64,000 nt of DNA from the NCBI RefSeq assembly GCF_027474405.1, contig NZ_CP114871.1, positions 2,427,001-2,491,000 of the forward strand, in the 5' to 3' direction. Under the pieces are notes generated by a model, which saw only the letters and a list, made by a program, of their open reading frames with translations, did not search any database and had not been told where the DNA came from. This document shows, piece by piece, positions 1 through 64,000 of this stretch. The DNA is from Caulobacter sp. NIBR2454. Its GTDB lineage: Bacteria > Pseudomonadota > Alphaproteobacteria > Caulobacterales > Caulobacteraceae. A program made the position numbers and the translations under genes. Numbering within the stretch: the first letter of the stretch is position 1; the number at the start of each line of letters is the position of its first letter.

Positions 1-1330
1 GGATCTCCATCCAGCGCCCGAAGGTGAACCGGGTGATCTTCTGGGAGCCGTTGAAGCAGCAGAAGACGAAGGCGTCGTCGGGCAGGCCGGCGTCGGCCCG
101 CGTCGGCTTTTCAGGCGCGACGACACGTTTGCGGTCGTTGGCCTGATAGCAGGGCAGCCGAAGCACCTTCTCCGAATAGTACATCTCCATTTCCGGCGGG
201 ATGATCCACTCGTCGGCGATGATGTACTGGTGATAGGGCGTGGCCATCGTGCCTGGAAAGCCGAGCCAGTTGACCTGGATCGGCGCGGGCCGGCGAGCGA
301 AGGCGCCAGTACGGCTGTCACGCGTGTGACCGTTGACGTCGATCAGCACGTCGATGCCGTCGTCGGCGATACGACGCGCGGCCTCGTCATCGGTCATGGC
401 CCGGATATCGACCCAATGCTCGACCGCGCCCTGGATGCGGGCGCTGATCGTCCCCGTCGCTGGACCGCAATAATAGGCGAAGACCTCGACCTTGCTGCGG
501 TCGTGGAGTTCGAACATCTCGGACATCAGATAACCGACCGCGTGGTCGCGCAGATCCGACGAGACATAGCCGACGCGGATGCGGCGGCCTGTCAGGTCGA
601 TCTTCGCATCCCTGCGGTCGAACGCGTCCAGATCGAAGGTCTCTGGGACCGAGCGTTCCGTATAGGCGGCGGCGGAGGCCAGCTGCAAAAGCGGATCATC
701 CGTATAGGCGCCCAACGACAGAGGATGGATGCCACCCACCAGTCGCTCGCGGGTGATGGTCTCGGACGGAATGACGATAGGCCATTTGCAGCCGCCCAGC
801 CGGCGCGCGGTGTACTGCTCCAGCACGTCATACTGGGTGGGGTCGAGATCCAGGCACTGGTACAGCGGAACTTCCGAATCCAGTCCCAGGTCGTGTTCGC
901 CCAGGACGCGGCCGAGTTGCTTGAGCGCGGTCACCTTGTAGGTAAGGACCATCCCAGTGAGGGGCACTTGGCGATCCACGGCGGTTCGCCATTGCTCCAC
1001 CGCTTCGGCCACCATTCCGCGCTTTTCGAGCACGCTGCCAAGGTTGATGTACCCGGGCAGGAAGTCAGCATTCACCTCGACCGACGCGCGCAGCGAGGCC
1101 TCCGCGGACGCCAGGTCTCCCAGTTGCTGCTGAAGGCCGGAATTGTTGAAATAGGCGACGAAGACGTGCGGGTTCTGCGGATTGAAGGCGATCCAGATCC
1201 GATAGAGTTGCTCGGCCATGGCCGTATGTCCCGAACCACCGAGACGACCGGTCGCCTCGAGCAACTCGGTCAGAGGGTAGCCGCCAGCGGTGATCCGCTG
1301 AACCGCGGAGACGAATAGAGCTTCGGACAT
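1..1330 (-). CDS. TPR-containing GT41 glycosyltransferase (O-GlcNAc transferase/SPINDLY-like), C-terminus outside window
   Basis: The reverse strand is open from ATG at 1330 to the window edge (443 residues visible). The first ~125 residues are helical TPR-like repeats (for example AYFNNSGLQQQLGDLASAEA near 59-78). The GT41 catalytic part follows: GYVSSDLRDHAVGYLM at 254-269, whose H263 aligns with the conserved histidine of OGT; DVNGHTRDSR at 331-340; VNWLGFPGT at 353-361; and FCCFNGSQKIT at 423-433. GT41 enzymes transfer GlcNAc or hexose to Ser/Thr or Asn of cytoplasmic proteins, and the TPRs select the acceptor. A GAAGG lies a few bases upstream of the ATG; a GTG at 1345 is the only alternative start. 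The co-oriented gene upstream encodes a giant Thr/Ser-rich repeat protein, an attractive acceptor. A flagellin glycosyltransferase is the main alternative. The sugar donor cannot be read from the sequence. Confidence 0.9.
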   Translation of the reverse strand, partial: MSEALFVSAVQRITAGGYPLTELLEATGRLGGSGHTAMAEQLYRIWIAFNPQNPHVFVAYFNNSGLQQQLGDLASAEASLRASVEVNADFLPGYINLGSVLEKRGMVAEAVEQWRTAVDRQVPLTGMVLTYKVTALKQLGRVLGEHDLGLDSEVPLYQCLDLDPTQYDVLEQYTARRLGGCKWPIVIPSETITRERLVGGIHPLSLGAYTDDPLLQLASAAAYTERSVPETFDLDAFDRRDAKIDLTGRRIRVGYVSSDLRDHAVGYLMSEMFELHDRSKVEVFAYYCGPATGTISARIQGAVEHWVDIRAMTDDEAARRIADDGIDVLIDVNGHTRDSRTGAFARRPAPIQVNWLGFPGTMATPYHQYIIADEWIIPPEMEMYYSEKVLRLPCYQANDRKRVVAPEKPTRADAGLPDDAFVFCCFNGSQKITRFTFGRWMEI

Positions 1331-1464
1331 ACTGCCTTCGGACACGTCTGGTCACAGGGACGCACGGCGCACACGACGCCGAAACGAGGCGAGTGCAGAA
1401 CGCTTGCCCGATTCGATCAAGCTGATCTTGGAACCCCATGGAACCGACAACTTCGCAACGAGAA

Positions 1465-1496
1465 ATGGGCCGGTCATGAGGTTATGACCGGCCCAT
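1465..1496 (-). terminator. Rho-independent-type hairpin after the octapeptide-repeat gene
   Basis: A perfect 13-bp inverted repeat (ATGGGCCGGTCAT at 1465-1477, ATGACCGGCCCAT at 1484-1496) encloses a 6-base loop 20 bp past the stop of the repeat gene. On the minus strand the stem is followed by ATTTCTCG, a weak U tract. It probably ends most transcripts of the giant gene, so the glycosyltransferase downstream would depend on read-through or its own promoter. Confidence 0.7.
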
Positions 1497-1516
1497 CATT
1501 CGTGATCTGAAGCGCC

Positions 1517-4500
1517 TTAGTGGGGCCCGAAGAGGGCGTCCAGCTGTTCGCTGTTGAAGTACGGCACCTGCGTGTCCTGGATCGCGGCGATCTGGTTCAC
1601 GTCCATCGAGGCGATGTTCGTGGTCGAGAGCGCTGCGATCTGCGTCTGGGTCAGGGCGGCGATCTGGGTGGTGGAGATCGCGTCGATGTCCGTAGTCGTC
1701 ATGGCGCCGATCGCCGTGGAGTTCACACCCGCGAAGGCCGTCGCGCTGATGGCGGCGAGCTGAGCCGGCTGGAACTCACGAAGATCCGTGACGCTCAGCT
1801 CCGCGGTCTGCTCCTTGGTCAGACCGGCGATCTGGGTATCCGCCAGCGCTCCGATCTGCGTGCTGGTCAGTGCCGAGACGAGGCCTCCACCCAGACGACC
1901 AAGCTGCGTCGACGCCAGGGCGCCGAGTTGCGTCGTCGTCAGGTCGCCTGCGTCACCGGTCTGCAGAGCGCCGATCTGGATCAGGCTCAGGGCCTTGATC
2001 TGGTCGGTCGAGAGCGATCCGAACTGCGTCTGGGTCAGCGCTGAGAGATTAGCGCCCGACAGGCCCTTGATCTGCGTCGTGCTCAAAGCCGCGATCTGCG
2101 TGGTGGTGAACTCGCCCATGTCGGTCGAGGTCAGCGCCAGAAGCTGCGTATTGCTCAGCCCCTGGACCTGCGTCGTCGTCAGCGATCCGAAGGTCGTGCC
2201 GTCGATGCTGTTCAGGTTCGTGGTCGATAGCGCTCCAAGTTGCGCGCCGGTCAGTTGCTTGATCTGCGTCGTCGTGAAGTCGGCGAAGTCAGCAACCGAC
2301 AGACCCTGAACCTGGGCCGTCGTCAGCCCGCCGAGCTGCGTGCTGTCCAACGACCGGATTTGCGTCTCGCTCAACGCCGACAGCGCCGTCTTGCTCAGGC
2401 TGCCGATCTGGGTCGAGGTCAGGCCGTCAAGCTGGGTTGCCTGCAGCGACGCCAGCTGGTCGCCCGTCAGGCCGCCGACCTGGGCCGCCGTCAGAGAGCC
2501 AAGCTGTGTGCCGTCGAACTCCGCCAGGTCGCCTGCCGTCAGACCATCGATCTGGGCGTTCGAAAGCGCCTTGATCTGATCGGTGGTGAGCGAAGCGACC
2601 TGCGTGCTGGTCAGGCCGGACAGGGCGGTCGAGGACAGGGCGCCAATCTGGGTGGTCGCCAGAGCCGCGATCTGGGTGGTGGTGAACTCCTGGACGTCAG
2701 CCGCGCTCAGCAGTTGGAACTGCGTGGTCGTCAAGGCCTTCATCTGATCGGCGTCGAACCCTTGGATCTGGTTCGTGTTGAGCGCCGACAGATTGGTGCC
2801 TGTCAGGGCGCCAAGCTGCGTGCCCGCCAGCCCATCGATCTGGGTGCTGGTGAACTCGGCCAAATCACCGCCCGTCAGCTTGCTCATCTGCGTCGTGGTC
2901 AGACCGGCGAGCTGTGCGGCGTCGAGCGAGCGGACTTGCGTCTCATCCAGCGACGAGAAGTTGGTCGCGCCTATGGCCCCAATCTGGGAGGCGGACAGGC
3001 CGTCGAGTTGGGTCGTATCGAGTTCGGTTAAGCCGCCCGACAGCGCACCCAGCTGGGCCGCCGACAGCACCCCAAGCTGCGTAGCCGAGAACTCACCGAT
3101 ATCCGTAGCGCTCAGGACCTGAAGCTGGCTTGTAGTCAGCGCCTTCACAGCCGTGGTCGACAGGGCTGTGAACTTGGTGGCGTCGAGGCCCGAGATCGCG
3201 GTGCCGGTCAGGCCGGTCACCTGGGTATTGGCCAGGGAGCCGATTTGGGTCGTATCGAACTTCTGCAGGTCGGTCGAAGACAGAGCCTTCAGCTGGTTGG
3301 CCGAGAAGTTCTTCAGCTGCGTCGTCGTCAGAGCGCCAACCTGAGTGGTGTCGAGACCGCTGATCGCGGTGCCGCCTAGGCTCTTCAGCTGCGTGTCGTT
3401 CAGGGCGGCGATCTGCGTCGTGCCGAACTCGGCGAATTCAGTGCTCGACAGTGCGCTGATCTGCGCAGTCGAAAGACCGCGAACCTGCGTCTCATCCAGC
3501 CCGCGCACTTGGGTCTGCGTCAGGCTGATGAAGTTGGTGGTCGACAGTGCGCCGAGCTGCGAGCCCGTCAGCCCAGAAACCTGGGTGGTCGTGAAATCAC
3601 CGAAGTCGGCGGCCGACAGAGCCTTCAACTGGGTGGTGGTGACCCCCTGGAGTTGGCCGGCGTCCAGAGCCTGCACCTGAGTCTCGCTCAAAGCCGCGAA
3701 GTTGGTCGCGCCCAGTTGCCCGACCTGGGTCGAGGTCAGGCCGGAGATTTGGGTGGTGCTGAACTCGGCGATATCCGTCGCCTTCAACCCAGCCAGTTGC
3801 GCCGCCGTCAGGCCGGACAGTTGACCGCCGTCGAGCGAACGAACCTGGGTTTCGTCCAACGAAGCCAGCCCCGATGCGCTAAGCGCGCCGATCTGCGTAG
3901 AGGCGAGCCCGTCAAGATTGGTCGTGCTGACGTTCGACAGTCCACCCGCCAGGCTGCCCAACTGGGCGGCCGACAGGGCGCTGAACTGATCAGTCGTAAA
4001 TTCCCCGATGTCCGTCGCCGAAAGCAGCGACAGCTGCTTGGTCGTCAGGCTTTTGACCGCTTCAGTGGTCAGAGCGGCGAACTTGGTGGCGTCGAGCGCC
4101 GACAACCCGGTGCCCGTCAGGCCTGCGATCTGCGTATTGGCGAGCGCACTGATCTGAGTGGTGGTGAACTTGGCGACGTCTCCGCCAAGTTGGGTCAGGG
4201 CGGCTGTGGTCAACGCCTTCACCTGGTCGGCGCTCAGGGCGCCCACCTGGGTCGTGTCGAAGGCCTTCAGGGCCGTGCTGGCCAGGTTTTTCACCTGAGT
4301 GGTCGTCAGGGCGGCGATCTGGGTCGTGCCGAACTCGGCCAGATCGGTAGCCGAGAGCTTGCTCAGCTGCGCCGTCGTCAGACCGCGCACTTGGGTCTCG
4401 TCGAGACCGCGAACCTGCGTCTCGGTCAGGCTGGACAAGGCGTCCGTCGAGAGGGCCCCCAGTTGGGCCGCTGCCAGACCAGCCACCTGAGTGGTGGTGA

Positions 4501-7500
4501 AGTCAGCGAACTCGGCCGCCTTCATACCCGTCAACTGGGTCGTCTTGATGCCGGCGATCTGGTTGGCGTCGAGATACCCTACCTGGGTGCTGCTCAAAGC
4601 TTCGAACTGCTTGGCCGACAGCTTGCCGATCGCATCAGAGCTCAAGCCCTGGATCTGGGTCTGGGTCAGGCCGCTCATCGCGCTCGTCGTCAGACCGACG
4701 ATCTGCGTCGCCGCAAGGGCGGCGAATTGCGTGGCGCTAAACTCGCCAATGTCAGTGGCGGTCAGATTGCTGAACTGGGCCGAGGTCAGCTTGTTCAATT
4801 GAGCCGGATCAAGCGCCTTGACCTGCGTGCTGTCCAGCGCCGACAGGGCCGTCGCGGTGAGCGCGCTCACCTGGGTGTTGGCCAGCGCGCTGATCTGGGT
4901 GCTGGTGAGCTTGGTGACATCCGCGCCAAGTTGCGTCAGGGCGGCTGTGGTCAACGCCTTCACCTGATCGACGCTCAAGGCGCCCACCTGGGTCGTGTCG
5001 AAGGCTTTCAGGGCCGTGCTGGCCAGGTTTTTCACCTGAGTGGTCGTCAGGGCGGCGATCTGGGTCGTGCCGAACTCGGCCAGATCGGTAGCCGAGAGCT
5101 TGCTCAGCTGCGCCGTCGTCAGACCGCGCACTTGGGTCTCGTCGAGACCGCGAACCTGCGTCTCGGTCAGGCTGGACAAGGCGTCCGTCGAGAGGGCCCC
5201 CAGTTGGGCCGCTGCCAGACCAGCCACCTGGGTGGTGGTGAAGTCGGCGAACTCAGCCGCCTTCATGCCCGTCAACTGGGTCGTCTTGATGCCGGCGATC
5301 TGGTTTGCGTCCAGATAACCCACCTGGGTGCTGCTCAGAGCCTCGAATTGCTTGGCCGTCAGCTTGCCGACAGCGTCCGAGCTCAAGCTCTGGATTTGAG
5401 TCTGGGTCAGGCCGCTCATCGCGCCCGTCGTCAGACCGACGATCTGCGTCGCCGCAAGGGCGGCGAATTGCGTGGCGCTAAACTCGCCAATGTCAGTGGC
5501 GGTCAGATTGCTGAACTGGGCCGAGGTCAGCTTGTTCAGCTGAGCCGGATCAAGCGCCGTAATCTGCGTGCTGCTCAGCGCCGAGAGCGCCTCGCCCTTC
5601 AGAGCGCCAATCTGAGTGTTGGCCAAGGCGCTGATCTGGGTGGTCGAGAACTTCGCCATATCGGTGGCGGTCAGCGCGGTCATCTGCGCGACGGTCAACG
5701 CCTTGACCTGATCGGCGCTCAGGGCGCCCATTTGGGTCGTGTCGAAGGTCTTCAGGGCCGCCGTGCCGAAGCCGGAGACTTGCTTGGTCGTCAGGGCGGC
5801 GATCTGGGTCGTGCCGAACTCGGCCAGATCAGTGGTCGACAACTTGCTCAGCTGCGCCGTCGTCAGGCCGCGGACCTGGGTCTCGTTCAGGCCTCGGACC
5901 TGGGTCTCGGTCAGGCTGGACAAGGCGTCCGTCGCTAGCGCCCCGAGTTGAGTGGCTGCGAGGCCAGCCACCTGGGTGGTGGTGAAGTCGGCGAACTCAG
6001 CCGCCTTCAGGCCCGTCAACTGGGTCGTCTTGATGCCGGCGATCTGGTTTGCGTCCAGATAACCCACCTGGGTGCTGCTCAGAGCCTCGAATTGCTTGGC
6101 CGTCAGCTTGCCGACAGCGTCCGAACTCAAGCTCTGGATTTGAGTCTGGGTCAGGCCGCTCATCGCGCCCGTCGTCAGGCCCGAAATCTGCGTCGCGGCG
6201 AGAGCGGCGAACTGCGTGGCGCTCAACTCCCCGATGTCAGTGGCGGTCAGCTTGCTGAACTGAGCCGAGGTCAGCTTGTTCAGCTGAGCCGGATCAAGCG
6301 CCGTAATCTGCGTGCTGCTCAGCGCCGAGAGCGCCTCGCCCTTCAGAGCGCCAATCTGAGTGTTGGCCAAGGCGCTGATCTGGGTGGTCGAGAACTTCGC
6401 CATATCGGTGGCGGTCAGCGCGGTCATCTGCGCGACGGTCAACGCCTTGACCTGATCGGCGCTCAGGGCGCCCATCTGGGTCGTGTCGAAGGTCTTCAGG
6501 GCCGCCGTGCCGAAGCCGGAGACTTGCTTGGTCGTCAGGGCGGCGATCTGGGTCGTGCCGAACTCGGCCAGATCAGTGGTCGACAACTTGCTCAGCTGCG
6601 CCGTCGTCAGGCCGCGGACCTGGGTCTCGTTCAGGCCTCGGACCTGGGTCTCGGTCAGGCTGGACAGGGAGTCCGCCGCCAAAGCGCCCAGTTGGGTCGC
6701 GGCAAAGCTGGCTACTTGAGTCGTGGTGAAGTCGGCGAACTGGGTCGCCTTCAGGCCCGTCAACTGGGTCGTCTTGATGCCGGCGATCTGGTTTGCGTCC
6801 AGATAACCCACCTGGGTGCTGCTCAGAGCCTCGAATTGCTTGGCCGTCAGCTTGCCGACAGCGTCCGAACTCAAGCTCTGGATTTGAGTCTGGGTCAGGC
6901 CGCCGACCGCAGAAACCGACAGGGCGGCGACCTGAGACGCCGCCAAAGCGCTGAATTGGGTGACATCGAACTCGGCGACATCCGTCGCGCTGAGCTTGCC
7001 AAGCTGCGCGCTCGTCAGCTTATTGAGCTGGGCGCCTGTCAGGCCTTGCACCTGCGTGCTGCTCAGCGCCGACAGCGCCTCGCCCTTCAGGGCGCCAATC
7101 TGAGTGTTGGCCAGGGCGCCGATCTGGGTCGCGGAGAACTTCTCCATATCGGTGGCGGTCAGCGCGGTCATCTGCGCGGCCGTCAGCGCCTTGACTTGCT
7201 CAGTGCTGAGGCCACTGACCTGGGTTGTATCCAGGAACTTCAGCGCGGCCGTGCCGAACCCGGCAATTTGCTTGGTGGTGAGCGCCCCCAACTGGGTCGA
7301 GCTCAGTTCACCCAGGTCAGTAGAAGACAGACCGCTCAACTGCGCCGCAGTCAGGCCCTTGATCTGGGTAGCGTCGAGGAAACCGGTCTGGGTGCTGGTC
7401 AACGCCGAGAATTGCGTCTTCGACAGGCCGCCGACTTGCGTAGCGGTCAGCGATTGGACCTGGGTCTGATCAAGGGTCCCAAGCGCGGTGGTGGACAGGC

Positions 7501-8182
7501 TGTTCAGCACAGCCGTCGACAGACCGCCAAGCTGGGCCGTGCTGAAATCGTCCAGATCGGTTTGATTGAGACTCTGCGCCTGAGCCGTCGTCAGCCCTTT
7601 GAGCTGGGTCGTATCGAGCGTCTGGACCTGGGTGCTGGACAGAGCCGAGAAGTTGGCCGCGCCCATGCCGGCGATCTGCGTGGCCGCCAAGGCGCCGATC
7701 TGCGCGGCGTCGAACTCGCCCACGTCGGTGGTGGAGAGGCTCTGCAGCTGAGTAGTGGTCAGCCCCTTCACCTGATCAGTCGTCAGGCTCTTGATCTCGG
7801 TCGCGTCGAGATTGGAAAGGTTCGTCGTCGACAGCGCGCCGATTTGGGTCTTCGCCAGACCATCCAGATCCGTGATCGTGAACGCGGCCGCCTGGGTCGT
7901 GGTCAGCGCCCCCATCTGGCTCGTGTTGAAGACCGCCAGCTGGCCGCTGCTGAAAGTGACGTTATTGGCCAGGCCCTTGATCTGGTCGGCCTTGAGCCCC
8001 TTGATCTGGGTCGCCTCGAGCGCCGCCACCTGGGTGTCCGCCAGAGCCGCTACGCCCGTCGCACCGAGCGCGCCGAGCTGCGTAGCGTTCAGGCCTTTGA
8101 TGTCGGTGGTTGACCACCCGCGCACCATCGTCGCCGAGGCGGAGGCTAGCTGCGTGGTCGAAAGAGCCGAGGTGAGCGACAT
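1517..8182 (-). CDS. Giant octapeptide-repeat protein (2221 aa), Thr/Ser/Gln-rich, function unknown
   Basis: From about residue 30 to the C-terminus the protein is a tandem array of roughly 275 eight-residue units with consensus L-[ST]-[AST]-T-Q-[LIV]-x-[AG], for example LSTTQIAA. I recognise no characterised family. A second tier is visible: about every seventh octad carries TD(L/I/F/M)x(E/D) followed by F, and three octads later comes an octad with the Q replaced (TAALK, GEALS, ATNFA), giving a 56-residue module. A third tier is four near-identical 247-248-residue blocks between about 4190 and 7290. The N-terminus (MSLTSALSTTQLA) has no signal peptide, there is no transmembrane segment, and the C-terminus (LDALFGPH) shows no glycine-rich RTX region. 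An AGGA lies about 10 bases before the ATG. Cytoplasmic fibre, type I-exported surface protein and glycosylated scaffold all remain possible. Confidence 0.85.
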   Translation of the reverse strand: MSLTSALSTTQLASASATMVRGWSTTDIKGLNATQLGALGATGVAALADTQVAALEATQIKGLKADQIKGLANNVTFSSGQLAVFNTSQMGALTTTQAAAFTITDLDGLAKTQIGALSTTNLSNLDATEIKSLTTDQVKGLTTTQLQSLSTTDVGEFDAAQIGALAATQIAGMGAANFSALSSTQVQTLDTTQLKGLTTAQAQSLNQTDLDDFSTAQLGGLSTAVLNSLSTTALGTLDQTQVQSLTATQVGGLSKTQFSALTSTQTGFLDATQIKGLTAAQLSGLSSTDLGELSSTQLGALTTKQIAGFGTAALKFLDTTQVSGLSTEQVKALTAAQMTALTATDMEKFSATQIGALANTQIGALKGEALSALSSTQVQGLTGAQLNKLTSAQLGKLSATDVAEFDVTQFSALAASQVAALSVSAVGGLTQTQIQSLSSDAVGKLTAKQFEALSSTQVGYLDANQIAGIKTTQLTGLKATQFADFTTTQVASFAATQLGALAADSLSSLTETQVRGLNETQVRGLTTAQLSKLSTTDLAEFGTTQIAALTTKQVSGFGTAALKTFDTTQMGALSADQVKALTVAQMTALTATDMAKFSTTQISALANTQIGALKGEALSALSSTQITALDPAQLNKLTSAQFSKLTATDIGELSATQFAALAATQISGLTTGAMSGLTQTQIQSLSSDAVGKLTAKQFEALSSTQVGYLDANQIAGIKTTQLTGLKAAEFADFTTTQVAGLAATQLGALATDALSSLTETQVRGLNETQVRGLTTAQLSKLSTTDLAEFGTTQIAALTTKQVSGFGTAALKTFDTTQMGALSADQVKALTVAQMTALTATDMAKFSTTQISALANTQIGALKGEALSALSSTQITALDPAQLNKLTSAQFSNLTATDIGEFSATQFAALAATQIVGLTTGAMSGLTQTQIQSLSSDAVGKLTAKQFEALSSTQVGYLDANQIAGIKTTQLTGMKAAEFADFTTTQVAGLAAAQLGALSTDALSSLTETQVRGLDETQVRGLTTAQLSKLSATDLAEFGTTQIAALTTTQVKNLASTALKAFDTTQVGALSVDQVKALTTAALTQLGADVTKLTSTQISALANTQVSALTATALSALDSTQVKALDPAQLNKLTSAQFSNLTATDIGEFSATQFAALAATQIVGLTTSAMSGLTQTQIQGLSSDAIGKLSAKQFEALSSTQVGYLDANQIAGIKTTQLTGMKAAEFADFTTTQVAGLAAAQLGALSTDALSSLTETQVRGLDETQVRGLTTAQLSKLSATDLAEFGTTQIAALTTTQVKNLASTALKAFDTTQVGALSADQVKALTTAALTQLGGDVAKFTTTQISALANTQIAGLTGTGLSALDATKFAALTTEAVKSLTTKQLSLLSATDIGEFTTDQFSALSAAQLGSLAGGLSNVSTTNLDGLASTQIGALSASGLASLDETQVRSLDGGQLSGLTAAQLAGLKATDIAEFSTTQISGLTSTQVGQLGATNFAALSETQVQALDAGQLQGVTTTQLKALSAADFGDFTTTQVSGLTGSQLGALSTTNFISLTQTQVRGLDETQVRGLSTAQISALSSTEFAEFGTTQIAALNDTQLKSLGGTAISGLDTTQVGALTTTQLKNFSANQLKALSSTDLQKFDTTQIGSLANTQVTGLTGTAISGLDATKFTALSTTAVKALTTSQLQVLSATDIGEFSATQLGVLSAAQLGALSGGLTELDTTQLDGLSASQIGAIGATNFSSLDETQVRSLDAAQLAGLTTTQMSKLTGGDLAEFTSTQIDGLAGTQLGALTGTNLSALNTNQIQGFDADQMKALTTTQFQLLSAADVQEFTTTQIAALATTQIGALSSTALSGLTSTQVASLTTDQIKALSNAQIDGLTAGDLAEFDGTQLGSLTAAQVGGLTGDQLASLQATQLDGLTSTQIGSLSKTALSALSETQIRSLDSTQLGGLTTAQVQGLSVADFADFTTTQIKQLTGAQLGALSTTNLNSIDGTTFGSLTTTQVQGLSNTQLLALTSTDMGEFTTTQIAALSTTQIKGLSGANLSALTQTQFGSLSTDQIKALSLIQIGALQTGDAGDLTTTQLGALASTQLGRLGGGLVSALTSTQIGALADTQIAGLTKEQTAELSVTDLREFQPAQLAAISATAFAGVNSTAIGAMTTTDIDAISTTQIAALTQTQIAALSTTNIASMDVNQIAAIQDTQVPYFNSEQLDALFGPH
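4190..7290 (-). repeat. Four tandem 744/741-bp blocks inside the octapeptide-repeat gene
   Basis: The same landmark (CCTCGAATTG or its variant) recurs at 4600, 5341, 6085 and 6829, giving periods of 741, 744 and 744 bp, or 247-248 codons. One octad is a residue short in the block with period 741. Adjacent copies are nearly identical at DNA level: 4191-4500 and 4932-5241 differ at only a handful of positions, synonymous sites included. This indicates recent duplication or gene conversion. Block edges are approximate because octad-level similarity continues on both sides. Confidence 0.85.
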
Positions 8183-8587
8183 GTGACCGTTTTCCTAGTC
8201 CAGTAGCGCGAGCGACGTTCTGTGGCCCAAAACAACAGATTCGGGGCGATCACTCCACCTAAGAGCGCTCTCCCCCACTGCCCACTACCCATGCCGTCCT
8301 TTCCAATTTGTTACGAAATCAAGGGAAGGCCGCGAAATCGCAGAAAAAGAGGCGTCGTAAAAAAGATACGCGCGCTCGAATCCCTGAGGTTTCTAGGTCG
8401 GCGGACCTCATCACCAGACGGCTTCTAATAATATGGGAGGCCGACCAACAATAACGCGCGCGATTGCCCGCCAGAGCGCACAAATTGAGTAAAGCTGTGA
8501 TTATCCACGCTCGGTCAGAAGCTAGAATTTCCTCAAATCTAAGACGTCAAATCATAGATATCGCCCGTTAACCGTACTCAGACGATC
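8183..8587. promoter_or_regulatory. 405-bp AT-richer intergenic region upstream of the octapeptide-repeat gene
   Basis: No convincing gene lies here. The stretch is visibly richer in A+T than its surroundings and holds the leader and presumably the promoter of the repeat gene on the minus strand. An inverted repeat AGGTC-GGCG-GACCT lies at 8395-8408. It contains a CTAGGT half similar to motifs between the two regulator genes at 9320-9362. I could not assign -35/-10 boxes with confidence. Confidence 0.45.
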
Positions 8588-9223
8588 TCATGCCTGCGAC
8601 GCTTCGACCCCAAGAGCTTCGGCCATCCGCACAAGGTCGGCGACGGAAGCCACCTGCATCTTTCGCATCATGTTCCCGCGATGGATCTTCACTGTGATCT
8701 CGCTAAGGCCCATTAGGTGGGCGATCTGCTTGTTCATCAGCCCCGCCGTCACATGCGTCATGACCTCACGCTCCCGCGGCGTCAGGGCGGCGTGCAGGCT
8801 GCGTAGATCGGCGACCGCGTCAGCCTGCTGTCGGCGCTTGCGGTCCCGTTCGATGGCCGCGGCGACGGCGTCGAGCATGTCTTGATCGCGGAAGGGCTTG
8901 GACAGGAAGTCGACGGCCCCCGCCTTCATCGCACGCACGGTCATGGGGATATCGCCGTGCCCTGTCATGAAAATGATAGGCAATTCGATGTGGAGACCAG
9001 CCAACTGCCCTTGGAAATCTAGGCCGCTGATGCCCGGAAGGCGCACGTCCAACACCAGGCACCCCGCCTCCGGTCGTTTGCGCTGAAGAAACTCGGCGGC
9101 CGATCCATAGGTCTCAACCGAATGCCCTACCGAGCGCAGCAGGCTGTCCAGCGAGGCGCGCACGGACAGGTCGTCGTCGATGACGAAGACCGGCGTCGGT
9201 TCGGAAGGATTGGCGGGACTCAA
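8588..9223 (-). CDS. NodW/FixJ-type response regulator (receiver plus LuxR HTH)
   Basis: The 211-residue protein has the FixJ/NarL two-domain layout. The receiver occupies about 10-128: acidic pocket DDD at 16-18, phosphoacceptor D59 in LVLDVRLPG, T87 and K109 in LSKPF. A LuxR-type HTH follows at about 145-205 (LTPREREVM, then NKQIAHLMGLSEITVKIHRG). Length and motifs are typical, so an active phosphorylation-dependent DNA-binding regulator is expected. No sensor kinase adjoins it. It is divergent from an AraC-type gene and is the nearest upstream gene to the giant repeat gene on the same strand, making that gene a candidate target. The physiological signal is unknown. Confidence 0.92.
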   Translation of the reverse strand: MSPANPSEPTPVFVIDDDLSVRASLDSLLRSVGHSVETYGSAAEFLQRKRPEAGCLVLDVRLPGISGLDFQGQLAGLHIELPIIFMTGHGDIPMTVRAMKAGAVDFLSKPFRDQDMLDAVAAAIERDRKRRQQADAVADLRSLHAALTPREREVMTHVTAGLMNKQIAHLMGLSEITVKIHRGNMMRKMQVASVADLVRMAEALGVEASQA

Positions 9224-9319
9224 GATCGCTGCTCTCCGGGAACGCGCAATCTGACCTGAAACCCCTTGGGGGAAAAGGCCCCGACCGCACCGTCGCCGAT
9301 CGCGGCCCTAAACCGAAGT

Positions 9320-9362
9320 ATAGGTCGATCCTACCTATGCGGTACCTCAAACCCACCTAGGT
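9320..9362. promoter_or_regulatory. Cluster of ACCTA/TAGGT inverted repeats between divergent regulator genes
   Basis: ATAGGT-N7-ACCTAT (9320-9338) is a perfect 6-bp inverted repeat. It is followed by a further TACCT (9343-9347) and the palindrome ACCTAGGT at 9355-9362. Three or more related half-sites within 45 bp, in the divergent spacer of a FixJ-type and an AraC-type gene, suggest an operator for one of them. Its assignment to either protein is inference. Confidence 0.4.
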
Positions 9363-9439
9363 TGGATGGTGCGACATTCTGTCAAACCGCAATCTCAAGT
9401 CATCGAAACCCACCCGGCCCCGCCGCAGGAGATGACGAG

Positions 9440-9985
9440 ATGACCTACCAAGTCGCTGCTTCCACCTTCTCTTCCTATTCGGCCGCCGGCGCCCCGGTGA
9501 TCGCCGAACTCCTCGCCAACGCCCAAAGGACCCTTGAGTCCGACCTGGACGCCGCCCGCGGCTATGTGGCCCGCGTCGCCGCTCTGCTGAACGGCGAGCA
9601 GAGCGCTGAAAAGCGCGCTGCGGTCAGCGGCGGCCTCGCACCCTGGCAAGCCAAGCGCATCGAGGCTTTCATCGAAGAGAACCTCGACAGCACCATCAGC
9701 GTCGAGAACATGGCTGGCCTGGTGCGCCTGAGCGCGGGTCATTTCGGTCGCGCCTTCAAGGACAGCTTCGGCGAGACGCCCCACAGCTACGTGATGCGTC
9801 GCCGCGTCGAGCGCGCCAAGCGTCTGATGCTAAGCACCCGCGAGCCGCTGAGCCAGATCGCCATCGCCTGCGGCTTCGCCGATCAGGCCCACTTCTCCAA
9901 CCTGTTTCGCAAGCAGGTCGGCGCGACCCCGAACGCCTGGCGCCGGGCGAATTGGATCGAAACCGGGTTCGCCCAGGCCGCCTGA
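9440..9985 (+). CDS. AraC-family transcriptional regulator (short, 181 aa)
   Basis: The C-terminal ~100 residues form an AraC/XylS double HTH: RIEAFIEENLDSTISVENMA, LSAGHFGRAFKDSFGETPH, then RRRVERAKRLML and GFADQAHFSNLFRKQVG. The N-terminal ~75 residues are short and Ala-rich with no recognisable cupin or sensing domain. The ATG at 9440 is chosen because GGAG lies 8 bases upstream; the frame is open farther upstream to about 9266 but without a ribosome site. The gene ends 11 bp from the convergent hydroxyproline epimerase gene. AraC-type regulators accompany hydroxyproline loci in pseudomonads, so it may sense hydroxyproline. Alternatively it may belong with the divergent response regulator. 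Confidence 0.88.
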   Translation: MTYQVAASTFSSYSAAGAPVIAELLANAQRTLESDLDAARGYVARVAALLNGEQSAEKRAAVSGGLAPWQAKRIEAFIEENLDSTISVENMAGLVRLSAGHFGRAFKDSFGETPHSYVMRRRVERAKRLMLSTREPLSQIAIACGFADQAHFSNLFRKQVGATPNAWRRANWIETGFAQAA

Positions 9986-9996
9986 AGAACGGCCGC

Positions 9997-10995
9997 CTAG
10001 GTGACGACGAAGCCCTTCCAGAACGGATCGGCCTGGTCGATCCAAATCTGATTGAAGCCTGTGGCGATCGCCGAGCCCTCGATGGACGGAATGATCGCCG
10101 GCTTGCCGCCCAAATCCGTCGCCGCCTCGACGCGACCGATGAAGCGGCTGCCGATGTAGCTTTCGTGGACGAAGCGGTCCCCCACATTCAACCGCCCCTT
10201 GGCGGCCAGGTGGGCCAGGCGGGCGGAGGTGCCCGTGCCGCAGGGACTGCGGTCGATAGCCCGCTCGCCATAGAAAACCGCATTGCGTCCGTCGGCGCCC
10301 TCGCCTTTCGGCTTATCGGCCCAGAGGATATGGCTTACGCCCCGGATGGTGGCGTCAAGCGGGTGGACGGGTTCATAAACGTCCCGCACCAGCCGCCGGA
10401 TCACCGGCGACAGCTCCAGGATCTTCGCCGCGCCCAGGTCGTCCAGGTTGGTGTAGGCGCCTTGCGGCTCGATGATCGCGTAGTAGTTGCCGCCATAGGA
10501 CACATCGACGGTCAGCGTCCCAAAGCCCGGGACCTCGATCTCGATCCCCTCCGCCGCCAGATAGCTGGCCACGTTACGGATGCGGACCCAGGTGACCTTG
10601 TCGCCTTCCCATCCGTACTCGATGTCGATGACGCCGGCCGGCACCTCGACCTTCAGCCTGCCCGGCTCTCGCGGCAGGATCAGGCCGTTATCGAGGCCGA
10701 AAGTCATCATGCCGATCGTGCCGTGCCCACACATGGGCAAGCAGCCGCTGGTCTCGATGAACAGAACGCCCACGTCAGTGTCGTGACGCGTCGGCGGATA
10801 AAGGAAGCCGCCGGACATCATGTCGTGGCCGCGGGGCTCGAACATCAGACCGGTGCGGATCCAGTCGAAGCGGGCCTGGAAGTCAGCCCGGCGTTCGCTC
10901 ATGGACCCGCCGCGCAACAGGGGCGCGCCGCCCGCCACCAGGCGGACCGGGTTACCGGCCGTATGGCCGTCGATGCAGAAGAAGGTGTGGCGCAT
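9997..10995 (-). CDS. lhpA: 4-hydroxyproline 2-epimerase (proline racemase family)
   Basis: This 332-residue protein converts trans-4-hydroxy-L-proline to cis-4-hydroxy-D-proline, the first step of bacterial hydroxyproline breakdown. Both catalytic cysteines of the two-base mechanism are present: C89 in MCGHGTIG and C252 in DRSPCGTGTSA. The family start FFCIDGHTAGNPVR is at 5-18. Length matches epimerases/racemases. It follows the DapA-family deaminase gene with a 9-bp gap and is probably co-transcribed. Cys at both catalytic positions excludes the Thr-containing trans-3-hydroxyproline dehydratases. Preference for hydroxyproline over proline is inferred mainly from the neighbouring pathway genes. 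The ATG is preceded by GAGACG. Confidence 0.9.
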   Translation of the reverse strand: MRHTFFCIDGHTAGNPVRLVAGGAPLLRGGSMSERRADFQARFDWIRTGLMFEPRGHDMMSGGFLYPPTRHDTDVGVLFIETSGCLPMCGHGTIGMMTFGLDNGLILPREPGRLKVEVPAGVIDIEYGWEGDKVTWVRIRNVASYLAAEGIEIEVPGFGTLTVDVSYGGNYYAIIEPQGAYTNLDDLGAAKILELSPVIRRLVRDVYEPVHPLDATIRGVSHILWADKPKGEGADGRNAVFYGERAIDRSPCGTGTSARLAHLAAKGRLNVGDRFVHESYIGSRFIGRVEAATDLGGKPAIIPSIEGSAIATGFNQIWIDQADPFWKGFVVT

Positions 10996-11004
10996 TCGCG
11001 TCTC

Positions 11005-11922
11005 TTAGGCTGCCTTGGAAGCCAGGGTGGGACGAGTCTCGGCCGCGCGCTCGACCATCTTGGTCACCTGATCGCGGCGCGCGCCGGCCAGGGGCAGACG
11101 CGGCATGCGCACGCGCTCCGAACCACGGCCCATGATCTGCTCGGCCAGCTTGATCGACTGGACCAGATCGTGATCCGCGTCCAGATGAAGCAGCGGCATG
11201 AACCAGCGATAGATTTCTCGTGCACGGTCCAGGTCGCCGCTGTTGATCGCCGCCACCAGGGCCAGGGATTCCTGCGGGAAGGCGTTAGTCAGACCCGAAA
11301 CCCAGCCCTGGGCGCCCAGCAGCAGGCCTTCCATGGCCACGTCGTCCAGGCCGGCGAACAGGGTGTAGCGGTCGCCGAACTCATTGATCAGGTCGGTGAA
11401 GCGGCGCGGATCGGGCGCGCTTTCCTTGACGGCCACGATGTTCTTCACGTTCGACAGTGAGGCCAACGTGCCCATGGTCACGCTGGTCCGGTATGCTGGC
11501 GGGTTGTTGTAGAGCATGATCGGCAGCGAGGTCGCCTCGGCCACCGTGCGGAAGTGAGCGTGCAGTTCGGCTTCCGTCGGCACATAGACCATGGCCGGCA
11601 ACAGCATGATGCCAGTGGCGCCGATCTTCTCCATGTCCTGGGCGAAGGCCACGGCTCGGGTGGTGGTCAGTTCGGCGCAGCCGGCGATCACGGGCACGCG
11701 ACCATTCGAGGTTTCGACCGCGGCGCGCACGACGTCGCGCTTTTCTTGCGGCTCCAGGGAGTTGTTCTCGCCCACGGTCCCGATGATGATCAGACCGTTG
11801 ACGCCATCGTTGATCAGGCCGTCCTGAACCCGCTGGGTTGCATCCAGATCGACCGCCAGGTCGGGGGTGAACTGAGTGGTGGCGGCGGGAATGACGCCGG
11901 ACCAGTCGCAGGTGGAAGCCAC
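11005..11922 (-). CDS. lhpC: DapA-family lyase, probable 1-pyrroline-4-hydroxy-2-carboxylate deaminase
   Basis: A (beta/alpha)8 aldolase of the DHDPS/NAL superfamily, 305 residues. The Schiff-base lysine is K166 (VAVKES), the general acid Tyr is Y138 (MLYNNPP), and the carboxylate-binding loop is GTVGENN at 48-54. In hydroxyproline pathways this family deaminates the imine product to alpha-ketoglutarate semialdehyde. The family alone would also allow dihydrodipicolinate synthase or keto-sugar-acid lyases, so the call rests on context between an epimerase and a flavin dehydrogenase. I start at GTG 11922, which has AAGGAG six bases upstream; a TTG at 11937 would put the ribosome site inside the gene. 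It heads a minus-strand operon with the epimerase. Confidence 0.83.
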   Translation of the reverse strand: MASTCDWSGVIPAATTQFTPDLAVDLDATQRVQDGLINDGVNGLIIIGTVGENNSLEPQEKRDVVRAAVETSNGRVPVIAGCAELTTTRAVAFAQDMEKIGATGIMLLPAMVYVPTEAELHAHFRTVAEATSLPIMLYNNPPAYRTSVTMGTLASLSNVKNIVAVKESAPDPRRFTDLINEFGDRYTLFAGLDDVAMEGLLLGAQGWVSGLTNAFPQESLALVAAINSGDLDRAREIYRWFMPLLHLDADHDLVQSIKLAEQIMGRGSERVRMPRLPLAGARRDQVTKMVERAAETRPTLASKAA

Positions 11923-11938
11923 TTGTTTCTCCTTCAAG

Positions 11939-11957
11939 ATCGTCTACCGTATACGAT
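11939..11957. promoter_or_regulatory. Imperfect palindromic operator between divergent hydroxyproline operons
   Basis: ATCGTCTACCGTATACGAT has 9-bp arms matching at 8 of 9 positions around a central C. It lies just upstream of the deaminase ribosome site and 34 bp before the flavin dehydrogenase start. GntR/FCD proteins typically bind short palindromes with a GTATAC-like core, and such a regulator is encoded at the end of the plus-strand operon. A second copy of the ATCGTATACGG half occurs at 25759-25769. Confidence 0.55.
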
Positions 11958-11990
11958 ATCGAACAAGCGGCGGATGGCAAGGCGCCTCAG

Positions 11991-13244
11991 ATGGTCAAAA
12001 CAGCGCTGGTGATCGGAGGGGGTGTCGTCGGAGCGGCCAGCGCCTTCCGTCTGCAGCAGTTGGGCCTGCAAACCATACTCGTCGATCCCTGCGATGGTTC
12101 GGCCGCCTCGCTCGGAAACGCCGGCCATATCGCCGTTGAACAGGTGGAGCCTCTGGCCTCCTGGCCGACCATTCGCTCCGCCCCCCGACGCTGGTTCGGG
12201 CGCGGGGGCGCCCTTGATGTGCGCGATCCCCTCGCCTTTCTGTCATGGGCCAGGCGCTTCGTGGCCGCCGCGGGGCAAGAGCGTTTCGCATCCGGCGCCG
12301 ACGCCCTTCGGTCCCTTCTTCTTCATGCCATGCCCGCCTGGCGACGCCTTGCCGATGACCTTGAGCGGCCCGACCTGTTGTCCGAAACGGGTCACCTGCT
12401 GGTCTGGGAAAGCCCCGAGAGCGCACAACGCGGGCGCGCTGCCTGGGCCGCCGCAGATACCGGCACGGCCCGCATCCAGCCTCTGAGCGAGGCTACCCTC
12501 GACAACCTGTGGGGTCTGACCCGCAATCGTCCCTCAGACGGCATCCGCTTTTCCGGCACCGCCCAGGTCTCCGACCTCGGGCAATTGGCCGGCGCTCTGG
12601 AAGCGGCCTATCGCGCCATCGGCGGTGAGCTGCGCGCTACCAGGGTAGAGGCCCTTACACGCGAGAACGGCGTTGCGACGGCGCGCCTGGCCGATGGCTC
12701 GAACCTGACCGCCGACATCGTGCTCGTCGCCGCCGGCATCGGCTCCGCCCGTCTCATGGCTGGCGTAGGCCAGCGTCCGCCACTGATCGCCGAGCGCGGC
12801 TATCACCTGCGCTGGACCGACCACGATTGGCCCGTCGAACTGTCACCCATCGTCTTTGAAGATCGCTCGATGATCGTCACCCGCTTCGCCGGGGGGCTTC
12901 AGGCGGCCAGCTTCGTGGAGTTCGGTGCGCCGGGGCAGAGACCCGACCCCCGCAAGTGGGCCCGCCTGGCCGCGCATGTGAAGGCGCTTGGCCTGCCGGT
13001 GCGGGGCGAACCCAGCGCCTGGATCGGCGCCCGACCCACCCTGCCCGACTATCTGCCGGCGATTGGCCGTTCGGAAACAGCTGGCAATCTCTATTACGCC
13101 TTCGGGCATCAGCACCTGGGCTTGACGCTGGGTCCCATCACAGCCGAGATCGTCGCCGCCCTGGCCGATGGTCGCGAGCCGCCGGTCGCGCTACAGCCAT
13201 TTGACCTGAACCGTTTTGAGTCGAAGAAGGCCAAGCGCGCATGA
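11991..13244 (+). CDS. FAD-dependent D-amino-acid dehydrogenase, probable D-hydroxyproline dehydrogenase
   Basis: A 417-residue DadA/DAO-family flavoprotein. The dinucleotide fold is at the N-terminus (ALVIGGGVVGAASAFRLQQL, GxGxxG at 9-14) and a C-terminal FAD contact is suggested by YYAFGHQHLGLTLGPITAEI near 370-390. In the hydroxyproline pathway it would oxidise cis-4-hydroxy-D-proline to the pyrroline substrate of the deaminase encoded divergently 68 bp away. It is the single-subunit type; no separate iron-sulfur or small subunits are nearby. The stop overlaps the next start (ATGA at 13241-13244), showing translational coupling with the M24 peptidase. A general D-amino-acid dehydrogenase is the alternative. 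Confidence 0.85.
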   Translation: MVKTALVIGGGVVGAASAFRLQQLGLQTILVDPCDGSAASLGNAGHIAVEQVEPLASWPTIRSAPRRWFGRGGALDVRDPLAFLSWARRFVAAAGQERFASGADALRSLLLHAMPAWRRLADDLERPDLLSETGHLLVWESPESAQRGRAAWAAADTGTARIQPLSEATLDNLWGLTRNRPSDGIRFSGTAQVSDLGQLAGALEAAYRAIGGELRATRVEALTRENGVATARLADGSNLTADIVLVAAGIGSARLMAGVGQRPPLIAERGYHLRWTDHDWPVELSPIVFEDRSMIVTRFAGGLQAASFVEFGAPGQRPDPRKWARLAAHVKALGLPVRGEPSAWIGARPTLPDYLPAIGRSETAGNLYYAFGHQHLGLTLGPITAEIVAALADGREPPVALQPFDLNRFESKKAKRA

Positions 13245-14443
13245 CCAAGGGCGTCGGGGGCTCCACCGCACAGACCGAACTGGCCAAACTATCGCCGCCC
13301 GCTGAACGCGTCCGCCGGATCGGAACCGACGACCACCTGCAGCGCCTGGAAAAGGCCCGCCGCCTGATGACCGATCAGGGCATCGACGCCTTGATCGTCA
13401 ACGCCGGCTACAGCCTGCGCTATTTCACCGGCGTGGCGTGGGGGGCGACGGAGCGCCTGGTGGCCATGATCCTGCCGCGCGTCGGCGCGCCGGTCATGAT
13501 CTGCCCCACCTTTGAGCTCGGCTCACTGGAGGCGGGGCTGAAGATCGAGGCCTCGGTGCGTTGCTGGGAGGAGGACGAGAATCCCTATGCCCTCACCGCC
13601 GCGACCCTGTCGGAAATGGGCGTCGATACCGTCGCCCTCGATCCGCTCGCCTCGTTCCTGATCTTCAACGAACTGCGCAAGCAGGCCGGATTGATGACCC
13701 TTATGGACGCGTCGCCGGTGATCAATGGCTGCCGGATGATCAAGTCGGCGGCCGAACTTGATCTGATGCGCGAAGCCAAGGCCATCACGCTCGAAGTGCA
13801 TCGCCGGACCGCCCGCATCCTGGCCCCCGGAATTCGGGCGAGCGAAGTGAAGCACTTCATCGACACCGCCCACCGCGCCATGGGCGCTGACGGCGGCTTC
13901 AGCTTCTGCGCCGTGCAGTTTGGCGAGGCGACGTCGTACCCGCACGGGGTCCCCGGCGACCAGGCGTTGGCCGAGGGCGATATCGTCCTGATCGACACCG
14001 GCTGCACGGTGGACGGCTACAACGCCGACATCACCCGCACCTACGTCTTCGGCGAACCCACTGAAAACCACGCCCGCATGTGGGAACTGGAGCACCGCGC
14101 CCAAAAGGCCGCCTTCGACGCCGTGCGCCCCGGCGTGCCCTGCGAGGAAATCGATGCGGTGGCTCGCCGGGTGCTGGAAGGCGCCGGCCTTGGCCCCGAC
14201 TACCGCCTGCCAGGCCTGCCGCACCGCACCGGCCACGGCATCGGCCTTTCGATCCATGAGCCGGCCTACCTGGTGCGCGGAGACAAGACACCTCTGGCGC
14301 CAGGCATGTGCTTCAGCAACGAGCCCATGATCGTCATCCCGGGCGCCTTCGGCATCCGGCTGGAAGACCATTTCTACGTCACCGAGGATGGCGCGGCCTG
14401 GTTCACAGAGCCTTCGCCCTCCCTGGAGGCGCCGTTCGGCTAG
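13241..14443 (+). CDS. M24-family Xaa-Pro dipeptidase (prolidase-like)
   Basis: A 400-residue pita-bread metallopeptidase with a creatinase-like N-terminal domain (about 35-165). All five metal ligands are present: D252 and D263 (VLIDTG and NADITR), H332 (RTGHGIG), E361 (SNEP) and E375 (IRLED). M24B enzymes cleave Xaa-Pro dipeptides, and collagen-derived Xaa-Hyp is a natural substrate. Its place inside the hydroxyproline operon, overlapping the dehydrogenase gene by 4 bp, suggests it releases hydroxyproline from imported dipeptides. There is no signal peptide, so it acts in the cytoplasm. Aminopeptidase P or creatinase specificity cannot be excluded by motif alone. Confidence 0.87.
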   Translation: MTKGVGGSTAQTELAKLSPPAERVRRIGTDDHLQRLEKARRLMTDQGIDALIVNAGYSLRYFTGVAWGATERLVAMILPRVGAPVMICPTFELGSLEAGLKIEASVRCWEEDENPYALTAATLSEMGVDTVALDPLASFLIFNELRKQAGLMTLMDASPVINGCRMIKSAAELDLMREAKAITLEVHRRTARILAPGIRASEVKHFIDTAHRAMGADGGFSFCAVQFGEATSYPHGVPGDQALAEGDIVLIDTGCTVDGYNADITRTYVFGEPTENHARMWELEHRAQKAAFDAVRPGVPCEEIDAVARRVLEGAGLGPDYRLPGLPHRTGHGIGLSIHEPAYLVRGDKTPLAPGMCFSNEPMIVIPGAFGIRLEDHFYVTEDGAAWFTEPSPSLEAPFG

Positions 14444-14447
14444 TTCC

Positions 14448-14467
14448 GACGCTTCGGGGGAAGCGTC
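14448..14467 (+). other. Intercistronic hairpin between peptidase and permease genes
   Basis: GACGCTTC (14448-14455) and GAAGCGTC (14460-14467) form an 8-bp stem with a GGGG loop five bases past the M24 stop. No U tract follows, so it is more likely an mRNA-stability or partial attenuation element within the operon than a full terminator. Confidence 0.35.
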
Positions 14468-14488
14468 ATTCATCCAAAAGGGGGCGTA

Positions 14489-15904
14489 ATGCTTGGCCGC
14501 AGGAAGATCGTAGACACGCTGTTCTCGCACGAGGCGGATCGCAAGCTGATCCCGACCCTGAGTTGGCCGCACCTTATGGCCATGGGCGTCGGCGCCATCG
14601 TCGGCACCGGCATCTACACCCTGACAGGCGTGGGCGCTGACCGGGCCGGTCCCGCCGTCATCCTGGCCTTCGCCATCGCCGGCGCCATCTGCGCCTGCGC
14701 GGCCCTTGCCTACGCCGAATTGGCCACCGCCCTGCCCGCCGCCGGCAGCGCCTATACCTATTCCTATGTCGCCCTGGGCGAGACGGTGGCCTGGGTCATC
14801 GGCTGGAGCCTGGTGCTCGAATATTCCGTCGCCTGCAGCGCCGTCGCCGCCGGATGGTCGGCCTATGTCTCCGGCCTGATCCAGGCCATGAACATCCCCA
14901 TACCCGACGCCCTTCTCGCGGGACCACATGCGGGCGGGATCGTGAACCTTCCGGCAGTGCTGATCTCTCTGGCCGTGACCGCCCTGCTGGTGGTCGGCGC
15001 CAAGGAAAGCGCGACCGTGAACCTGGTGCTGGTGGGCGTGAAGCTGGTAGCCCTGGCCGCCTTCGTCGGCTTCACCATGTGGTACATCAAGCCGGAGAAT
15101 TTCGAGCCCTTCATGCCCTACGGCTTCGCCGCCCATTCGGTGGATGGCGCGATGAAGGGGGTCATGGCGGCCGCGGCCATCGTGTTCTTCGCCTTCTTCG
15201 GGTTCGACGCCGTCTCGACCTCGGCCGAGGAAGCCAAGAATCCTGGCCGCGACCTGACCATCGGCATCATCGGCTCCATGGCCCTTTGCACCATCATCTA
15301 CATGGCCGTGGCTGCCTGCGCCGTCGGCGCGTGGCCGTTCCAGGAATTCGCCAAGAGCGGCGAGCCCTTGGCCTTCGTTCTGCGCAGCCTGGGCCATCCG
15401 GTGGCCGGCACGCTGATCGCCGCCGCCGCGATCATCGCCCTGCCCACCGTCATTCTGGTGATGATGTTCGGCCAGAGCCGCGTCTTCTTCGTCATGGCGC
15501 GCGACGGCTTGCTGCCGCGCGGTCTGTCGAAAGTGCATCCCAAGTTCGGCACTCCCACGACCATCACCATCATCACCGGCTGCTTCGTGGCCGCCGTGGC
15601 CGGCTTCTTCCGCCTGGATGAAATCGCCGAGCTGTCGAACGCCGGCACCCTGGCCGCCTTCGTCGCCGCCGCGGTCTGTATGATGGTGATGCGCAAGACC
15701 CACCCCGACCTGCCCCGCGTCTTCCGCTGCCCCCTGCCGTGGGTCGTCGGGCCGCTGACTATCGCTGGCTGTCTCTACCTGTTCGTCAGCCTGCCGCCCT
15801 CGACCATGCTGCGCTTTCTGGCTTGGAACGTGATCGGTCTGGCGATCTACTTCTTCTACGGCCGTCGCCACAGCGCGCTGGCTGGTGCAAAGAAGCCTGC
15901 ATGA
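14489..15904 (+). CDS. APC-superfamily amino-acid permease (cationic amino acid transporter-like)
   Basis: A 471-residue polytopic membrane protein with about 12 hydrophobic segments. The first holds the APC signature GVGAIVGTGIYTLTGVGADR near residues 31-50, and FFAFFGFDAVSTSAEEAKNP near 232-251 is characteristic of the YhdG/CAT branch. It should import an amino acid or related compound; hydroxyproline or proline is inferred from the surrounding pathway. Its stop overlaps the start of the GntR gene (ATGA at 15901-15904). The ATG follows a G-rich ribosome site, GGGGG with a short spacer. Confidence 0.88.
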   Translation: MLGRRKIVDTLFSHEADRKLIPTLSWPHLMAMGVGAIVGTGIYTLTGVGADRAGPAVILAFAIAGAICACAALAYAELATALPAAGSAYTYSYVALGETVAWVIGWSLVLEYSVACSAVAAGWSAYVSGLIQAMNIPIPDALLAGPHAGGIVNLPAVLISLAVTALLVVGAKESATVNLVLVGVKLVALAAFVGFTMWYIKPENFEPFMPYGFAAHSVDGAMKGVMAAAAIVFFAFFGFDAVSTSAEEAKNPGRDLTIGIIGSMALCTIIYMAVAACAVGAWPFQEFAKSGEPLAFVLRSLGHPVAGTLIAAAAIIALPTVILVMMFGQSRVFFVMARDGLLPRGLSKVHPKFGTPTTITIITGCFVAAVAGFFRLDEIAELSNAGTLAAFVAAAVCMMVMRKTHPDLPRVFRCPLPWVVGPLTIAGCLYLFVSLPPSTMLRFLAWNVIGLAIYFFYGRRHSALAGAKKPA

Positions 15905-16554
15905 GCATCGTCGTCCGCACCCTCTCCGACCAGGTCTACGGGCTCGTCCGCGAACGCATCCTGTCGGGCCAGATCGCGCCCGGCGGTGTGATCCGCCAGG
16001 ACGCCCTGGCCGCCGAGCTGGGGGTCAGCAAGATTCCCCTGCGCGAGGCCATGGCCCGGTTGGAGCAGGACGGACTTCTGACCTCTCACGCCAACCGCGG
16101 CTTCTTCGTCGCGCCGCTCAGCGCTGGCGAGGCCGAGGAGGTCTTCGCCCTGCGCCTGAAAATTGAGCCGGAGGCAGCGGCCCTCGCTTCGCAACGGGCC
16201 GACGACGATGATCGCGTCGCGGCCCGTATGGCCCTGATGGCCATGGGCGCCCAGACCGACCAACAGGCGCCGGAGGCGGTTCACCTGAACCGCGAGTTCC
16301 ACATGGGCATGGTGCGCCCCAGCGGCCTAATGGTGACCACCCAACTGATCGAGCGGCTGCATGTCTTGGCCGAGCGTTATGTGCGCGTGCATCTGGAGCC
16401 CCGGGAGCGTCACCTTCGCGCGGCCGACGAGCACCACGCCCTGCTCGAGGCCTGGCTGGCCGGCGACGCCGTCACGGTCGAGCGCCTAGTCCACGACCAC
16501 ATCGCCGGCGCCCTTACCGACCTGCGCGAGCAGCTCGGGCGGGCGGCCGACTGA
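15901..16554 (+). CDS. GntR-family regulator, FadR/FCD subfamily
   Basis: 217 residues. The N-terminal winged HTH (LVRERILSGQIAPGGVIRQD, then LAAELGVSKIPLREAMARLE) is followed by an all-helical FCD domain (about 80-205) with the acidic/histidine metal-site pattern (HLNREFH, DEHHALL, DHIAG). FCD regulators usually repress catabolic operons until the substrate or an intermediate binds. Its position as the last gene of the dehydrogenase-peptidase-permease operon, coupled by a 4-bp overlap, makes autoregulated control of the hydroxyproline genes likely, through the palindrome at 11939-11957. Upstream in-frame codons inside the permease gene are ignored in favour of the overlapping ATG. Confidence 0.92.
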   Translation: MSIVVRTLSDQVYGLVRERILSGQIAPGGVIRQDALAAELGVSKIPLREAMARLEQDGLLTSHANRGFFVAPLSAGEAEEVFALRLKIEPEAAALASQRADDDDRVAARMALMAMGAQTDQQAPEAVHLNREFHMGMVRPSGLMVTTQLIERLHVLAERYVRVHLEPRERHLRAADEHHALLEAWLAGDAVTVERLVHDHIAGALTDLREQLGRAAD

Positions 16555-16584
16555 ATGCTCCAAAACACCTGAAACGGGGACGAG

Positions 16585-18354
16585 ATGAGAAGCTTTCTGA
16601 GCGCCGCGGCCATGTCGGCGGCCATCCTGATGTGCGGCACGTCCGTCCACGCCCAGACCGCCGCCGACACCCAGTTCGAAGCGATCTACAAACGCGAATG
16701 GGCCTGGCGTCAGGCCGAACTCAGCGGCGAGGTCGATGAGGACAGCCAGGGCGCCGTCTCCCCCCGCCTGCCCAAGATCGACGCCGCCACCCAGACCGCC
16801 CGCCTGAAGTACTGGCAGGACGTCGATGCGCAGCTGAACGCGATCAAGACCGCCGACCTCTCGCCCGAAGCGGCCGTGAACTTCGCGGTCTACAAGGCGC
16901 AGATCGAAGTGCTGATCGCCAACCAGCGCTACCGGGACTACGAAAAGCCGCTCAACGCCGACACCGCCTTCTGGAGCAACCTGTCGGGGGTCGCCCGCCG
17001 GCAGATGAAGACCGAGAAGGACTACCGCAACTACATCGCGCAGCTGAACGACTTCCCGCGCTATTTCGATGAGCAGATCGTCAATATGCGCGCGGGTCTG
17101 AAACGCGGCTTCACCCCGCCGAAGGTCACGCTCCAGGGCCGCGATTCCGGCATCATCTCGGTGACCGACGCCAAGTCGGTTGAAGACGTCGCCTACTACG
17201 CGCCGTTCAAGACGTTCCCCGCCAACTTCTCGCCGGAGCTTCAGGCCGAGCTGCGGACCCAGGGCGCGGCGGCCGTGAAGAACGGGGTCCTGCCGGCCTA
17301 CGGCAAGCTGAAGACCTTCTATCAGACCGAGTATGAGCCCAAGGCCCGCACCGAGTTGGGCGCGGTGACCCTTCCGGATGGCCCCGCCTACTACCAGGCC
17401 AAGATCAAGGAGTTCACGACCCTCGACCTGACCGCCGACCAGATTCACGAGATCGGCCGCAAGGAGGTCGCCGCGATCAACGCGCGCATGAAGGAGGTCA
17501 TGGCCCAGACCGGCTTCAAGGGCGACCTGCAGCAGTTCCTGACCTTCCTGCGCACCGACCCGCAGTTCTACGCCAAGACGCCGGAAGAGCTGCTGATGCG
17601 GGCGGCGTGGATTTCCAAGAAGTTCGACGGCAAGGCCGAGCAGTACTTCGGCTACCTGCCGCGCAAGCGCTTCGCCATCATCCCGGTGCCGGCGGACATC
17701 GCGCCCTTCTACACCTCGGGCCGGGGCGGGCCGGGCGTCTATCTGGTCAACACCTACAACCTGCCGGCGCGAGGGCTCTACTCCCTGCCGGCGCTGACCC
17801 TGCACGAGTCCGCGCCGGGCCACGCCTTCCAGATGCCCTTGGCGGCCGAGCAGCAACAGCCGGACTTCCGCCGCAAGAGCTACATCTCGGCCTTCGGCGA
17901 GGGCTGGGCCCTCTACACCGAGAAGCTGGGTGAAGAGATGGGCATGTACGAGACGCCCTACGAACTGTTCGGCATGTTGAGCTACCAGCAGTGGCGCGCC
18001 TCGCGCCTGGTCGTCGACACCGGCATCCACGCCAAGGGCTGGACCCGCAAGCAGGCCCAGGACTTCCTGGCCGAGAACACCGCGCTGGCGCAGCACGAGA
18101 TCACCACCGAGGTGGATCGCTACATCGCTTGGCCAGGCCAGGCCCTGTCCTATTATCTGGGTGAGATGGAGATCGTGAACGCTCGCGCCCGCGCGGAGAA
18201 GGCCCTTGGCCCGAAGTTCGACATCCGCAACTTCCACGACACGGTGCTGCAGCTGGGCTCGGTGACCCTGCCTGTGCTCAACGCCCGGATCGACCGGTTC
18301 ATCGCCGAGGGCGGCCCCAGCCCCTATACGCAGGCCGACCTCGACCGGCCCTGA
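16585..18354 (+). CDS. DUF885-family secreted metallopeptidase-like protein
   Basis: A 589-residue protein with a Sec signal peptide (cleavage expected after VHAQ near 25-28). Zinc-peptidase-like HESAPGH (H407, E408, H413) is followed about 30 residues later by GEGWALYTEKLGEEMG, the expected second-ligand region. Full length and intact for DUF885, a widespread and poorly characterised family resembling M3/M32-type peptidases. It starts 30 bp after the GntR gene on the same strand and may be read with the operon, consistent with periplasmic degradation of peptides feeding the hydroxyproline pathway. A paralogue is encoded at 22430-23677. Peptidase activity is inferred from the motif. Confidence 0.85.
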   Translation: MRSFLSAAAMSAAILMCGTSVHAQTAADTQFEAIYKREWAWRQAELSGEVDEDSQGAVSPRLPKIDAATQTARLKYWQDVDAQLNAIKTADLSPEAAVNFAVYKAQIEVLIANQRYRDYEKPLNADTAFWSNLSGVARRQMKTEKDYRNYIAQLNDFPRYFDEQIVNMRAGLKRGFTPPKVTLQGRDSGIISVTDAKSVEDVAYYAPFKTFPANFSPELQAELRTQGAAAVKNGVLPAYGKLKTFYQTEYEPKARTELGAVTLPDGPAYYQAKIKEFTTLDLTADQIHEIGRKEVAAINARMKEVMAQTGFKGDLQQFLTFLRTDPQFYAKTPEELLMRAAWISKKFDGKAEQYFGYLPRKRFAIIPVPADIAPFYTSGRGGPGVYLVNTYNLPARGLYSLPALTLHESAPGHAFQMPLAAEQQQPDFRRKSYISAFGEGWALYTEKLGEEMGMYETPYELFGMLSYQQWRASRLVVDTGIHAKGWTRKQAQDFLAENTALAQHEITTEVDRYIAWPGQALSYYLGEMEIVNARARAEKALGPKFDIRNFHDTVLQLGSVTLPVLNARIDRFIAEGGPSPYTQADLDRP

Positions 18355-18377
18355 GCCTCTCGGGCACGACAAAAAGG

Positions 18378-18406
18378 AAGGGCGGAGACTTCAGGTCTCC
18401 GCCCTT
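18378..18406. terminator. Bidirectional terminator between convergent genes
   Basis: A 12-bp perfect stem (AAGGGCGGAGAC at 18378-18389, GTCTCCGCCCTT at 18395-18406) with loop TTCAG. It is followed by T residues on the plus strand and preceded by AAAAA, giving a U tract on the minus strand as well. It can end both the DUF885 gene and the aminopeptidase gene. Confidence 0.9.
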
Positions 18407-18415
18407 TTTCGTTGG

Positions 18416-19984
18416 CTACTGCGCTTCGCTCTGCGCGGTCGGCACCGGCTTGAAGTCCCGCACGAAGCGGTCCAGCAGGCGCACGCCATAGCCCGTCGCG
18501 CCCTTGGGCACAGTCGGCTGTTCGCTGTCGGCCCAGGCCGTCCCAGCGATATCGATGTGCGCCCAGGGCTGATCGGGGCTGACGAAGAAGCCAATGATCT
18601 GCGCGCCCAGGCCGGCGCCCGGACCCGGCTCGCCGGTGTTCTTGATGTCGGCGATGTCGGACTTCACGCGCTCGGCGTAGGACGGGTGCATCGGCAAACG
18701 CCAGACCGCCTCGCCAGAGGTCTTGCCCGCCGCGTCCAGTTGCTCGGCCAGGCCGTCGTGACGGCTGAACACGCCGGCGTAGTCGGAGGCCAGGGCCCCG
18801 ACCACCGCGCCCGTCAGGGTGGCGACATCGACGATGGCGGCCGGCTTGTAGCGCTTCTCGGCCCAGGCCACGCCGTCGGCCAGGACCAGGCGACCCTCGG
18901 CGTCGGTGCTCCAGATCTCGATCGTCTTGCCGGTCATGGTCTTGAGCACGTCGCCGGGGCGGATGGCCGCGCCGTCGGGCATGTTCTCGGCCAGGGCGGC
19001 GATCGCCACCACGTTCACGGGTGCCTTGGACTTGGCAAGGGACAGCACCGTTCCGGCCACCGCCGCGGCGCCAGCCATGTCATCCTTCATCTTCCACATG
19101 CCAGGGTTCGGCTTGATCGAGATGCCGCCGCTGTCGAAGGTGATGCCCTTGCCCGCCAGGGCGACCGGTGCGGCCGGAGCGCCCGGACCCTTGTAGTGAA
19201 CCGCCAGCATGCGGGGTGGACGCTTGGAACCCATGCCGACGCCGAGGATGGCGCCCATGCCTTCCTTCTCCATGGCCGGCACGTCGAGAACCTCGATGGT
19301 CACGCCTGGCACGCCTTCGAAGGCCTTGCGAGTGCGGGCCACGAACTCTTCGGGATAGAGCGCGTTGGCCGGCTCGGTGACGAGGTCGCGGGTGAAGGCC
19401 ACGGCCTCGACCAGAGCCTGGCCGTCTCGGTCCCAGGCGGCCTTGGCGGCGCTGGCGTTCGCGGTCACCACCGTCACGGGCGCGGGCTTTTCGGGCTTGC
19501 GGTCGGCCGGGTCGGCGGCGGGCTGCTTATAGACGTCGAAGCTATAGCCCGCGAGGCTGGCGCCCACGGCGATCTGGGCCGCGTCGGCCACGCCGTCAGC
19601 GGCGATCGAGACGGGGCCTGTTTCCTTCAGCGTCTGCTTGGCGGCGGCGCCGCCCAGGTCCTGCGCCTTGGCCGCCGTCAGCGGCTTGGAGCCCGTACCC
19701 AACACCACGATCTGGTCGTAGGCGCCGATCCCGCGCAGGGACAGCACGGCCTTGGGCTTGTAGGTGAACTTGGCGGCGGTCAGCGCCTTGGCCACAGCGG
19801 CGCGCGAGGCGGCGTCCAGAGCTGCGCCCCGCGTCTCAAGATCCGCCGCCGAAGACAGCGGCAGGACCAGCGCGCCGGTCGGAGCGGCCTGGGTGGCGAA
19901 GGTGACGGGACGGGCCGCTTGCGCGGCGGTGGCGATTGCGGCGACGGCCGCGGCGGCGAGAAGACTCGCCGTCAGGCGTTTCAT
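18416..19984 (-). CDS. Exported M17 leucyl aminopeptidase family protein
   Basis: 522 residues beginning with an Ala-rich signal peptide ending near AQA. The C-terminal catalytic domain carries the M17 dimetal motifs GKGITFDSGGISIKP, the KDDMAGAAAV helix and the signature STDAEGRLVLADG, where the usual Asn of NTDAEGRL is Ser. The N-terminal macro-like domain is present. Exported M17 enzymes are common in Caulobacterales and Sphingomonadales and remove N-terminal residues from peptides in the periplasm. It stands alone, convergent with the DUF885 gene across a shared terminator. The Asn-to-Ser change lies next to, not on, the metal-binding residues, so activity is expected. Confidence 0.9.
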   Translation of the reverse strand: MKRLTASLLAAAAVAAIATAAQAARPVTFATQAAPTGALVLPLSSAADLETRGAALDAASRAAVAKALTAAKFTYKPKAVLSLRGIGAYDQIVVLGTGSKPLTAAKAQDLGGAAAKQTLKETGPVSIAADGVADAAQIAVGASLAGYSFDVYKQPAADPADRKPEKPAPVTVVTANASAAKAAWDRDGQALVEAVAFTRDLVTEPANALYPEEFVARTRKAFEGVPGVTIEVLDVPAMEKEGMGAILGVGMGSKRPPRMLAVHYKGPGAPAAPVALAGKGITFDSGGISIKPNPGMWKMKDDMAGAAAVAGTVLSLAKSKAPVNVVAIAALAENMPDGAAIRPGDVLKTMTGKTIEIWSTDAEGRLVLADGVAWAEKRYKPAAIVDVATLTGAVVGALASDYAGVFSRHDGLAEQLDAAGKTSGEAVWRLPMHPSYAERVKSDIADIKNTGEPGPGAGLGAQIIGFFVSPDQPWAHIDIAGTAWADSEQPTVPKGATGYGVRLLDRFVRDFKPVPTAQSEAQ

Positions 19985-20070
19985 GGATAGCTCCCAGTAT
20001 TGTTCAGCAGAGCCCTTTATGGAGCGCCGGGAACAATCAGGGCAATGCAGGTCGTGCGGTTTGGGGGTCT

Positions 20071-20499
20071 TTAGCGGCCCGAGCGAGGTGTCTTGACCTT
20101 GCTGAGAGCACTGAACATGGCCTTCAGCTCGGTACGGGCCTCGGTATTGTCAGCGACCAGCTTGACCACCGGTTCAGGCGCGGGCGCCGGCTCGGGCGAC
20201 CAGGCCCGCAGCAGCTTTCCGCCGCCGGTCGGCGCCGCGGCCGGAGCGGCCTTGGCCGCTGACGTATCCTCGCGCTTTCGGGCGAGCTTCTTCACGTCGG
20301 CCACGGTGGCCGCTTCCTCGTCCTGGAGGGCGAGGTCGAAGCTTTTGTAGCCCAGCTCAGGCTGGGCTATCCGGCGGAATAGTTCGCTGACGTCTTCACT
20401 GGCGTCTTTCGCCATTTCGGGGCCTCGCGTCTTCGCTCCACCCTTAAGCGTACCGCGAACCGCGGCAGTTCCCAAGGTTGCGGCTCGCTTCCACGCCAT
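20071..20499 (-). CDS. Hypothetical protein, 142 aa, Ala/Pro-rich
   Basis: I do not recognise a family. The N-terminal half is charged and helical (DASEDVSELFRRIAQPELG, then DEEAATVADVKKLARKRED) and is followed by an Ala/Pro/Gly linker. A short C-terminal helix follows (DNTEARTELKAMFSALSKVK). There is no signal peptide or membrane segment. The ATG at 20499 follows GAGGGG; a later ATG (MAKDASED) is an alternative with a poorer site. The gene stands alone between two unrelated minus-strand genes. It could be an adaptor or regulatory protein with a flexible linker. Confidence 0.65.
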   Translation of the reverse strand: MAWKRAATLGTAAVRGTLKGGAKTRGPEMAKDASEDVSELFRRIAQPELGYKSFDLALQDEEAATVADVKKLARKREDTSAAKAAPAAAPTGGGKLLRAWSPEPAPAPEPVVKLVADNTEARTELKAMFSALSKVKTPRSGR

Positions 20500-20597
20500 C
20501 ACATTCCCCTCAGGAAGCCCTGGTCAGGCCTGATCGTCCGGTTCGACCCCATTCAATAAGCACGGCTTTGGCCTAAAGCGCTAGTATTCTCAAACAT

Positions 20598-21746
20598 CTA
20601 GCCGCCGCGCTTCATCGTCTCCCGCGCGATCACCAACTGCTGAATCTGACTGGTGCCCTCATAGATGCGGAAGATGCGCACATCGCGATACAGGCGTTCG
20701 ATGCCGTAGTCGGCGACATAGCCCGCCCCGCCGAAGATCTGCACCGCTCGGTCGGCGACCCGGCCAACCATCTCGGAAGCAAATAGCTTGGCGGCCGCGG
20801 CCTCCAGGGTCACCGCCACGCCGCTGTCGCGCTTGCGGGCGCTCTCCAGCACCAGCGCGCGAGCGGCCAGGGACTCGGTCTTGGAGTCGGCGATCATCGC
20901 CTGGATCAGCTGGAAGCTGGCGATGGGCTGGCCAAACTGCTTACGTTCGGCGGCATAGGCCACGCAGTCGGCGATCAGGCGCTCAGCCACGCCCACGCAG
21001 ACGGCGGCGATATGCAGACGGCCGCGGTCCAGCACCTGCATGGCGACCTTGAAGCCCTCGCCCTCCTCGCCCAGCCGCATCTTGGCCGGCACCCGGACGT
21101 TGTCGAAGGTCACGTCGTGGATGTGGGCGCCCTGCTGGCCCATCTTCTTCTCGGGCTTGCTGACCGACAGGCCCGGCAGATCGCGCGGCACGATGAAGGC
21201 GCTGACTCCCGAACCGCCCTTTGAGTCTGGATTGGTGCGGGCCATCACCGTGAACAGCCCCGCCTTGCCAGCGTTGGTGATGTAGCGCTTGCCGCCATTG
21301 AGGATGTAGTCGTCACCGTCCCGCGTCGCCCGCGTCTGCACCGCCGCCGAGTCCGATCCGGCTTCCGGTTCGGTCAGGGCGAAAGAGGTGATCACTTCGC
21401 CGGACGCGATCCTTGGCAGCCATTCGGCCTTCTGAGCGTCGGTGCCGAACATGGCCAGGCCCTGGCTCCCGATGCCCACATTGGTGCCGAACACAGAGCG
21501 GAAGGCCGGCGAGGTGCGGCCCAGCTCGAAGGCGACCAGCGCCTCTTCCTCCATGGAAAGGCCGAGCCCGCCGTATTCCTCGTCGATGGACAGACCGAAC
21601 AGGCCCAGATCGCGCATCTCGCCGATCACATCCTCGGGGACCGCGTCGTCCTCGGCCACCTGGGCTTCCAGCGGGCGCAGGCGTTCGGCCACGAAGCGGC
21701 GCACACCTTCGATCAGCTGCTCGCGGGTTTCCAGATCCAGGGCCAT
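20598..21746 (-). CDS. Acyl-CoA dehydrogenase
   Basis: A complete 382-residue FAD-dependent acyl-CoA dehydrogenase with the family motifs FALTEPEAGSD (near 132-142), the RYITNAGKAG region and the C-terminal catalytic segment RIFRIYEGTSQIQQLVIARE, whose Glu in YEGT is the usual base. It catalyses alpha,beta-dehydrogenation of an acyl-CoA in fatty-acid or branched-chain amino-acid breakdown and passes electrons to ETF. Substrate range cannot be assigned; the sequence resembles short/medium-chain types. GGAGG precedes the ATG. No other beta-oxidation gene adjoins it. Confidence 0.93.
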   Translation of the reverse strand: MALDLETREQLIEGVRRFVAERLRPLEAQVAEDDAVPEDVIGEMRDLGLFGLSIDEEYGGLGLSMEEEALVAFELGRTSPAFRSVFGTNVGIGSQGLAMFGTDAQKAEWLPRIASGEVITSFALTEPEAGSDSAAVQTRATRDGDDYILNGGKRYITNAGKAGLFTVMARTNPDSKGGSGVSAFIVPRDLPGLSVSKPEKKMGQQGAHIHDVTFDNVRVPAKMRLGEEGEGFKVAMQVLDRGRLHIAAVCVGVAERLIADCVAYAAERKQFGQPIASFQLIQAMIADSKTESLAARALVLESARKRDSGVAVTLEAAAAKLFASEMVGRVADRAVQIFGGAGYVADYGIERLYRDVRIFRIYEGTSQIQQLVIARETMKRGG

Positions 21747-21907
21747 ACGTCCTCCTTCGCTCTAAAACAGGCGTTTGAACTCACGTTAGAGCGCGACGGC
21801 GTCAAGGTGAAGGGGCTGCACGCCGCGTCGCCCCCCGAGTCACGTTGCCGCACCGCCTTTTCGTAACGGTCAAGTTTGGTTACTCGGAGTGTGTGGAGGC
21901 ACAATTC

Positions 21908-22336
21908 ATGCGCAAGCTCATCGCCCTAGGCACCCTGGCGGTCGCCGCCATTGGGACTTCGGCTCACGCCGAGGCCGGTTGGATCTGTCAGTTGCAGTCC
22001 AAGGGCGGCCGCAATCCGGCCTATGCCGAATCCCTTCATAAGTACGCTGTGGTGGGCGACCGCCTTCAGCTCATCGAGGATGGCGTCGAGCAAGTCCGCA
22101 CAGTGCAGACCAGCTACCGCATCGTCGAGAATGACGTGCGCGCCCTGACCGCCATCAACGCCACCGCCTCCATGAACGAAGCCCCCGTCGAAGGCATGCC
22201 CGCCGTCGCCATGCGCGGCACGCCCCTGGCCGAGGTGGTCACGCTGAACAAGCGCACCGGCGTCCTGACCCGCGCCGTCATCGTCGCCGACAACACCAAT
22301 ATCCAGGCGCAACGCGGGACCTGCCGGGCCTACTGA
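21908..22336 (+). CDS. Small secreted protein of unknown function (142 aa)
   Basis: A clear Sec signal peptide (MRKLIALGTLAVAAIGTSAHA) leads to a mature protein of ~120 residues with only two cysteines, one near the mature N-terminus (GWICQLQS) and one near the C-terminus (RGTCRAY). These probably form a disulphide closing a compact periplasmic domain. No family was recognised. The ATG at 21908 begins the signal peptide; the frame is open about 60 bases upstream but those residues are hydrophilic. It sits 94 bp ahead of a DUF885 gene on the same strand, and they may share a promoter. Confidence 0.75.
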   Translation: MRKLIALGTLAVAAIGTSAHAEAGWICQLQSKGGRNPAYAESLHKYAVVGDRLQLIEDGVEQVRTVQTSYRIVENDVRALTAINATASMNEAPVEGMPAVAMRGTPLAEVVTLNKRTGVLTRAVIVADNTNIQAQRGTCRAY

Positions 22337-22429
22337 GCCCTTGGGGGCTCGACGGAAAGCGCGGCATGAGCCACTGATGACACCGGTTACTCGCGATCAA
22401 CGCGAGAGCCAGCGTCAGTGGAGGAAGCC

Positions 22430-23677
22430 ATGATCCAGACCCCCGATCGCCGCCAGATCCTGGCCCTGGGCGCTACCGCCGTGGTGGCGACACCCTCCTC
22501 CGTCCTCGCTCAGAACTCGTCAGATGCAGCGCTGAAGGGGCTGCTGGACGAGATGGCCGCATCTCCTGAAGCGTTGCGCAAGACGGCCGCCGAAAACATC
22601 GCGCGGCTCGACGCCTTTCCGCCGCAGGGCCTGTCGCTATCGGCGCGGCTCGACCGTCAGTCCGTTCTGGACCTACTCGGCGCCTGGGCCGCCACCGACC
22701 GGCTGTTCCCGGACGGCGCACCGAAGGCGGGTTCCGCGCGCGGCGTCCATTACACCCTAGCCGTCCGCGCCGCAGGCGGTCCCCGCATCGCCCCCCACGA
22801 CGTCCAGCGGCTGACTGGCGACCTGATCGGGTCACTTAATGCCGAAGCCGACGCCCTGTTGAAGGCGCAGGGTCTTGGTGATGGTTCGGTGGCCCACCGC
22901 CTCCAGACCATGATGACCATGGAGGGGCAGCTTTACCCCGACAGCGACGCCGGCCGCGATCAGGTGGTCGCCGACATGAACGCCAGTCTCGCCAAGGTGC
23001 GCTTGCGCCTAGACAGGGCCTTCGATCGCCTCCCGCCCGCAAACCTGCGCGTGTCGCGGATGAGCCCCGCCGACGAAACCGCCGGACGTGCCGGCTATCG
23101 CGACGCTGCGCTCGGCGCCTATTTCGTCGATCTCAAGAACGTTCGCGCCCGACCGCGCTGGACCTTGCCGTCGGTCGCCTTCCACGAGGTCAGCCCCGGG
23201 CACCTGCTGCAGCTCGCCCAGCCGGCCAATCCCCATCCTCTGCGCGTCCGCGCGGCCGCGGGCTATTCCGAAGGCTGGGCGATCTATGGCGAGCAGTTGG
23301 CGGATGAGCTGGGCCTGTACAGCAACGACCCCCTGGGTCGCCTGGGCTACCTGCACTGGATGCTGTTCCGAACCGCGCGCATGGCGGCGGATTGCGGCAT
23401 CCACAGCCAGGGCTGGAGTCGCGACCAAGCTTTGTCAGAAATGCGCCGCATCCAGGGGCCCGCCATCGCCTTCACGACCTTGGAGCGCGACGTGGACCAG
23501 ATCGCCCGCAACCCCGGCCAGACGACCGCCCAGGCCCTCATGTGGCGCGAGATGGTCCGTCTGCGCCAAGCTCACAAACGCAGAAAGGCGGGAAGGTTCG
23601 AGCTTCCCGCCTTCCATCGCATGATCATCGGCCATGGACCGGCGACAGCGCCGGCCCTGGCGTCAGCCTTGTCCTAG
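22430..23677 (+). CDS. DUF885-family protein, shorter paralogue with Tat-like signal
   Basis: 415 residues. It has the same zinc-type core as the 589-residue paralogue at 16585: HEVSPGH (H252, E253, H258), GYSEGWAIYGEQLADELG and a GIHSQGWSRDQA segment. The N-terminus DRRQILALGATAVVATPSS resembles a twin-arginine signal, unlike the Sec signal of the paralogue. The protein lacks much of the N-terminal region of the longer protein and may be a distinct subfamily. ATG 22430 has GGAGG six bases upstream; a GTG twelve bases earlier would consume that site. A role in peptide breakdown is inferred. Confidence 0.82.
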   Translation: MIQTPDRRQILALGATAVVATPSSVLAQNSSDAALKGLLDEMAASPEALRKTAAENIARLDAFPPQGLSLSARLDRQSVLDLLGAWAATDRLFPDGAPKAGSARGVHYTLAVRAAGGPRIAPHDVQRLTGDLIGSLNAEADALLKAQGLGDGSVAHRLQTMMTMEGQLYPDSDAGRDQVVADMNASLAKVRLRLDRAFDRLPPANLRVSRMSPADETAGRAGYRDAALGAYFVDLKNVRARPRWTLPSVAFHEVSPGHLLQLAQPANPHPLRVRAAAGYSEGWAIYGEQLADELGLYSNDPLGRLGYLHWMLFRTARMAADCGIHSQGWSRDQALSEMRRIQGPAIAFTTLERDVDQIARNPGQTTAQALMWREMVRLRQAHKRRKAGRFELPAFHRMIIGHGPATAPALASALS

Positions 23678-25719
23678 TTCTTGGCGCGGTAGCGGTCGAA
23701 CCAGGCCAGGATGGCGTTGGTTCTCGCCGCCGACTGCGACGGACGCACCGCGTAGCTGCCGTGGCCGGCGCCTGGCACCTTCACCAAGGTGGTCGGCACC
23801 TTCCGCAGTTGCAGGGCGGCGTAATACTGCTCCGCCTCGCTGACAGGGGTGCGCATGTCCTGCTCGCCCACGACCACCAGGGTCGGGGTGTTCACATTGC
23901 CGACCAGGGAAAGCGGCGAGCGCTTCCAGTAGCCCTCCGGATCCTCCCACGGCATCTTGCCGAACCAGTACTTTGACTGGGTCACCGCGCCGTCACTGGT
24001 CAGGATCTGGCTGGTCCAGTTGATCACCGGCTTCTGCACGGCCGCCGCCTTGAAGCGGTTCGTCTTGCCAATGATCCAGGCGGTGAGCACGCCGCCGCCC
24101 GAACCTCCGGTGACGAACAGGTTGTCGGGATCGACGAAGCCCTTGGCGATCGCCGCATCCACGGCGCTGATCAGGTCGTCATAGTCCTGGCTCGGATAGT
24201 TGTGGTGGATCAGGTTGGCGAACTCCTCGCCGTAGGAGGTCGATCCGCGCGGGTTGGTGTAGAGCACCACATAGCCGGCGGCGGCGTAGAGCTGCACATC
24301 GGTGGCGAACGCGGGGCCATAGGCCGCGAACGGGCCGCCGTGAATTTCCAGGATCAGCGGGTACTTCTTGGACGGATCGAAGTTCGGCGGCGTGGCGAGC
24401 CAGGCGCCGACCGGGCGCTGGTCGAAGGACGACTTCACGGCCAGCGGCTCGACCTTGGCCAGGGTTTTGCCGGCGAACAGGCTCTGGTTCAGGCGGGTGA
24501 ACTGACGGACCTTGCCGCCCTGCACCACCGCGATGTCCGACGGCTGGTTGGCTGTACCGACGGTGACGGCGATGGCGCCGTTGTCGGCGACGCTGAACGC
24601 CCCGCCGCTGTAGGGACGATCCATGCCTTCGCCCGTTAATCCCGTGGCTACGGTCGAGAAGCGGCCATCCAGGGTGACGCGGCCGACCTTGGTCATGCCT
24701 TCGTCGTCATAGTCCACATAGATGCTCTTGCCGTCCGCCGACCACTGCGGCCCGCCGACGCTGCGATCGAGCGATCCGGTCAGCACGCGGCTGTTGGAGC
24801 CGTCGGCGTTCATCACGTAGAGCCGGCGATTGTGATAGCCCATCAGCTTGTCGTCATAGCCGGTATAGGCGATCAGCTTGCCGTCGGGCGATACGGTGGG
24901 CTCGTCGTCCGGCCCGTTGCGGTTAGTCAGGGCCGTCAGCGTCCCGTCGGCGGCCGACAGCTTGTAGACCTCCGAATTGCCATTTCGCCGCCAGTCGTCC
25001 CCCCGCCGCGCGCTGAGCAGGATCGAGCGGCTGTCCGGCGTCCAGGACAGCGGGCTGCGGTCGTCGAAATCGCCGAACGTAAGCTGACGCGGCGCGCCGC
25101 CGTCCGCCGAGACGGTGAATACATGGGTGAAGCCGGTGCGCAGGATGCCCTGGCCGTCGGCCTTGTAATTGATCTCTGTCGTGACCTTCAGCGGCTCCGC
25201 CCACTGGGCGCCTTCCGGCTTGGTCAGCGGCGCACCCAGGCGCGGGGCGTCCGACGGCACGAACATGGAGAAGGCTATGGTCTGGCCGTCCGGCGACCAT
25301 GCGATCGAGCCGGGCGATTGCGGCAGGGACGCCACGCGCACGGACTCGCCGGTGGCGATCCAGCGGACGAAGATCTGAGGGCGGCCGTCCTCCGCCGAGG
25401 AGACGTAGGCCAGACGCTTGCCGTCCGGCGACCAGCGCGGGCTGCCGTGCGAACCGGCGCCGGCCACCAGCGGGCTGTGCGCGCCGGTGGCGGTGTCGAT
25501 GGTCCAGATCGCGCGCTTGGCGCGGTCGGTCATGATGTCGTAGCTGTTGCGGACATAGACGACGGTCTTGCCGTCGGCGCTGATCTGCGGGTCGCCCGCA
25601 TATTCCAGGCCGAAGATGTCGGACGGCTGGAAGATTCTCGACGGCGCCTCAGCCGGCGCGGCCGCGGCAGGTGAAACGGTGGCCAACAGCAGCAAGGCCG
25701 CAAGCGATGCACGACGCAT
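23674..25719 (-). CDS. Exported S9-family prolyl oligopeptidase (DPP/acylaminoacyl-peptidase type)
   Basis: 681 residues: signal peptide (MRRASLAALLLLATVSPAAA), a beta-propeller of WD40-like PD40 repeats (SPDGK... and SADGKS motifs, about 35-400), then an alpha/beta hydrolase domain. The nucleophile is S540 in VTGGSGGGVL, with the Asp in GEQDMRTP and His in GAGHGSY completing the triad. The enzyme cleaves short peptides in the periplasm, often after proline. ATG 25719 begins the signal peptide. Forty bases upstream lies ATCGTATACGG (25759-25769), matching half of the hydroxyproline-operon palindrome, so shared control is possible. It overlaps the convergent DUF885 gene by 4 bp at the stops. 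Confidence 0.92.
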   Translation of the reverse strand: MRRASLAALLLLATVSPAAAAPAEAPSRIFQPSDIFGLEYAGDPQISADGKTVVYVRNSYDIMTDRAKRAIWTIDTATGAHSPLVAGAGSHGSPRWSPDGKRLAYVSSAEDGRPQIFVRWIATGESVRVASLPQSPGSIAWSPDGQTIAFSMFVPSDAPRLGAPLTKPEGAQWAEPLKVTTEINYKADGQGILRTGFTHVFTVSADGGAPRQLTFGDFDDRSPLSWTPDSRSILLSARRGDDWRRNGNSEVYKLSAADGTLTALTNRNGPDDEPTVSPDGKLIAYTGYDDKLMGYHNRRLYVMNADGSNSRVLTGSLDRSVGGPQWSADGKSIYVDYDDEGMTKVGRVTLDGRFSTVATGLTGEGMDRPYSGGAFSVADNGAIAVTVGTANQPSDIAVVQGGKVRQFTRLNQSLFAGKTLAKVEPLAVKSSFDQRPVGAWLATPPNFDPSKKYPLILEIHGGPFAAYGPAFATDVQLYAAAGYVVLYTNPRGSTSYGEEFANLIHHNYPSQDYDDLISAVDAAIAKGFVDPDNLFVTGGSGGGVLTAWIIGKTNRFKAAAVQKPVINWTSQILTSDGAVTQSKYWFGKMPWEDPEGYWKRSPLSLVGNVNTPTLVVVGEQDMRTPVSEAEQYYAALQLRKVPTTLVKVPGAGHGSYAVRPSQSAARTNAILAWFDRYRAKN

Positions 25720-25758
25720 TTTTAGCGTACTCCCCAAGGAACAGGGTGCGGACACTAG

Positions 25759-25769
25759 ATCGTATACGG
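25759..25769. promoter_or_regulatory. Half-site match to the hydroxyproline-operon operator
   Basis: ATCGTATACGG occurs 40 bp upstream of the S9 peptidase start and is identical to the minus-strand reading of 11947-11957. Only one arm is shared; the second arm of the palindrome is not recognisable here. Confidence 0.35.
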
Positions 25770-25822
25770 AACTTGTGGAGTCGGTTTGCGACAGACCGGC
25801 GAATAAAACCCCGCTTCGCGAC

Positions 25823-27523
25823 CTACGCGGGCGAAACGCGGTCTGACAGCGTGATGATCATGACCCGCTCCAGCCCCTGCGGCCGATAGTCGGCGAAGGT
25901 CTCCCCTCCGAACTCCCTCAGGATGCTGGACTCGATCAGGCGTGAGCCGAAACCTGTTCCGGTCGGCTTAGCCACTTGGGGGCCGCCCTTTTCCCGCCAG
26001 ACGATCTTCAGCCTGTCGCCCTCCACGGACCACCGCACATCCACCACCCCGTCCAGGGTGCTCAGCGCGCCGTACTTCGAAGCGTTCGTCGCCAGTTCGT
26101 GGAACACCATGCTGAGCGTCACGGCGGCGTTGGGGGCCAGATGAATCTTCGGTCCGTCCGCCCGGGCGCGCGCGCCGTAGGGCTCAAGCGTCTGGGTCAC
26201 CACCCCATCCAGCTCGGCGTTCTCCCACGCCCGCCGGGTCAGCAGGTCATGCGCTCGCGACAGGGCCGCCAGGCGGTCGGCGAAGGCTTCGAACCCCGGC
26301 CGATCGTGGCCGCGACCCAGGCTTTGCCAAGCCAGGGACTGCACCGTCGCCAGGGTGTTCTTCACCCGATGGTTCAGTTCGTTGATCATAACCTGCTGGC
26401 GCGCATCGGCGGCCTCGCGTTCGCTTTCGCGATCCGCCAGGGCGATCGACGCCTCGCGAAGGGCGTCCCGCACCTCGGCCGTCTCGAAAAGGTCGCGCGG
26501 GCGGTTCTGCACGACCCCGCCTCGTCCGATGGCGGCGGCATCGCCCATCAGGCTGACCACCTCGCGCGAAATACGGCGCGACACCAGGACCGCCGCCACG
26601 ATCCCGACCGCCAGCAGGGTCAGGAACGCCATCGAGAGCAGGGTCAGAGATCGGATGATCGCGCCGTTCAGGTCCGACCGCGGCACCCCGACGATGAAGG
26701 CCCAGCCATAGGTCGGCGATCGGGCGAAGCTGGACAGGGTCGGCGTGCCGTCCAGGGTCTTGCTGTAGATCACGCCCTGCTCGGCCTTGCTCATGGCCGC
26801 CTGCATGTCGCGGCTGGCCTGACGGCCGAGATACTTTTCCGCATCTTTCGAACGGGCGACCACGGCGGATCGACGATCGACGATCGTCCCCGTCCAGGTG
26901 GCGGGCAGCTTCTGGGCGTTGAAAATCGACTGGAAGGCGCTGGGCTCCTGGATGAAACCCAGAGCGTAGAGCTTGCCGTCCACGCGCACCGGCATGCCGA
27001 TGACGATGATCGGACGGTTAGCGAAGGGGCCCGTATAAAGGTTGGACACCACCGTCCGGCCCGCCTGCAGGATCGGCAGTCCTTGTTGCGGAATGCCGAT
27101 CATGGGCAGCGGCGCGCCTGGCGGAGCGGCCGTATTGAGTAGTTGCCGTTGCTCGTCCAACAGGATGATCCAGCCGCCTCGCTGCGCCACGGCGGCCCTC
27201 GCTTGTCGCTCGAACGTCGCGAAGTCGCCCTCGGCCAGTGCGGGGGATACGGCCAGAGCCTGCAGCGTCGCGGTGCCCTGTGCGATCTGGCGATCGGTGG
27301 CGACAGCCAGGGCGCGGGTCATGTTCACCAGCTGCTCTTCGAAGCGACGGCGGCTGTTGTTGTACTCCGTCTGGACCAACAGCCCCATGAAGACGAGCGC
27401 AGGCGCGATCAGGCTGATCGTCATCAGCAGGAGACGTCGACGCACTGTCGGCGCCGGCTTGACCTTCTGTTCCGCCACGTCCGACTTCAAAGCTCCCGTC
27501 CGACAAGTCGAGCGTCCAGACAC
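25823..27523 (-). CDS. HWE-family sensor histidine kinase with extracytoplasmic sensor domain
   Basis: Up to 566 residues. A transmembrane helix (LLLMTISLIAPALVFMGLLV), a ~230-residue periplasmic region of dCACHE type and a second helix (about 290-315) precede the kinase core. The phosphoacceptor box is NELNHRVKNTLATVQSLAWQ and the HWE-type WENAEL and GFGSRLIES motifs are present. HWE kinases commonly phosphorylate a single-domain regulator or drive the general stress response in alphaproteobacteria. No partner response regulator is adjacent. The start is uncertain: GTG at 27523 lacks a ribosome site and GTG at 27478 is a good alternative. Confidence 0.88.
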   Translation of the reverse strand: MSGRSTCRTGALKSDVAEQKVKPAPTVRRRLLLMTISLIAPALVFMGLLVQTEYNNSRRRFEEQLVNMTRALAVATDRQIAQGTATLQALAVSPALAEGDFATFERQARAAVAQRGGWIILLDEQRQLLNTAAPPGAPLPMIGIPQQGLPILQAGRTVVSNLYTGPFANRPIIVIGMPVRVDGKLYALGFIQEPSAFQSIFNAQKLPATWTGTIVDRRSAVVARSKDAEKYLGRQASRDMQAAMSKAEQGVIYSKTLDGTPTLSSFARSPTYGWAFIVGVPRSDLNGAIIRSLTLLSMAFLTLLAVGIVAAVLVSRRISREVVSLMGDAAAIGRGGVVQNRPRDLFETAEVRDALREASIALADRESEREAADARQQVMINELNHRVKNTLATVQSLAWQSLGRGHDRPGFEAFADRLAALSRAHDLLTRRAWENAELDGVVTQTLEPYGARARADGPKIHLAPNAAVTLSMVFHELATNASKYGALSTLDGVVDVRWSVEGDRLKIVWREKGGPQVAKPTGTGFGSRLIESSILREFGGETFADYRPQGLERVMIITLSDRVSPA

Positions 27524-27552
27524 ACACGCCCAACTTGTGTGGTCAAGGCGGA

Positions 27553-29829
27553 TCAGGCCTTGGCCTGGTCCTGAACCTGGGCGGTGACAAGGGCGGTCAT
27601 GTTGACCACGCCCCGCGCCGTGACGCTTGGGACCAGGGCATGCAGGGGCTTCGACAGACCCAGCATCAGCGGCCCCACGATCTGGCTTTCCGTCGCCGCG
27701 CTCAGCAGGGTCAGGGCGATGTTGGCCGCATCTAGGCTGGGCATGATCAGCAGGTTGGCCGAGCCGCTCAGCGGACTGCTGGTTACGAACCGGCCACGCA
27801 GCGCCTCGCTCAGAGCCGCGTCGGCGTGCATCTCGCCATCGACCTCCAGATCCGGGGCCCGCTCGCGGATCAGGCCCAGGGCCTGGCGCATCTTGCGGGC
27901 GGTGGGCGAATTGGAGGCCCCGAAGCTGGAATGCGACAGCAGGGCCGCCTTGGGCGTCAGGCCAAACCGGCGCACGGCTTCGGCCGACAGCAGAGTCGAC
28001 TCGGCGATCTGCTCCGCCGTTGGATCGACGTTCACATGGGTGTCGGTCAGGAACAGCGTGCCGCTGTTGAGGATGATCGCCGACAACGCGGAGACCCGAT
28101 CCACGCCCTCACGTGCTGGCACGATGGGCAAGGCGTAGGTGACGTGCTTCCACCAGTCGCCCGCGCCGCCCACCAGGGCCGCGTCCACCAGCCCGGCCTT
28201 CAGCAACATCGCCGCCGCCACGGTCGGTCGTGTGGCCACGCGGCGCGCGGCGGCCAGAGGCGGCACGCCCTTGCGCGCGATCAGTTCCTGATAGTCCGCC
28301 ACCAGCGGATCGAACACGTCGCTGTCCGCGCTGGGATCCATGACCTCGATATCGACGCCGATACGGAACCGCAGTCCCAGCGTCTTGGCTGTCGCCTCGA
28401 TCACCGCGCGACGACCGATCAGCACCGGCTTGGCCAAGCCTTCGTCCACCACGGTCTGAACGGCGCGCAGAACACGTTCGTCCTCGCCCTCGGCATAGGC
28501 GACGCGGGCCGGCGACTTGCGGGCGCGCTCGAACACCGGGCGCATCAGCTGGCCGGAGCGATAGACGAACTGCTCCAGCTCATTGCGATAGGCATCGAAA
28601 TCCTTGATCGCGCGGGTGGCCACGCCGCTGTCCATGGCGGCGCGCGCCACGGCGGGCGCGACTTCCAGGATCAGGCGCGGATCGAAGGGCTTGGGGATGA
28701 TGTAATCGGGGCCGAACACCGGGGCCGAGCCATAGGCGCCGGCCACCACTTCGCTGGCCTCCACGCGAGCGAGCGAGGCGATCGCTTCGACCGCCGCGGC
28801 CTTCATCGCCTCGTTGATCTCGGTGGCGCCCACATCCAGCGCGCCCCGGAAGATAAAGGGGAAGCACAGGACGTTGTTGACCTGGTTGGGATAGTCTGAC
28901 CGTCCCGTGGCCATGATCGCGTCCGGCCGCGCGGCGTTGACTAGCTCGGGCAGGATTTCGGGATCCGGATTGGCCATGGCCAGGATCAGCGGCTTGTCGG
29001 CCAGCAGCGGCAGCCATTCCGGCTTGAACACCCGAGGCGCCGAGAGGCCCAGGAACACGTCCGCGCCGGTGATGACCTCGCCCAGGGTGCGGGCGTCGGT
29101 CTTGCGGGCGTAACGCGCCATGTTCGGCGGCATGTTGGCCTGGCGGCCCTCATAGACCACGCCGTCAATGTCGGTCAGCGTGACGTTCTCAGCCGGCAGA
29201 CCCATGGCCACCAGCAGGTCCACGCAGGCCAGGGCCGCCGCGCCGGCGCCCGAGGTCACCAGCTTGATCGACTTCAGATCCTTGCCCTGCAGGACCAAGG
29301 CGTTGCGCACCGCGGCCGCGCAGACGATGGCCGTACCGTGCTGGTCGTCGTGGAAGACCGGGATTTTCATCCGCTCGCGCAGGCGGCGCTCGATTTCGAA
29401 GCACTCCGGCGCCTTGATGTCTTCCAGATTGATGCCGCCGAAGGTCGGCTCCAAGGCCGCCACCACCTCGACGAACAGATCCGGGTCGAGGGCGTCCACC
29501 TCCAGGTCGAATACGTCGATCCCGGCGAACTTCTGGAAGAGGACGGCCTTGCCCTCCATCACCGGCTTGCCGGCCAGGGGGCCGATGTTGCCTAGGCCCA
29601 GCACCGCCGTGCCGTTGGAGATCACCGCGACCAGATTGCCGCGCGCCGTGTAGTCGCGCGCGCTGTCCGGATCGGCCACGATCGCCTCGCATGCGGCGGC
29701 CACGCCGGGCGAGTAGGCCAGGGCCAGATCATGCTGGGTGGCCATGCGCTTGGTCGGCTCGACCCTCAGCTTCCCCGGCCGGGGAAGGCGGTGATAGTCG
29801 AGTGCGGCCTTGCGGAAATCGTCTTTCAT
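27553..29829 (-). CDS. maeB: NADP-dependent malic enzyme with phosphotransacetylase-like domain
   Basis: 758 residues in the MaeB layout: malic enzyme domain (about 1-430), then a C-terminal phosphotransacetylase-like domain (about 435-750). Visible motifs include [28 protein letters not shown] with the metal-binding acidic residues, and [14 protein letters not shown] for the cofactor. It oxidatively decarboxylates malate to pyruvate, yielding NADPH. The PTA-like domain in this family is regulatory and not a functional phosphotransacetylase. It is monocistronic and divergent from the beta-helix gene. Confidence 0.95.
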
Positions 29830-30041
29830 CGTCGCCCTGTCTGACTGCGCCGGCTTCTTGTTCGTCGGTCTGCGCCGACTGTAGCGGTTCCATCGCCGCC
29901 CGGCGCCGTTGGGGCAACCCCTCTTGTGCGACTGAACGCCGAAAACCCGGCATTGCCATCCGATACTTATTGCTATCCCATGCCCTCATGCGTGCCGCCT
30001 CGACGCTGCACGACGCCATAAAAGCCGTGGGAGGCAGGGTC

Positions 30042-31265
30042 ATGAGGAAGCTTTTTGTGGCGGTCAGCCTGTGGGCGATCGCCGGCGCCGCCAATGCGGC
30101 GGTCATCACGGTCACGCCGGACGGCGACGCCCAGGAGAAGGTCCAGACCGCTCTGCTCGACGCCAAACCGGGCGACGTGGTCGAACTGGCGGCCGGCAAG
30201 TTCGTCTTCACCGACGGCCTGTCGCTGGACATCGACAACGTGACCGTCCGCGGCGCCGGTCCGGACAAGACGATCCTGTCCTTCGCCGGTCAGAAGGGGG
30301 CGGGCGAAGGCCTGCTGATCACCTCCGACAAGGTCACGGTCCGCGACCTCGCTGTCGAGGACAGCAAGGGTGATGGCCTGAAGGCCAAAGGCGTCGACCA
30401 GATCAGCTTCCTGAACGTCCGCGTCGAATGGTCGGGAGGCCCTAAGGAAAGCAACGGCGCCTACGGCGTCTATCCGGTCAGCTCCACCAACGTCCTGATC
30501 GACCGGGCCGTGGTGCGCGGCGCGTCTGACGCCGGCATCTATGTGGGCCAGTCCAAGAACATCATCGTCAAGAACAGCACCGCGGAATTCAACGTCGCGG
30601 GGATCGAGATCGAGAACTGCTATGGCGCCGACGTGTTCGACAACGTCGCCACCCGCAACGCCGGCGGCATCCTGGTCTTCGACATGCCCAGCCTGCCGCA
30701 GAAGAACGGCCATTCGGTCCGCGTCTTCCGCAACAAGGTGGTCAAGAACGACGTCGCCAACTTCGCGCCGAAGGGGAACATCGTCGCCTCTGTCCCCACC
30801 GGAACGGGCGTGATGGTGATGGCGAACCGCAATGTGCATGTCTATGGCAACGAGATCGACGACAACCAGACCGCCGCGGTCATGCTGGTCGCGTTCCAGA
30901 AGGAGTACGACGACGCCGATTATAATCCCCTGCCCCGCGAGGTGGTGGTGCGGGATAACAAGATCGGCAAGAACGGTTTCGCCCCGCAGTTTCCCGGCGG
31001 CGCCGAATTGGCCCAGGCGGTCGGCGGTGTGATCCCGCCGATCCTGTGGGACGGCGTGACGACCTATTCCAAGGGCGCGGAGAAGGTCTCCATTCCAGCC
31101 AACATGCGCCTGACCGACGGGCCGGTGCTGAACCTGCATCTGGCGGGTCCGGCCGCCATGGACACCGCCAAGCCTGGCGTCGATGCGACAGTCGAAGCAG
31201 GCGCCGCCATCGCCGAACCCCCGGCCGTGGTCCTTCCGGCGGAACAGGCCAAGCTCGCCCCGTGA
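30042..31265 (+). CDS. Secreted parallel beta-helix protein
   Basis: 407 residues with a signal peptide (MRKLFVAVSLWAIAGAANA) and a right-handed parallel beta-helix of NosD/pectate-lyase type. Repeated turns are visible: DVVELAAGKFVF, NVTVRGAGPDKT, NIIVKNSTAEFNVAGIEIEN, NRNVHVYGNEIDDN. The stop overlaps the GTG of the diheme cytochrome gene (31262-31265), so the two are translationally coupled. I recall beta-helix and diheme-cytochrome gene pairs of this kind in other proteobacteria, without an assigned function. GGGAGGCAGG precedes the ATG. It may be a periplasmic or surface polysaccharide-binding or metal-centre maturation protein. Confidence 0.85.
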   Translation: MRKLFVAVSLWAIAGAANAAVITVTPDGDAQEKVQTALLDAKPGDVVELAAGKFVFTDGLSLDIDNVTVRGAGPDKTILSFAGQKGAGEGLLITSDKVTVRDLAVEDSKGDGLKAKGVDQISFLNVRVEWSGGPKESNGAYGVYPVSSTNVLIDRAVVRGASDAGIYVGQSKNIIVKNSTAEFNVAGIEIENCYGADVFDNVATRNAGGILVFDMPSLPQKNGHSVRVFRNKVVKNDVANFAPKGNIVASVPTGTGVMVMANRNVHVYGNEIDDNQTAAVMLVAFQKEYDDADYNPLPREVVVRDNKIGKNGFAPQFPGGAELAQAVGGVIPPILWDGVTTYSKGAEKVSIPANMRLTDGPVLNLHLAGPAAMDTAKPGVDATVEAGAAIAEPPAVVLPAEQAKLAP

Positions 31266-32344
31266 GCCGCCTGCGCGTCATCGTCATCGCCGCCGTCGGC
31301 CTGCTGGCCCTGACAGCGGCGAGCCCGCCCGCCCCGGTAGCCGCCGACCTGCTGCTGGCCGAGGCGCCAGCCCAGACCCTTGATGCGTATGGACTTTTCA
31401 CCGACGCGGCCGCGCGTCGTCCGGCGGCGGGGGTGACGCCCTATGACCTGAACACCCCGCTGTTCAGCGACTATGCCGAGAAGTTTCGATACGTCTTCGT
31501 GCCGGCGGGGCGGAAGGTTCGCTATGCGGCGGAGGGAGCGCTGGAGTTCCCGGTCGGGACGGCCCTGATCAAGACCTTCGCCTACCCCGCCGATTTCCGC
31601 CGACCCAAGGAGGACATCCGCTTCGTCGAGACGCGCCTGCTGATCCGCAAGGCCAACGGCTGGGTCGCTCAAACCTATGTCTGGAACGCCGAGCAGACCA
31701 AGGCCGTGCTCAAGCGCGCGGGCGCCCGCATGGATGTGTCCTTCATCGACGCCCATGGCGCCGCGCAGACCATCGACTACGCTGTCCCCAACACCAACCA
31801 GTGCAAGGAATGTCATTCGACGGATAACGAGATCGCGCCGATCGGTCCGAAGGCTCGAAATCTCAACGGAGAATTCGACTACGGCGCCGCCGGTGATTTC
31901 GGCGACGCCGGCGACAAGAGCAACCAGCTAGCCCAATGGACGAAAATCGGCCTGCTGGAAGGCGCTCCTCCGCCCGCATCCATCCCCGCCACCCCTCGCT
32001 GGGATGATCCCAAGGCTCCGCTGGAAGGCCGCGCCCGCGCCTATCTCGACGCCAACTGCGCCCACTGCCACAACCCGCGCGGCATGGCCTCCAACAGCGG
32101 CCTGTTCCTGAACCTGGAAGAGCGACGCGCCAACCATCTAGGGATCGGCAAGAACCCTGTCGCGGCCGGTCGCGGCGCCGGCGGGCTGTCGGTGTCGATC
32201 AGGCCCGGCGACCCGGACGCCTCGATCCTTGCCTATCGCATGGCGTCGCGTGAACCCGGCGTGATGATGCCGGAACTGGGCCGCAGCGTGGTCCACCAGG
32301 AGGGCCTGGATCTGGTGCGGGCTTATATCGCGTCAATGAAGTGA
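31262..32344 (+). CDS. Diheme c-type cytochrome (SO2930-like family)
   Basis: 360 residues with two CxxCH haem-binding sites, CKECH (NQCKECHSTDN) and CAHCH (NCAHCHNPRG). An N-terminal hydrophobic signal (IVIAAVGLLALTAA) implies a periplasmic location. Conserved text between the hydrophobic start and the first haem site (YDLNTPLFSDYAEKFRYVF) is characteristic of the family paired with beta-helix proteins. The GTG at 31262 overlaps the upstream stop (GTGA), which decides the start. It presumably serves in electron transfer or as a peroxidase-like enzyme; the partner is unknown. Confidence 0.88.
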   Translation: MSRLRVIVIAAVGLLALTAASPPAPVAADLLLAEAPAQTLDAYGLFTDAAARRPAAGVTPYDLNTPLFSDYAEKFRYVFVPAGRKVRYAAEGALEFPVGTALIKTFAYPADFRRPKEDIRFVETRLLIRKANGWVAQTYVWNAEQTKAVLKRAGARMDVSFIDAHGAAQTIDYAVPNTNQCKECHSTDNEIAPIGPKARNLNGEFDYGAAGDFGDAGDKSNQLAQWTKIGLLEGAPPPASIPATPRWDDPKAPLEGRARAYLDANCAHCHNPRGMASNSGLFLNLEERRANHLGIGKNPVAAGRGAGGLSVSIRPGDPDASILAYRMASREPGVMMPELGRSVVHQEGLDLVRAYIASMK

Positions 32345-32353
32345 GAGTGCGCG

Positions 32354-32444
32354 CTTCGAGACGCGCTATCGCGCTCCTCAGCATGACGAAGGTGGGTTGA
32401 TCCCTGAATCCGTCATCCTGAGGAGGCCGAAGGCCGTCTCGAAG
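32354..32444. repeat. Intergenic REP/BIME-like inverted repeat between convergent genes
   Basis: Two related sequences face each other: CTTCGAGACG at 32354-32363 with CTCCTCAGCATGACG, and CGTCATCCTGAGGAG with CGTCTCGAAG at 32435-32444. The outer arms are perfectly complementary, and inner parts pair imperfectly. The CATCCTGAGGAG...TCGAAGGA wording resembles dispersed extragenic repeats I know from alphaproteobacterial genomes. It fills most of the spacer between the cytochrome and TetR genes and may act as a bidirectional terminator. Confidence 0.6.
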
Positions 32445-32454
32445 GACGCAGGGC

Positions 32455-33072
32455 CTAGTCCTCGAACACCTTGCGCAGCCACCGCGCGGCCTCGGCCAGG
32501 GCGGCTTCGGGCGGGATGCGGTCTTCCTCGGCCATCATCTCTTCCAGGCTGAAGCCGAACTCCACCGACAGTCTGACCCGCCGCCAGATCACGTCACGCG
32601 GCAGGTGCGGCATCAGGGTCGCATAGACGTCCGTCATCCGGTCGCTGACCAGCCGGTGAGAATCCAGCCGCACGTGCGCCAGCTGCGGCACCGCCCGCAG
32701 CGCGCGCAGGGTCCAGATCGCGCCGGGCTCGGTGGCGGTGACCTCGGCGTTGGCCAGGATCAACTCCTCGACATTGGCCGACAGGGCTTCCCAGCCGTTG
32801 GGCGAATGACGGTCCAGCCAGCTGAACAGCACCTCGTTCTGGCGCGCCATCAGCCGCGCGCCCAGCGCCTCCAACACCCCGTACTTGTCCTTGAAGTAGC
32901 GGTAGAGGGCCGGCGGCGTCATGCCCGCCCGCGCGCAGATCATGTTGGTCGAGATGCGCTCGATGCCCACCTCGCCCAGCAGTTCGCCAGCCACATCCAG
33001 TAGACGCTCATAGGTCTGGCGCGCGCGCTCCTGCTGGGGAAGCTGCCGCAGGCTGTTTGACGGCTCGGCCAC
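32455..33072 (-). CDS. TetR-family transcriptional regulator
   Basis: 205 residues. The N-terminal TetR HTH reads LLDVAGELLGEVGIERISTN, then MICARAGMTPPALYRYFKDK, the canonical recognition helix and YRYF motif, and a helical ligand-binding domain follows. The GTG at 33072 is chosen because AGGTGG precedes it and it lies 5 bp after the stop of the M28 peptidase gene. The frame is open farther upstream only inside that gene. The two genes are probably one operon. The regulated genes and ligand are unknown. Confidence 0.88.
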   Translation of the reverse strand: MAEPSNSLRQLPQQERARQTYERLLDVAGELLGEVGIERISTNMICARAGMTPPALYRYFKDKYGVLEALGARLMARQNEVLFSWLDRHSPNGWEALSANVEELILANAEVTATEPGAIWTLRALRAVPQLAHVRLDSHRLVSDRMTDVYATLMPHLPRDVIWRRVRLSVEFGFSLEEMMAEEDRIPPEAALAEAARWLRKVFED

Positions 33073-33077
33073 GCCAC

Positions 33078-34730
33078 CTACTTCCGGGCGGCGGCGGACT
33101 GGGCGCGGATCGGCTTGAATTCCGAGCCTTCGTTCCAGTCGGGCCAGCGGTTGGAGTTGGCGACGTCCTTGCCCATCTCGAACAGCAGCTGGACGTCCTG
33201 GGCGGCGCCCCGGAAGTCCATGCTCGGGCTCCAGGCGTCGCAGGTCTGGTGATAGCACTTGGCCGTATAGTCGGCGACCCATGCGTCGCCCGCGGCGCGG
33301 CCGCCCTCGACCAGGTCGTGCCCGCCGCCCAGGCCCATCAGCAACAGAACCGGCACGCCGCGACGGGCCAGCGAGAAGTGGTCGGCGCGGTAGAACAACG
33401 CCCGCTCCGGCTTGGCGTCGGGCGTCACCACGCGGTCCTGCTTCGCCGCCGCCTTGGCGAGATCGGCCTCCAGCTCGTTCTGGCCATAGCCGATCAGCAC
33501 CACGTCCTTGGCCAGGCCGGCGGTCTGCAGCACGTCCATGGTGTAGTTGGCCGCCGTGGTCTCCAGCGGCAGGGTCGGGTGTTCGCCGTAGTATTCACTG
33601 CCAAGCAGGCCGCGCTCCTCGGCGGTCCAGGCGGCGAACATCACCGAGCGATCTGGCGTGGGGCCCGCCTTGAACAGACGAGCGATCTCGATCATCCCGG
33701 CCAGGCCGATGGCGTCATCCAGGGCGCCCGGGCGGATGGTCTTGCCGTCGGCCGAAGCCGGACCGATCCCGTAGGCGTCCCAGTGGCCGGCGTACATGAT
33801 CGACTCATTGGGCCGCTTGGCGCCGGTGATCTTGCCCAGCACGTTCTGGCTATCGACCTGCTCGTGCTTGAGGGCGTAGTCGGCCGAGAAGCTGGCGTCC
33901 TTCAGTTCGACGGGTCGGAAATCCTTGCGGCGCGCGGCGACCTTCAGCGCCTCCAGGTCCTGGCCCGAACGCTTCAGCAGATCGGCGCCCGTCTCGCGGC
34001 TCAGCCAAGCCTGGACCAGCACCTTGTCCTTAGCCGGGTCGGTGCGGACGACGTCGAAGCCTTCGCCATTGCTGGCCGCCGCCGTGGTCCAGCCATAACC
34101 GGCGCCCGGCGTCTCATGAATGATGATCGAGGCGATGGCCCCGCGACGGGCGGCCTCCTCGTGCTTGTAGGTCCAGCGGGCGTAGTAGGTGGCCGCCTGG
34201 CCGCCGAACTTGCCGACCGGGTCCTCGCCAGCCTTGGCCTCGAAGTCCGGGTCGTTGATCAGGAAGACCGCGACCTTCCCCTTCAGGTCGACGCCTTTAT
34301 AGTCGTCCCAGCCGCGCTCGGGGGCCGAGACGCCATAGCCGACAAAGACCAGCGACGCCTTGGCGATGGCCACCTTGTCGACGGGACGCAGGGACAGGAC
34401 GCTGATCTCCTCGCCCTGGCGCAGCGGCACGGCCTGCCCGCCGACGGAGAAAGACATGGCCGCGTCCTTGGGGGCGAAGGTGTGCAGCAGCGCCACGCGC
34501 TGGGTCCAGCCGCCGTTCTCGCCCGCCGGCTCCATGCCCGCGGCTTTGAACTGGGCGATCAGGTAATCGATGGTCGGCTTCTCGCCCGGCCCGCCCGGCG
34601 CCCGACCCATGAAAGGATCGGACGACAAGGCCTTGGTGATTTCCGACAGCCGCGCCGGGTCCACCGTCTGCGCCGACGCGCCTCCGGAAACGGCGATGGC
34701 GGCGGCGAACGCAAGGGCGGAAAGACGCAT
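33078..34730 (-). CDS. Exported M28-family metallopeptidase
   Basis: 550 residues with a signal peptide (MRLSALAFAAAIAVSGGASA). A PA-domain insertion (about 130-250) precedes the di-zinc M28 core: YAGHWDAYG (His, Asp), GALDDAIG (bridging Asp) and TAEERGLLGSEYY (Glu pair). The enzyme is an aminopeptidase or carboxypeptidase acting on peptides in the periplasm. It is followed 5 bp later by a TetR gene and preceded, across 85 bp, by the broken M20 peptidase gene on the same strand. Motifs and length are intact. Confidence 0.92.
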   Translation of the reverse strand: MRLSALAFAAAIAVSGGASAQTVDPARLSEITKALSSDPFMGRAPGGPGEKPTIDYLIAQFKAAGMEPAGENGGWTQRVALLHTFAPKDAAMSFSVGGQAVPLRQGEEISVLSLRPVDKVAIAKASLVFVGYGVSAPERGWDDYKGVDLKGKVAVFLINDPDFEAKAGEDPVGKFGGQAATYYARWTYKHEEAARRGAIASIIIHETPGAGYGWTTAAASNGEGFDVVRTDPAKDKVLVQAWLSRETGADLLKRSGQDLEALKVAARRKDFRPVELKDASFSADYALKHEQVDSQNVLGKITGAKRPNESIMYAGHWDAYGIGPASADGKTIRPGALDDAIGLAGMIEIARLFKAGPTPDRSVMFAAWTAEERGLLGSEYYGEHPTLPLETTAANYTMDVLQTAGLAKDVVLIGYGQNELEADLAKAAAKQDRVVTPDAKPERALFYRADHFSLARRGVPVLLLMGLGGGHDLVEGGRAAGDAWVADYTAKCYHQTCDAWSPSMDFRGAAQDVQLLFEMGKDVANSNRWPDWNEGSEFKPIRAQSAAARK

Positions 34731-34815
34731 ATGAAGACTCCGTGACTCGCCGCGACCCTAGGCCCGGCGCGACGGCATGGCTAGCGACGGGCGCGAGGCC
34801 CGTCACCGCAGTGCC

Positions 34816-36093
34816 TTAGTTGTTAGCCGCGGCCAGCAGGATGGCCAGGCCGACGCTCATGCCCTTGAGGCTGGCGGTCTTCTCCACGTCGATCCACTCG
34901 TCCAGGGCGTGGGCCCGGCCGGCGGTTCCGCCCTAACCGATGGTGATCCCCGGAATGCCCAGGCTCATGGGCATGTTGGCGTCGGTGGATGAGAACTGCA
35001 GCTCCGGCGTCATGCCGTGGGCGCGGATGGCGTCCTGGGCGTTCTTGACCAGGGCGGTGTCGGGGCTGGTCGAACCGCCGGGACGGTCGCCGATCGGCTT
35101 GATGTCGGCGCTGATCTTGCCCTGGCGGGTGGAGCGGGCGGCGTTCTCGCCCTCGACCGCGGCCGGAATGATCTTCAGGAACTGATCGTGCAGCTTGGCG
35201 AGCTCCTCGGGGCTTTCCGAGCGCATGTCGAACTCCATCCAGACACTGTTGGGGATGGAGTTCACCGAGGTGCCGCCGCCGGTGACGCTGGCCGAATAGG
35301 TGACGCGCGGCTTGGCCGGCAGCTGAATCTTGTAGAGATCGACTACCGCCTGGCTCATGGCGGTCATCGGGTTCACCAGGCCGAACGCGCCATAGCTGTG
35401 GCCGCCCGGGCCGTTGAAGGTGACTTTGTAGCGCTTGGAGCCCACGCCGCCGTTCACCACCCGCGACGGATCGGTGCCGTCCATAGAGATGAAGTTGCCG
35501 ATACGGTCCTTGTACTTGCCCTTGGTGAACAGGTAGCGGACGCCGCGCAGGTCGCCGGGGCCTTCTTCACCCACATTGCCCACGAACAGGATGTCGTTCT
35601 TGGTTTTCACGCCGGCCTTGTTCATGGCGCGGATGTAGCCGAGCAGCACGGCCAGGCTGCGTGTGTCGTCGCCGATGCCGGGGGCCGACAGCTTGGTCCC
35701 CTCGCGCTTGACCTTGATCGGCGTGCCTTCCGGGAAGACGGTGTCCAGGTGCGCGGCGATGACGGTCAGCTTCGCGCCGCCAGCCGTGCCCTTGCGCACG
35801 CCCATGACGTTGCCTTCCTCGTCCATCTCCACGTCGGTCAGGCCCGCGTCCTTGAGCATCGCCATGTACGCCTTGGCGCGCTCTGTCTCCTTGAACGGCG
35901 GCGCGGGGATCTCGACCAAGGTGATGATCTCGCCGACGATGCGGTCATGGTCAGCGTCCAGGGCGCTGACCGCGGCCTTGTACGGCGCGCTAGCGACGAT
36001 CTTGTCGGCGGCGGTGGGCGCGGCCAGGGCAAGACCCGGCGCGGCGAGCGACAGGGCGGCGATGAGGCTTAGACGGCTGACGGCGTGACGCAT
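34816..36093 (-). pseudogene. M20-family peptidase gene interrupted by an in-frame TAG
   Basis: From ATG 36093 (GGGGGAG upstream) the frame encodes a signal peptide and an M20 zinc peptidase: VIAAHLDTVFP for metal binding, GIGDDTRS, GEEGPGD and a lid domain near PGGHSYGAFG. A TAG codon at 34933-34935 (codon 387) stops it. The same frame continues with perfect family sequence, GGTAGRAHALDEWIDVEK, to TAA at 34816. The 38 lost residues include H395 in GRAHALDE, at the position of the last zinc ligand. The 386-residue product should therefore lack activity. Alternatives are a sequencing error or, less likely, suppression of the TAG. Confidence 0.8.
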
Positions 36094-36232
36094 GTTTCTG
36101 GACTCCCCCAAAACTGAGGCGTTCTGCTTAACCCACCAATCGGCCCCTCGAAAGCGCGGAGAAGTTTGTAAGATCGCTGACATAAATACGGCATAGGTTC
36201 ACGATCACAGTTTTGTCGTCAGGGGCGTTTTC

Positions 36233-37219
36233 ATGTTCAACCGTCGCGTGCTGCTCTGCGCCCTCGCGCCCCTTGTCCTGCTGGCTTGCAGCCCGACCGA
36301 GCCCTCCGAACAGAAGGTCCTGCGCTTCTCGATCCTCTCCACCGAGAACGCGACGAACCAGGCCGCCAAGTGGCAGCCGTTCATCGACGACATGGCCAAG
36401 GAAACGGGCCTGAAGATCGAGCCCTTCTACGCCAGCAACTACACCTCGCTGATCGAGGCCATGCGCTTCAAGCAAAGCGACGCCGGCTGGTTCTCGAACC
36501 AGTCGGGCATGGAGGCGGTGCGCCGCGCGGGTGGCGAAGTCTTCGCCAAGTCCACCCACCCCGGCGGCAAGCAGGGCTACAGCGCCCTGATCATCACCCA
36601 GCGCGGGTCCGGCATCACGTTGGACAAGCTGCTGGAATGCGGAAAGCGCTATTCCTTCGGCATGGGCGACGCCAAGTCGACCTCCGGCACGCTGGCGCCA
36701 CTGACCTATCTGTTCGGTCCACGCGACATCGATCCGCAGACCTGTTTCGCTAACCTGCGCTCGGCCAAGCATGAGGCCAACCTGCTGGCCGTGGCCAACG
36801 GCCTGCTCGACGCCGCGACCTACAACACCAACGACGTCGAGCGCATGCAGCGCCGCAATGACCCCAAGGCCGACGCCGTCCTCGAAAAGGTCGAGGTAAT
36901 CTGGACCTCGCCCAAATTGCCCGAGGATCCGATCGTCTGGCGCAAGGACCTCGATCCGGAGATCAAGGCCAAGCTGAAGCAGTTCATGCTGGGCTATGGC
37001 GTCGGCAACGATGCGGAGGCCGAGCGCGAGCGGGGCATCCTGACCTCGCTCAACTTCGGCGTCTTCCAGCAGGCCGATGACAGCCACCTGCTTCCGGTCC
37101 GCGAGATGGAGGCCGCAGCCAATCTGCTGGAAGCCCAGCGTAAGGGCGACGCCGCCGCGGCCGACGCCGCCCGCAAGGTCATGACCGACCTCAGCGCCCA
37201 GCGCGGCGGAATGCTCTGA
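36233..37219 (+). CDS. phnD: PhnD-type phosphonate/phosphite ABC substrate-binding lipoprotein
   Basis: 328 residues. Lipoprotein signal with the lipobox LLAC (Cys 19) and then a type II periplasmic binding fold of the PhnD family: RFSILSTENATNQAAKWQPF, the ligand-loop region YTSLIEAMRFKQSDAGWFSN and GMGDAKSTSGTLAPLTYL. It would capture a phosphonate or phosphite and deliver it to an ATPase/permease pair, but no phnC or phnE gene adjoins it. It is flanked by unrelated genes, so either the partners are elsewhere or it has a different role, such as sensing. Confidence 0.87.
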   Translation: MFNRRVLLCALAPLVLLACSPTEPSEQKVLRFSILSTENATNQAAKWQPFIDDMAKETGLKIEPFYASNYTSLIEAMRFKQSDAGWFSNQSGMEAVRRAGGEVFAKSTHPGGKQGYSALIITQRGSGITLDKLLECGKRYSFGMGDAKSTSGTLAPLTYLFGPRDIDPQTCFANLRSAKHEANLLAVANGLLDAATYNTNDVERMQRRNDPKADAVLEKVEVIWTSPKLPEDPIVWRKDLDPEIKAKLKQFMLGYGVGNDAEAERERGILTSLNFGVFQQADDSHLLPVREMEAAANLLEAQRKGDAAAADAARKVMTDLSAQRGGML

Positions 37220-37231
37220 TAGAAGGCGCCG

Positions 37232-38668
37232 TCAGGTCGCCTCAACGTAGATCGGGTTGCCGATCAGCAGCAGCCGGCCGTCGGCGGCGCGGATGTTCAC
37301 CCGCACCCAGTGGCGGCCCTTGGCGAAGTTGCGCTCGAACGCGGCCTCGCCCGGCGCTTTCACGCCGTCCGTAACCACCTCGATCCGTGCGCCCTCAACG
37401 CCGGCGCTCTGAACGGCGAACCGCACCTTGGTTCCCGCCCGGACGGCCAGGACGCCGCCCATGGCCGCGCTGGCCTCGCCAGCCCGTGCGGTCAGGTCGA
37501 GGGTCCGCCCCTTCACTCCATCCATGTCGATGAACACCCGGCCAGCACGCACGCCATCCAGCAGGGCCGGCGTCGACAGTTCGGCCGCCTGGATCACCGT
37601 CACCGGCCGGCCGATGGCGCCCCAGCCGTCAACCTGATCGGCGTCGTGGTTGTCGCTGCCGCCGATGGCGGTGAGGCGATAGCCGGCGTTGAGCTGGGTC
37701 TCCCAGAAGGCGATGGCCGAGAACATGCCCTCGGCGTCGCCCACCTGTTTCATGGTCCCGCCGTTGACCACCTCGATCGCCTGAACCTTGGCGTAGTCGG
37801 TGTCCTTGGCCACCCAGCCGCAGCCCATGCACGCCTCGCCCGACGGCAGGGCGGGATGGTTGATGGAGATCACGCCGCCGGCCGTGGCCACGTCATCCAG
37901 CAGCGCGCCGACCGTGGTGTCGCCGGGCGCCAGCTTGAAGTCGATGAAGCGGGTCGGGCCAAAGACGTTGGCATGGCCCAGGAAGGTGGTGATCTCCCGC
38001 CCCGGCATCAGCAGCAGGTCGGGGTGCGACGGCTGCAGTTCGCGCATGAAATCGAAGTGGGCGGTGGTGTTGTGGTCGGTGATCGACACGAAATCGAGGC
38101 CGAGGCCGCGGGCGCGCTCAACCGTCTTGTAGAGTGGGCATGGGGTGCGCTGACCGCCAACGCCTAGACATGACCCGTCGCTATGTCCTGTGTGCATGTG
38201 CAGGTCGCCGCGCCACCAGGCCCGGCCGGTCTTCAGCGGCGTGTCGGAAAAGCCCGCGACGCTTTCGCCGCGCTCGAACCAGACCTTGGCCTCATAGGTG
38301 TCGCGGCTGTCCTTGCGCACATTGGGCAGGCCCATCAGCAGGGTCCAGCGACCAGGGCGGATCGGTCCACGCAGATAGCCCGGCGTAGCGTCTTCCGCCG
38401 ACAGGGTGAACCGGGTCCGCGTGCCGCCGCTCCAGCCGCGGAAGCGCTCGCCGTCCATGACGCCCAGATCGACGACCGTGCGGCGCTCCTTGCCGGTGGC
38501 GGCCACCTCAACGGTGACGCGGGTCACGCCCGCCGGCACGTCGAAGGCGGTCTTGCGATAGGTCTCGTGGTCGGCGCCGGTCAGCTCCCCGCGCAGGATC
38601 AGGTCTGGGTCGGCCGCCAGGGCGGGCGTGGCGAGAAGGATCGTCAGCAGGGCGAGCAGCAGGCGCAT
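37232..38668 (-). CDS. CehA/McbA-family PHP-domain metallohydrolase, exported
   Basis: 478 residues with a signal peptide (MRLLLALLTILLATPALA). An N-terminal beta-rich domain of ~140 residues precedes the PHP phosphoesterase core: WRGDLHMHTGHSDGSC, FVSITDHNTTAHFDFM, LMPGREITT and the later GGSDNHDADQ. These His/Asp sets bind two or three metals. Relatives hydrolyse carbaryl or phosphoesters. Its terminus faces the PhnD gene across 12 bp, which may be coincidence or may link it to phosphorus scavenging. Natural substrate unknown. Confidence 0.85.
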   Translation of the reverse strand: MRLLLALLTILLATPALAADPDLILRGELTGADHETYRKTAFDVPAGVTRVTVEVAATGKERRTVVDLGVMDGERFRGWSGGTRTRFTLSAEDATPGYLRGPIRPGRWTLLMGLPNVRKDSRDTYEAKVWFERGESVAGFSDTPLKTGRAWWRGDLHMHTGHSDGSCLGVGGQRTPCPLYKTVERARGLGLDFVSITDHNTTAHFDFMRELQPSHPDLLLMPGREITTFLGHANVFGPTRFIDFKLAPGDTTVGALLDDVATAGGVISINHPALPSGEACMGCGWVAKDTDYAKVQAIEVVNGGTMKQVGDAEGMFSAIAFWETQLNAGYRLTAIGGSDNHDADQVDGWGAIGRPVTVIQAAELSTPALLDGVRAGRVFIDMDGVKGRTLDLTARAGEASAAMGGVLAVRAGTKVRFAVQSAGVEGARIEVVTDGVKAPGEAAFERNFAKGRHWVRVNIRAADGRLLLIGNPIYVEAT

Positions 38669-38690
38669 GTCGGACCTCGAATAAGAAAAA

Positions 38691-38717
38691 GGGCGGCGGC
38701 CCTAAGAACCGCCGCCC
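38691..38717 (-). terminator. Rho-independent terminator of the TonB receptor gene
   Basis: GGGCGGCGG (38691-38699) and CCGCCGCCC (38709-38717) form a 9-bp GC-only stem with a 9-base loop. On the minus strand it is followed by TTTTTCTTATT. It lies 38 bp past the receptor stop. Confidence 0.9.
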
Positions 38718-38754
38718 AGTGCTGGGGTCTCTCTTGGGGGGAGGAGGATAGACC

Positions 38755-41253
38755 CTAGAAGCGGTACATGACGGCGGCGCGGAAGGCGCGGCCCAGCTCG
38801 GGACGGCCGATCCCGTAGAGCGAACCGGACTCGCTGCTGACGATGGCGCCCGCGCGGGGGTTGCCCTCAGTCAGGCCCAGCTCGTTCGTCAGGTTGGTGC
38901 CGTAGCCGTAGATCGACAGCTTGTCGGTCACGTTGAAGCGCACCGTGGCGTTCAGCAGGTGGTACTTGGGCAGCACCTGGGTGTTGGCCGCGTCGCTGAA
39001 GCGGTCGCCGAAATACTGGAAATCCAGCTCGGCGCGCAGGCGATCGTCCATCAGGTTCACGGCCGGGGTGAGGCGGCCCGAGAATTTCGGGACGCGCACC
39101 AGGCGGTTGCCGCTGAAGTCACGCTCGGTCGGCAGATTGTTGACCGTCTCGAAGTAGGTGTAGTCGCCGAACTTCGGGTCCTGATAGGTGCCGCTGAAGC
39201 CCAAGTCGAACATCGGGTGCGGACGCCAGGTCCCCTCGACTTCGAGGCCGAAGGTCTCGGTGTCGGTGATGACCGTCTGGTTCACGTAGGAGCCATTGAC
39301 GAACTGCAGACCGCCGAAGCTAAGGGAGTCATAGGCCGTGTAGAAGCCCGTGGCGTACAGGTCGAGGGTCGGAACCGACAGCTTGTAGCCCAGCTCGGCC
39401 AAGTCCATCGTCTGGACGTAAGGCGAGGTGTTGGCCGCGTTGGTGATGTAGTCGCCCAGCGACGGCAGGCGGAAGGTCGAGGTCCAGCGCGCGAAGACGC
39501 CTTGACGCTCGCCCACGCGGTAGTCCGCGCCCAGGGTCCAGCCCATGTGGTCGAAGCTGCGATCGACGTGGTCGAACACGCCCGAGCCGGTCAGGAAGGT
39601 GTCGTCGGCCTGCGACGGCGACAGGCCCAGGTTGACCGTGGCCGTGCGCTGGCTGTCGGCGACGAAGTTGACCTTCTCCCAACGCATGCCGCCGTCGATG
39701 CGCAGCTTGTCGTTCACCTGCCATTCGTCGGACAGGTAGAAGGCGTAGGTGGTGGACTCGCCCTCGCCGTCGGCGAACTCGGCGCCGTAGCGGGTGAAGC
39801 CGTTGTCGGTGGCCTTGTAGAGCACCGTGCCGGCCGCGTTGACCGCTACGATGTCCAGGCGACGGGCCTGTTCGCGCACGTCCAGCAGGGCGTTCGCGGA
39901 ATAGCGGTCGAAGCTCTCTTCACCCTTGGCGAAGTAGAAGCCGATCGAGACGTCGTGGCTCTGGCTGCCGAAGTCGAACTTGTGGCTCAGGCGGGCGTCG
40001 TTGACGAACTCGTCCAGGGTCACGGCGACCTGGCGGATCGAGCCGTCGCTGACCAGGCCGTTGCCGTTCTGGTTGGCGACGTTGAAAATCTCCGTCGGCG
40101 CCGAGGTGTAGCGCAGTTGCACGTCCGTCGCGCCGGGGACGGCGGCCAGGATCGACGAGCGCACGGCGCTCAGACGGGCCGAGCCCAGCAGCGGCGTGTT
40201 CGGGAACAGGCCCTGACGGGCGATGTCCGACGTTCGGTAGCGCATGGCGTTGCGGAAGTTCCAGCCTTCCGCGATCTCGTAGTTCAGCTCACCCGTATAG
40301 GCCGTCAGCTTGGCGTCGGTGCCGTCCTTGACGTCCAGATCGAAGGGCTGGCCGTTGCGGCCCATGGGGCGGACGTTAGCCGTGTCCGGACCGATCCAGG
40401 TGCCGGTCAGGGCGTCAAAGCCCGGGGTTTCGCTGGGCTTGCCGTTCGCATCGAACTTGATCGGCACGCCAGTGTAGAAGATGGCGTTGTCGTCCAGGTG
40501 CTTGATGTTGAAGTGGATGCTGCCGCGCTCGAATTCACGGCCCAGCGAGACACGGATCTGGCCGCCCTTGTCGGCGGTGTAGCCCGGATCGCGGATGCCG
40601 TCGGACTCACGGTAGAAGCCGCCGACGCCGAAGCGCCATTCGCCGATCGGGCCGCCGACCCAGCCTTCGACGCGGGCCATGCCGTAGTCGCCGACCGTGG
40701 CCTTCACCACGCCTTCCATCACATCGCCGCCCTTGCGGCTGATGAAATTCACGGTGCCGCCCGGAGCGTAGGAAGCGAAGATCGACGACGGTCCGCCGCG
40801 CACCACTTCGAAGCGCTGGATCGTCTCGTCCAGACGGAAGGACTGGTCGGCGTTCATCCAGCCGAGACCCGCGTCGTGTTGGATCGGCAGGCCGTCTTCA
40901 TACAGCGCGACGGCCGCGAAGCCTTCCTGCGGAATGCCGCGGGCGCGGATGTTGGCGCTGGCCTCGCCGCCGGACGCCTCGACCCAGAAACCGGGCACCG
41001 ACTTCAGGGCGTCGGCGACGCTCATCGGCGCGCGCATGCGCAGGGTTTCTTCGTTGACCGTGGTCACTGCATAGCTGGTGTCCAGACGGGTGCGGGCTTC
41101 GGAACCAGCGCGAGCCGTGACGATGATTTCGTCGATGGTGGACGCCGCGTCGGCGTCGCCGGCGGCATCTGCGGCGAAGGCCGGCGAAACCAGGGCGCTG
41201 CTGAACAGAAGGGCGGCCACGCCCAGGCGGCGCGCCATGCAATGCTTAGACAT
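38755..41253 (-). CDS. TonB-dependent outer-membrane receptor
   Basis: 832 residues: signal peptide (ending near SPAFA), a TonB-box-like stretch IDEIIVTARAG, a plug domain (about 45-165, with APMSVADALKSVPGFWV and AVALYEDGLPI) and a 22-strand barrel ending in the aromatic C-terminus MYRF. It imports a siderophore, vitamin or oligomer using TonB energy; the substrate cannot be read. The start at 41253 has GGGGA upstream. It is divergent from metNIQ across a spacer with nested inverted repeats, so co-regulation with methionine uptake is possible. A strong terminator ends it. Confidence 0.93.
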   Translation of the reverse strand: MSKHCMARRLGVAALLFSSALVSPAFAADAAGDADAASTIDEIIVTARAGSEARTRLDTSYAVTTVNEETLRMRAPMSVADALKSVPGFWVEASGGEASANIRARGIPQEGFAAVALYEDGLPIQHDAGLGWMNADQSFRLDETIQRFEVVRGGPSSIFASYAPGGTVNFISRKGGDVMEGVVKATVGDYGMARVEGWVGGPIGEWRFGVGGFYRESDGIRDPGYTADKGGQIRVSLGREFERGSIHFNIKHLDDNAIFYTGVPIKFDANGKPSETPGFDALTGTWIGPDTANVRPMGRNGQPFDLDVKDGTDAKLTAYTGELNYEIAEGWNFRNAMRYRTSDIARQGLFPNTPLLGSARLSAVRSSILAAVPGATDVQLRYTSAPTEIFNVANQNGNGLVSDGSIRQVAVTLDEFVNDARLSHKFDFGSQSHDVSIGFYFAKGEESFDRYSANALLDVREQARRLDIVAVNAAGTVLYKATDNGFTRYGAEFADGEGESTTYAFYLSDEWQVNDKLRIDGGMRWEKVNFVADSQRTATVNLGLSPSQADDTFLTGSGVFDHVDRSFDHMGWTLGADYRVGERQGVFARWTSTFRLPSLGDYITNAANTSPYVQTMDLAELGYKLSVPTLDLYATGFYTAYDSLSFGGLQFVNGSYVNQTVITDTETFGLEVEGTWRPHPMFDLGFSGTYQDPKFGDYTYFETVNNLPTERDFSGNRLVRVPKFSGRLTPAVNLMDDRLRAELDFQYFGDRFSDAANTQVLPKYHLLNATVRFNVTDKLSIYGYGTNLTNELGLTEGNPRAGAIVSSESGSLYGIGRPELGRAFRAAVMYRF

Positions 41254-41353
41254 TTGAGTGATCCCCAACTCATTGAAGGCGAACTGCCTTCGTGTCGGGG
41301 CGGACCTCTAGGGCGGTGCGGTGACGGGGTATCGACGGTTTGATGGAACTATT

Positions 41354-41377
41354 GTGAAGCCCAGCTTCACCTGAAGC
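41354..41377. promoter_or_regulatory. Nested inverted repeats between TonB receptor and metNIQ
   Basis: GTGAAGC-CCA-GCTTCAC (41354-41370) is a perfect 7-bp inverted repeat. It overlaps a second one, GCTTCA-CC-TGAAGC (41364-41377). Both are contained in a wider AAGCCCAG...CTGGGCTT stem ending at 41389. The TGAA...TTCA arms recall MetR-type LysR sites, though the spacing (7) differs from the enteric consensus (5). The site lies 101 bp before the receptor start and 108 bp before metN. Confidence 0.45.
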
Positions 41378-41484
41378 CCGCCTGGGCTTGCAGAGTTTCT
41401 AATGGCCGGAGGATCGATTTTTAGCGCCTCCCGACCGCATCTTGGGCTAATGAACCGCCCCTCCCGCAAGGACAGCATCGCTCC

Positions 41485-42465
41485 GTGATCGAATTCGACC
41501 AGGTCCGCAAAATCTATCCCAAGGCCCACGCTCCGGCGCTCGGCGGGGTGAGTCTGCGCGTTGAACGGGGCGAGATTTTTGGCGTCATCGGCCAGTCGGG
41601 CGCCGGCAAGTCCACGCTGATCCGCCTGATCAACGGGCTCGAGAAGCCGACCAGCGGCCGTGTGGTCGTGGACGGCGCCGATGTGGGCGCCATGGCCCCC
41701 GCCGAGTTGCGCGCCATGCGCCGGCGGATCGGCATGATCTTCCAGCACTTCAACCTGCTGTCGTCCAAGACCGTCGCTCAGAACGTCGCCTTCCCGCTGA
41801 AGCTGGCCGGAACGCCCAAGGCTCAGATCGACAAGCGCGTCGCCGAACTTCTGGCTCGCGTCGGCCTGTCCGACCACGCCGCCAAGTATCCGGCCCAGCT
41901 GTCCGGCGGCCAGAAGCAGCGCGTCGGCATCGCCCGCGCCCTGGCCACCGACCCCGCCGTCCTGCTTTGCGACGAGGCCACTAGCGCCCTCGATCCCGAG
42001 ACCACCGAACAAATTCTGACCCTGCTCGCCGACATCAATCGCGAGCTGGGCCTGACCATCGTGCTGATCACCCACGAGATGGAGGTCATCCGCCGCATCT
42101 GCCATCGCGTGGCGGTTCTTGAGCGTGGCCTGGCCGTGGAGACCGGCGAGGTGGCCGAGGTCTTCCTGCATCCCAAGAGCGCGGTGACCCGCCGCATGTT
42201 GGCCGACAATGGCCACGATGCGACCGACGCGCCGGTCGATGGCTCGGCCCTGCGCCTGACCTTCCGCGGCGCATCGACCTATGAGCCAATCCTGGGCCGC
42301 ATCGCCCGCGAGACGGGCGTCGACTATTCGATCCTGTCCGGACGCATCGACCGCATCCGGGACGAACCCTATGGCCAGCTGACGGTCGCCCTGATCGGGG
42401 GCGATGTCGCCGAGGCCCGCCGCCGGCTCGAAGCCGCCGGCGTTCAGGTGGAGGCCGCACGCTGA
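41485..42465 (+). CDS. metN: Methionine ABC transporter ATP-binding protein
   Basis: 326 residues: Walker [10 protein letters not shown] (about 36-44), signature [15 protein letters not shown], Walker [15 protein letters not shown] and the H-loop LITHEM. A C-terminal NIL/ACT-like domain (about 250-326) senses methionine in this family. It energises methionine import with the permease and lipoprotein encoded next; the stop overlaps the metI start (TGATG). The start is GTG; AAGGA lies about 12 bases upstream. Confidence 0.95.
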
Positions 42466-43130
42466 TGGATAGCTTCTTCGCCAATATCGACTGGGCAGAC
42501 ATCGGCCAGGCGACCCTGGACACCCTGGCCATGCTGGGCGGCTCGCTGGCCCTGACCGTGGCCATCGGCCTGCCGCTGGGCGTGCTGCTGTTCCTGACCG
42601 GCCCGCGTCAGTTGCTGGAGCAGAAGGCGGTCAACGCCGTGCTGTCGGTGATCGTCAACGTCCTGCGGGCCGTGCCCTTCATCATCCTGTTGATCATCAT
42701 GATCCCGCTGACCGTGCTGCTGGTCGGCACCTCACTGGGCGTTGCGGGCGCCATCCCGCCGCTGGTTGTCGGCGCCGCGCCGTTCTTCGCCCGCCTGGTG
42801 GAGACCGCCCTGCGCGAGGTCGATCGCGGCGTGATCGAGGCCAGCCAGGCCATGGGCGCCACACCGCGCCAGATCGTCTTCGGCGCCCTTCTGCCCGAAG
42901 CTCTGCCGGGCCTGATCGCCGGGATCACGGTCACCGCCATCGCCCTGGTGTCCTACACCGCCATGGCCGGGGTGGTGGGCGCCGGCGGCCTGGGCGACCT
43001 GGCCATTCGTTTTGGCTACCAGCGCTTCCAGACGGACGTGATGATCGTCACGGTCGTTCTGCTGCTGGTGCTCGTGCAAGTTCTACAGATGGTGGGCGAC
43101 CGCCTCGTCGTCCGCGTCAGCCGCCGCTAA
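42465..43130 (+). CDS. metI: Methionine ABC transporter permease
   Basis: 221 residues with about five transmembrane helices and the permease coupling motif EASQAMGATPRQIVFGALLPEA (EAA loop, near 125-146). This is the expected length and topology for MetI, which forms the homodimeric inner-membrane channel with MetN. It overlaps metN by one base and is followed after 16 bp by metQ. Confidence 0.94.
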   Translation: MDSFFANIDWADIGQATLDTLAMLGGSLALTVAIGLPLGVLLFLTGPRQLLEQKAVNAVLSVIVNVLRAVPFIILLIIMIPLTVLLVGTSLGVAGAIPPLVVGAAPFFARLVETALREVDRGVIEASQAMGATPRQIVFGALLPEALPGLIAGITVTAIALVSYTAMAGVVGAGGLGDLAIRFGYQRFQTDVMIVTVVLLLVLVQVLQMVGDRLVVRVSRR

Positions 43131-43146
43131 TTCCAAGGACCTTCCG

Positions 43147-43950
43147 ATGATCGCTCGCCGCGCCCTTCTGATCGCCGCCGCCTCGACCCTGCTGCTGGCC
43201 GCCTGCAACCGCCAGCCGCCGCAGAGCGCGGCCGACACCCTGACCGTCGGCGCCACGGCGATCCCGCACGCTGAAATCCTCGAAGTGGTTCGCCCCATCC
43301 TTGAGAAGGAAGGCGTGAAGCTGCAGGTGAAGGTCTTCAACGACTACGTGCAGCCCAACATGCAGGTCGAGCAAAAGCAGCTGGACGTGAACTACTTCCA
43401 GACCAAGCCGTACTTCGAAGAGTTCAACAAGGCCCGCAACACCCATCTGGTCACGGTCGTCGGCGTCCATATCGAACCGCTCGGCGCCTATTCGCGCAAG
43501 TACAAGTCCCTGGCCGAACTGCCCGACGGCGCCGCGGTCGCGATCCCCAATGAGGCCAGCAGCAACGGCCGCGCCCTGCTCCTGCTGCAGAAGGCGGGTC
43601 TGATCACCCTGAAGGATCCGACCAATGCGCTGTCCACTCTCAAGGACGTGGCGACCAATCCGAAGAACCTGAAGATCCGCGAGTTGGAGGCCGCCACCCT
43701 GCCCCGCGTGCTGGGCGAGGTCGATCTTGCCCTGATCAACACCAACTACGTGTTCGACGCCGGCCTCAATCCGACCCGCGACGCCCTGGCGATCGAGGAC
43801 AAGCAGAGCCCCTATGTGAACTTCCTGGTGGCCCGCGAGGACAACCAGAATGACCCGCGCGTCCAGAAGCTGGCCAAGGCCCTGACGGGTCCGGAAGTGA
43901 AGGCCTTTATCGAGAAGACCTACAACGGCGCGGTCGTCCCGGCCTTCTAG
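43147..43950 (+). CDS. metQ: Methionine-binding lipoprotein
   Basis: 267 residues. Lipobox LLLAAC is followed by the NlpA/MetQ fold: TVGATAIPHAEILEVVRPIL, NDYVQPNMQVEQKQLDVNYF and a conserved VAIPNEASSNGRALLLLQKA. It binds D/L-methionine and presents it to MetNI. It is the last gene of the operon. Its TAG (43948-43950) overlaps the TAG of the convergent hybrid kinase in the palindrome CTAG, so no spacer for a terminator exists. Confidence 0.95.
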   Translation: MIARRALLIAAASTLLLAACNRQPPQSAADTLTVGATAIPHAEILEVVRPILEKEGVKLQVKVFNDYVQPNMQVEQKQLDVNYFQTKPYFEEFNKARNTHLVTVVGVHIEPLGAYSRKYKSLAELPDGAAVAIPNEASSNGRALLLLQKAGLITLKDPTNALSTLKDVATNPKNLKIRELEAATLPRVLGEVDLALINTNYVFDAGLNPTRDALAIEDKQSPYVNFLVAREDNQNDPRVQKLAKALTGPEVKAFIEKTYNGAVVPAF

Positions 43951-45689
43951 GCCGCTCGGCGCGCGCCGCCGCCGACCGCCGAAGCCACCGCCTCGATCAG
44001 CCCGCGGGCGTCGAGGGGCTTGGTGAGGAAGGTCTCGACCCCGACGCGCAGCCACTGCTGGCGATGCTCCAGCAGGGCGTTGGCGGTGAGGGCCAGGATT
44101 GGAGTGGCCGCGTTTGGGCCGCCATTGGCGCGAATGCGGCTGGTCGCCTCGATGCCGTCCATGACGGGCATTTGCATGTCCATGAGGATCACGTCGAAGG
44201 CCTGGGCGGCAGCTAGCTCGACCGCCTCCTCGCCGTTCTCCGCCACCGTCACCCGGCAGCCCAGCGGCTCCAGATAGAGACGGATGATCTTCTGGTTCAC
44301 CGCATGATCCTCGGCCAGAAGCACGTCGATCTGCCTCAGGGTGGCGGTGTCGGCGGCCTCGTCCTGGCCATCTTCCAGCGCGCCCTCCTCGCTGCAGACC
44401 AGCGGCAACTCCAGACGGAAGACCGAGCCGACGCCCGGTTCGCTACGCACGGTCAAGGACCCGCCCATGGCTTCGGCCAGGTTACGGCTGATGCTGAGGC
44501 CCAGGCCGGTTCCGCCATGGCTGCGGCTGACGCCCGGGTTGGCCTGTTCGAAGCGGTCGAAGATGCGGGCGGCGACCTCGGGCGTGACGCCGACGCCCGT
44601 GTCCCGAACCTCTACCCACAGCCGCGCCGGCCACTCCTGCCGCCCCGCATGCAGTTCGATGGAGCCCGAGTCCGTGAACTTCACCGCGTTGGACAGCAGG
44701 TTGGACAGGATTTGCTGGAAGCGCAGTGGGTCGGTGACGATGCGCGCGGGCACATCTGAGATGTCGGCGGTCATCGTCACGCCGTTGGCCTCCGCCCGTC
44801 CACGCCAAAGGTTCAGGCTGGCGTCCAGCTTGGCCGGCAGGTCGATGGCGACCTCCTCCAGAACCAGCTTGCCGGACTCGATCTTCGACAGGTCCAGAAC
44901 GTCGTTCAGCAGACCCAGCAGGACCTCGCTGGAATGGGACAGCATCTGGACATGCTCAGCCTGGGTCTTGTCCAGGCGCGCGCCCTTCAACAGGGTCGCG
45001 GCGGCGACCACGGCGTTCATCGGCGTTCGGATTTCGTGGCTGATGGTCGCCAGGAACGTGGACTTGGCGGCGCTGGCCTGTTCGGCCCGCAGCCGCTCCG
45101 CGTCGGCCAGATCCAGAGCCCGTCGCAAGGCGGCGTTGGTGGCCACCGTGCGTCGTACGGCGATGAACAGGTGCGTGCTGTAGAGCGCGCCGGCGACCGT
45201 CACGGCCGCCATCTGGCCCATGTCGGCCTCGGGCGTGATCAGCCCGCTGACCAGGGGCAGGCCCAGCAGATAAGCCAGATGCGGAATGGCCGCGCCCAGG
45301 AACAACCGCCAAGCCGAATGCATGTGCAGGGCGATGTGCAACAGGCCGCCGGCCGGCTGAAGAATGGCGAACAGCTTGCCCGCCTCGCCGCCCGCGAACC
45401 ACAGGTAGACGGCGATGCCCGAATAGACCGCCGTGTTGAGCATGGCCGACAGCAGGCAAGCCCAGATCTGAAATTGCGTCGGCTCGCGCTCAGGGTTCTG
45501 TCGGATGGGCTTGAAGGCGAACCAGTCCACCGCCTGGGCGAGGCAGACACAGCCGTACCAGACCGCCGGCCACAGCGGACCGGACAACATCGTGCCTACC
45601 CCCGCCAGGAATATCGCCAGCGCGAGGCGGGTCGGCAGCTCCTTGGCGCGGGTGATGGCGACCGCGCCGTAGTCCTGGCTCTTCGACAC
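43947..45689 (-). CDS. Hybrid sensor histidine kinase/response regulator
   Basis: 580 residues. A multi-helix membrane region (about 20-190) precedes a HisKA box (FLATISHEIRTPMNAVVAAA), an HATPase_c domain (SNAVKFTDSG for N, DTGVGV for G1, GGTGLGLSISR for G2) and a C-terminal receiver with phosphoacceptor in VILMDMQMPVMDG. There is no DNA-binding output, so phosphotransfer to another protein is expected. GTG 45689 is chosen for its GGAGG; the frame is open to a TTG at 45728. The signal is unknown; the sensor is the membrane region itself, with no clear periplasmic domain. Confidence 0.92.
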   Translation of the reverse strand: MSKSQDYGAVAITRAKELPTRLALAIFLAGVGTMLSGPLWPAVWYGCVCLAQAVDWFAFKPIRQNPEREPTQFQIWACLLSAMLNTAVYSGIAVYLWFAGGEAGKLFAILQPAGGLLHIALHMHSAWRLFLGAAIPHLAYLLGLPLVSGLITPEADMGQMAAVTVAGALYSTHLFIAVRRTVATNAALRRALDLADAERLRAEQASAAKSTFLATISHEIRTPMNAVVAAATLLKGARLDKTQAEHVQMLSHSSEVLLGLLNDVLDLSKIESGKLVLEEVAIDLPAKLDASLNLWRGRAEANGVTMTADISDVPARIVTDPLRFQQILSNLLSNAVKFTDSGSIELHAGRQEWPARLWVEVRDTGVGVTPEVAARIFDRFEQANPGVSRSHGGTGLGLSISRNLAEAMGGSLTVRSEPGVGSVFRLELPLVCSEEGALEDGQDEAADTATLRQIDVLLAEDHAVNQKIIRLYLEPLGCRVTVAENGEEAVELAAAQAFDVILMDMQMPVMDGIEATSRIRANGGPNAATPILALTANALLEHRQQWLRVGVETFLTKPLDARGLIEAVASAVGGGARRAA

Positions 45690-45790
45690 TTCCGGCTCCT
45701 CCGGATCAGGAGGAAGCGTGCGCCTCAATGTTTAATCAATGCCGCAAGGATTTGACTAATGGGCGAATTTTTTGAGGGGCTCTGAGCGCT

Positions 45791-46576
45791 TCAGATGCTG
45801 GGGATCAGACCACCGTCGACCCGAACCACCGAACCGGTGACATAGGCGGCCTGGCGGCTGGCCAGGAAAGCGGCGACCGCGCCGTACTCTTCCGGATCGC
45901 CCATACGGCCCATGGGGATGGCCCGTGTCGCCTCGGCGGTGACATCCTCTTGCGTCCGGCCCGACGCTTCGGCGCGCTTGCCGTCCAGAAAGCGGATGCG
46001 GTCGGTGCCGATCCGCCCCGGCACGATGATGTTGCAGGTGATGCCGTCGGGGGCCACCTCCCGCGACAGGGTCTTGGACCAGCCCACCAGCGACGCTCGC
46101 AGGGCGTTGGAGATGGCCAGGCCTGGGATCGGCGCCTCGATGCCCGACGACGTGCTGGTGATGATCCGGCCCCAGCCGGCGGCTTTCATCCCCGGCAGGA
46201 CCCGATCCGTGATGGTGATCACCGACAGGACCATCGCCTGGAATTGCGCGGTCCACAGGGCCGGGTCCTGTCCCTGGGCCGTGGTCGGCGGCGGCCCGCC
46301 CGTATTGTTGATCAGGATGCTGATCGGACCGAGCTCCGCCTCAACCCTGGCGATGTTCGGCTCGATCTGGCTCGGATCGGAAAGGTCCCAGGTCAGGGGC
46401 AGGCAGCGCACACCCTTGTCCCACGCGCAGCAGCAGGTCTCCTCGACCGCCTGGGTGTTGCGCCCGGCGACGGCCACGTGAACGCCTTCCGCCGCCAGCG
46501 CATGGGCGATGGCGCGGCCCAGACCGGCGCTGCCGCCGAGAACGAGCGCCGTTTTGCCGGCGATGCCAAAATCCAT
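45791..46576 (-). CDS. Short-chain dehydrogenase/reductase with substituted active-site Tyr/Lys
   Basis: 261 residues with a Rossmann fold: LVLGGSAGLGRAIAHAL at 11-27 and NNTGGPPP at 90-97. The classical YxxxK is LAISN here (L153, N157; GLAISNALRASLVGWSKTL), so both the Tyr and Lys are absent. The C-terminal VRVDGG is intact. An unusual CCC cluster is at 48-50. It was probably derived from a FabG-like reductase; either catalysis uses other residues or it has a binding role. ATG 46576 follows GTGGGG; a TTG at 46597 is less likely. It lies between the hybrid kinase and a semialdehyde dehydrogenase gene on the same strand. Confidence 0.85.
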   Translation of the reverse strand: MDFGIAGKTALVLGGSAGLGRAIAHALAAEGVHVAVAGRNTQAVEETCCCAWDKGVRCLPLTWDLSDPSQIEPNIARVEAELGPISILINNTGGPPPTTAQGQDPALWTAQFQAMVLSVITITDRVLPGMKAAGWGRIITSTSSGIEAPIPGLAISNALRASLVGWSKTLSREVAPDGITCNIIVPGRIGTDRIRFLDGKRAEASGRTQEDVTAEATRAIPMGRMGDPEEYGAVAAFLASRQAAYVTGSVVRVDGGLIPSI

Positions 46577-46681
46577 AGGAAGCCCCACTCGAACCAAGGG
46601 CCGACAAGGAAGCCTAAGCGGCGATCAAGACAAGGCCGTAAAAGCCGAGCGCTCGCCGCGGGGCGACGAACACCGGTCGTT

Positions 46682-48193
46682 TTACCGCATGGTCGGGATC
46701 ACGAACGCGGAGTCCTCGCTCTCGCCTTCCGGCCAGCGCGCGGTCACGGTCTTGACCTTGGTGTAGAACTTCACGCCCTCCATGCCGTGCTGGTTGGTGT
46801 CGCCAAAGGCGCTCCGCTTCCAGCCGCCGAAGGTGTGATAGGCCACCGGCACCGGGATCGGCACGTTGATGCCCACCATCCCGACATTGACCCGCGCCGC
46901 GAATTCGCGCGCCGCCCGGCCGTTGCGGGTGAAGATGGCCACGCCGTTGCCGTACTGGTGCTCTGACGGCAGGCGCACCGCCTCCTCGAAGGTTTCGGCG
47001 CGGACGATCTGCAGCACGGGGCCGAAGATCTCCTCCTGGTAGGTCTTCATGGCCGGCTTGACGTGGTCGAACAGCGTCGGGCCGATGAAGAAGCCCTTCT
47101 CATAGCCTTGCAGGCTGAAGTCGCGGCCATCGACCACCAGCTCGGCGCCTTCCTCGGCGCCCAGGCGGATGTAGTCGGCCACCTTGGCGCGGTGCGCGCT
47201 GGACACCACCGGACCATAGTGCGCCTCGCCGTCGGTGCTGACCCCGACCTTCAGGGTTTCGATCCCGGCCACGATCCGCTCACGCAGCTCGTCCGCCGTC
47301 GCCTTGCCTACCGGCACGACCACCGGCAGGGCCATGCAGCGCTCGCCCGCCGAGCCATAGGCCGCGCCCAGCAGGTCCTTCACCGTCTGGTCCATGTCGG
47401 CGTCGGGCATGATGATGCCGTGGTTCTTGGCGCCGCCCATGGCCTGGACGCGTTTGCCGTTCGCCGTGCCCTGGGAATAGACGTAGTGGGCGATGTCGGA
47501 CGAGCCGACAAAGCTGACGGCCTTGATGTCCGGGTGCTGCAAGATGGCGTCCACGGCGGCCTTGTCGCCATGCACGACGTTCAGCACGCCCTTCATGTCC
47601 AGGCCCAGTTCGGCGCCCGCCTGCATCATCAGCTCGCCCAGGCGGACCGGGACCGATGGATCCTTCTCCGATGGCTTGAGGATGAAGGTGTTGCCCACCG
47701 CGATGGCCACGCCGAACATCCACATCGGGATCATGGCGGGGAAGTTAAACGGCGTGATGCCCGCCGCCACGCCCAGGGGCTGGCGCATGGAATAGACGTC
47801 GATGCCCGGACCGGCGCCCTCGGTGTATTCGCCCTTCAGCACGTGGGGGATGCCGCAGGCGAACTCGATCACCTCCAGGCCGCGCTGGATGTCGCCCTTG
47901 GAGTCGGCGATGACCTTGCCATGCTCGCTGGACAGCAGTCCGGCCAGCTCGCCCATGCGGCTTTCGACCAGGCGCTTGAACTCGAACATCACGCGCGCCC
48001 GGCGCTGCGGGTTCACCGCGCCCCAGGTCCGCTGGGCGGTGACGGCCGCCTGGACGGCCAGGTCCATCTCGGCGACCGTGGCCAGCTGCACGCGGGCCTG
48101 AATTTCGCCGGTGTTGGGATTGAACACGTCGCCGAAGCGGCCCGAGGCGCCCTCGAAGGCCTGACCGTTCACGAAATGATGGATGTTGCGCAT
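46682..48193 (-). CDS. mmsA: Methylmalonate-semialdehyde dehydrogenase (CoA-acylating)
   Basis: 503 residues of the aldehyde dehydrogenase superfamily. The MMSDH hallmarks are FNFPAMIPMWMF, the catalytic Cys in GSAGERCMALPVVVP and FGGWKRSAFGD near the C-terminus. It oxidises methylmalonate or malonate semialdehyde to propionyl-CoA or acetyl-CoA in valine and inositol breakdown. ATG 48193 has GGAGGAGC upstream and matches the usual length of about 500. No other valine-pathway gene adjoins it; an SDR gene follows on the same strand, but that protein lacks the features of 3-hydroxyisobutyrate dehydrogenase. Confidence 0.94.
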   Translation of the reverse strand: MRNIHHFVNGQAFEGASGRFGDVFNPNTGEIQARVQLATVAEMDLAVQAAVTAQRTWGAVNPQRRARVMFEFKRLVESRMGELAGLLSSEHGKVIADSKGDIQRGLEVIEFACGIPHVLKGEYTEGAGPGIDVYSMRQPLGVAAGITPFNFPAMIPMWMFGVAIAVGNTFILKPSEKDPSVPVRLGELMMQAGAELGLDMKGVLNVVHGDKAAVDAILQHPDIKAVSFVGSSDIAHYVYSQGTANGKRVQAMGGAKNHGIIMPDADMDQTVKDLLGAAYGSAGERCMALPVVVPVGKATADELRERIVAGIETLKVGVSTDGEAHYGPVVSSAHRAKVADYIRLGAEEGAELVVDGRDFSLQGYEKGFFIGPTLFDHVKPAMKTYQEEIFGPVLQIVRAETFEEAVRLPSEHQYGNGVAIFTRNGRAAREFAARVNVGMVGINVPIPVPVAYHTFGGWKRSAFGDTNQHGMEGVKFYTKVKTVTARWPEGESEDSAFVIPTMR

Positions 48194-48328
48194 GGGGCTC
48201 CTCCGTAATTCTTGTTTTGCGGGACGAGCTATCAAACCACGCCGCCTTGCGCGAATGATTTTCTCCGAATGGGGCGTGCTTGCGGCGAAGGCTGGCGCGG
48301 CGATCCCGAACTCCGGTATCTGGCAGAT

Positions 48329-48691
48329 ATGACCGATCAACTGCAGATGTTCGGCGAGACCCGCGTGCTGGTCTGCGCGGCTGAGGGCCGGCCTCTGACC
48401 GCCGAGTCCGACGCCAACGAGTTCATGAGCGCGGCCTGGTCGCAGGAGGCGGACTGGATCGCGATCCCAATCTCGCGTCTGGGCCCGGACTTCCTGCGGC
48501 TCAGCACCCGCCTGGCCGGCATGGTGATCCAGAAGTTCGTCAACTACCGCCTGCATCTGGCCATCGTCGGCGATATCTCGGCCCAGATCGCCGACAGCAA
48601 CGCCCTGCGCGACTTCGTCTACGAATCTAATCGGGGCCGTTCGGTATGGTTCGTAGCCGATCTAGCGGATTTTGAACGGCGACTGCCCTAG
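48329..48691 (+). CDS. DUF4180 domain protein
   Basis: 120 residues resembling DUF4180: alternating strand/helix (TRVLVCAAEGRPLTAESDAN, WIAIPISRLGPDFLRLSTRL, RLHLAIVGDISAQI, SVWFVADLADFERRL). The fold pattern recalls SpoIIAA/STAS-like domains. There is no signal peptide. ATG 48329 gives the family length; open frame exists farther upstream without support. Function unknown. It is divergent from mmsA and followed by an esterase-fold gene. Confidence 0.72.
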   Translation: MTDQLQMFGETRVLVCAAEGRPLTAESDANEFMSAAWSQEADWIAIPISRLGPDFLRLSTRLAGMVIQKFVNYRLHLAIVGDISAQIADSNALRDFVYESNRGRSVWFVADLADFERRLP

Positions 48692-48769
48692 CGGCCGCGC
48701 CAACTTCCCGCCATGGTGAGGCGGCAAGCTTGGCTTGAACCTTCGATTGCAGCCTGCGGAGACAGCGGC

Positions 48770-49828
48770 ATGGCGACGAGTGTGCTTGGCGTAGCGTCCG
48801 TCGTCCTGGCCCTGCTCGCGGCGCCCATCGCCGCGGCGGCCCAGAGCCGGCTACAGGATTTCGAGCTCCGCTCCAGCCGCTTCGAAGGCAACCGCATAGG
48901 CGTCTCGCCGGTGCGGAAGGTCACCGCCTATCTGCCCGATGGCTACGACGGTTCGGCCCGCCGCTATCCGGTGATCTACTACCTGTCGAACCTGTTCGAG
49001 ACCAACCGTAGCCTGTTCGACGCCAATGGCGGCCGGACGGTGCTAGACGCGGCGATCAAGGCCGGGACCATCCCGCCGGTCATTGTGGTTTCGGCCGACT
49101 TCTCGACGCCGCTCGGGACCTCGTTCTACGCCAACTCGCCGGTCACCGGGAACTGGAGCGACTTCCTGGCCGAGGACCTGCCCACCGCAGTGGATGGCCG
49201 CTTCCGCACCCTGCCGACCTCCGCATCGCGCGGCCTGCTGGGCGATCGCATGGGCGGCTATGGCGCGATCCGCACCGCGATGCTGAAGCCCGGCGTGTTC
49301 GGCTCGGTCTTCGCCCTGCACCCCATCGGCACGGGCGTCGGCATCCAGACCATGCACTCGCGGCCGAACCTGGAAAAGATGGCCGCCGCCAAGGCCCTGT
49401 CCGATCTCGACGGGGACGGCTTCTCCCAGATTTTCACGGCCATGTACCAGGCCTTCCTGCCCAACCCGGCCAATGGCCCGCTGTTCGTCGACATGCCGGC
49501 CCGGCGCGAGAATGGTCAGCTGATCGTGGACTCGGCCCTGACCGCCAAGCTCCAGAACGCCTTCCTGCTCGACCGTCTGCTGCCCGCCCATGCCGACAAC
49601 CTGAAAGCCCTGCGCGGTCTGCAATTGGAGTGGGGCCGCTTCGACGGCACCACCGACCACGTGGTGTCCAACCGCGCCTTCTCTCACCTGCTGGAGGAAT
49701 ACGGGATCGCCAACGAGGCCGAAGAGTATCGCGGCTGGTGGGGCGAGACGCACTGGACGCAAAATGGCCGCGTCGCCACCCGCGCCCTGCCCTTCTTCGC
49801 CCGCACCCTGGCCTTTGAGAAGCCCTAG
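48770..49828 (+). CDS. Exported esterase-fold (EstD/S-formylglutathione-hydrolase-like) protein lacking the nucleophile Ser
   Basis: 352 residues with a signal peptide (VVLALLAAPIAAAAQS). The alpha/beta hydrolase core has the expected YLPDGYDGS, YPVIYYLSN, VIVVSADF and elbow regions. The elbow reads LLGDRMGGYGAI (R160), where esterases have GxSMGG, so the catalytic serine is replaced by Arg. The C-terminal acid/His regions (GRFDGTTDH and GETHWTQ) remain. Hydrolysis by the usual mechanism is unlikely; a binding or scaffold role is possible. ATG 48770 begins the signal peptide. Confidence 0.82.
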   Translation: MATSVLGVASVVLALLAAPIAAAAQSRLQDFELRSSRFEGNRIGVSPVRKVTAYLPDGYDGSARRYPVIYYLSNLFETNRSLFDANGGRTVLDAAIKAGTIPPVIVVSADFSTPLGTSFYANSPVTGNWSDFLAEDLPTAVDGRFRTLPTSASRGLLGDRMGGYGAIRTAMLKPGVFGSVFALHPIGTGVGIQTMHSRPNLEKMAAAKALSDLDGDGFSQIFTAMYQAFLPNPANGPLFVDMPARRENGQLIVDSALTAKLQNAFLLDRLLPAHADNLKALRGLQLEWGRFDGTTDHVVSNRAFSHLLEEYGIANEAEEYRGWWGETHWTQNGRVATRALPFFARTLAFEKP

Positions 49829-50481
49829 GCCGCCGGGGCGTTCTGCTCGAACGTCGCCAACTGGTCAGCCAGAGCCTTTCTGAAAGCCGGCCGCGCCTGG
49901 CAACGTTTGAGATAGGCGTCCAGCACGGGTTCGTCCGCCACCAGGGTCGTATGGCGCAGATTGCGCAGAACCGTCGCCATCAACAGGTCCGCGGCGGTGA
50001 AGCGCCCGCCGACAAGATAGTCCTTGCCGGCCAAGACCGCCGCCAGCTCCGCCAAGCGTGTCTTCACATGGGCCTCGGCCGCCGGCCGCCGCTGCGCGAC
50101 CCAATCCTCGCCCGCATGGAAAAGGTCCAGATCCGCCAGGCCGTCGAAGGCCGGCTCCATGGTGTTGATGGCCGCGAACAGCCAGGTCTTGGTCAGGGCC
50201 TGAGCGGCCGCGTCGCCCGGCATGAGGGCGTCCGACCGTTCGGCGATGTGCAGAACGATCGCCGCGGACTCGAACATGACGAAGCCGTTTTCCCGGTAGG
50301 CCGGCACCTGGCCGAACGGCTGCAGCGCCCGATAGCTGTCCGTCCCCTGGTCCGCGCTTTCGATCAGCAGCACCTCATAGGGCCAGCCCGCCTCTTCCAG
50401 CGCCCATCGCACGCGCAGGTCCCGCACCAGTCCCTGGGCGAAGTCCGGGACCCATTTGAATGCGCTCACCGTGATCATCAT
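49825..50481 (-). CDS. Glutathione S-transferase family protein
   Basis: 218 residues: thioredoxin-like N-domain (KWVPDFAQGLVRDLRVRWAL; the cis-Pro and glutathione-binding region GQVPAYRENGFVMFESAAIV) and an all-helical C-domain with DYLVGGRFTAADLLMATVL, the conserved N-capping box. It probably conjugates or reduces small electrophiles with glutathione. Two adjacent ATGs (50481 and 50478) follow GGAGAG. It is convergent with the esterase-fold gene (4-bp overlap of stops) and divergent from the Crp/Fnr gene. Confidence 0.88.
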   Translation of the reverse strand: MMITVSAFKWVPDFAQGLVRDLRVRWALEEAGWPYEVLLIESADQGTDSYRALQPFGQVPAYRENGFVMFESAAIVLHIAERSDALMPGDAAAQALTKTWLFAAINTMEPAFDGLADLDLFHAGEDWVAQRRPAAEAHVKTRLAELAAVLAGKDYLVGGRFTAADLLMATVLRNLRHTTLVADEPVLDAYLKRCQARPAFRKALADQLATFEQNAPAA

Positions 50482-50644
50482 CGTCTCTCCATAGGCGCGA
50501 CCGGCGCCGCCTCGATCCAAGGACGGGTGGACGAGGCGGATTCCGACACCCCCCTTTCGAAACGCCGAGAGCGATCTGAACCGTCTAGCTTGGCCGGCGT
50601 TGTCAAAGGGCGTCACCAGTAGATGGGGCTCGAAAGGCGCGACC

Positions 50645-51343
50645 ATGCCGTCAAACCAGTTCCTCGCCGCCCTCCATCCGGAAGATGCGGCCAAGCTCAC
50701 CCCCCTGCTGCGTATCGTTCATCTGGAGCGTGACGGTCAGATCGCGGAGGAGCACTCGCCGCTGGATCGTATGGTCTTGCCGATCGACTCCATCCTGTCG
50801 GTGATCACCGTGATGAAGGACGGGCGGCAGGTGGAGAGCCGCACCATCGGTTGTGAAAGCGGCTATGGACTGCTGCACGCGCTCGGCTCGCCCATCTCGT
50901 TCGAGCGGGTCATCGTCCAGATCGGCGGCGAGGCCTACACTGCGCCCCTATCCAGCGTCAGCAAGATCGTCCGCGAAAGTCCCACCCTGGTCGAGGCTGT
51001 CGCCCGCTATTCCCAGGCCACCCTGATTCAGAGCGCCCAGTCCACCGCCTGCATGGCGCTGCACACGCTTGAACAGCGCATGTGCCGCTGGCTGCTGATG
51101 ACGGAAAGCCGTCTCGGCCGCGACGTACTGCCCCTGACCCAGGAGCACCTGTCGATCATGCTCGGCGTGCAGCGCACCACCATCACCGCCACGGCCGGCG
51201 CCTTGCAGGAGCGCGGCCTGATCGCCTACAGCCGGGGCAAGGTCCGCTTGCTGGATCACCCCGGCCTGGAGCGCACCGCCTGCGAGTGCCACGCCACCAT
51301 CGACTGGGCGGCCAAGATCATGACGCTGTCGCAAGGCGGCTGA
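50645..51343 (+). CDS. Crp/Fnr-family transcriptional regulator
   Basis: 232 residues: cyclic-nucleotide-binding-like beta-barrel (about 25-120), dimer helix and a Crp-type HTH (PLTQEHLSIMLGVQRTTITA, then AGALQERGLIAYSRGKVRLL). No N-terminal cysteine cluster for an Fe-S cluster and no canonical cAMP-binding RxA motif are seen, so the ligand is unknown. This pattern (LEQRMCRWLLM; C-terminal ECHATIDW) is common in alphaproteobacteria. It is divergent from the GST gene. Confidence 0.9.
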   Translation: MPSNQFLAALHPEDAAKLTPLLRIVHLERDGQIAEEHSPLDRMVLPIDSILSVITVMKDGRQVESRTIGCESGYGLLHALGSPISFERVIVQIGGEAYTAPLSSVSKIVRESPTLVEAVARYSQATLIQSAQSTACMALHTLEQRMCRWLLMTESRLGRDVLPLTQEHLSIMLGVQRTTITATAGALQERGLIAYSRGKVRLLDHPGLERTACECHATIDWAAKIMTLSQGG

Positions 51344-51384
51344 CCGGCCTTGCCGCATGGCCCGAGCATCCGCGATGATGCGGG

Positions 51385-51996
51385 ATGTCCGCGCCCGCCG
51401 ACCAGATCAGCGACCTCTACGAACGCAACGCCGCGCGCTATGACGCCGATCGCGGCAAGAGCCTGGCCGAGCGCGCCTGGCTGGACCGTTTCCGGTCAGC
51501 CATGCCCACCGGCGGCGCCATCCTCGATCTTGGGTGCGGGTCAGGCGAGCCGATCGCCAGATATATGATCGAGAGCGGTCATGCTCTCACGGGCGTCGAT
51601 TCCTCCGCCAGCCTTATCGCCCTTTGCCGCGACCGCTTTCCTGACAGCGACTGGCGGATCGGCGACATGCGAAAGCTGGACCTGGGCGGGCGGTTCGAAG
51701 GGATCATCGCCTGGGACAGCTTCTTCCACCTGCGGCCTGACGATCAGCGCGCCATGTTCGCGGTCTTCCAGGCTCACGCCGCTCCCGGCGCCGCCCTGAT
51801 GTTCACCAGCGGCCCGGCCGCCGCCGAGGTGATCGGCGAGTATCGCGGCGAGCCGCTGTATCATTCCAGCCTCGATCCATCCGAGTACCGAGACCTCCTA
51901 GAAGGCCACGGCTTCCAGGTGCTGCGCCATGTGGTCGAGGACCCCGATTGCGGCGGCCATACGATCTGGCTGGCGAAATTTTCCGGCAAAGCTTGA
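51385..51996 (+). CDS. Class I SAM-dependent methyltransferase
   Basis: 203 residues. SAM-binding motif I is ILDLGCGSGEPIARYMIESG (about 46-65), the motif II acidic loop is VDSS and GDMRKLDLG is the adenine-contact region. The family is typical of small-molecule methyltransferases; the acceptor cannot be predicted. It lies 41 bp after the Crp/Fnr gene on the same strand. Confidence 0.88.
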   Translation: MSAPADQISDLYERNAARYDADRGKSLAERAWLDRFRSAMPTGGAILDLGCGSGEPIARYMIESGHALTGVDSSASLIALCRDRFPDSDWRIGDMRKLDLGGRFEGIIAWDSFFHLRPDDQRAMFAVFQAHAAPGAALMFTSGPAAAEVIGEYRGEPLYHSSLDPSEYRDLLEGHGFQVLRHVVEDPDCGGHTIWLAKFSGKA

Positions 51997-52061
51997 GCGC
52001 GGCTGTCGGATCGCGGCGACCGCGCGCGTCCTTGCACCAGTGACCGCAAGGGGAGCAAGCG

Positions 52062-52622
52062 ATGTCCTTCCAGGCCTATCTCGACGCCGTCCAGGCCAAG
52101 ACCGGCAAAACACCCGCTGAACTGAAGGCGCTGGCCGCCAAGAAGTCTCTGGTCGGCCCTGGCGTGAAGGCCGGCGACGTCCTGGCCTGGCTCAAGGATG
52201 AGTTCGACCTGGGCCGCGGCCACGCCATGGCGATCTTCGCCTTGCTCAAGGCGGACGCCGAGCCCCGCGGCGCCGTCGAAGACCGCATCGACAAACTGTT
52301 CGCCGGAAGCCGTTCGGCCCTGCGCCCGCTGTTCGACGGCCTGGTCGAGCGCGCCCGCGCCCTTGGCGACGACGTCGATCTGGCGCCGACCGATACCTAT
52401 GTCAGTCTGGTCCGGGGCTCGCGAAAGTTCGCCATCGTCCAGCCCGTCGCGAGCCGCCTCGACATCGGGATCAAGCGAAAGGGCGTCACCCCCACCGACC
52501 GGTTCGCCGCCGCCGGCTCCTGGAACAGCATGGTCACCCACCGCGCCCGCCTGACGAACGCTGCGGAGATCGACGCCGAGCTGGTGGAGTGGCTCTGGGC
52601 GGCCTACGCGGCGGCGACCTAG
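52062..52622 (+). CDS. DUF4287/DUF5655 domain protein
   Basis: 186 residues: an N-terminal DUF4287 helical domain (SFQAYLDAVQAKTGKTPAEL to LGRGHAMAIFALLK) and a C-terminal DUF5655-like domain (RKFAIVQPVASRLDIGIKRK). Neither has an assigned activity; related domains occur in proteins thought to bind nucleic acid or DNA ends. Its TAG overlaps that of the convergent TetR gene at CTAG. GGGGAGCAAGCG precedes the ATG. Confidence 0.8.
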   Translation: MSFQAYLDAVQAKTGKTPAELKALAAKKSLVGPGVKAGDVLAWLKDEFDLGRGHAMAIFALLKADAEPRGAVEDRIDKLFAGSRSALRPLFDGLVERARALGDDVDLAPTDTYVSLVRGSRKFAIVQPVASRLDIGIKRKGVTPTDRFAAAGSWNSMVTHRARLTNAAEIDAELVEWLWAAYAAAT

Positions 52623-53248
52623 CCGCCTCGCAACACCCCGCGGGTCAGCATCGCCAGATGACCTTCGATCAGCGTGTCTCTCTCCACCCAGGGAAATCCT
52701 GGACGAGCGATCAACAGCGACACCAGCCCGTGCAAGCCCGCCCACAGGCTCTGGGCCAGGGCGACGGGATCATCGCCGATGGTCAGGCCGTCGGCGTGCA
52801 GATCAGCGACTCCCTGGCGAAGGCGGTCGAAGGCCTGCATCGCCGGCTTGGCGGCCGGATCGGCCAAGGGTTTCGGCCTAGCCGCGCCCTCGATCATGAA
52901 GGCCACACGATAGGCGTCCGGGTTCTGCAGCCCGAAATCCACATAGACCCGCAGGTACTCGGCCAGTTGTTCGCGCGGCGTCGTCGCCACAGGAACAAAG
53001 CCCTCAAGCCGCTGAACCAGCAGCAGGAAAGCGCGATCGTGCAGCTCATCGACGATCTCGTCCCGGCTGGCGAAATACTCGTAGAGGCTGGGCTGGGAGA
53101 CACCCACGGCGTCGGCGATCTGGCGCGTTGAAAGGCCGTGCAGTCCATGCTCGCCGATCAGGCGCAGGGCCGCGGCCAGGATTTCCTCACGGCGCTCGCC
53201 GCCCTGTCCCTTGGCTTTCCTGGGAGATCGCTTCGCCGGCGCTTTCAC
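52619..53248 (-). CDS. TetR-family regulator of the adjacent RND efflux operon
   Basis: 209 residues. After a basic N-terminus (KRSPRKAKGQGGERREEIL), the TetR HTH reads LRLIGEHGLHGLSTRQIADA, then VGVSQPSLYEYFASRDEIVD; a TetR_C-type domain follows. It is divergent from an RND adaptor/pump operon across 96 bp, the standard arrangement of a local efflux repressor. A TTGACAGTGTTAG motif in that spacer is its likely operator. Confidence 0.9.
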   Translation of the reverse strand: MKAPAKRSPRKAKGQGGERREEILAAALRLIGEHGLHGLSTRQIADAVGVSQPSLYEYFASRDEIVDELHDRAFLLLVQRLEGFVPVATTPREQLAEYLRVYVDFGLQNPDAYRVAFMIEGAARPKPLADPAAKPAMQAFDRLRQGVADLHADGLTIGDDPVALAQSLWAGLHGLVSLLIARPGFPWVERDTLIEGHLAMLTRGVLRGG

Positions 53249-53278
53249 AGATTTAATGTTTCCCCGTTCGACGAAATC

Positions 53279-53291
53279 TTGACAGTGTTAG
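53279..53291. promoter_or_regulatory. Candidate -35 box and overlapping TetR operator
   Basis: TTGACA at 53279-53284 matches the -35 consensus. The longer TTGACAGTGTTAG is an imperfect palindrome around an ACAGTGT core, a form frequent in operators of efflux-controlling TetR proteins. It lies about 60 bp before the adaptor start. No strong -10 box was found. Confidence 0.35.
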
Positions 53292-53344
53292 GTTGGATCG
53301 CGCATGGATGACCTATCACTGATCGGCTATCGGGGGAATAGATC

Positions 53345-54418
53345 ATGCGGACCCTTCCGCTCACCGCGCTTCTGGCGCTCGCGGCGCTTGGCCTCGCCGC
53401 CTGCGGCGACGAGAAGCCGGCGGAGACCACCCCTCCCCCCGCTGTTCAGGCCATAACCGCCCCCGCCGGCTCGCAGCAGGCCGCCGTCGTCGCCACCGGC
53501 CGCATCGAGCGGCGCCGGGAAATGACCCTGTCCTTCCGCATCGGCGGGGTGATGACCGCCATGAACGTGGAGGCCGGCGATCCCGTCCGCACCGGCCAGG
53601 CCCTGGCCAGTATCGATTCCTCGGGCGTCGACGCCGGCCAGGCCCGCGCCTCCGCCGATGTTGAACGCGCCCGCCGCGATCTGGAGCGCGACCGCGCCTT
53701 GTTCGAAAAGGGCTATGTCTCCAAGCAGCGCATGGACGATCGCGCCAGCGCCCTGAAGGTCGCCCAGGCCAGCCTGTCCGCCGCCGCCTTCGACCGCCGC
53801 TGGGCCAGCCTGACCTCGCCCGTCAGCGGCGTGGTGCTGGAGCGTCTGGCCCAGGCGGGCGAAGTCGTCGCCCCCGGCCAGGCCGTCCTGCGCGTCGCCG
53901 ATCTCAACAGCCCACTGGTCCTGCGCGTCCCTATCCCGGACCGCGAAGTCGCCCGCCTGCGCGCCGGCGCCCCGGCCCAGGTCAAGCTCGCCGAAGGGGG
54001 AGGCCTCCTGACCGGCCGCATCACCCGCATCGGCCAGCAGTCGGGCGCCCGCACCGGCGCGGTGGAGGTCGAGATCGAACTCGCCGCCGCCCCCGGCCTG
54101 CGCAGCGGCCAGATCGCCACCGCCGAGATCGCCGCCTCGCCTCTGCCCGGGGCTACCAATCAGATGGTCCGCATCCCCGCCGAAGCCATCATCGAGGCTC
54201 AGGGCGCCAGCGCCCACGTCTTCGTCATCGAGGGCGACATCGCCCGCCGCCGCCCCGTCCGCTTCGGCGGCTTCGACGGGGATGACGCCCTTGTCGCCGG
54301 CCTGCCCGCGGGCGCCCGCATCGCCACGGCCGGCGCCGGCTTCATCGGCGACGGCGACAAGGTCCGGGTGATCGACCCGGCGGCCCTCAACGCAGCGCCG
54401 GTCAAGGCCGCACGCTGA
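53345..54418 (+). CDS. RND efflux periplasmic adaptor (membrane fusion lipoprotein)
   Basis: 357 residues. Lipoprotein signal (LAALGLAACGD), then the HlyD/AcrA layout: lipoyl half-motifs SFRIGGVMTAMNVEAGDPVR and SPVSGVVLERLAQAGEVVAP flanking a helical hairpin (about 95-145), followed by beta-barrel and membrane-proximal domains. It bridges the inner-membrane pump and an outer-membrane channel. The stop overlaps the pump start (TGATG). No outer-membrane TolC-type gene is in the operon. Confidence 0.93.
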   Translation: MRTLPLTALLALAALGLAACGDEKPAETTPPPAVQAITAPAGSQQAAVVATGRIERRREMTLSFRIGGVMTAMNVEAGDPVRTGQALASIDSSGVDAGQARASADVERARRDLERDRALFEKGYVSKQRMDDRASALKVAQASLSAAAFDRRWASLTSPVSGVVLERLAQAGEVVAPGQAVLRVADLNSPLVLRVPIPDREVARLRAGAPAQVKLAEGGGLLTGRITRIGQQSGARTGAVEVEIELAAAPGLRSGQIATAEIAASPLPGATNQMVRIPAEAIIEAQGASAHVFVIEGDIARRRPVRFGGFDGDDALVAGLPAGARIATAGAGFIGDGDKVRVIDPAALNAAPVKAAR

Positions 54419-57400
54419 TGAACCTCAATCCCGCCGCCTTCGCTGTCCGTCGCTGGCAGTTCACTCTCGTCGCCTTCGGTCTGCTGGTCGCGCTGGGCTT
54501 CAACGCCCTGATGACCACCCCGCGGGCCGAGGATCCGCAATTCCCGACCCCGATCTTCATCATCCAGGCGGTCATGCCTGGCGCCGAGCCGGCGGAGATG
54601 GAGCAACTGGTCGCCAAGCCGATCGAGGACGTCCTCGCCGGCCTGGATGATGTCAGCGACGTCGCCTCCACCAGCGTGGACGGCGCCGCCACCGTGCAGT
54701 TGGAGTTCGACTGGGGCGTCGATCCAGAGCGCAAGTACGACGAGGTCACGCGCGAGATAAACGCCATCCGCCCGCGCCTGCCGGCCGGCATCGTCAATCT
54801 GGAGGTCCGCCGCATCCGGACCATCGAGGTGGCCTTCGTCCAGACCGCGCTCGTCTCCGACGTCCTGCCCATGCGCCGGCTGGAGAAGCTGGCCGACCGT
54901 TTGCGCGAGCGGCTCGAGCGGGTGCCCGGCGTGCGCAAGGGCGAGTACTGGGGCGCCCCGGCGTCCGAAGTTCGCGTGAGCCTGAACGCCGGCCGCCTGT
55001 CCGAACTGCGCCTGCCCGCCAGCGCCGTGGCCGACGCCCTGCGCGCCGCCGGGGCCGACACGCCCATCGGGGCCGTCCACGCGGGCGACCGCCGTTTCAA
55101 CGTCAAGTCGGGCGGCGCCTTCCGCTCGCTGGAGACCGTCAAGAACACTCCCGTGCGCGAGATTGACGGCCAGGTCGTCCGCGTCCAGGACGTCGCCGAC
55201 GTCACGTGGGCCCAGGAAGAAGCCAACCATCTCGTCCGCTTCGACGGCAAGCGCGCCGTTTTCGTCACCGCCATGCCCAAGGACGGGGTGGACGTCACCA
55301 AGGTGACCGACAACGTCAACGCCGCCCTCGACGAATTCGAGCGCACCCTGCCCGCTGGCGTGAAACTGGAGCGCGGCTTCCAGCAGTCCGACAATATCAA
55401 GCACCGCCTGGGCACGCTGTTCCGCGACTTCGGTCTGGCGCTGGCCCTGGTGCTGGTCACTCTGCTCCCGCTCGGCATCCGCGCCAGCGGCGTGGTGATG
55501 GTGTCGATCCCGCTGTCCCTGCTGATCGGCCTGGCGCTGCTTCAGGCGTTCGGCTTCACCATCAACCAGCTGTCCATCGCGGGCTTCGTGCTGTCGCTTG
55601 GCCTGCTGGTGGACGACTCCATCGTCGTCACCGAGAACATCGCCCGCCACCTGCGCGAGGGCGAAGACCGCACCACCGCGGCCATCAAGGCCACGGGCCA
55701 GATCTCCCTGGCGGTGATCGGTTGCACGGCTACCTTGATGCTGGCCTTTCTGCCGCTGCTGGCCCTGCCCGGCGGCGCGGGTCAGTTCATCAAGTCGCTG
55801 CCGGTGACGGTGCTCTGCACCGTGGGCGCCTCGCTGATCGTGTCCCTGACCATCATCCCCTTCCTGGCCAGTCGCATGCTGTCGCGGCACGAGAACCCGG
55901 AGGGCAACCGCATCCTGCGGGCCGTCAACGGCGGCATCCACCGCTTCTACACGCCGATCCTGCATCGGGCGCTCAGCCGTCCGTGGCTGGCCTCGGCGAT
56001 CCTGGGCGCCATCTGCCTCACCGCCGTGCCGATCATGGGGGTCATCGGCTCCAGCCTGTTCCCTCCAGCCGAAACCCCGCAGTTCCTCGTTCACATCGAG
56101 ACGCCCGAGGGCACCTCCATGGAGCGGACCGACAAGGCCCTGCGCTTCGTCGAGCAAAGGCTGGCCAAGGAGCCCAAGATCCTTTGGACCGCCGCCAACC
56201 TCGGCCGCGACAACCCCCGCATCTATTACAACGAAGGCCAGAGCGCGGCCCGAGCCAACTATGCCGAGGTCTTCACCGCGCTTGAGAAGTGGGAGCCCGG
56301 CGAAAGCGAGAAACTGCTGGACCAGATCCGCGCCGATCTCGCCGACTACCCTGGCGCCAAGATCAGCCTGAGCACCTTCACGAACGGCCCCCCTGTCGAC
56401 GCCCCGGTGCAGGTCCGCATCCGCGGCCAGAACCTGCAGGTCCTCAAGGCGCTGGCTGATCGCGCCGAGCGGATCATCAAGGACACCCCTGGCACGCGCG
56501 ACGTGGACAACCCCCTGCGCCTGGCCCGCACCGACCTCGATCTGGGCGTGGACGAGGCCAAGGCCGCCGCCCTGGGCGTGCCAGCGGGCGCCGCCCGACG
56601 CGTCACCCGCCTGGCTCTGTCGGGCGAAGAAACCGGCCGCTTCCGCGACGCTGACGGCGACGACTACGCCGTTCGCGTGCGTCTGCCGATGGAGGACCGC
56701 AACGACCTGTCGGCCCTGACCGGGATCTACATCCCCACCGCCGACGGCCGCTCCGCCCCTCTGGGCGCCGTGGCCGAACCGACCTTCCGCTCCAGCCCCG
56801 CCAGCATCAGTCGCTTCGAGCGCGAGCGCACCGTCTCGGTCAGCGCGGAAGTCAAGACCGGCTACCTGACCTCCGCCGTCACGGCCGACGTGGTCAAGCG
56901 CCTGGAGGCCGAACTGTCCCTGCCCCCCGGCTATCGCATCGCCCTAGGCGGCGAGGCCGAGGCCCAGGCCGAAAGCTTTGGCGGCATGGGCGCGGCGATC
57001 ATGGTCGCCATCGGCGGCATCCTGGCCGTGCTGGTGCTGGAGTTCGGCAAGTTCCGCACCGCCCTGGTGGTGGCCGGGGTCATCCCGCTGGGCATCTTCG
57101 GCGCCGTGGCGGCCCTGATGGTCACCGGCAACAGCCTGTCCTTCACCGCCACCATCGGGCTGATCGCCCTCATCGGCATCGAGATCAAGAACTCGATCCT
57201 GCTGGTCGACTTCACCGAACAGCTTCGCCGGGAGGGCATGCCTCTGCGCGAAGCCATCGAGAAGGCCGGCGAGGTGCGGTTCCTGCCCGTGCTGCTGACC
57301 TCGGTCACCGCCATCGGCGGGCTGCTACCTCTGGCCTTGGAGGGGTCAGGCCTCTACTCACCGCTGGCCATCACCATCATCGGCGGCCTGATCACCTCGA

Positions 57401-57507
57401 CCCTGTTGTCGCGGGTAGCAACCCCGGTCACCTATTGGCTGCTTGAGCGCGGCAAGGAAGACGGCGCGTTCGGCGTGATGGACTGGCTGCGCGCCCGGTT
57501 CGCCTAA
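54418..57507 (+). CDS. RND-family efflux permease
   Basis: 1029 residues with 12 transmembrane helices and two large periplasmic loops. TM4 holds the proton-relay aspartates D399-D400 (LGLLVDDSIVVTENIARHL), and ATPVTYWLLERG marks the C-terminus. Full length for the HAE/AcrB-like group; the short loops and sequence style fit the broad AcrB/AcrD/AcrF-related family typical of alphaproteobacteria. Export substrates cannot be named. It is co-translated with the adaptor and controlled by the divergent TetR gene. Confidence 0.95.
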   Translation: MNLNPAAFAVRRWQFTLVAFGLLVALGFNALMTTPRAEDPQFPTPIFIIQAVMPGAEPAEMEQLVAKPIEDVLAGLDDVSDVASTSVDGAATVQLEFDWGVDPERKYDEVTREINAIRPRLPAGIVNLEVRRIRTIEVAFVQTALVSDVLPMRRLEKLADRLRERLERVPGVRKGEYWGAPASEVRVSLNAGRLSELRLPASAVADALRAAGADTPIGAVHAGDRRFNVKSGGAFRSLETVKNTPVREIDGQVVRVQDVADVTWAQEEANHLVRFDGKRAVFVTAMPKDGVDVTKVTDNVNAALDEFERTLPAGVKLERGFQQSDNIKHRLGTLFRDFGLALALVLVTLLPLGIRASGVVMVSIPLSLLIGLALLQAFGFTINQLSIAGFVLSLGLLVDDSIVVTENIARHLREGEDRTTAAIKATGQISLAVIGCTATLMLAFLPLLALPGGAGQFIKSLPVTVLCTVGASLIVSLTIIPFLASRMLSRHENPEGNRILRAVNGGIHRFYTPILHRALSRPWLASAILGAICLTAVPIMGVIGSSLFPPAETPQFLVHIETPEGTSMERTDKALRFVEQRLAKEPKILWTAANLGRDNPRIYYNEGQSAARANYAEVFTALEKWEPGESEKLLDQIRADLADYPGAKISLSTFTNGPPVDAPVQVRIRGQNLQVLKALADRAERIIKDTPGTRDVDNPLRLARTDLDLGVDEAKAAALGVPAGAARRVTRLALSGEETGRFRDADGDDYAVRVRLPMEDRNDLSALTGIYIPTADGRSAPLGAVAEPTFRSSPASISRFERERTVSVSAEVKTGYLTSAVTADVVKRLEAELSLPPGYRIALGGEAEAQAESFGGMGAAIMVAIGGILAVLVLEFGKFRTALVVAGVIPLGIFGAVAALMVTGNSLSFTATIGLIALIGIEIKNSILLVDFTEQLRREGMPLREAIEKAGEVRFLPVLLTSVTAIGGLLPLALEGSGLYSPLAITIIGGLITSTLLSRVATPVTYWLLERGKEDGAFGVMDWLRARFA

Positions 57508-57513
57508 CCCATT

Positions 57514-57545
57514 CCCGTTCATCCGGCCTCCGCCGGGTGAACGGG
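57514..57545 (+). terminator. Long hairpin after the RND operon
   Basis: CCCGTTCATCCGGC (57514-57527) pairs with GCCGGGTGAACGGG (57532-57545) over 14 bp with one G-U pair and a CTCC loop, 6 bp past the permease stop. No U tract follows, so it may need Rho or act in mRNA protection. Confidence 0.6.
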
Positions 57546-57603
57546 ATGTAAGTTGCCCCGCCTCGCGCTTTCACCTCAGATGCTCCCTATACGGAGGGGC
57601 TTC

Positions 57604-59079
57604 ATGAAGACGATCTGCGCGACGGTGCTCGCCATGGCGGCCGTGACCTCGGCCCACGCCGAAACCACCGCCGCCGAGCGGACGGCGGCTTACCTCAAGA
57701 AGATCGCCGCCGAGGACCGCGCCGAGGCCCCCGGCAAGCCGCCGCTCAACAGCGTGATCGCCGTCAGCCCTGTCGCCCTCGATCAGGCGCGCGCCCGCGA
57801 CGCGGAACGCAAGGCGGGCAAGGCCGTCAGCCCTGTCCATGGCTGGGCCGTTCTGCTCAAGGACAACATCGACAGCACCGAGCTGCCCACCACCGCCGGC
57901 TCGCTGGCGCTGAAAGACAACATGACCGGCCGGGACGCGCCCCTCGTCGCCAACCTGCGCAAGGCCGGGGTGGTCATCCTGGGCAAGGCCAACCTGTCGG
58001 AGTGGGCCAACTTTCGCTCCACCTCTTCGCTCAGCGGCTGGAGCGCGGTGGGCGGGCTAACCCGCAACGCCCGTGACCGCCTGCGCAACGCCTGCGGCTC
58101 CAGCGCAGGCAGCGGCGCGGCCGTGGCGGCCGGCTTCGCCGACGCCGCGGTGGGCACCGAGACCAACGGCTCGATCATCTGCCCGGCGGCGGTCGAAGGC
58201 CTTGTCGGATTCAAGCCCACCGTCGGCCTGGTCAGCCGCACCCATGTGGTCCCGATCAGCTCCAGCCAGGACACCGCCGGCCCCATGACCCGCACGGTGG
58301 CCGACGCCGCCGCGCTGCTGGACGCCATGGCCGGCTCCGATCCCGCCGATCCGGCCACCGCCGAGGCGGATGCGAAGAAGACCGACTTCGCCGCCACCCT
58401 CGACAAGGCGTCGCTGAAGGGCGCCCGCATCGGCGTCGCCCGCTATGCCGCCGGCTTCCATCCCGAGACCGACGCGGTCTTCGAAAAGGCGCTGACCACC
58501 CTAAAGGCCCAGGGCGCGATCCTGATCGACGTGAAGGACTTCCCACGCCGGCGGGAGATCAGCCCGCTGGAGAACAGGGTCCTTTGCGTGGAGTTCAAGG
58601 CCGGCGTCGCCGCCTATCTCGCCTCCACCGACCCGGCCAAGGTGAAGCCCCGCAACCTCGCTGACCTGATCGCCTTCAACAAGGCGCACGCGAAGGAGGA
58701 GATGCCCCTCTTCGCCCAGGAGCTGTTCGAGATTTGTGACCGGGCCAAGGGCCTGGACGATCCCGATTACCTCAAGGCCAAGGCTGACGCGCACCGCATC
58801 GCCGGGCCGGAGGGGATCGACGCCCTGCTCAAGCAGAACGATGTGGCCGTCCTGGTCGCCCCGACCATGGCGCCGGCCTATCTGATCGATCCGGTCCTGC
58901 GCGGCGGCTACGTGGGCGGCGGCATCGGCGGCCCGCCCGCCGTCGCCGGCTACCCGCACCTCACCGTGCCCATGGGCGAGATCAAAGGCCTTCCCGTCGG
59001 CCTGTCCATTGTCGGCACGGCCTGGGACGACGCCCGGGTGCTGAGCCTTGGCTATGCGTTCGAGCAGGCGCGCAAGTAG
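57604..59079 (+). CDS. Exported amidase (amidase signature family)
   Basis: 491 residues with a signal peptide (MKTICATVLAMAAVTSAHA). The Ser-cisSer-Lys triad is present: K86 in LLKDNIDS, the cis-Ser in GSSAGSG (S166/S167) and the nucleophile S190 in GTETNGSI. Amidase-signature enzymes hydrolyse amide bonds of diverse small molecules; a periplasmic one may process peptides or amide nutrients. ATG 57604 begins the signal peptide with GGAGGGG nearby. It is convergent with the acyl-CoA dehydrogenase pair, 1 bp apart. Confidence 0.92.
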   Translation: MKTICATVLAMAAVTSAHAETTAAERTAAYLKKIAAEDRAEAPGKPPLNSVIAVSPVALDQARARDAERKAGKAVSPVHGWAVLLKDNIDSTELPTTAGSLALKDNMTGRDAPLVANLRKAGVVILGKANLSEWANFRSTSSLSGWSAVGGLTRNARDRLRNACGSSAGSGAAVAAGFADAAVGTETNGSIICPAAVEGLVGFKPTVGLVSRTHVVPISSSQDTAGPMTRTVADAAALLDAMAGSDPADPATAEADAKKTDFAATLDKASLKGARIGVARYAAGFHPETDAVFEKALTTLKAQGAILIDVKDFPRRREISPLENRVLCVEFKAGVAAYLASTDPAKVKPRNLADLIAFNKAHAKEEMPLFAQELFEICDRAKGLDDPDYLKAKADAHRIAGPEGIDALLKQNDVAVLVAPTMAPAYLIDPVLRGGYVGGGIGGPPAVAGYPHLTVPMGEIKGLPVGLSIVGTAWDDARVLSLGYAFEQARK

Positions 59080-59080
59080 G

Positions 59081-60292
59081 TCACCGCCCCGTCGGCATGT
59101 CCTTGAACGCCACGTCCTTGTCCACGCGCACGTCGCCCGGCAGGCCCAGGACCCGCTCAGCGATGATGTTCTTGAGGATTTCGTCCGTGCCCCCGGCGAT
59201 GCGCAGGCCGGGCGCCCACAGCAGGCTTTGCTGGAACGCCGCGCGCATGGGCGCCACATCGGGGTCGGCGATGATGCCGAACTGGTCCTCCAGCTCCACC
59301 GCCGCGTTGGTCAGCTCCTGCAGCTGGTTGGCCGAGATGATCTTGCCGATCGAGCTTTCCGGCCCCGGCGTCTGCCCCTTCGACAGGGCCGTCATGGTGC
59401 GGAAGCGCGTCAGCTTCAGCCCCTCCGCCGCCACGTACCAGTCCGCCAGCCGCTCGCGGAAGGCGCTGTCGGCCAGGACGCCCGGCGTCTCGCGCGCCAG
59501 CTCCAGAATTTCGCCGTAGTTCGGGCCGGCTGAACCACCGACCGCCAGGCGTTCGTTCATCAGGGTGACCAGGGCGACCTTCCACCCGTCGCCGGGCGCG
59601 CCCAGGCGCTGGCTGTCCTTGACCCGCAGGTCGGTGAAGTAGACCTCGTTGAAGTCGCTGCCGCCGCTGGCCTGGTGGATGGGGCGCACCTCCACGGCTG
59701 GATCGCGCATGTCGATCCAGAACATGGTCATGCCCTTGTGCTTGGGCGCGTCCACGTCGGTGCGCACCAGCAGGATGCCGTAGTCTGAGTTCTGCGCCCC
59801 CGTGGTCCAAACCTTCTGGCCGTTGATCACCCAGTCATCGCCGTCGCGAACCGCGCGGGTCCGCGTCGCCGCCACGTCCGAGCCGCCCGCCGGTTCGGAG
59901 AACAGCTGGCACCAGATCTCCTCGCCCTTCACCGCCGGGCCGACGAACCGGCCTTTGGTGGCGTCGTCGGCGAAGGCCATGACCGTCGGCACGCACATGC
60001 CCAGGCCGATGGTGAAGTAGCCATAGGACAGGCCCGCCTTGATCTCTTCCTGGTTGAAGATCACTTGCTGGATCGGCGTGCCGCCTCCCCCGCCGATGAC
60101 CTTGGGCCAGGTGATGCAGGCATAGCCAGCGGCCGCCTTCTTGGCCTGCCACGCCTTGGCGGCGGCCATGTGCTCGGGCGTATTGGGCTTGGGCTCGCCC
60201 ACAGCCTTGCGATGCTCGGCGGCCTCCTTGGCCAGCCAGGCCCGGGCGGCTTCGCGATAGGCGGCTTCTTCGGCGTTGTCGTTGAAATCCAT
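59081..60292 (-). CDS. Acyl-CoA dehydrogenase, subunit of a probable heteromeric pair
   Basis: 403 residues of the acyl-CoA dehydrogenase fold with FSEPAGGSDVA and WVINGQKVWTTGAQ. The usual catalytic segment YEGTxEI is AGGTDEI (LRIAGGTDEILKNIIAERVL), so the canonical Glu is absent. It lies 9 bp downstream of a second, 370-residue acyl-CoA dehydrogenase gene. Adjacent pairs with one divergent partner form alpha2beta2 enzymes in steroid and branched side-chain degradation of actinobacteria, and the same is likely here. Substrate unknown. Confidence 0.88.
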   Translation of the reverse strand: MDFNDNAEEAAYREAARAWLAKEAAEHRKAVGEPKPNTPEHMAAAKAWQAKKAAAGYACITWPKVIGGGGGTPIQQVIFNQEEIKAGLSYGYFTIGLGMCVPTVMAFADDATKGRFVGPAVKGEEIWCQLFSEPAGGSDVAATRTRAVRDGDDWVINGQKVWTTGAQNSDYGILLVRTDVDAPKHKGMTMFWIDMRDPAVEVRPIHQASGGSDFNEVYFTDLRVKDSQRLGAPGDGWKVALVTLMNERLAVGGSAGPNYGEILELARETPGVLADSAFRERLADWYVAAEGLKLTRFRTMTALSKGQTPGPESSIGKIISANQLQELTNAAVELEDQFGIIADPDVAPMRAAFQQSLLWAPGLRIAGGTDEILKNIIAERVLGLPGDVRVDKDVAFKDMPTGR

Positions 60293-60301
60293 GACTATCT
60301 C

Positions 60302-61414
60302 CTACGCCGCGTTCTTGCGTTCGAGCTGGCTGACCAGCCGCTCTTTCCAGACCTTCGGGGCGCCGGCCACCAGGGCCAGCTGCTTGGACCGCCGATAATA
60401 GAGGTGGCAGTCCACCTCCCAGGTGAAGCCCATGCCGCCATGCGTCTGGATGTTCTCCTTAGAGGCGAACCAGTAGGCCTCCGACGCCGCGATCCGCGCC
60501 GCCGAGGCCGCGATCGGCAACTCCGGCGCCGAGGTGTTCAGAGCCCACGCCGCGTAATAGGCGTTGGACCGGGCCACCTCGTTCTTGACGTACATGTCCG
60601 CCAGCTTGTGCTTGATCGCCTGATAGCCGCCGATCACCCGCCCGAAGGCGTAGCGCTCCATGGCGTAGGCCTTGGCCATCTCCAGGCAGCGGTCGGCGCC
60701 GCCCAGTTGCTCGAACGCCAGCAGGGCCGCTGCGCGGTCCAGAACCGCCTGCAGCAACTCCATCCCCTCGCCCGCGTCGCCCAGCCGTTCGGCGGGCGCG
60801 TCCTGGAAGGTCAGCTTGGCGATGGACCGTGTGGGATCGAGCGACTTCAGGGTCACCCGCCCGACCGCATCACCCAGCTCGACCAGATAGAGGCCCGCCT
60901 TGCCGCCCTCCTTGGCCAGGACCAGGGCCACGTCGGCTACATCGCCGTCCGTCACCGGAATCTTCACGCCCGAAAGCTTGCCGCCGCTCACCGTCGCCTG
61001 CACCGAAGCGGCGGTCACCGCCCCCGGCCCCTCGGAGGTCGCGAGGCACCCGATCAGCTCGCCCGCCGCGATCTTGGGCAAAATCCGCTGCTTCTGCGCG
61101 TCCGTCCCGGCCAGCATCACCGCTTCCGCCAGCAGATAGACCGTTGAGGCGAAGGGAATCGGCGCGACCGCGCGACCCAGCTCTTCGGCGATGGCGCACA
61201 GCTCCACATGGCCCAGGCCCAGGCCGCCGAACTCCTCGGGGATCGCCGCGCCCAGCCAGCCCTGCTCGGCCACCCCGCGCCACAGGGCGGCGTCGAAAGC
61301 CTTGTCAGGATCATCCAGCACCGCCCGCACGGCGGGGATGGCGCAACGGGCCTCTAGGAACTTGCGCGCCTCGCCTTTGAGGAACTTCTGGTCGTCGGAA
61401 AAGTCAAAATCCAC
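60302..61414 (-). CDS. Acyl-CoA dehydrogenase, second subunit of the pair
   Basis: 370 residues, beginning MDFDFSDDQKFLKGEARKFL. The fold is shortened in the middle domain and its C-terminal region (IQTHGGMGFTWEVDCHLYYR) matches the partner type of heteromeric acyl-CoA dehydrogenases; it lacks the YEGT motif. First gene of the two-gene operon. It presumably shares one FAD/active-site arrangement with the 403-residue subunit, oxidising a branched or cyclic acyl-CoA. Confidence 0.88.
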   Translation of the reverse strand: MDFDFSDDQKFLKGEARKFLEARCAIPAVRAVLDDPDKAFDAALWRGVAEQGWLGAAIPEEFGGLGLGHVELCAIAEELGRAVAPIPFASTVYLLAEAVMLAGTDAQKQRILPKIAAGELIGCLATSEGPGAVTAASVQATVSGGKLSGVKIPVTDGDVADVALVLAKEGGKAGLYLVELGDAVGRVTLKSLDPTRSIAKLTFQDAPAERLGDAGEGMELLQAVLDRAAALLAFEQLGGADRCLEMAKAYAMERYAFGRVIGGYQAIKHKLADMYVKNEVARSNAYYAAWALNTSAPELPIAASAARIAASEAYWFASKENIQTHGGMGFTWEVDCHLYYRRSKQLALVAGAPKVWKERLVSQLERKNAA

Positions 61415-61558
61415 GGGTCGCCTCCTGTCGCGGGCATGTGATCCGCCCGTCTGACCCCACTCACCTTATCGACGTTTACGCGCCGGGAAAGATTGACCTC
61501 GCGTCAAGGATTTCAGGTTCTTATGCGCCGCTGAGTTTTGAGCGTGGACGAGTGTGCG

Positions 61559-62125
61559 ATGGCCAAGGCGGTCTTCCAGAAGAACCAGAAGGTGTGGGTG
61601 GAGAGCGTCGGCTGCTGGTCGACGATCGAACGCATCGTGCCGACCTGGGCCCGCGGCTTCGACGAACCCGTGCGCATCACCTATGACGTGGGCCTCGGCC
61701 GCGAGTTCCACGCCCATGAACTGAAGGCCGAGGATCGCGGCTCCGCCGCCGCCAATCTCGGGGCCAACTGGCGCCTGCTGCGCGCCCGCAACAAGTGGCA
61801 GTCGGCCGACGATTGCGCCCACCACCCCTATCCCGGCACCTATCCCGTCGTGGTCACCGACCCCTCCGACTGGGGCGGCTGGCGCGTCCCGGGGGCCGAA
61901 TACGACCGCGATCCGGTCAAGCTGGAGAAGCAGGCCCGCCTGATCGCCTCTGCCCCCAAGCTGCAGGCCATCGCCCGCGACCTGATCGCAATGGTCGCCG
62001 AAGATCCCGCCGACGCCCCGCCCGCCGTGGCCGAACTGGCCGCCAAGGCCGCTATTATCGAACGCTACGTCCAGGAAGTCCCGGCGGTGGCGAAGGCTGC
62101 TGATGAGGACGTGGAGGCGGCTTAG
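61559..62125 (+). CDS. Hypothetical protein, 188 aa
   Basis: No family recognised. The N-terminal ~90 residues are Trp/Arg-rich (KNQKVWVESVGCWSTIERIV, LGANWRLLRARNKWQSADDC). A central segment PYPGTYPVVVTDPSDWGGWR is followed by a helical C-terminus (KLEKQARLIASAPKLQAIAR, then an Ala-rich acidic tail). There is no signal peptide. ATG 61559 is preferred; the frame extends 21 bases upstream to a possible GTG. It is divergent from the dehydrogenase pair and precedes a semialdehyde dehydrogenase gene by 96 bp. Confidence 0.65.
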   Translation: MAKAVFQKNQKVWVESVGCWSTIERIVPTWARGFDEPVRITYDVGLGREFHAHELKAEDRGSAAANLGANWRLLRARNKWQSADDCAHHPYPGTYPVVVTDPSDWGGWRVPGAEYDRDPVKLEKQARLIASAPKLQAIARDLIAMVAEDPADAPPAVAELAAKAAIIERYVQEVPAVAKAADEDVEAA

Positions 62126-62221
62126 GGCCTAACGACCGCGCTTTGCGTTTGAGGTCATGGTCGTACAAGTCACATCGGCCGCGATACGCGTTAAGTTGGC
62201 TCCACAGCTCAGGAGCGCCCC

Positions 62222-63628
62222 ATGGCCAAGCCCGTGTTTCAGACCGTCGATCCCGCCACGGGCGAAAAAGGCCGCGCCTATGACGGCCACACGCCCGACG
62301 AGGCCAAGGCCATCCTGGGCCAGGTCCACGACGCTTTCGGAACCTGGCGCTCAACATCCTTCGCCGAACGCTCACGGCTGATGACCACCGCCGCCGCCGT
62401 CCTGCGCCGACGCAAGGACGAGTTCGCCGCCCTAATGACTGCGGAGATGGGCAAGACCCTGTCCGACGGGCGGGCCGAGATCGAGAAATGCGCCGCCAAC
62501 TGCGACTACTTCGCCGCCAACGCCGAGCGCTTCCTGGCCGATGAGCCCATGCCGTTCTCGGGCGGCGAGGCCTTCATCGCCTACAATCCGCTGGGCGTGA
62601 TCCTGGCGGTGATGCCCTGGAACTTCCCGTTCTGGCAGGTCTTCCGCTTCGCAGCCCCGACGCTAATGGCCGGCGATACCGCGATCCTCAAGCACGCCAG
62701 CAACGTGCCGGGGAGCGCCCTGGCCATCGAGGACGTGTTCCGCGAGGCGGGCTTCCCGGAAAACGTCTTCCGCACCGTCCTGATCGGCGGGAGCGAGGTC
62801 AAACCCCTGATCGAGGATGACCGCGTCGCCGCAGTCACCCTGACCGGTTCGGTCGCCGCGGGACGCTCGGTGGCCGCCGCCGCCGGCGGCGCCCTGAAGA
62901 AGGTGGTGCTCGAGCTGGGCGGTTCGGACCCCTACATCGTCCTGGCCGACGCCGATATCGACGAGGCGGCCGGCATCGCCGCCGCCGCCCGCATGGTCAA
63001 TGGCGGCCAGAGCTGCATCGCCGGCAAGCGCTTCGTGGTGCTCAAGGAAATCGCCGACGCCTTTGAAAAGGCGCTGGTCGAGAAGATGGCCGCCTTCCAG
63101 CCCGCTGACCCGACCACCGAGACCGCCAAGTTCGGCCCCATGCAGAGCATCAAGGCCCGCGACGACATCCACGATCAGGTTGTCCGCAGCGTCAAGGCCG
63201 GCGCGCGCCTGGTGCTGGGCGGCGAAGTCCCCGATCGCCCTGGCGCCTGGTATCCGGCCACCGTGCTGGCCGACGTCAAACCGGGCATGGCCGCCTATGA
63301 TGAGGAGGTCTTCGGTCCCGTCGCCGCGATCATCGTGGCTCACGACGAAGAGGACGCCATCCGGATCGCCAACGACACCGAATTCGGCCTCGGCTCCGGC
63401 GTCCTGACCCGCAACCTGGCGCGCGGCAGCGAGATCGCCGCCCGCCGCATCGACGCCGGCATGAGCTTTGTGAACCAGAACGTCCGCTCCGACCCCGCCC
63501 TGCCCTTCGGCGGAGTCAAGCACGCGGGCCACGGCCGCGAATGCTCCCATCTGGGCATCCGCGAGTTCGTGAACATCAAGACGGTGATGGTCGCGAAGGA
63601 AAAGTCGGCGCCGAGCGCGACGGAATAG
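62222..63628 (+). CDS. NAD(P)-dependent succinate-semialdehyde dehydrogenase family protein
   Basis: 468 residues with the aldehyde dehydrogenase hallmarks VMPWNFPFWQVFRFAAPTLM (Asn of the oxyanion hole), catalytic Glu in VLELGGSDP and Cys in GGQSCIAGKRF, and a C-terminal FGGVKHAGHGRECS. Closest in style to the GabD/Sad group, converting succinate semialdehyde to succinate. It could also serve related semialdehydes such as alpha-ketoglutarate semialdehyde, which is needed to finish hydroxyproline breakdown but lies 50 kb from that cluster. Monocistronic. Confidence 0.9.
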   Translation: MAKPVFQTVDPATGEKGRAYDGHTPDEAKAILGQVHDAFGTWRSTSFAERSRLMTTAAAVLRRRKDEFAALMTAEMGKTLSDGRAEIEKCAANCDYFAANAERFLADEPMPFSGGEAFIAYNPLGVILAVMPWNFPFWQVFRFAAPTLMAGDTAILKHASNVPGSALAIEDVFREAGFPENVFRTVLIGGSEVKPLIEDDRVAAVTLTGSVAAGRSVAAAAGGALKKVVLELGGSDPYIVLADADIDEAAGIAAAARMVNGGQSCIAGKRFVVLKEIADAFEKALVEKMAAFQPADPTTETAKFGPMQSIKARDDIHDQVVRSVKAGARLVLGGEVPDRPGAWYPATVLADVKPGMAAYDEEVFGPVAAIIVAHDEEDAIRIANDTEFGLGSGVLTRNLARGSEIAARRIDAGMSFVNQNVRSDPALPFGGVKHAGHGRECSHLGIREFVNIKTVMVAKEKSAPSATE

Positions 63629-63673
63629 CGTTCCGCCCTCGCACCGCCGCACTCCATCGCCTAAATCGACCCC

Positions 63674-64000
63674 ATGCGCACCGACACGCCCCAGCCGATC
63701 CGCCTGGCCGACTACCGGCCGCCCGCCTTCCTGATCGACGAGACCCATCTGGTCTTCGACCTGCGCCCGCATGGCGCCAGGGTGAAAGCCCGCCTGACCG
63801 TTCGGCGTAACGGCGACCATGCCGAGCCCCTGGTCCTGAACGGCGAGAAGCTGCGCACTGTCAGCGTCCTGGTCGATGGCGAACCGGCCAAGGACCGCTC
63901 CGTCGCCGACGACCTGCTGACCGTGGCTGGCGTGCCCGACGCCTTCGTGCTGGAGACCGAGGTCGATATCGACCCGGCCGACAACACCACCCTGATGGGC
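63674..64000 (+). CDS. pepN: Aminopeptidase N (M1 family), N-terminus only
   Basis: The first 109 residues are inside the window. MRTDTPQPIRLADYRPPAFL, then DETHLVFDLRP, VLNGEKLRTVSVLVDGEP and FVLETEVDIDPADNTTLMG, match the N-terminal beta-domain of PepN-type aminopeptidases. The zinc site is beyond the window. The enzyme is cytoplasmic and broad-specificity, another peptide-degrading function in the region. The gene begins 45 bp after the dehydrogenase gene. Confidence 0.88.
   Translation, partial: MRTDTPQPIRLADYRPPAFLIDETHLVFDLRPHGARVKARLTVRRNGDHAEPLVLNGEKLRTVSVLVDGEPAKDRSVADDLLTVAGVPDAFVLETEVDIDPADNTTLMG

Follow-up and report, generated by a model that had tools for sequence, protein, structure and literature searches.

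In the 64,000-nucleotide window of the Caulobacter sp. NIBR2454 genome, a gene for a giant octad-repeat protein of the ALTTAQ family precedes a gene for a GT41 glycosyltransferase with tetratricopeptide repeats (TPRs), and across several orders of Alphaproteobacteria such ALTTAQ and GT41 genes form a conserved cassette that begins with the octad gene. From sequence we infer, chemistry included, that this is probably a dedicated cytoplasmic protein O-glycosylation cassette in which the GT41 enzyme would modify the octad protein. Our literature search, run without most subscription papers and bioRxiv, yielded no description of an ALTTAQ-GT41 pair among the matches listed, and within the same scope no mention of the ALTTAQ family name or the PF20080 accession.

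The proposed glycan acceptor (positions 1517..8182, minus strand) has an ATG start and is 2221 aa long. A preliminary description had credited this ORF with some 275 Thr/Ser/Gln octads; the ORF is confirmed, and the figure is close to the 270 octads counted with a regular expression. The repeat, which that description treated without a family name, is the named Pfam family PF20080 (ALTTAQ), matched by the ORF at E 5.7e-225 and 727.2 bits against a curated cut-off of 26.4, in 82 stretches each at E<=10. The protein contains 373 Thr, 208 Ser, 222 Gln, one Trp and no Cys, and one Gln of the octad is highly conserved. Octads span the first to the last residues; neither end shows a domain of its own, and inspection by eye gave no signal peptide or anchor. 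The TpsA haemagglutination domain is absent among the eight Pfam families that match the protein at E<=10; ALTTAQ proteins in other places do carry PF05860.

The GT41 gene lies next on the same strand, as previously described, with its 5' part at positions 1..1330 (minus strand). The window holds this part only; the rest runs to G000:C1:2426300, for 681 aa in all when counted from GTG 1345 (L014). ATG 1330 is the likelier start and leaves a gap of 186 bp to the octad gene, where 187 bp had been given. The full gene matches PF13844 at E 6.6e-83 (279.2 bits, cut-off 25). The earlier claim that the enzyme carries TPRs holds: in profile comparison it aligns with the TPR region of human OGT, as an N-terminal TPR superhelix should, although single TPR units fall under the Pfam cut-offs. 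In alignments, residue K436 falls opposite chain position 388 of XcOGT and opposite a lysine in human OGT, and the segment AHTTASDAL aligns with GHTTGMDVL. Both K436 and HTT are invariant in 11 aligned GT41 proteins, and we take them to be the catalytic lysine and the donor-binding motif of OGT-type GT41 enzymes.

The two genes are separated by a hairpin with a 14-bp stem and a 6-nt loop but no proper T tract (1464..1497, minus strand), within a 78-nt stretch (1440-1517) that scores z -5.3. Hairpins occur in 30 of 71 octad-GT41 gaps of relatives, against a shuffle mean of 1.6, and no canonical terminator was found in the octad-GT41 gap. The hairpin may hold the level of GT41 beneath that of the octad protein.

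Linkage of the two genes was counted by caller-free octad counts and tblastn, with gene calls being GC3-based. Among the best 80 of 561 GT41 relatives, the caller-free count finds 76 loci with a same-strand octad ORF no more than 3 kb upstream; at 71 of these the ORF is the adjacent gene, separated by -29 to 276 bp. The same count over 3 kb downstream of GT41 is positive at 4 of 69 loci, all second ALTTAQ genes. Within the order (398 genomes), this GT41 subfamily is present in 38 genomes, at 1043-1232 bits where the next match scores 482; the octad ORF is directly upstream in 36 and divergent in one, and in one the flank is too short to tell. Conversely, 24 of the 25 ALTTAQ-positive genomes of the order (E<=1e-8) carry the subfamily (Fisher 1e-27); one ALTTAQ-positive genome represented by a tiny contig (G057) was left out of the locus analysis. 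The order/family set contains 33 ALTTAQ loci whose downstream flank is long enough to judge: GT41 follows directly on the same strand at 22, is divergent at one and does not adjoin at 10. These counts contradict the expectation, raised beforehand as a possible refutation, that a GT41 gene would usually be missing near octad genes. Across the 289 genomes of the class set, 94 of which contain some GT41, all four subfamily genomes are ALTTAQ-positive versus 2 of 285 others, and in two of the four (G607 and G702) the ALTTAQ gene is about 6 kb downstream of GT41, not directly upstream. The partner GT41s form one clade (SH-aLRT 99), which shows a subfamily because the tree label "linked" was set by similarity (>600 bits); linkage itself was measured apart from the GT41 tree.

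Adjacency could also be baggage inherited by descent or transfer without functional coupling, since many loci come from related Caulobacterales and the overlapping genome samples are not independent. However, ten partner GT41s are 52-60% identical to the enzyme in the window, and the pair keeps its order and strand while most outer genes change. Furthermore, Rhodospirillales, Acetobacteraceae and other groups also have the pair, and in another class of the phylum ALTTAQ and GT41 genes cluster in other orientations. On this evidence we regard uncoupled inheritance as very improbable.

Some ALTTAQ proteins stand outside the GT41 system. The genome studied here encodes three ALTTAQ proteins versus only one GT41, and two of the three genes have no adjoining GT41; together with the other such cases among the 10 of 33 loci, these count against a glycosylation cassette. 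They also favor a different partnership, in which the ALTTAQ rod serves as scaffold or adaptor, for instance bound by the TPRs, and GT41 modifies another envelope protein or itself: TPRs bind proteins in general, and because ALTTAQ repeats occur without an adjoining GT41, Thr-rich octads need no GT41 of this kind. The neighborhoods argue otherwise. When four genes on either side were grouped at 105 loci, no group except GT41 exceeded 27 loci, so that no other acceptor gene regularly accompanies the enzyme.

The composition of the octads likewise speaks against a scaffold role. Ser/Thr content at octad positions 3 and 4 together has a median of 1.26 per octad in 84 GT41-adjacent proteins versus 0.89 in 13 unlinked proteins (p 7e-7), while position 2 does not differ (0.70 adjacent, 0.69 unlinked; p 0.56). 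These tests exclude 10 "near" proteins and one "cut" protein, proteins below 250 aa or 20 octads, and repeats sharing the same C terminus; L129 was excluded as its GT41 lies about 6 kb away on L128, and several "unlinked" proteins, e.g., L132, come from genomes with a GT41 elsewhere. In genomes with both kinds, the GT41-linked copy is richer in Ser/Thr than the unlinked copy in 8 of 8 fetched; in G634, a second linked copy, which is incomplete, does not exceed the unlinked one (1.27 versus 1.28). An excess at positions 3 and 4 that is absent at position 2 agrees with acceptor sites, though the contrast is confounded by descent, as the adjacent proteins may be one orthologous group. Taken with the neighbor counts, this pattern leaves the scaffold or adaptor reading unlikely.

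Alternatively, the genes may be a glycosylation pair with non-OGT chemistry, transferring a hexose or deoxyhexose, or targeting Asn or Gln of the octads and not Thr/Ser. GT41 does include HMW1C-type N-hexosyltransferases (PMC3983070) and the O-fucosyltransferase SPINDLY (PMC9715652), going by the available text of both papers, and the conserved octad Gln is a further point in favor. Yet among solved structures the best relatives of the enzyme are XcOGT and O-GlcNAc transferases; SPINDLY ranks far lower and HMW1C-like enzymes hardly match, and at 27.2 bits against the NCBIfam model NF049992 (cut-off 1000) it is not an HMW1C/NGT N-glucosyltransferase by that cut-off. In addition, the enrichment concerns Thr, whereas the conserved Gln is equally common in unlinked proteins (0.65 versus 0.67). 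Such a chemistry is therefore improbable, and O-linked transfer to Thr/Ser is the reading we carry forward.

AlphaFold models the octads as a screw of short helices (pLDDT 96.1), a solenoid predicted at very high confidence in which position 2 would lie ahead of the helix and positions 3 and 4 would form its N-terminus. OGT-type enzymes usually modify extended segments, and the predicted placement of the octad Thr in a folded helix, unlike the usual OGT targets, counts against the proposed cassette. A fold search with the model gave weak matches only among the best 50 of 206; the best solved match, mesothelin (E 5e-4, TM 0.35), was not taken as homology. HeliScrew4 (PDB 9zem) is absent from these best 50 of 206 fold matches and matches the octads in sequence (E 5.5e-13). 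Compared by name and sequence alignment alone, it shares their eight-residue period but differs at positions 3 and 4, which are mostly Pro and Glu/Asp, respectively, whereas Ser/Thr predominates there in GT41-linked proteins. The literature searched held no paper under the HeliScrew4 name.

Neighboring genes suggest further steps; Pfam matches of one or a few members per group identified those groups that are present in at least 10 of the 105 loci. Had the GT41 orthologue belonged with flagellin, as was once considered, flagellar genes should recur beside it; none is found among the scanned members of the four groups in at least 10 loci, and a single FlgE-like hook gene lies downstream in a Magnetospirillum locus (L111). 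Secretion genes are likewise missing among the groups in at least 10 loci. In support of the cassette, 19 of 105 loci have nucleotide-sugar-type SDR genes, and GT41 loci also have methyltransferase domains. In Caulobacteraceae, GT41 is often followed by a third gene encoding TPRs and a putative glycosyltransferase domain, sometimes fused to an FkbM methyltransferase. Its GT-A assignment comes from one weak Pfam match (E 0.042, 1 of 12 members) and inspection by eye, and no solved structure matched its C-terminal domain in a profile search. Fold matches of this protein to OGT, SPINDLY and other TPR proteins (TM <=0.2 of the query, best 50 of 1544) were read as TPR matches. A 3767-residue ORF adjoining an ALTTAQ gene in another class combines four GT41 domains with a homologue of the third protein.

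In the O-glycosylation cassette as we picture it, a cytoplasmic GT41 would dock through its TPRs on the octad solenoid and, with a UDP-sugar as donor, glycosylate the Thr/Ser of octad positions 3 and 4, which could give hundreds of glycan sites per molecule. In Caulobacteraceae, the second enzyme, with its TPRs and putative GT-A-like domain, may extend or cap the glycan. The product would probably be a long, stiff, glycan-coated rod that is exported to the cell surface or matrix.

Serine-rich repeat systems rely on other enzyme families, Ser-rich repeats, accessory Sec export and cell-wall anchoring, in contrast to the TPR-GT41 and predicted folded helical solenoid of Gram-negative hosts here; neither GtfA/GtfB nor accessory Sec, cell-wall anchor or export genes occur among the neighbor proteins scanned. 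As the available text on these Gram-positive adhesins describes, they too combine a long Ser/Thr repeat protein with dedicated O-glycosyltransferases, namely GtfA/GtfB and further glycosyltransferases (PMC6973325, PMC5207161). HMW1 and HMW1C resemble the octad pair in that a GT41-family enzyme gene adjoins a large adhesin substrate gene, but HMW1C has an AAD fold in place of TPRs and attaches N-linked sugars, and HMW1 is a TpsA protein exported through TpsB (PMC3983070, available text). No TpsB pore gene was found among the neighbor proteins scanned. Within the same bacterial family, Caulobacter crescentus FlmG is also a cytoplasmic O-glycosyltransferase whose N-terminal TPR domain binds substrate; it is set apart by description, its C-terminal domain being called GT-B and its targets being flagellins, which it modifies with pseudaminic acid (PMC7591256). 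The term "GT41" does not appear in the main text of that paper, as far as available.

XcOGT (PDB 2jlb/2vsn) and TtOGT (5djs) share TPRs and a GT41 domain with the enzyme studied here, XcOGT aligning over most of its length. To our knowledge, few acceptors have been identified for bacterial OGT relatives of the TPR type. For TtOGT, the available text reports neither a modified protein nor in vitro activity (PMC4683255); here, unlike TtOGT, a candidate acceptor gene adjoins GT41. Because the genes of this GT41 clade nearly always come straight after a gene for one kind of repeat protein, they name a candidate acceptor and a testable target.

Caulobacter is a genus with good genetics, and the pair is present in C. 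vibrioides DSM 9893 (L074). There is an even chance, in our judgment, that these proteins are a widespread new class of bacterial O-glycoprotein: a helical-screw rod with adjacent Thr at each turn, on which a cognate OGT-clade enzyme glycosylates hundreds of sites before extension and methylation follow, with the multi-GT41 megaenzymes of another class acting as a sugar-coating assembly line. If the proposed glycosylation is true, it would give a function to the curated repeat family PF20080 and provide a regular, foldable, multi-site substrate for learning how OGT-like enzymes read folded proteins.

The ALTTAQ gene (window 1517-8182, minus strand) encodes a 2221-residue protein that matches the PF20080 'ALTTAQ repeat' (E 5.7e-225) and contains 270 octads by pattern count and 581 Ser and Thr residues. 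When 26 sequences were aligned at each terminus, octads began within the first residues and continued to the end, the extensions at some N-termini probably being spurious; inspection by eye showed neither a signal peptide nor an anchor or additional domain. An internal duplication (lag 248 residues, or 31 octads; identical run 138 residues) suggests recent expansion of the repeat. The adjoining downstream gene, also on the minus strand, encodes a 681-residue product identified by sequence match as a GT41 with N-terminal TPR-like repeats; the gene likely starts at ATG 1330, giving a 186 bp gap. The genome has only this one GT41 gene and three ALTTAQ genes. Among the best 80 of 561 relatives, the closest named match to this GT41 is from an uncultured Caulobacter (86% identity). 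A third gene (L013:13640-15319), just beyond the window, overlaps the GT41 3' end by 20 bp if the first possible start is taken; its product combines TPRs with an alpha/beta domain tentatively assigned as GT-A (TPR-GT). Elsewhere in the genome, a second ALTTAQ gene (1086 aa; L015:6450-11825) lies 45 bp upstream of a gene for a 689-aa TPR and FkbM-methyltransferase protein; these may form a GT41-less modification pair parallel to the first. Window 9997-14443 holds a hydroxyproline-catabolism-like cluster (epimerase, DapA-family protein, FAD oxidoreductase and M24-like peptidase, judged by eye from translations).

The pairing of an octad ORF with a same-strand GT41, noted in the preliminary description, recurs widely. 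Genome contigs were searched with an alignment (A1) of 11 GT41s, 10 of them encoded as the next gene after an ALTTAQ gene and the other belonging to a divergent pair; this query leans to the subfamily, yet the search uses GT41 sequence alone. For the best 80 of the 561 relatives, as much as 3 kb of upstream sequence was scanned for octads in every frame: 76 had an octad ORF there on the same strand and one (L125) had it head-to-head, while three had none: L078, with a full flank, and L106 and L094, with flanks of only 513 and 123 bp. The gene caller placed an ALTTAQ gene next to GT41 in 71 of the 76 (gap -29 to 276 bp), and separate neighbour listings did so at L057, L070, L097 and L101; L075 appears broken. 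Counted likewise over the 3 kb downstream, octads occurred in 4/69 regions, every one a second ALTTAQ gene. Among the names in the record titles of linked loci are Caulobacter, Phenylobacterium, Hyphomonadaceae, Magnetospirillum, Telmatospirillum, Nitrospirillum, Humitalea and Ferrovibrio; two MAGs labelled Marinimicrobia and one labelled Deltaproteobacteria may be mis-binned. At L018 and at L125 (Asticcacaulis), the two genes are divergent, not tandem.

Co-occurrence was also seen in samples of unselected genomes, which overlap one another and the named loci. Among 398 genomes of the order, the GT41 subfamily was present in 38 (1043-1232 bits; next match 482) and ALTTAQ at E<=1e-8 in 25, of which all but G412 fell among the 38 (Fisher 1.2e-27). 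Fourteen subfamily genomes had no ALTTAQ match at this threshold; in 13 an octad ORF lay directly upstream of GT41, and the flank of the other, G316 (123 bp), was too short to judge. Overall, 36 of the 38 had a same-strand octad ORF as the immediate upstream neighbour, with G014 divergent and G316 unjudgeable. Across 289 genomes of the class, 94 matched A1 at E<=1e-20. Four of these scored 891-1204 bits, well above the next at 506, and each of them was one of the six ALTTAQ genomes (E<=1e-7; p 5e-8); in two of the four, G607 and G702, the ALTTAQ gene found lies ~6 kb downstream, beyond a second GT41. In the phylum (279 genomes), the subfamily (>760 bits) and ALTTAQ each occurred in 14 and together in nine (p 1.5e-10), but these are not independent events because nearly all come from one family of another class. 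Viewed from the ALTTAQ side (order and family samples plus the window's own genome), GT41 lay within 400 bp downstream at 22/33 loci with room (L021, which is cut, omitted) and was divergent at one. The other 10 of the 33 lack a neighbouring GT41.

The GT41 subfamily forms one clade: in a quick-method tree of 118 GT41 sequences with some long branches outside the subfamily, the 99 subfamily members fell on one side of one branch (SH-aLRT 99). Across 105 distinct loci, TPR-GT was the only neighbour group besides GT41 at >20 loci (27; 26 downstream on the same strand), and an FkbM methyltransferase domain was present in 4/12 TPR-GT proteins. An extended-SDR group, GDP-mannose-dehydratase/epimerase by Pfam (two members), occurred at 19 loci, 11 of them downstream on the same strand. 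At L109, L114 and L119, two of whose records are labelled Marinimicrobia and possibly mis-binned, the order is ALTTAQ, GT41, a 212/213-aa gene (Methyltransf_24 at L109) and a second ALTTAQ. At 10 loci (e.g., L025:3770-6064), the gene immediately preceding ALTTAQ belongs to one neighbour group, a GH3 glycosidase by Pfam in its single scanned member. Family f181 of another class has long ORFs (2460-3767 aa; L160:5250-16553, L167, L169 and L170) that contain three or four tandem TPR-GT41 domains, and one of these ORFs ends in a homologue of TPR-GT. An ALTTAQ gene is ~1-4 kb away at L160, L167 and L170; none was seen on the short L169 contig. The 3767-aa ORF, in G808, is divergent from a 3369-aa ALTTAQ gene and combines four GT41 regions with a TPR-GT homologue (residues 3226-3756; 34% identity, E 8e-83), and this fusion suggests that GT41 and TPR-GT act in one pathway.

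The Ser/Thr pattern of the octads points to candidate acceptor sites. AlphaFold modeling of residues 1-200 of the window protein with 25 homologues (pLDDT 96.1) predicted a four-to-six-residue helix and short turn for nearly each octad, and a single irregular segment around residues 61-78. We read the model as placing octad position 2 before the helix as N-cap and positions 3 and 4 at its opening. HeliScrew4 (9zem), a solved chain matching the octads by sequence (E 5.5e-13), has mostly Pro at position 3 and Glu/Asp at position 4, so an octad chain can dispense with Ser/Thr there. Median Ser/Thr per octad at positions 3+4 was 1.26 in 84 GT41-adjacent proteins versus 0.89 in 13 unlinked ones (p 7e-7), and 0.70 versus 0.69 at position 2 (p 0.56), in tests confounded by descent. 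Among 118 of 120 database ALTTAQ proteins listed, many multi-domain, the median was 0.49 at 3+4, and this set also differs at position 2 (0.59 vs 0.70). All eight fetched genomes that carry both a linked and an unlinked copy have more Ser/Thr at 3+4 in the linked one: 1.09 versus 0.65 and 0.77 in the window's genome (G000), 1.10 versus 0.75 (G035), 0.97 versus 0.75 (G372), 1.36 versus 0.96 from only 26 octads (G357), 1.40 versus 0.94 (G409), 1.52 versus 1.28 (G634, where a second, incomplete linked copy at 1.27 was not richer) and, with linked copies near or divergent rather than directly upstream, 1.81 versus 0.58 (G607) and 1.26 versus 1.08 (G014).

A strong hairpin lies between the two genes (window 1464-1497; z -5.3), with counterparts in 30/71 gaps of relatives (shuffles mean 1.6). 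Of 16 gap hairpins inspected, one (L053) preceded a run of T; usually there was no T tract. The hairpin may fix the substrate-to-enzyme ratio.

Alongside the linkage, GT41 clade, predicted fold and Thr pattern, we observed a conserved lysine. We propose that GT41 would dock on the ALTTAQ protein via its TPRs and O-glycosylate Thr at octad positions 3/4, after which TPR-GT would extend the glycan. Caulobacter FlmG provides a precedent for TPR-guided cytoplasmic O-glycosylation (PMC7591256). The arrangement proposed here from sequence resembles serine-rich repeat and HMW1/HMW1C systems, in which a long protein of surface type is paired with a dedicated glycosyltransferase. The present case differs from HMW1 in that a Pfam scan found no TpsA domain in the 2221-aa protein. 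An HMW1C-type identity for the window's GT41 was rejected, the HMW1C model missing it by far. Among database proteins listed, ALTTAQ repeats co-occur with PF05860 and PF00353, which we take to be haemagglutination and RTX domains, and with Ig-like domains; these partners hint at the cell exterior but are no proof for the window protein. Once glycosylated, the ALTTAQ protein may be exported and have a surface or matrix role.
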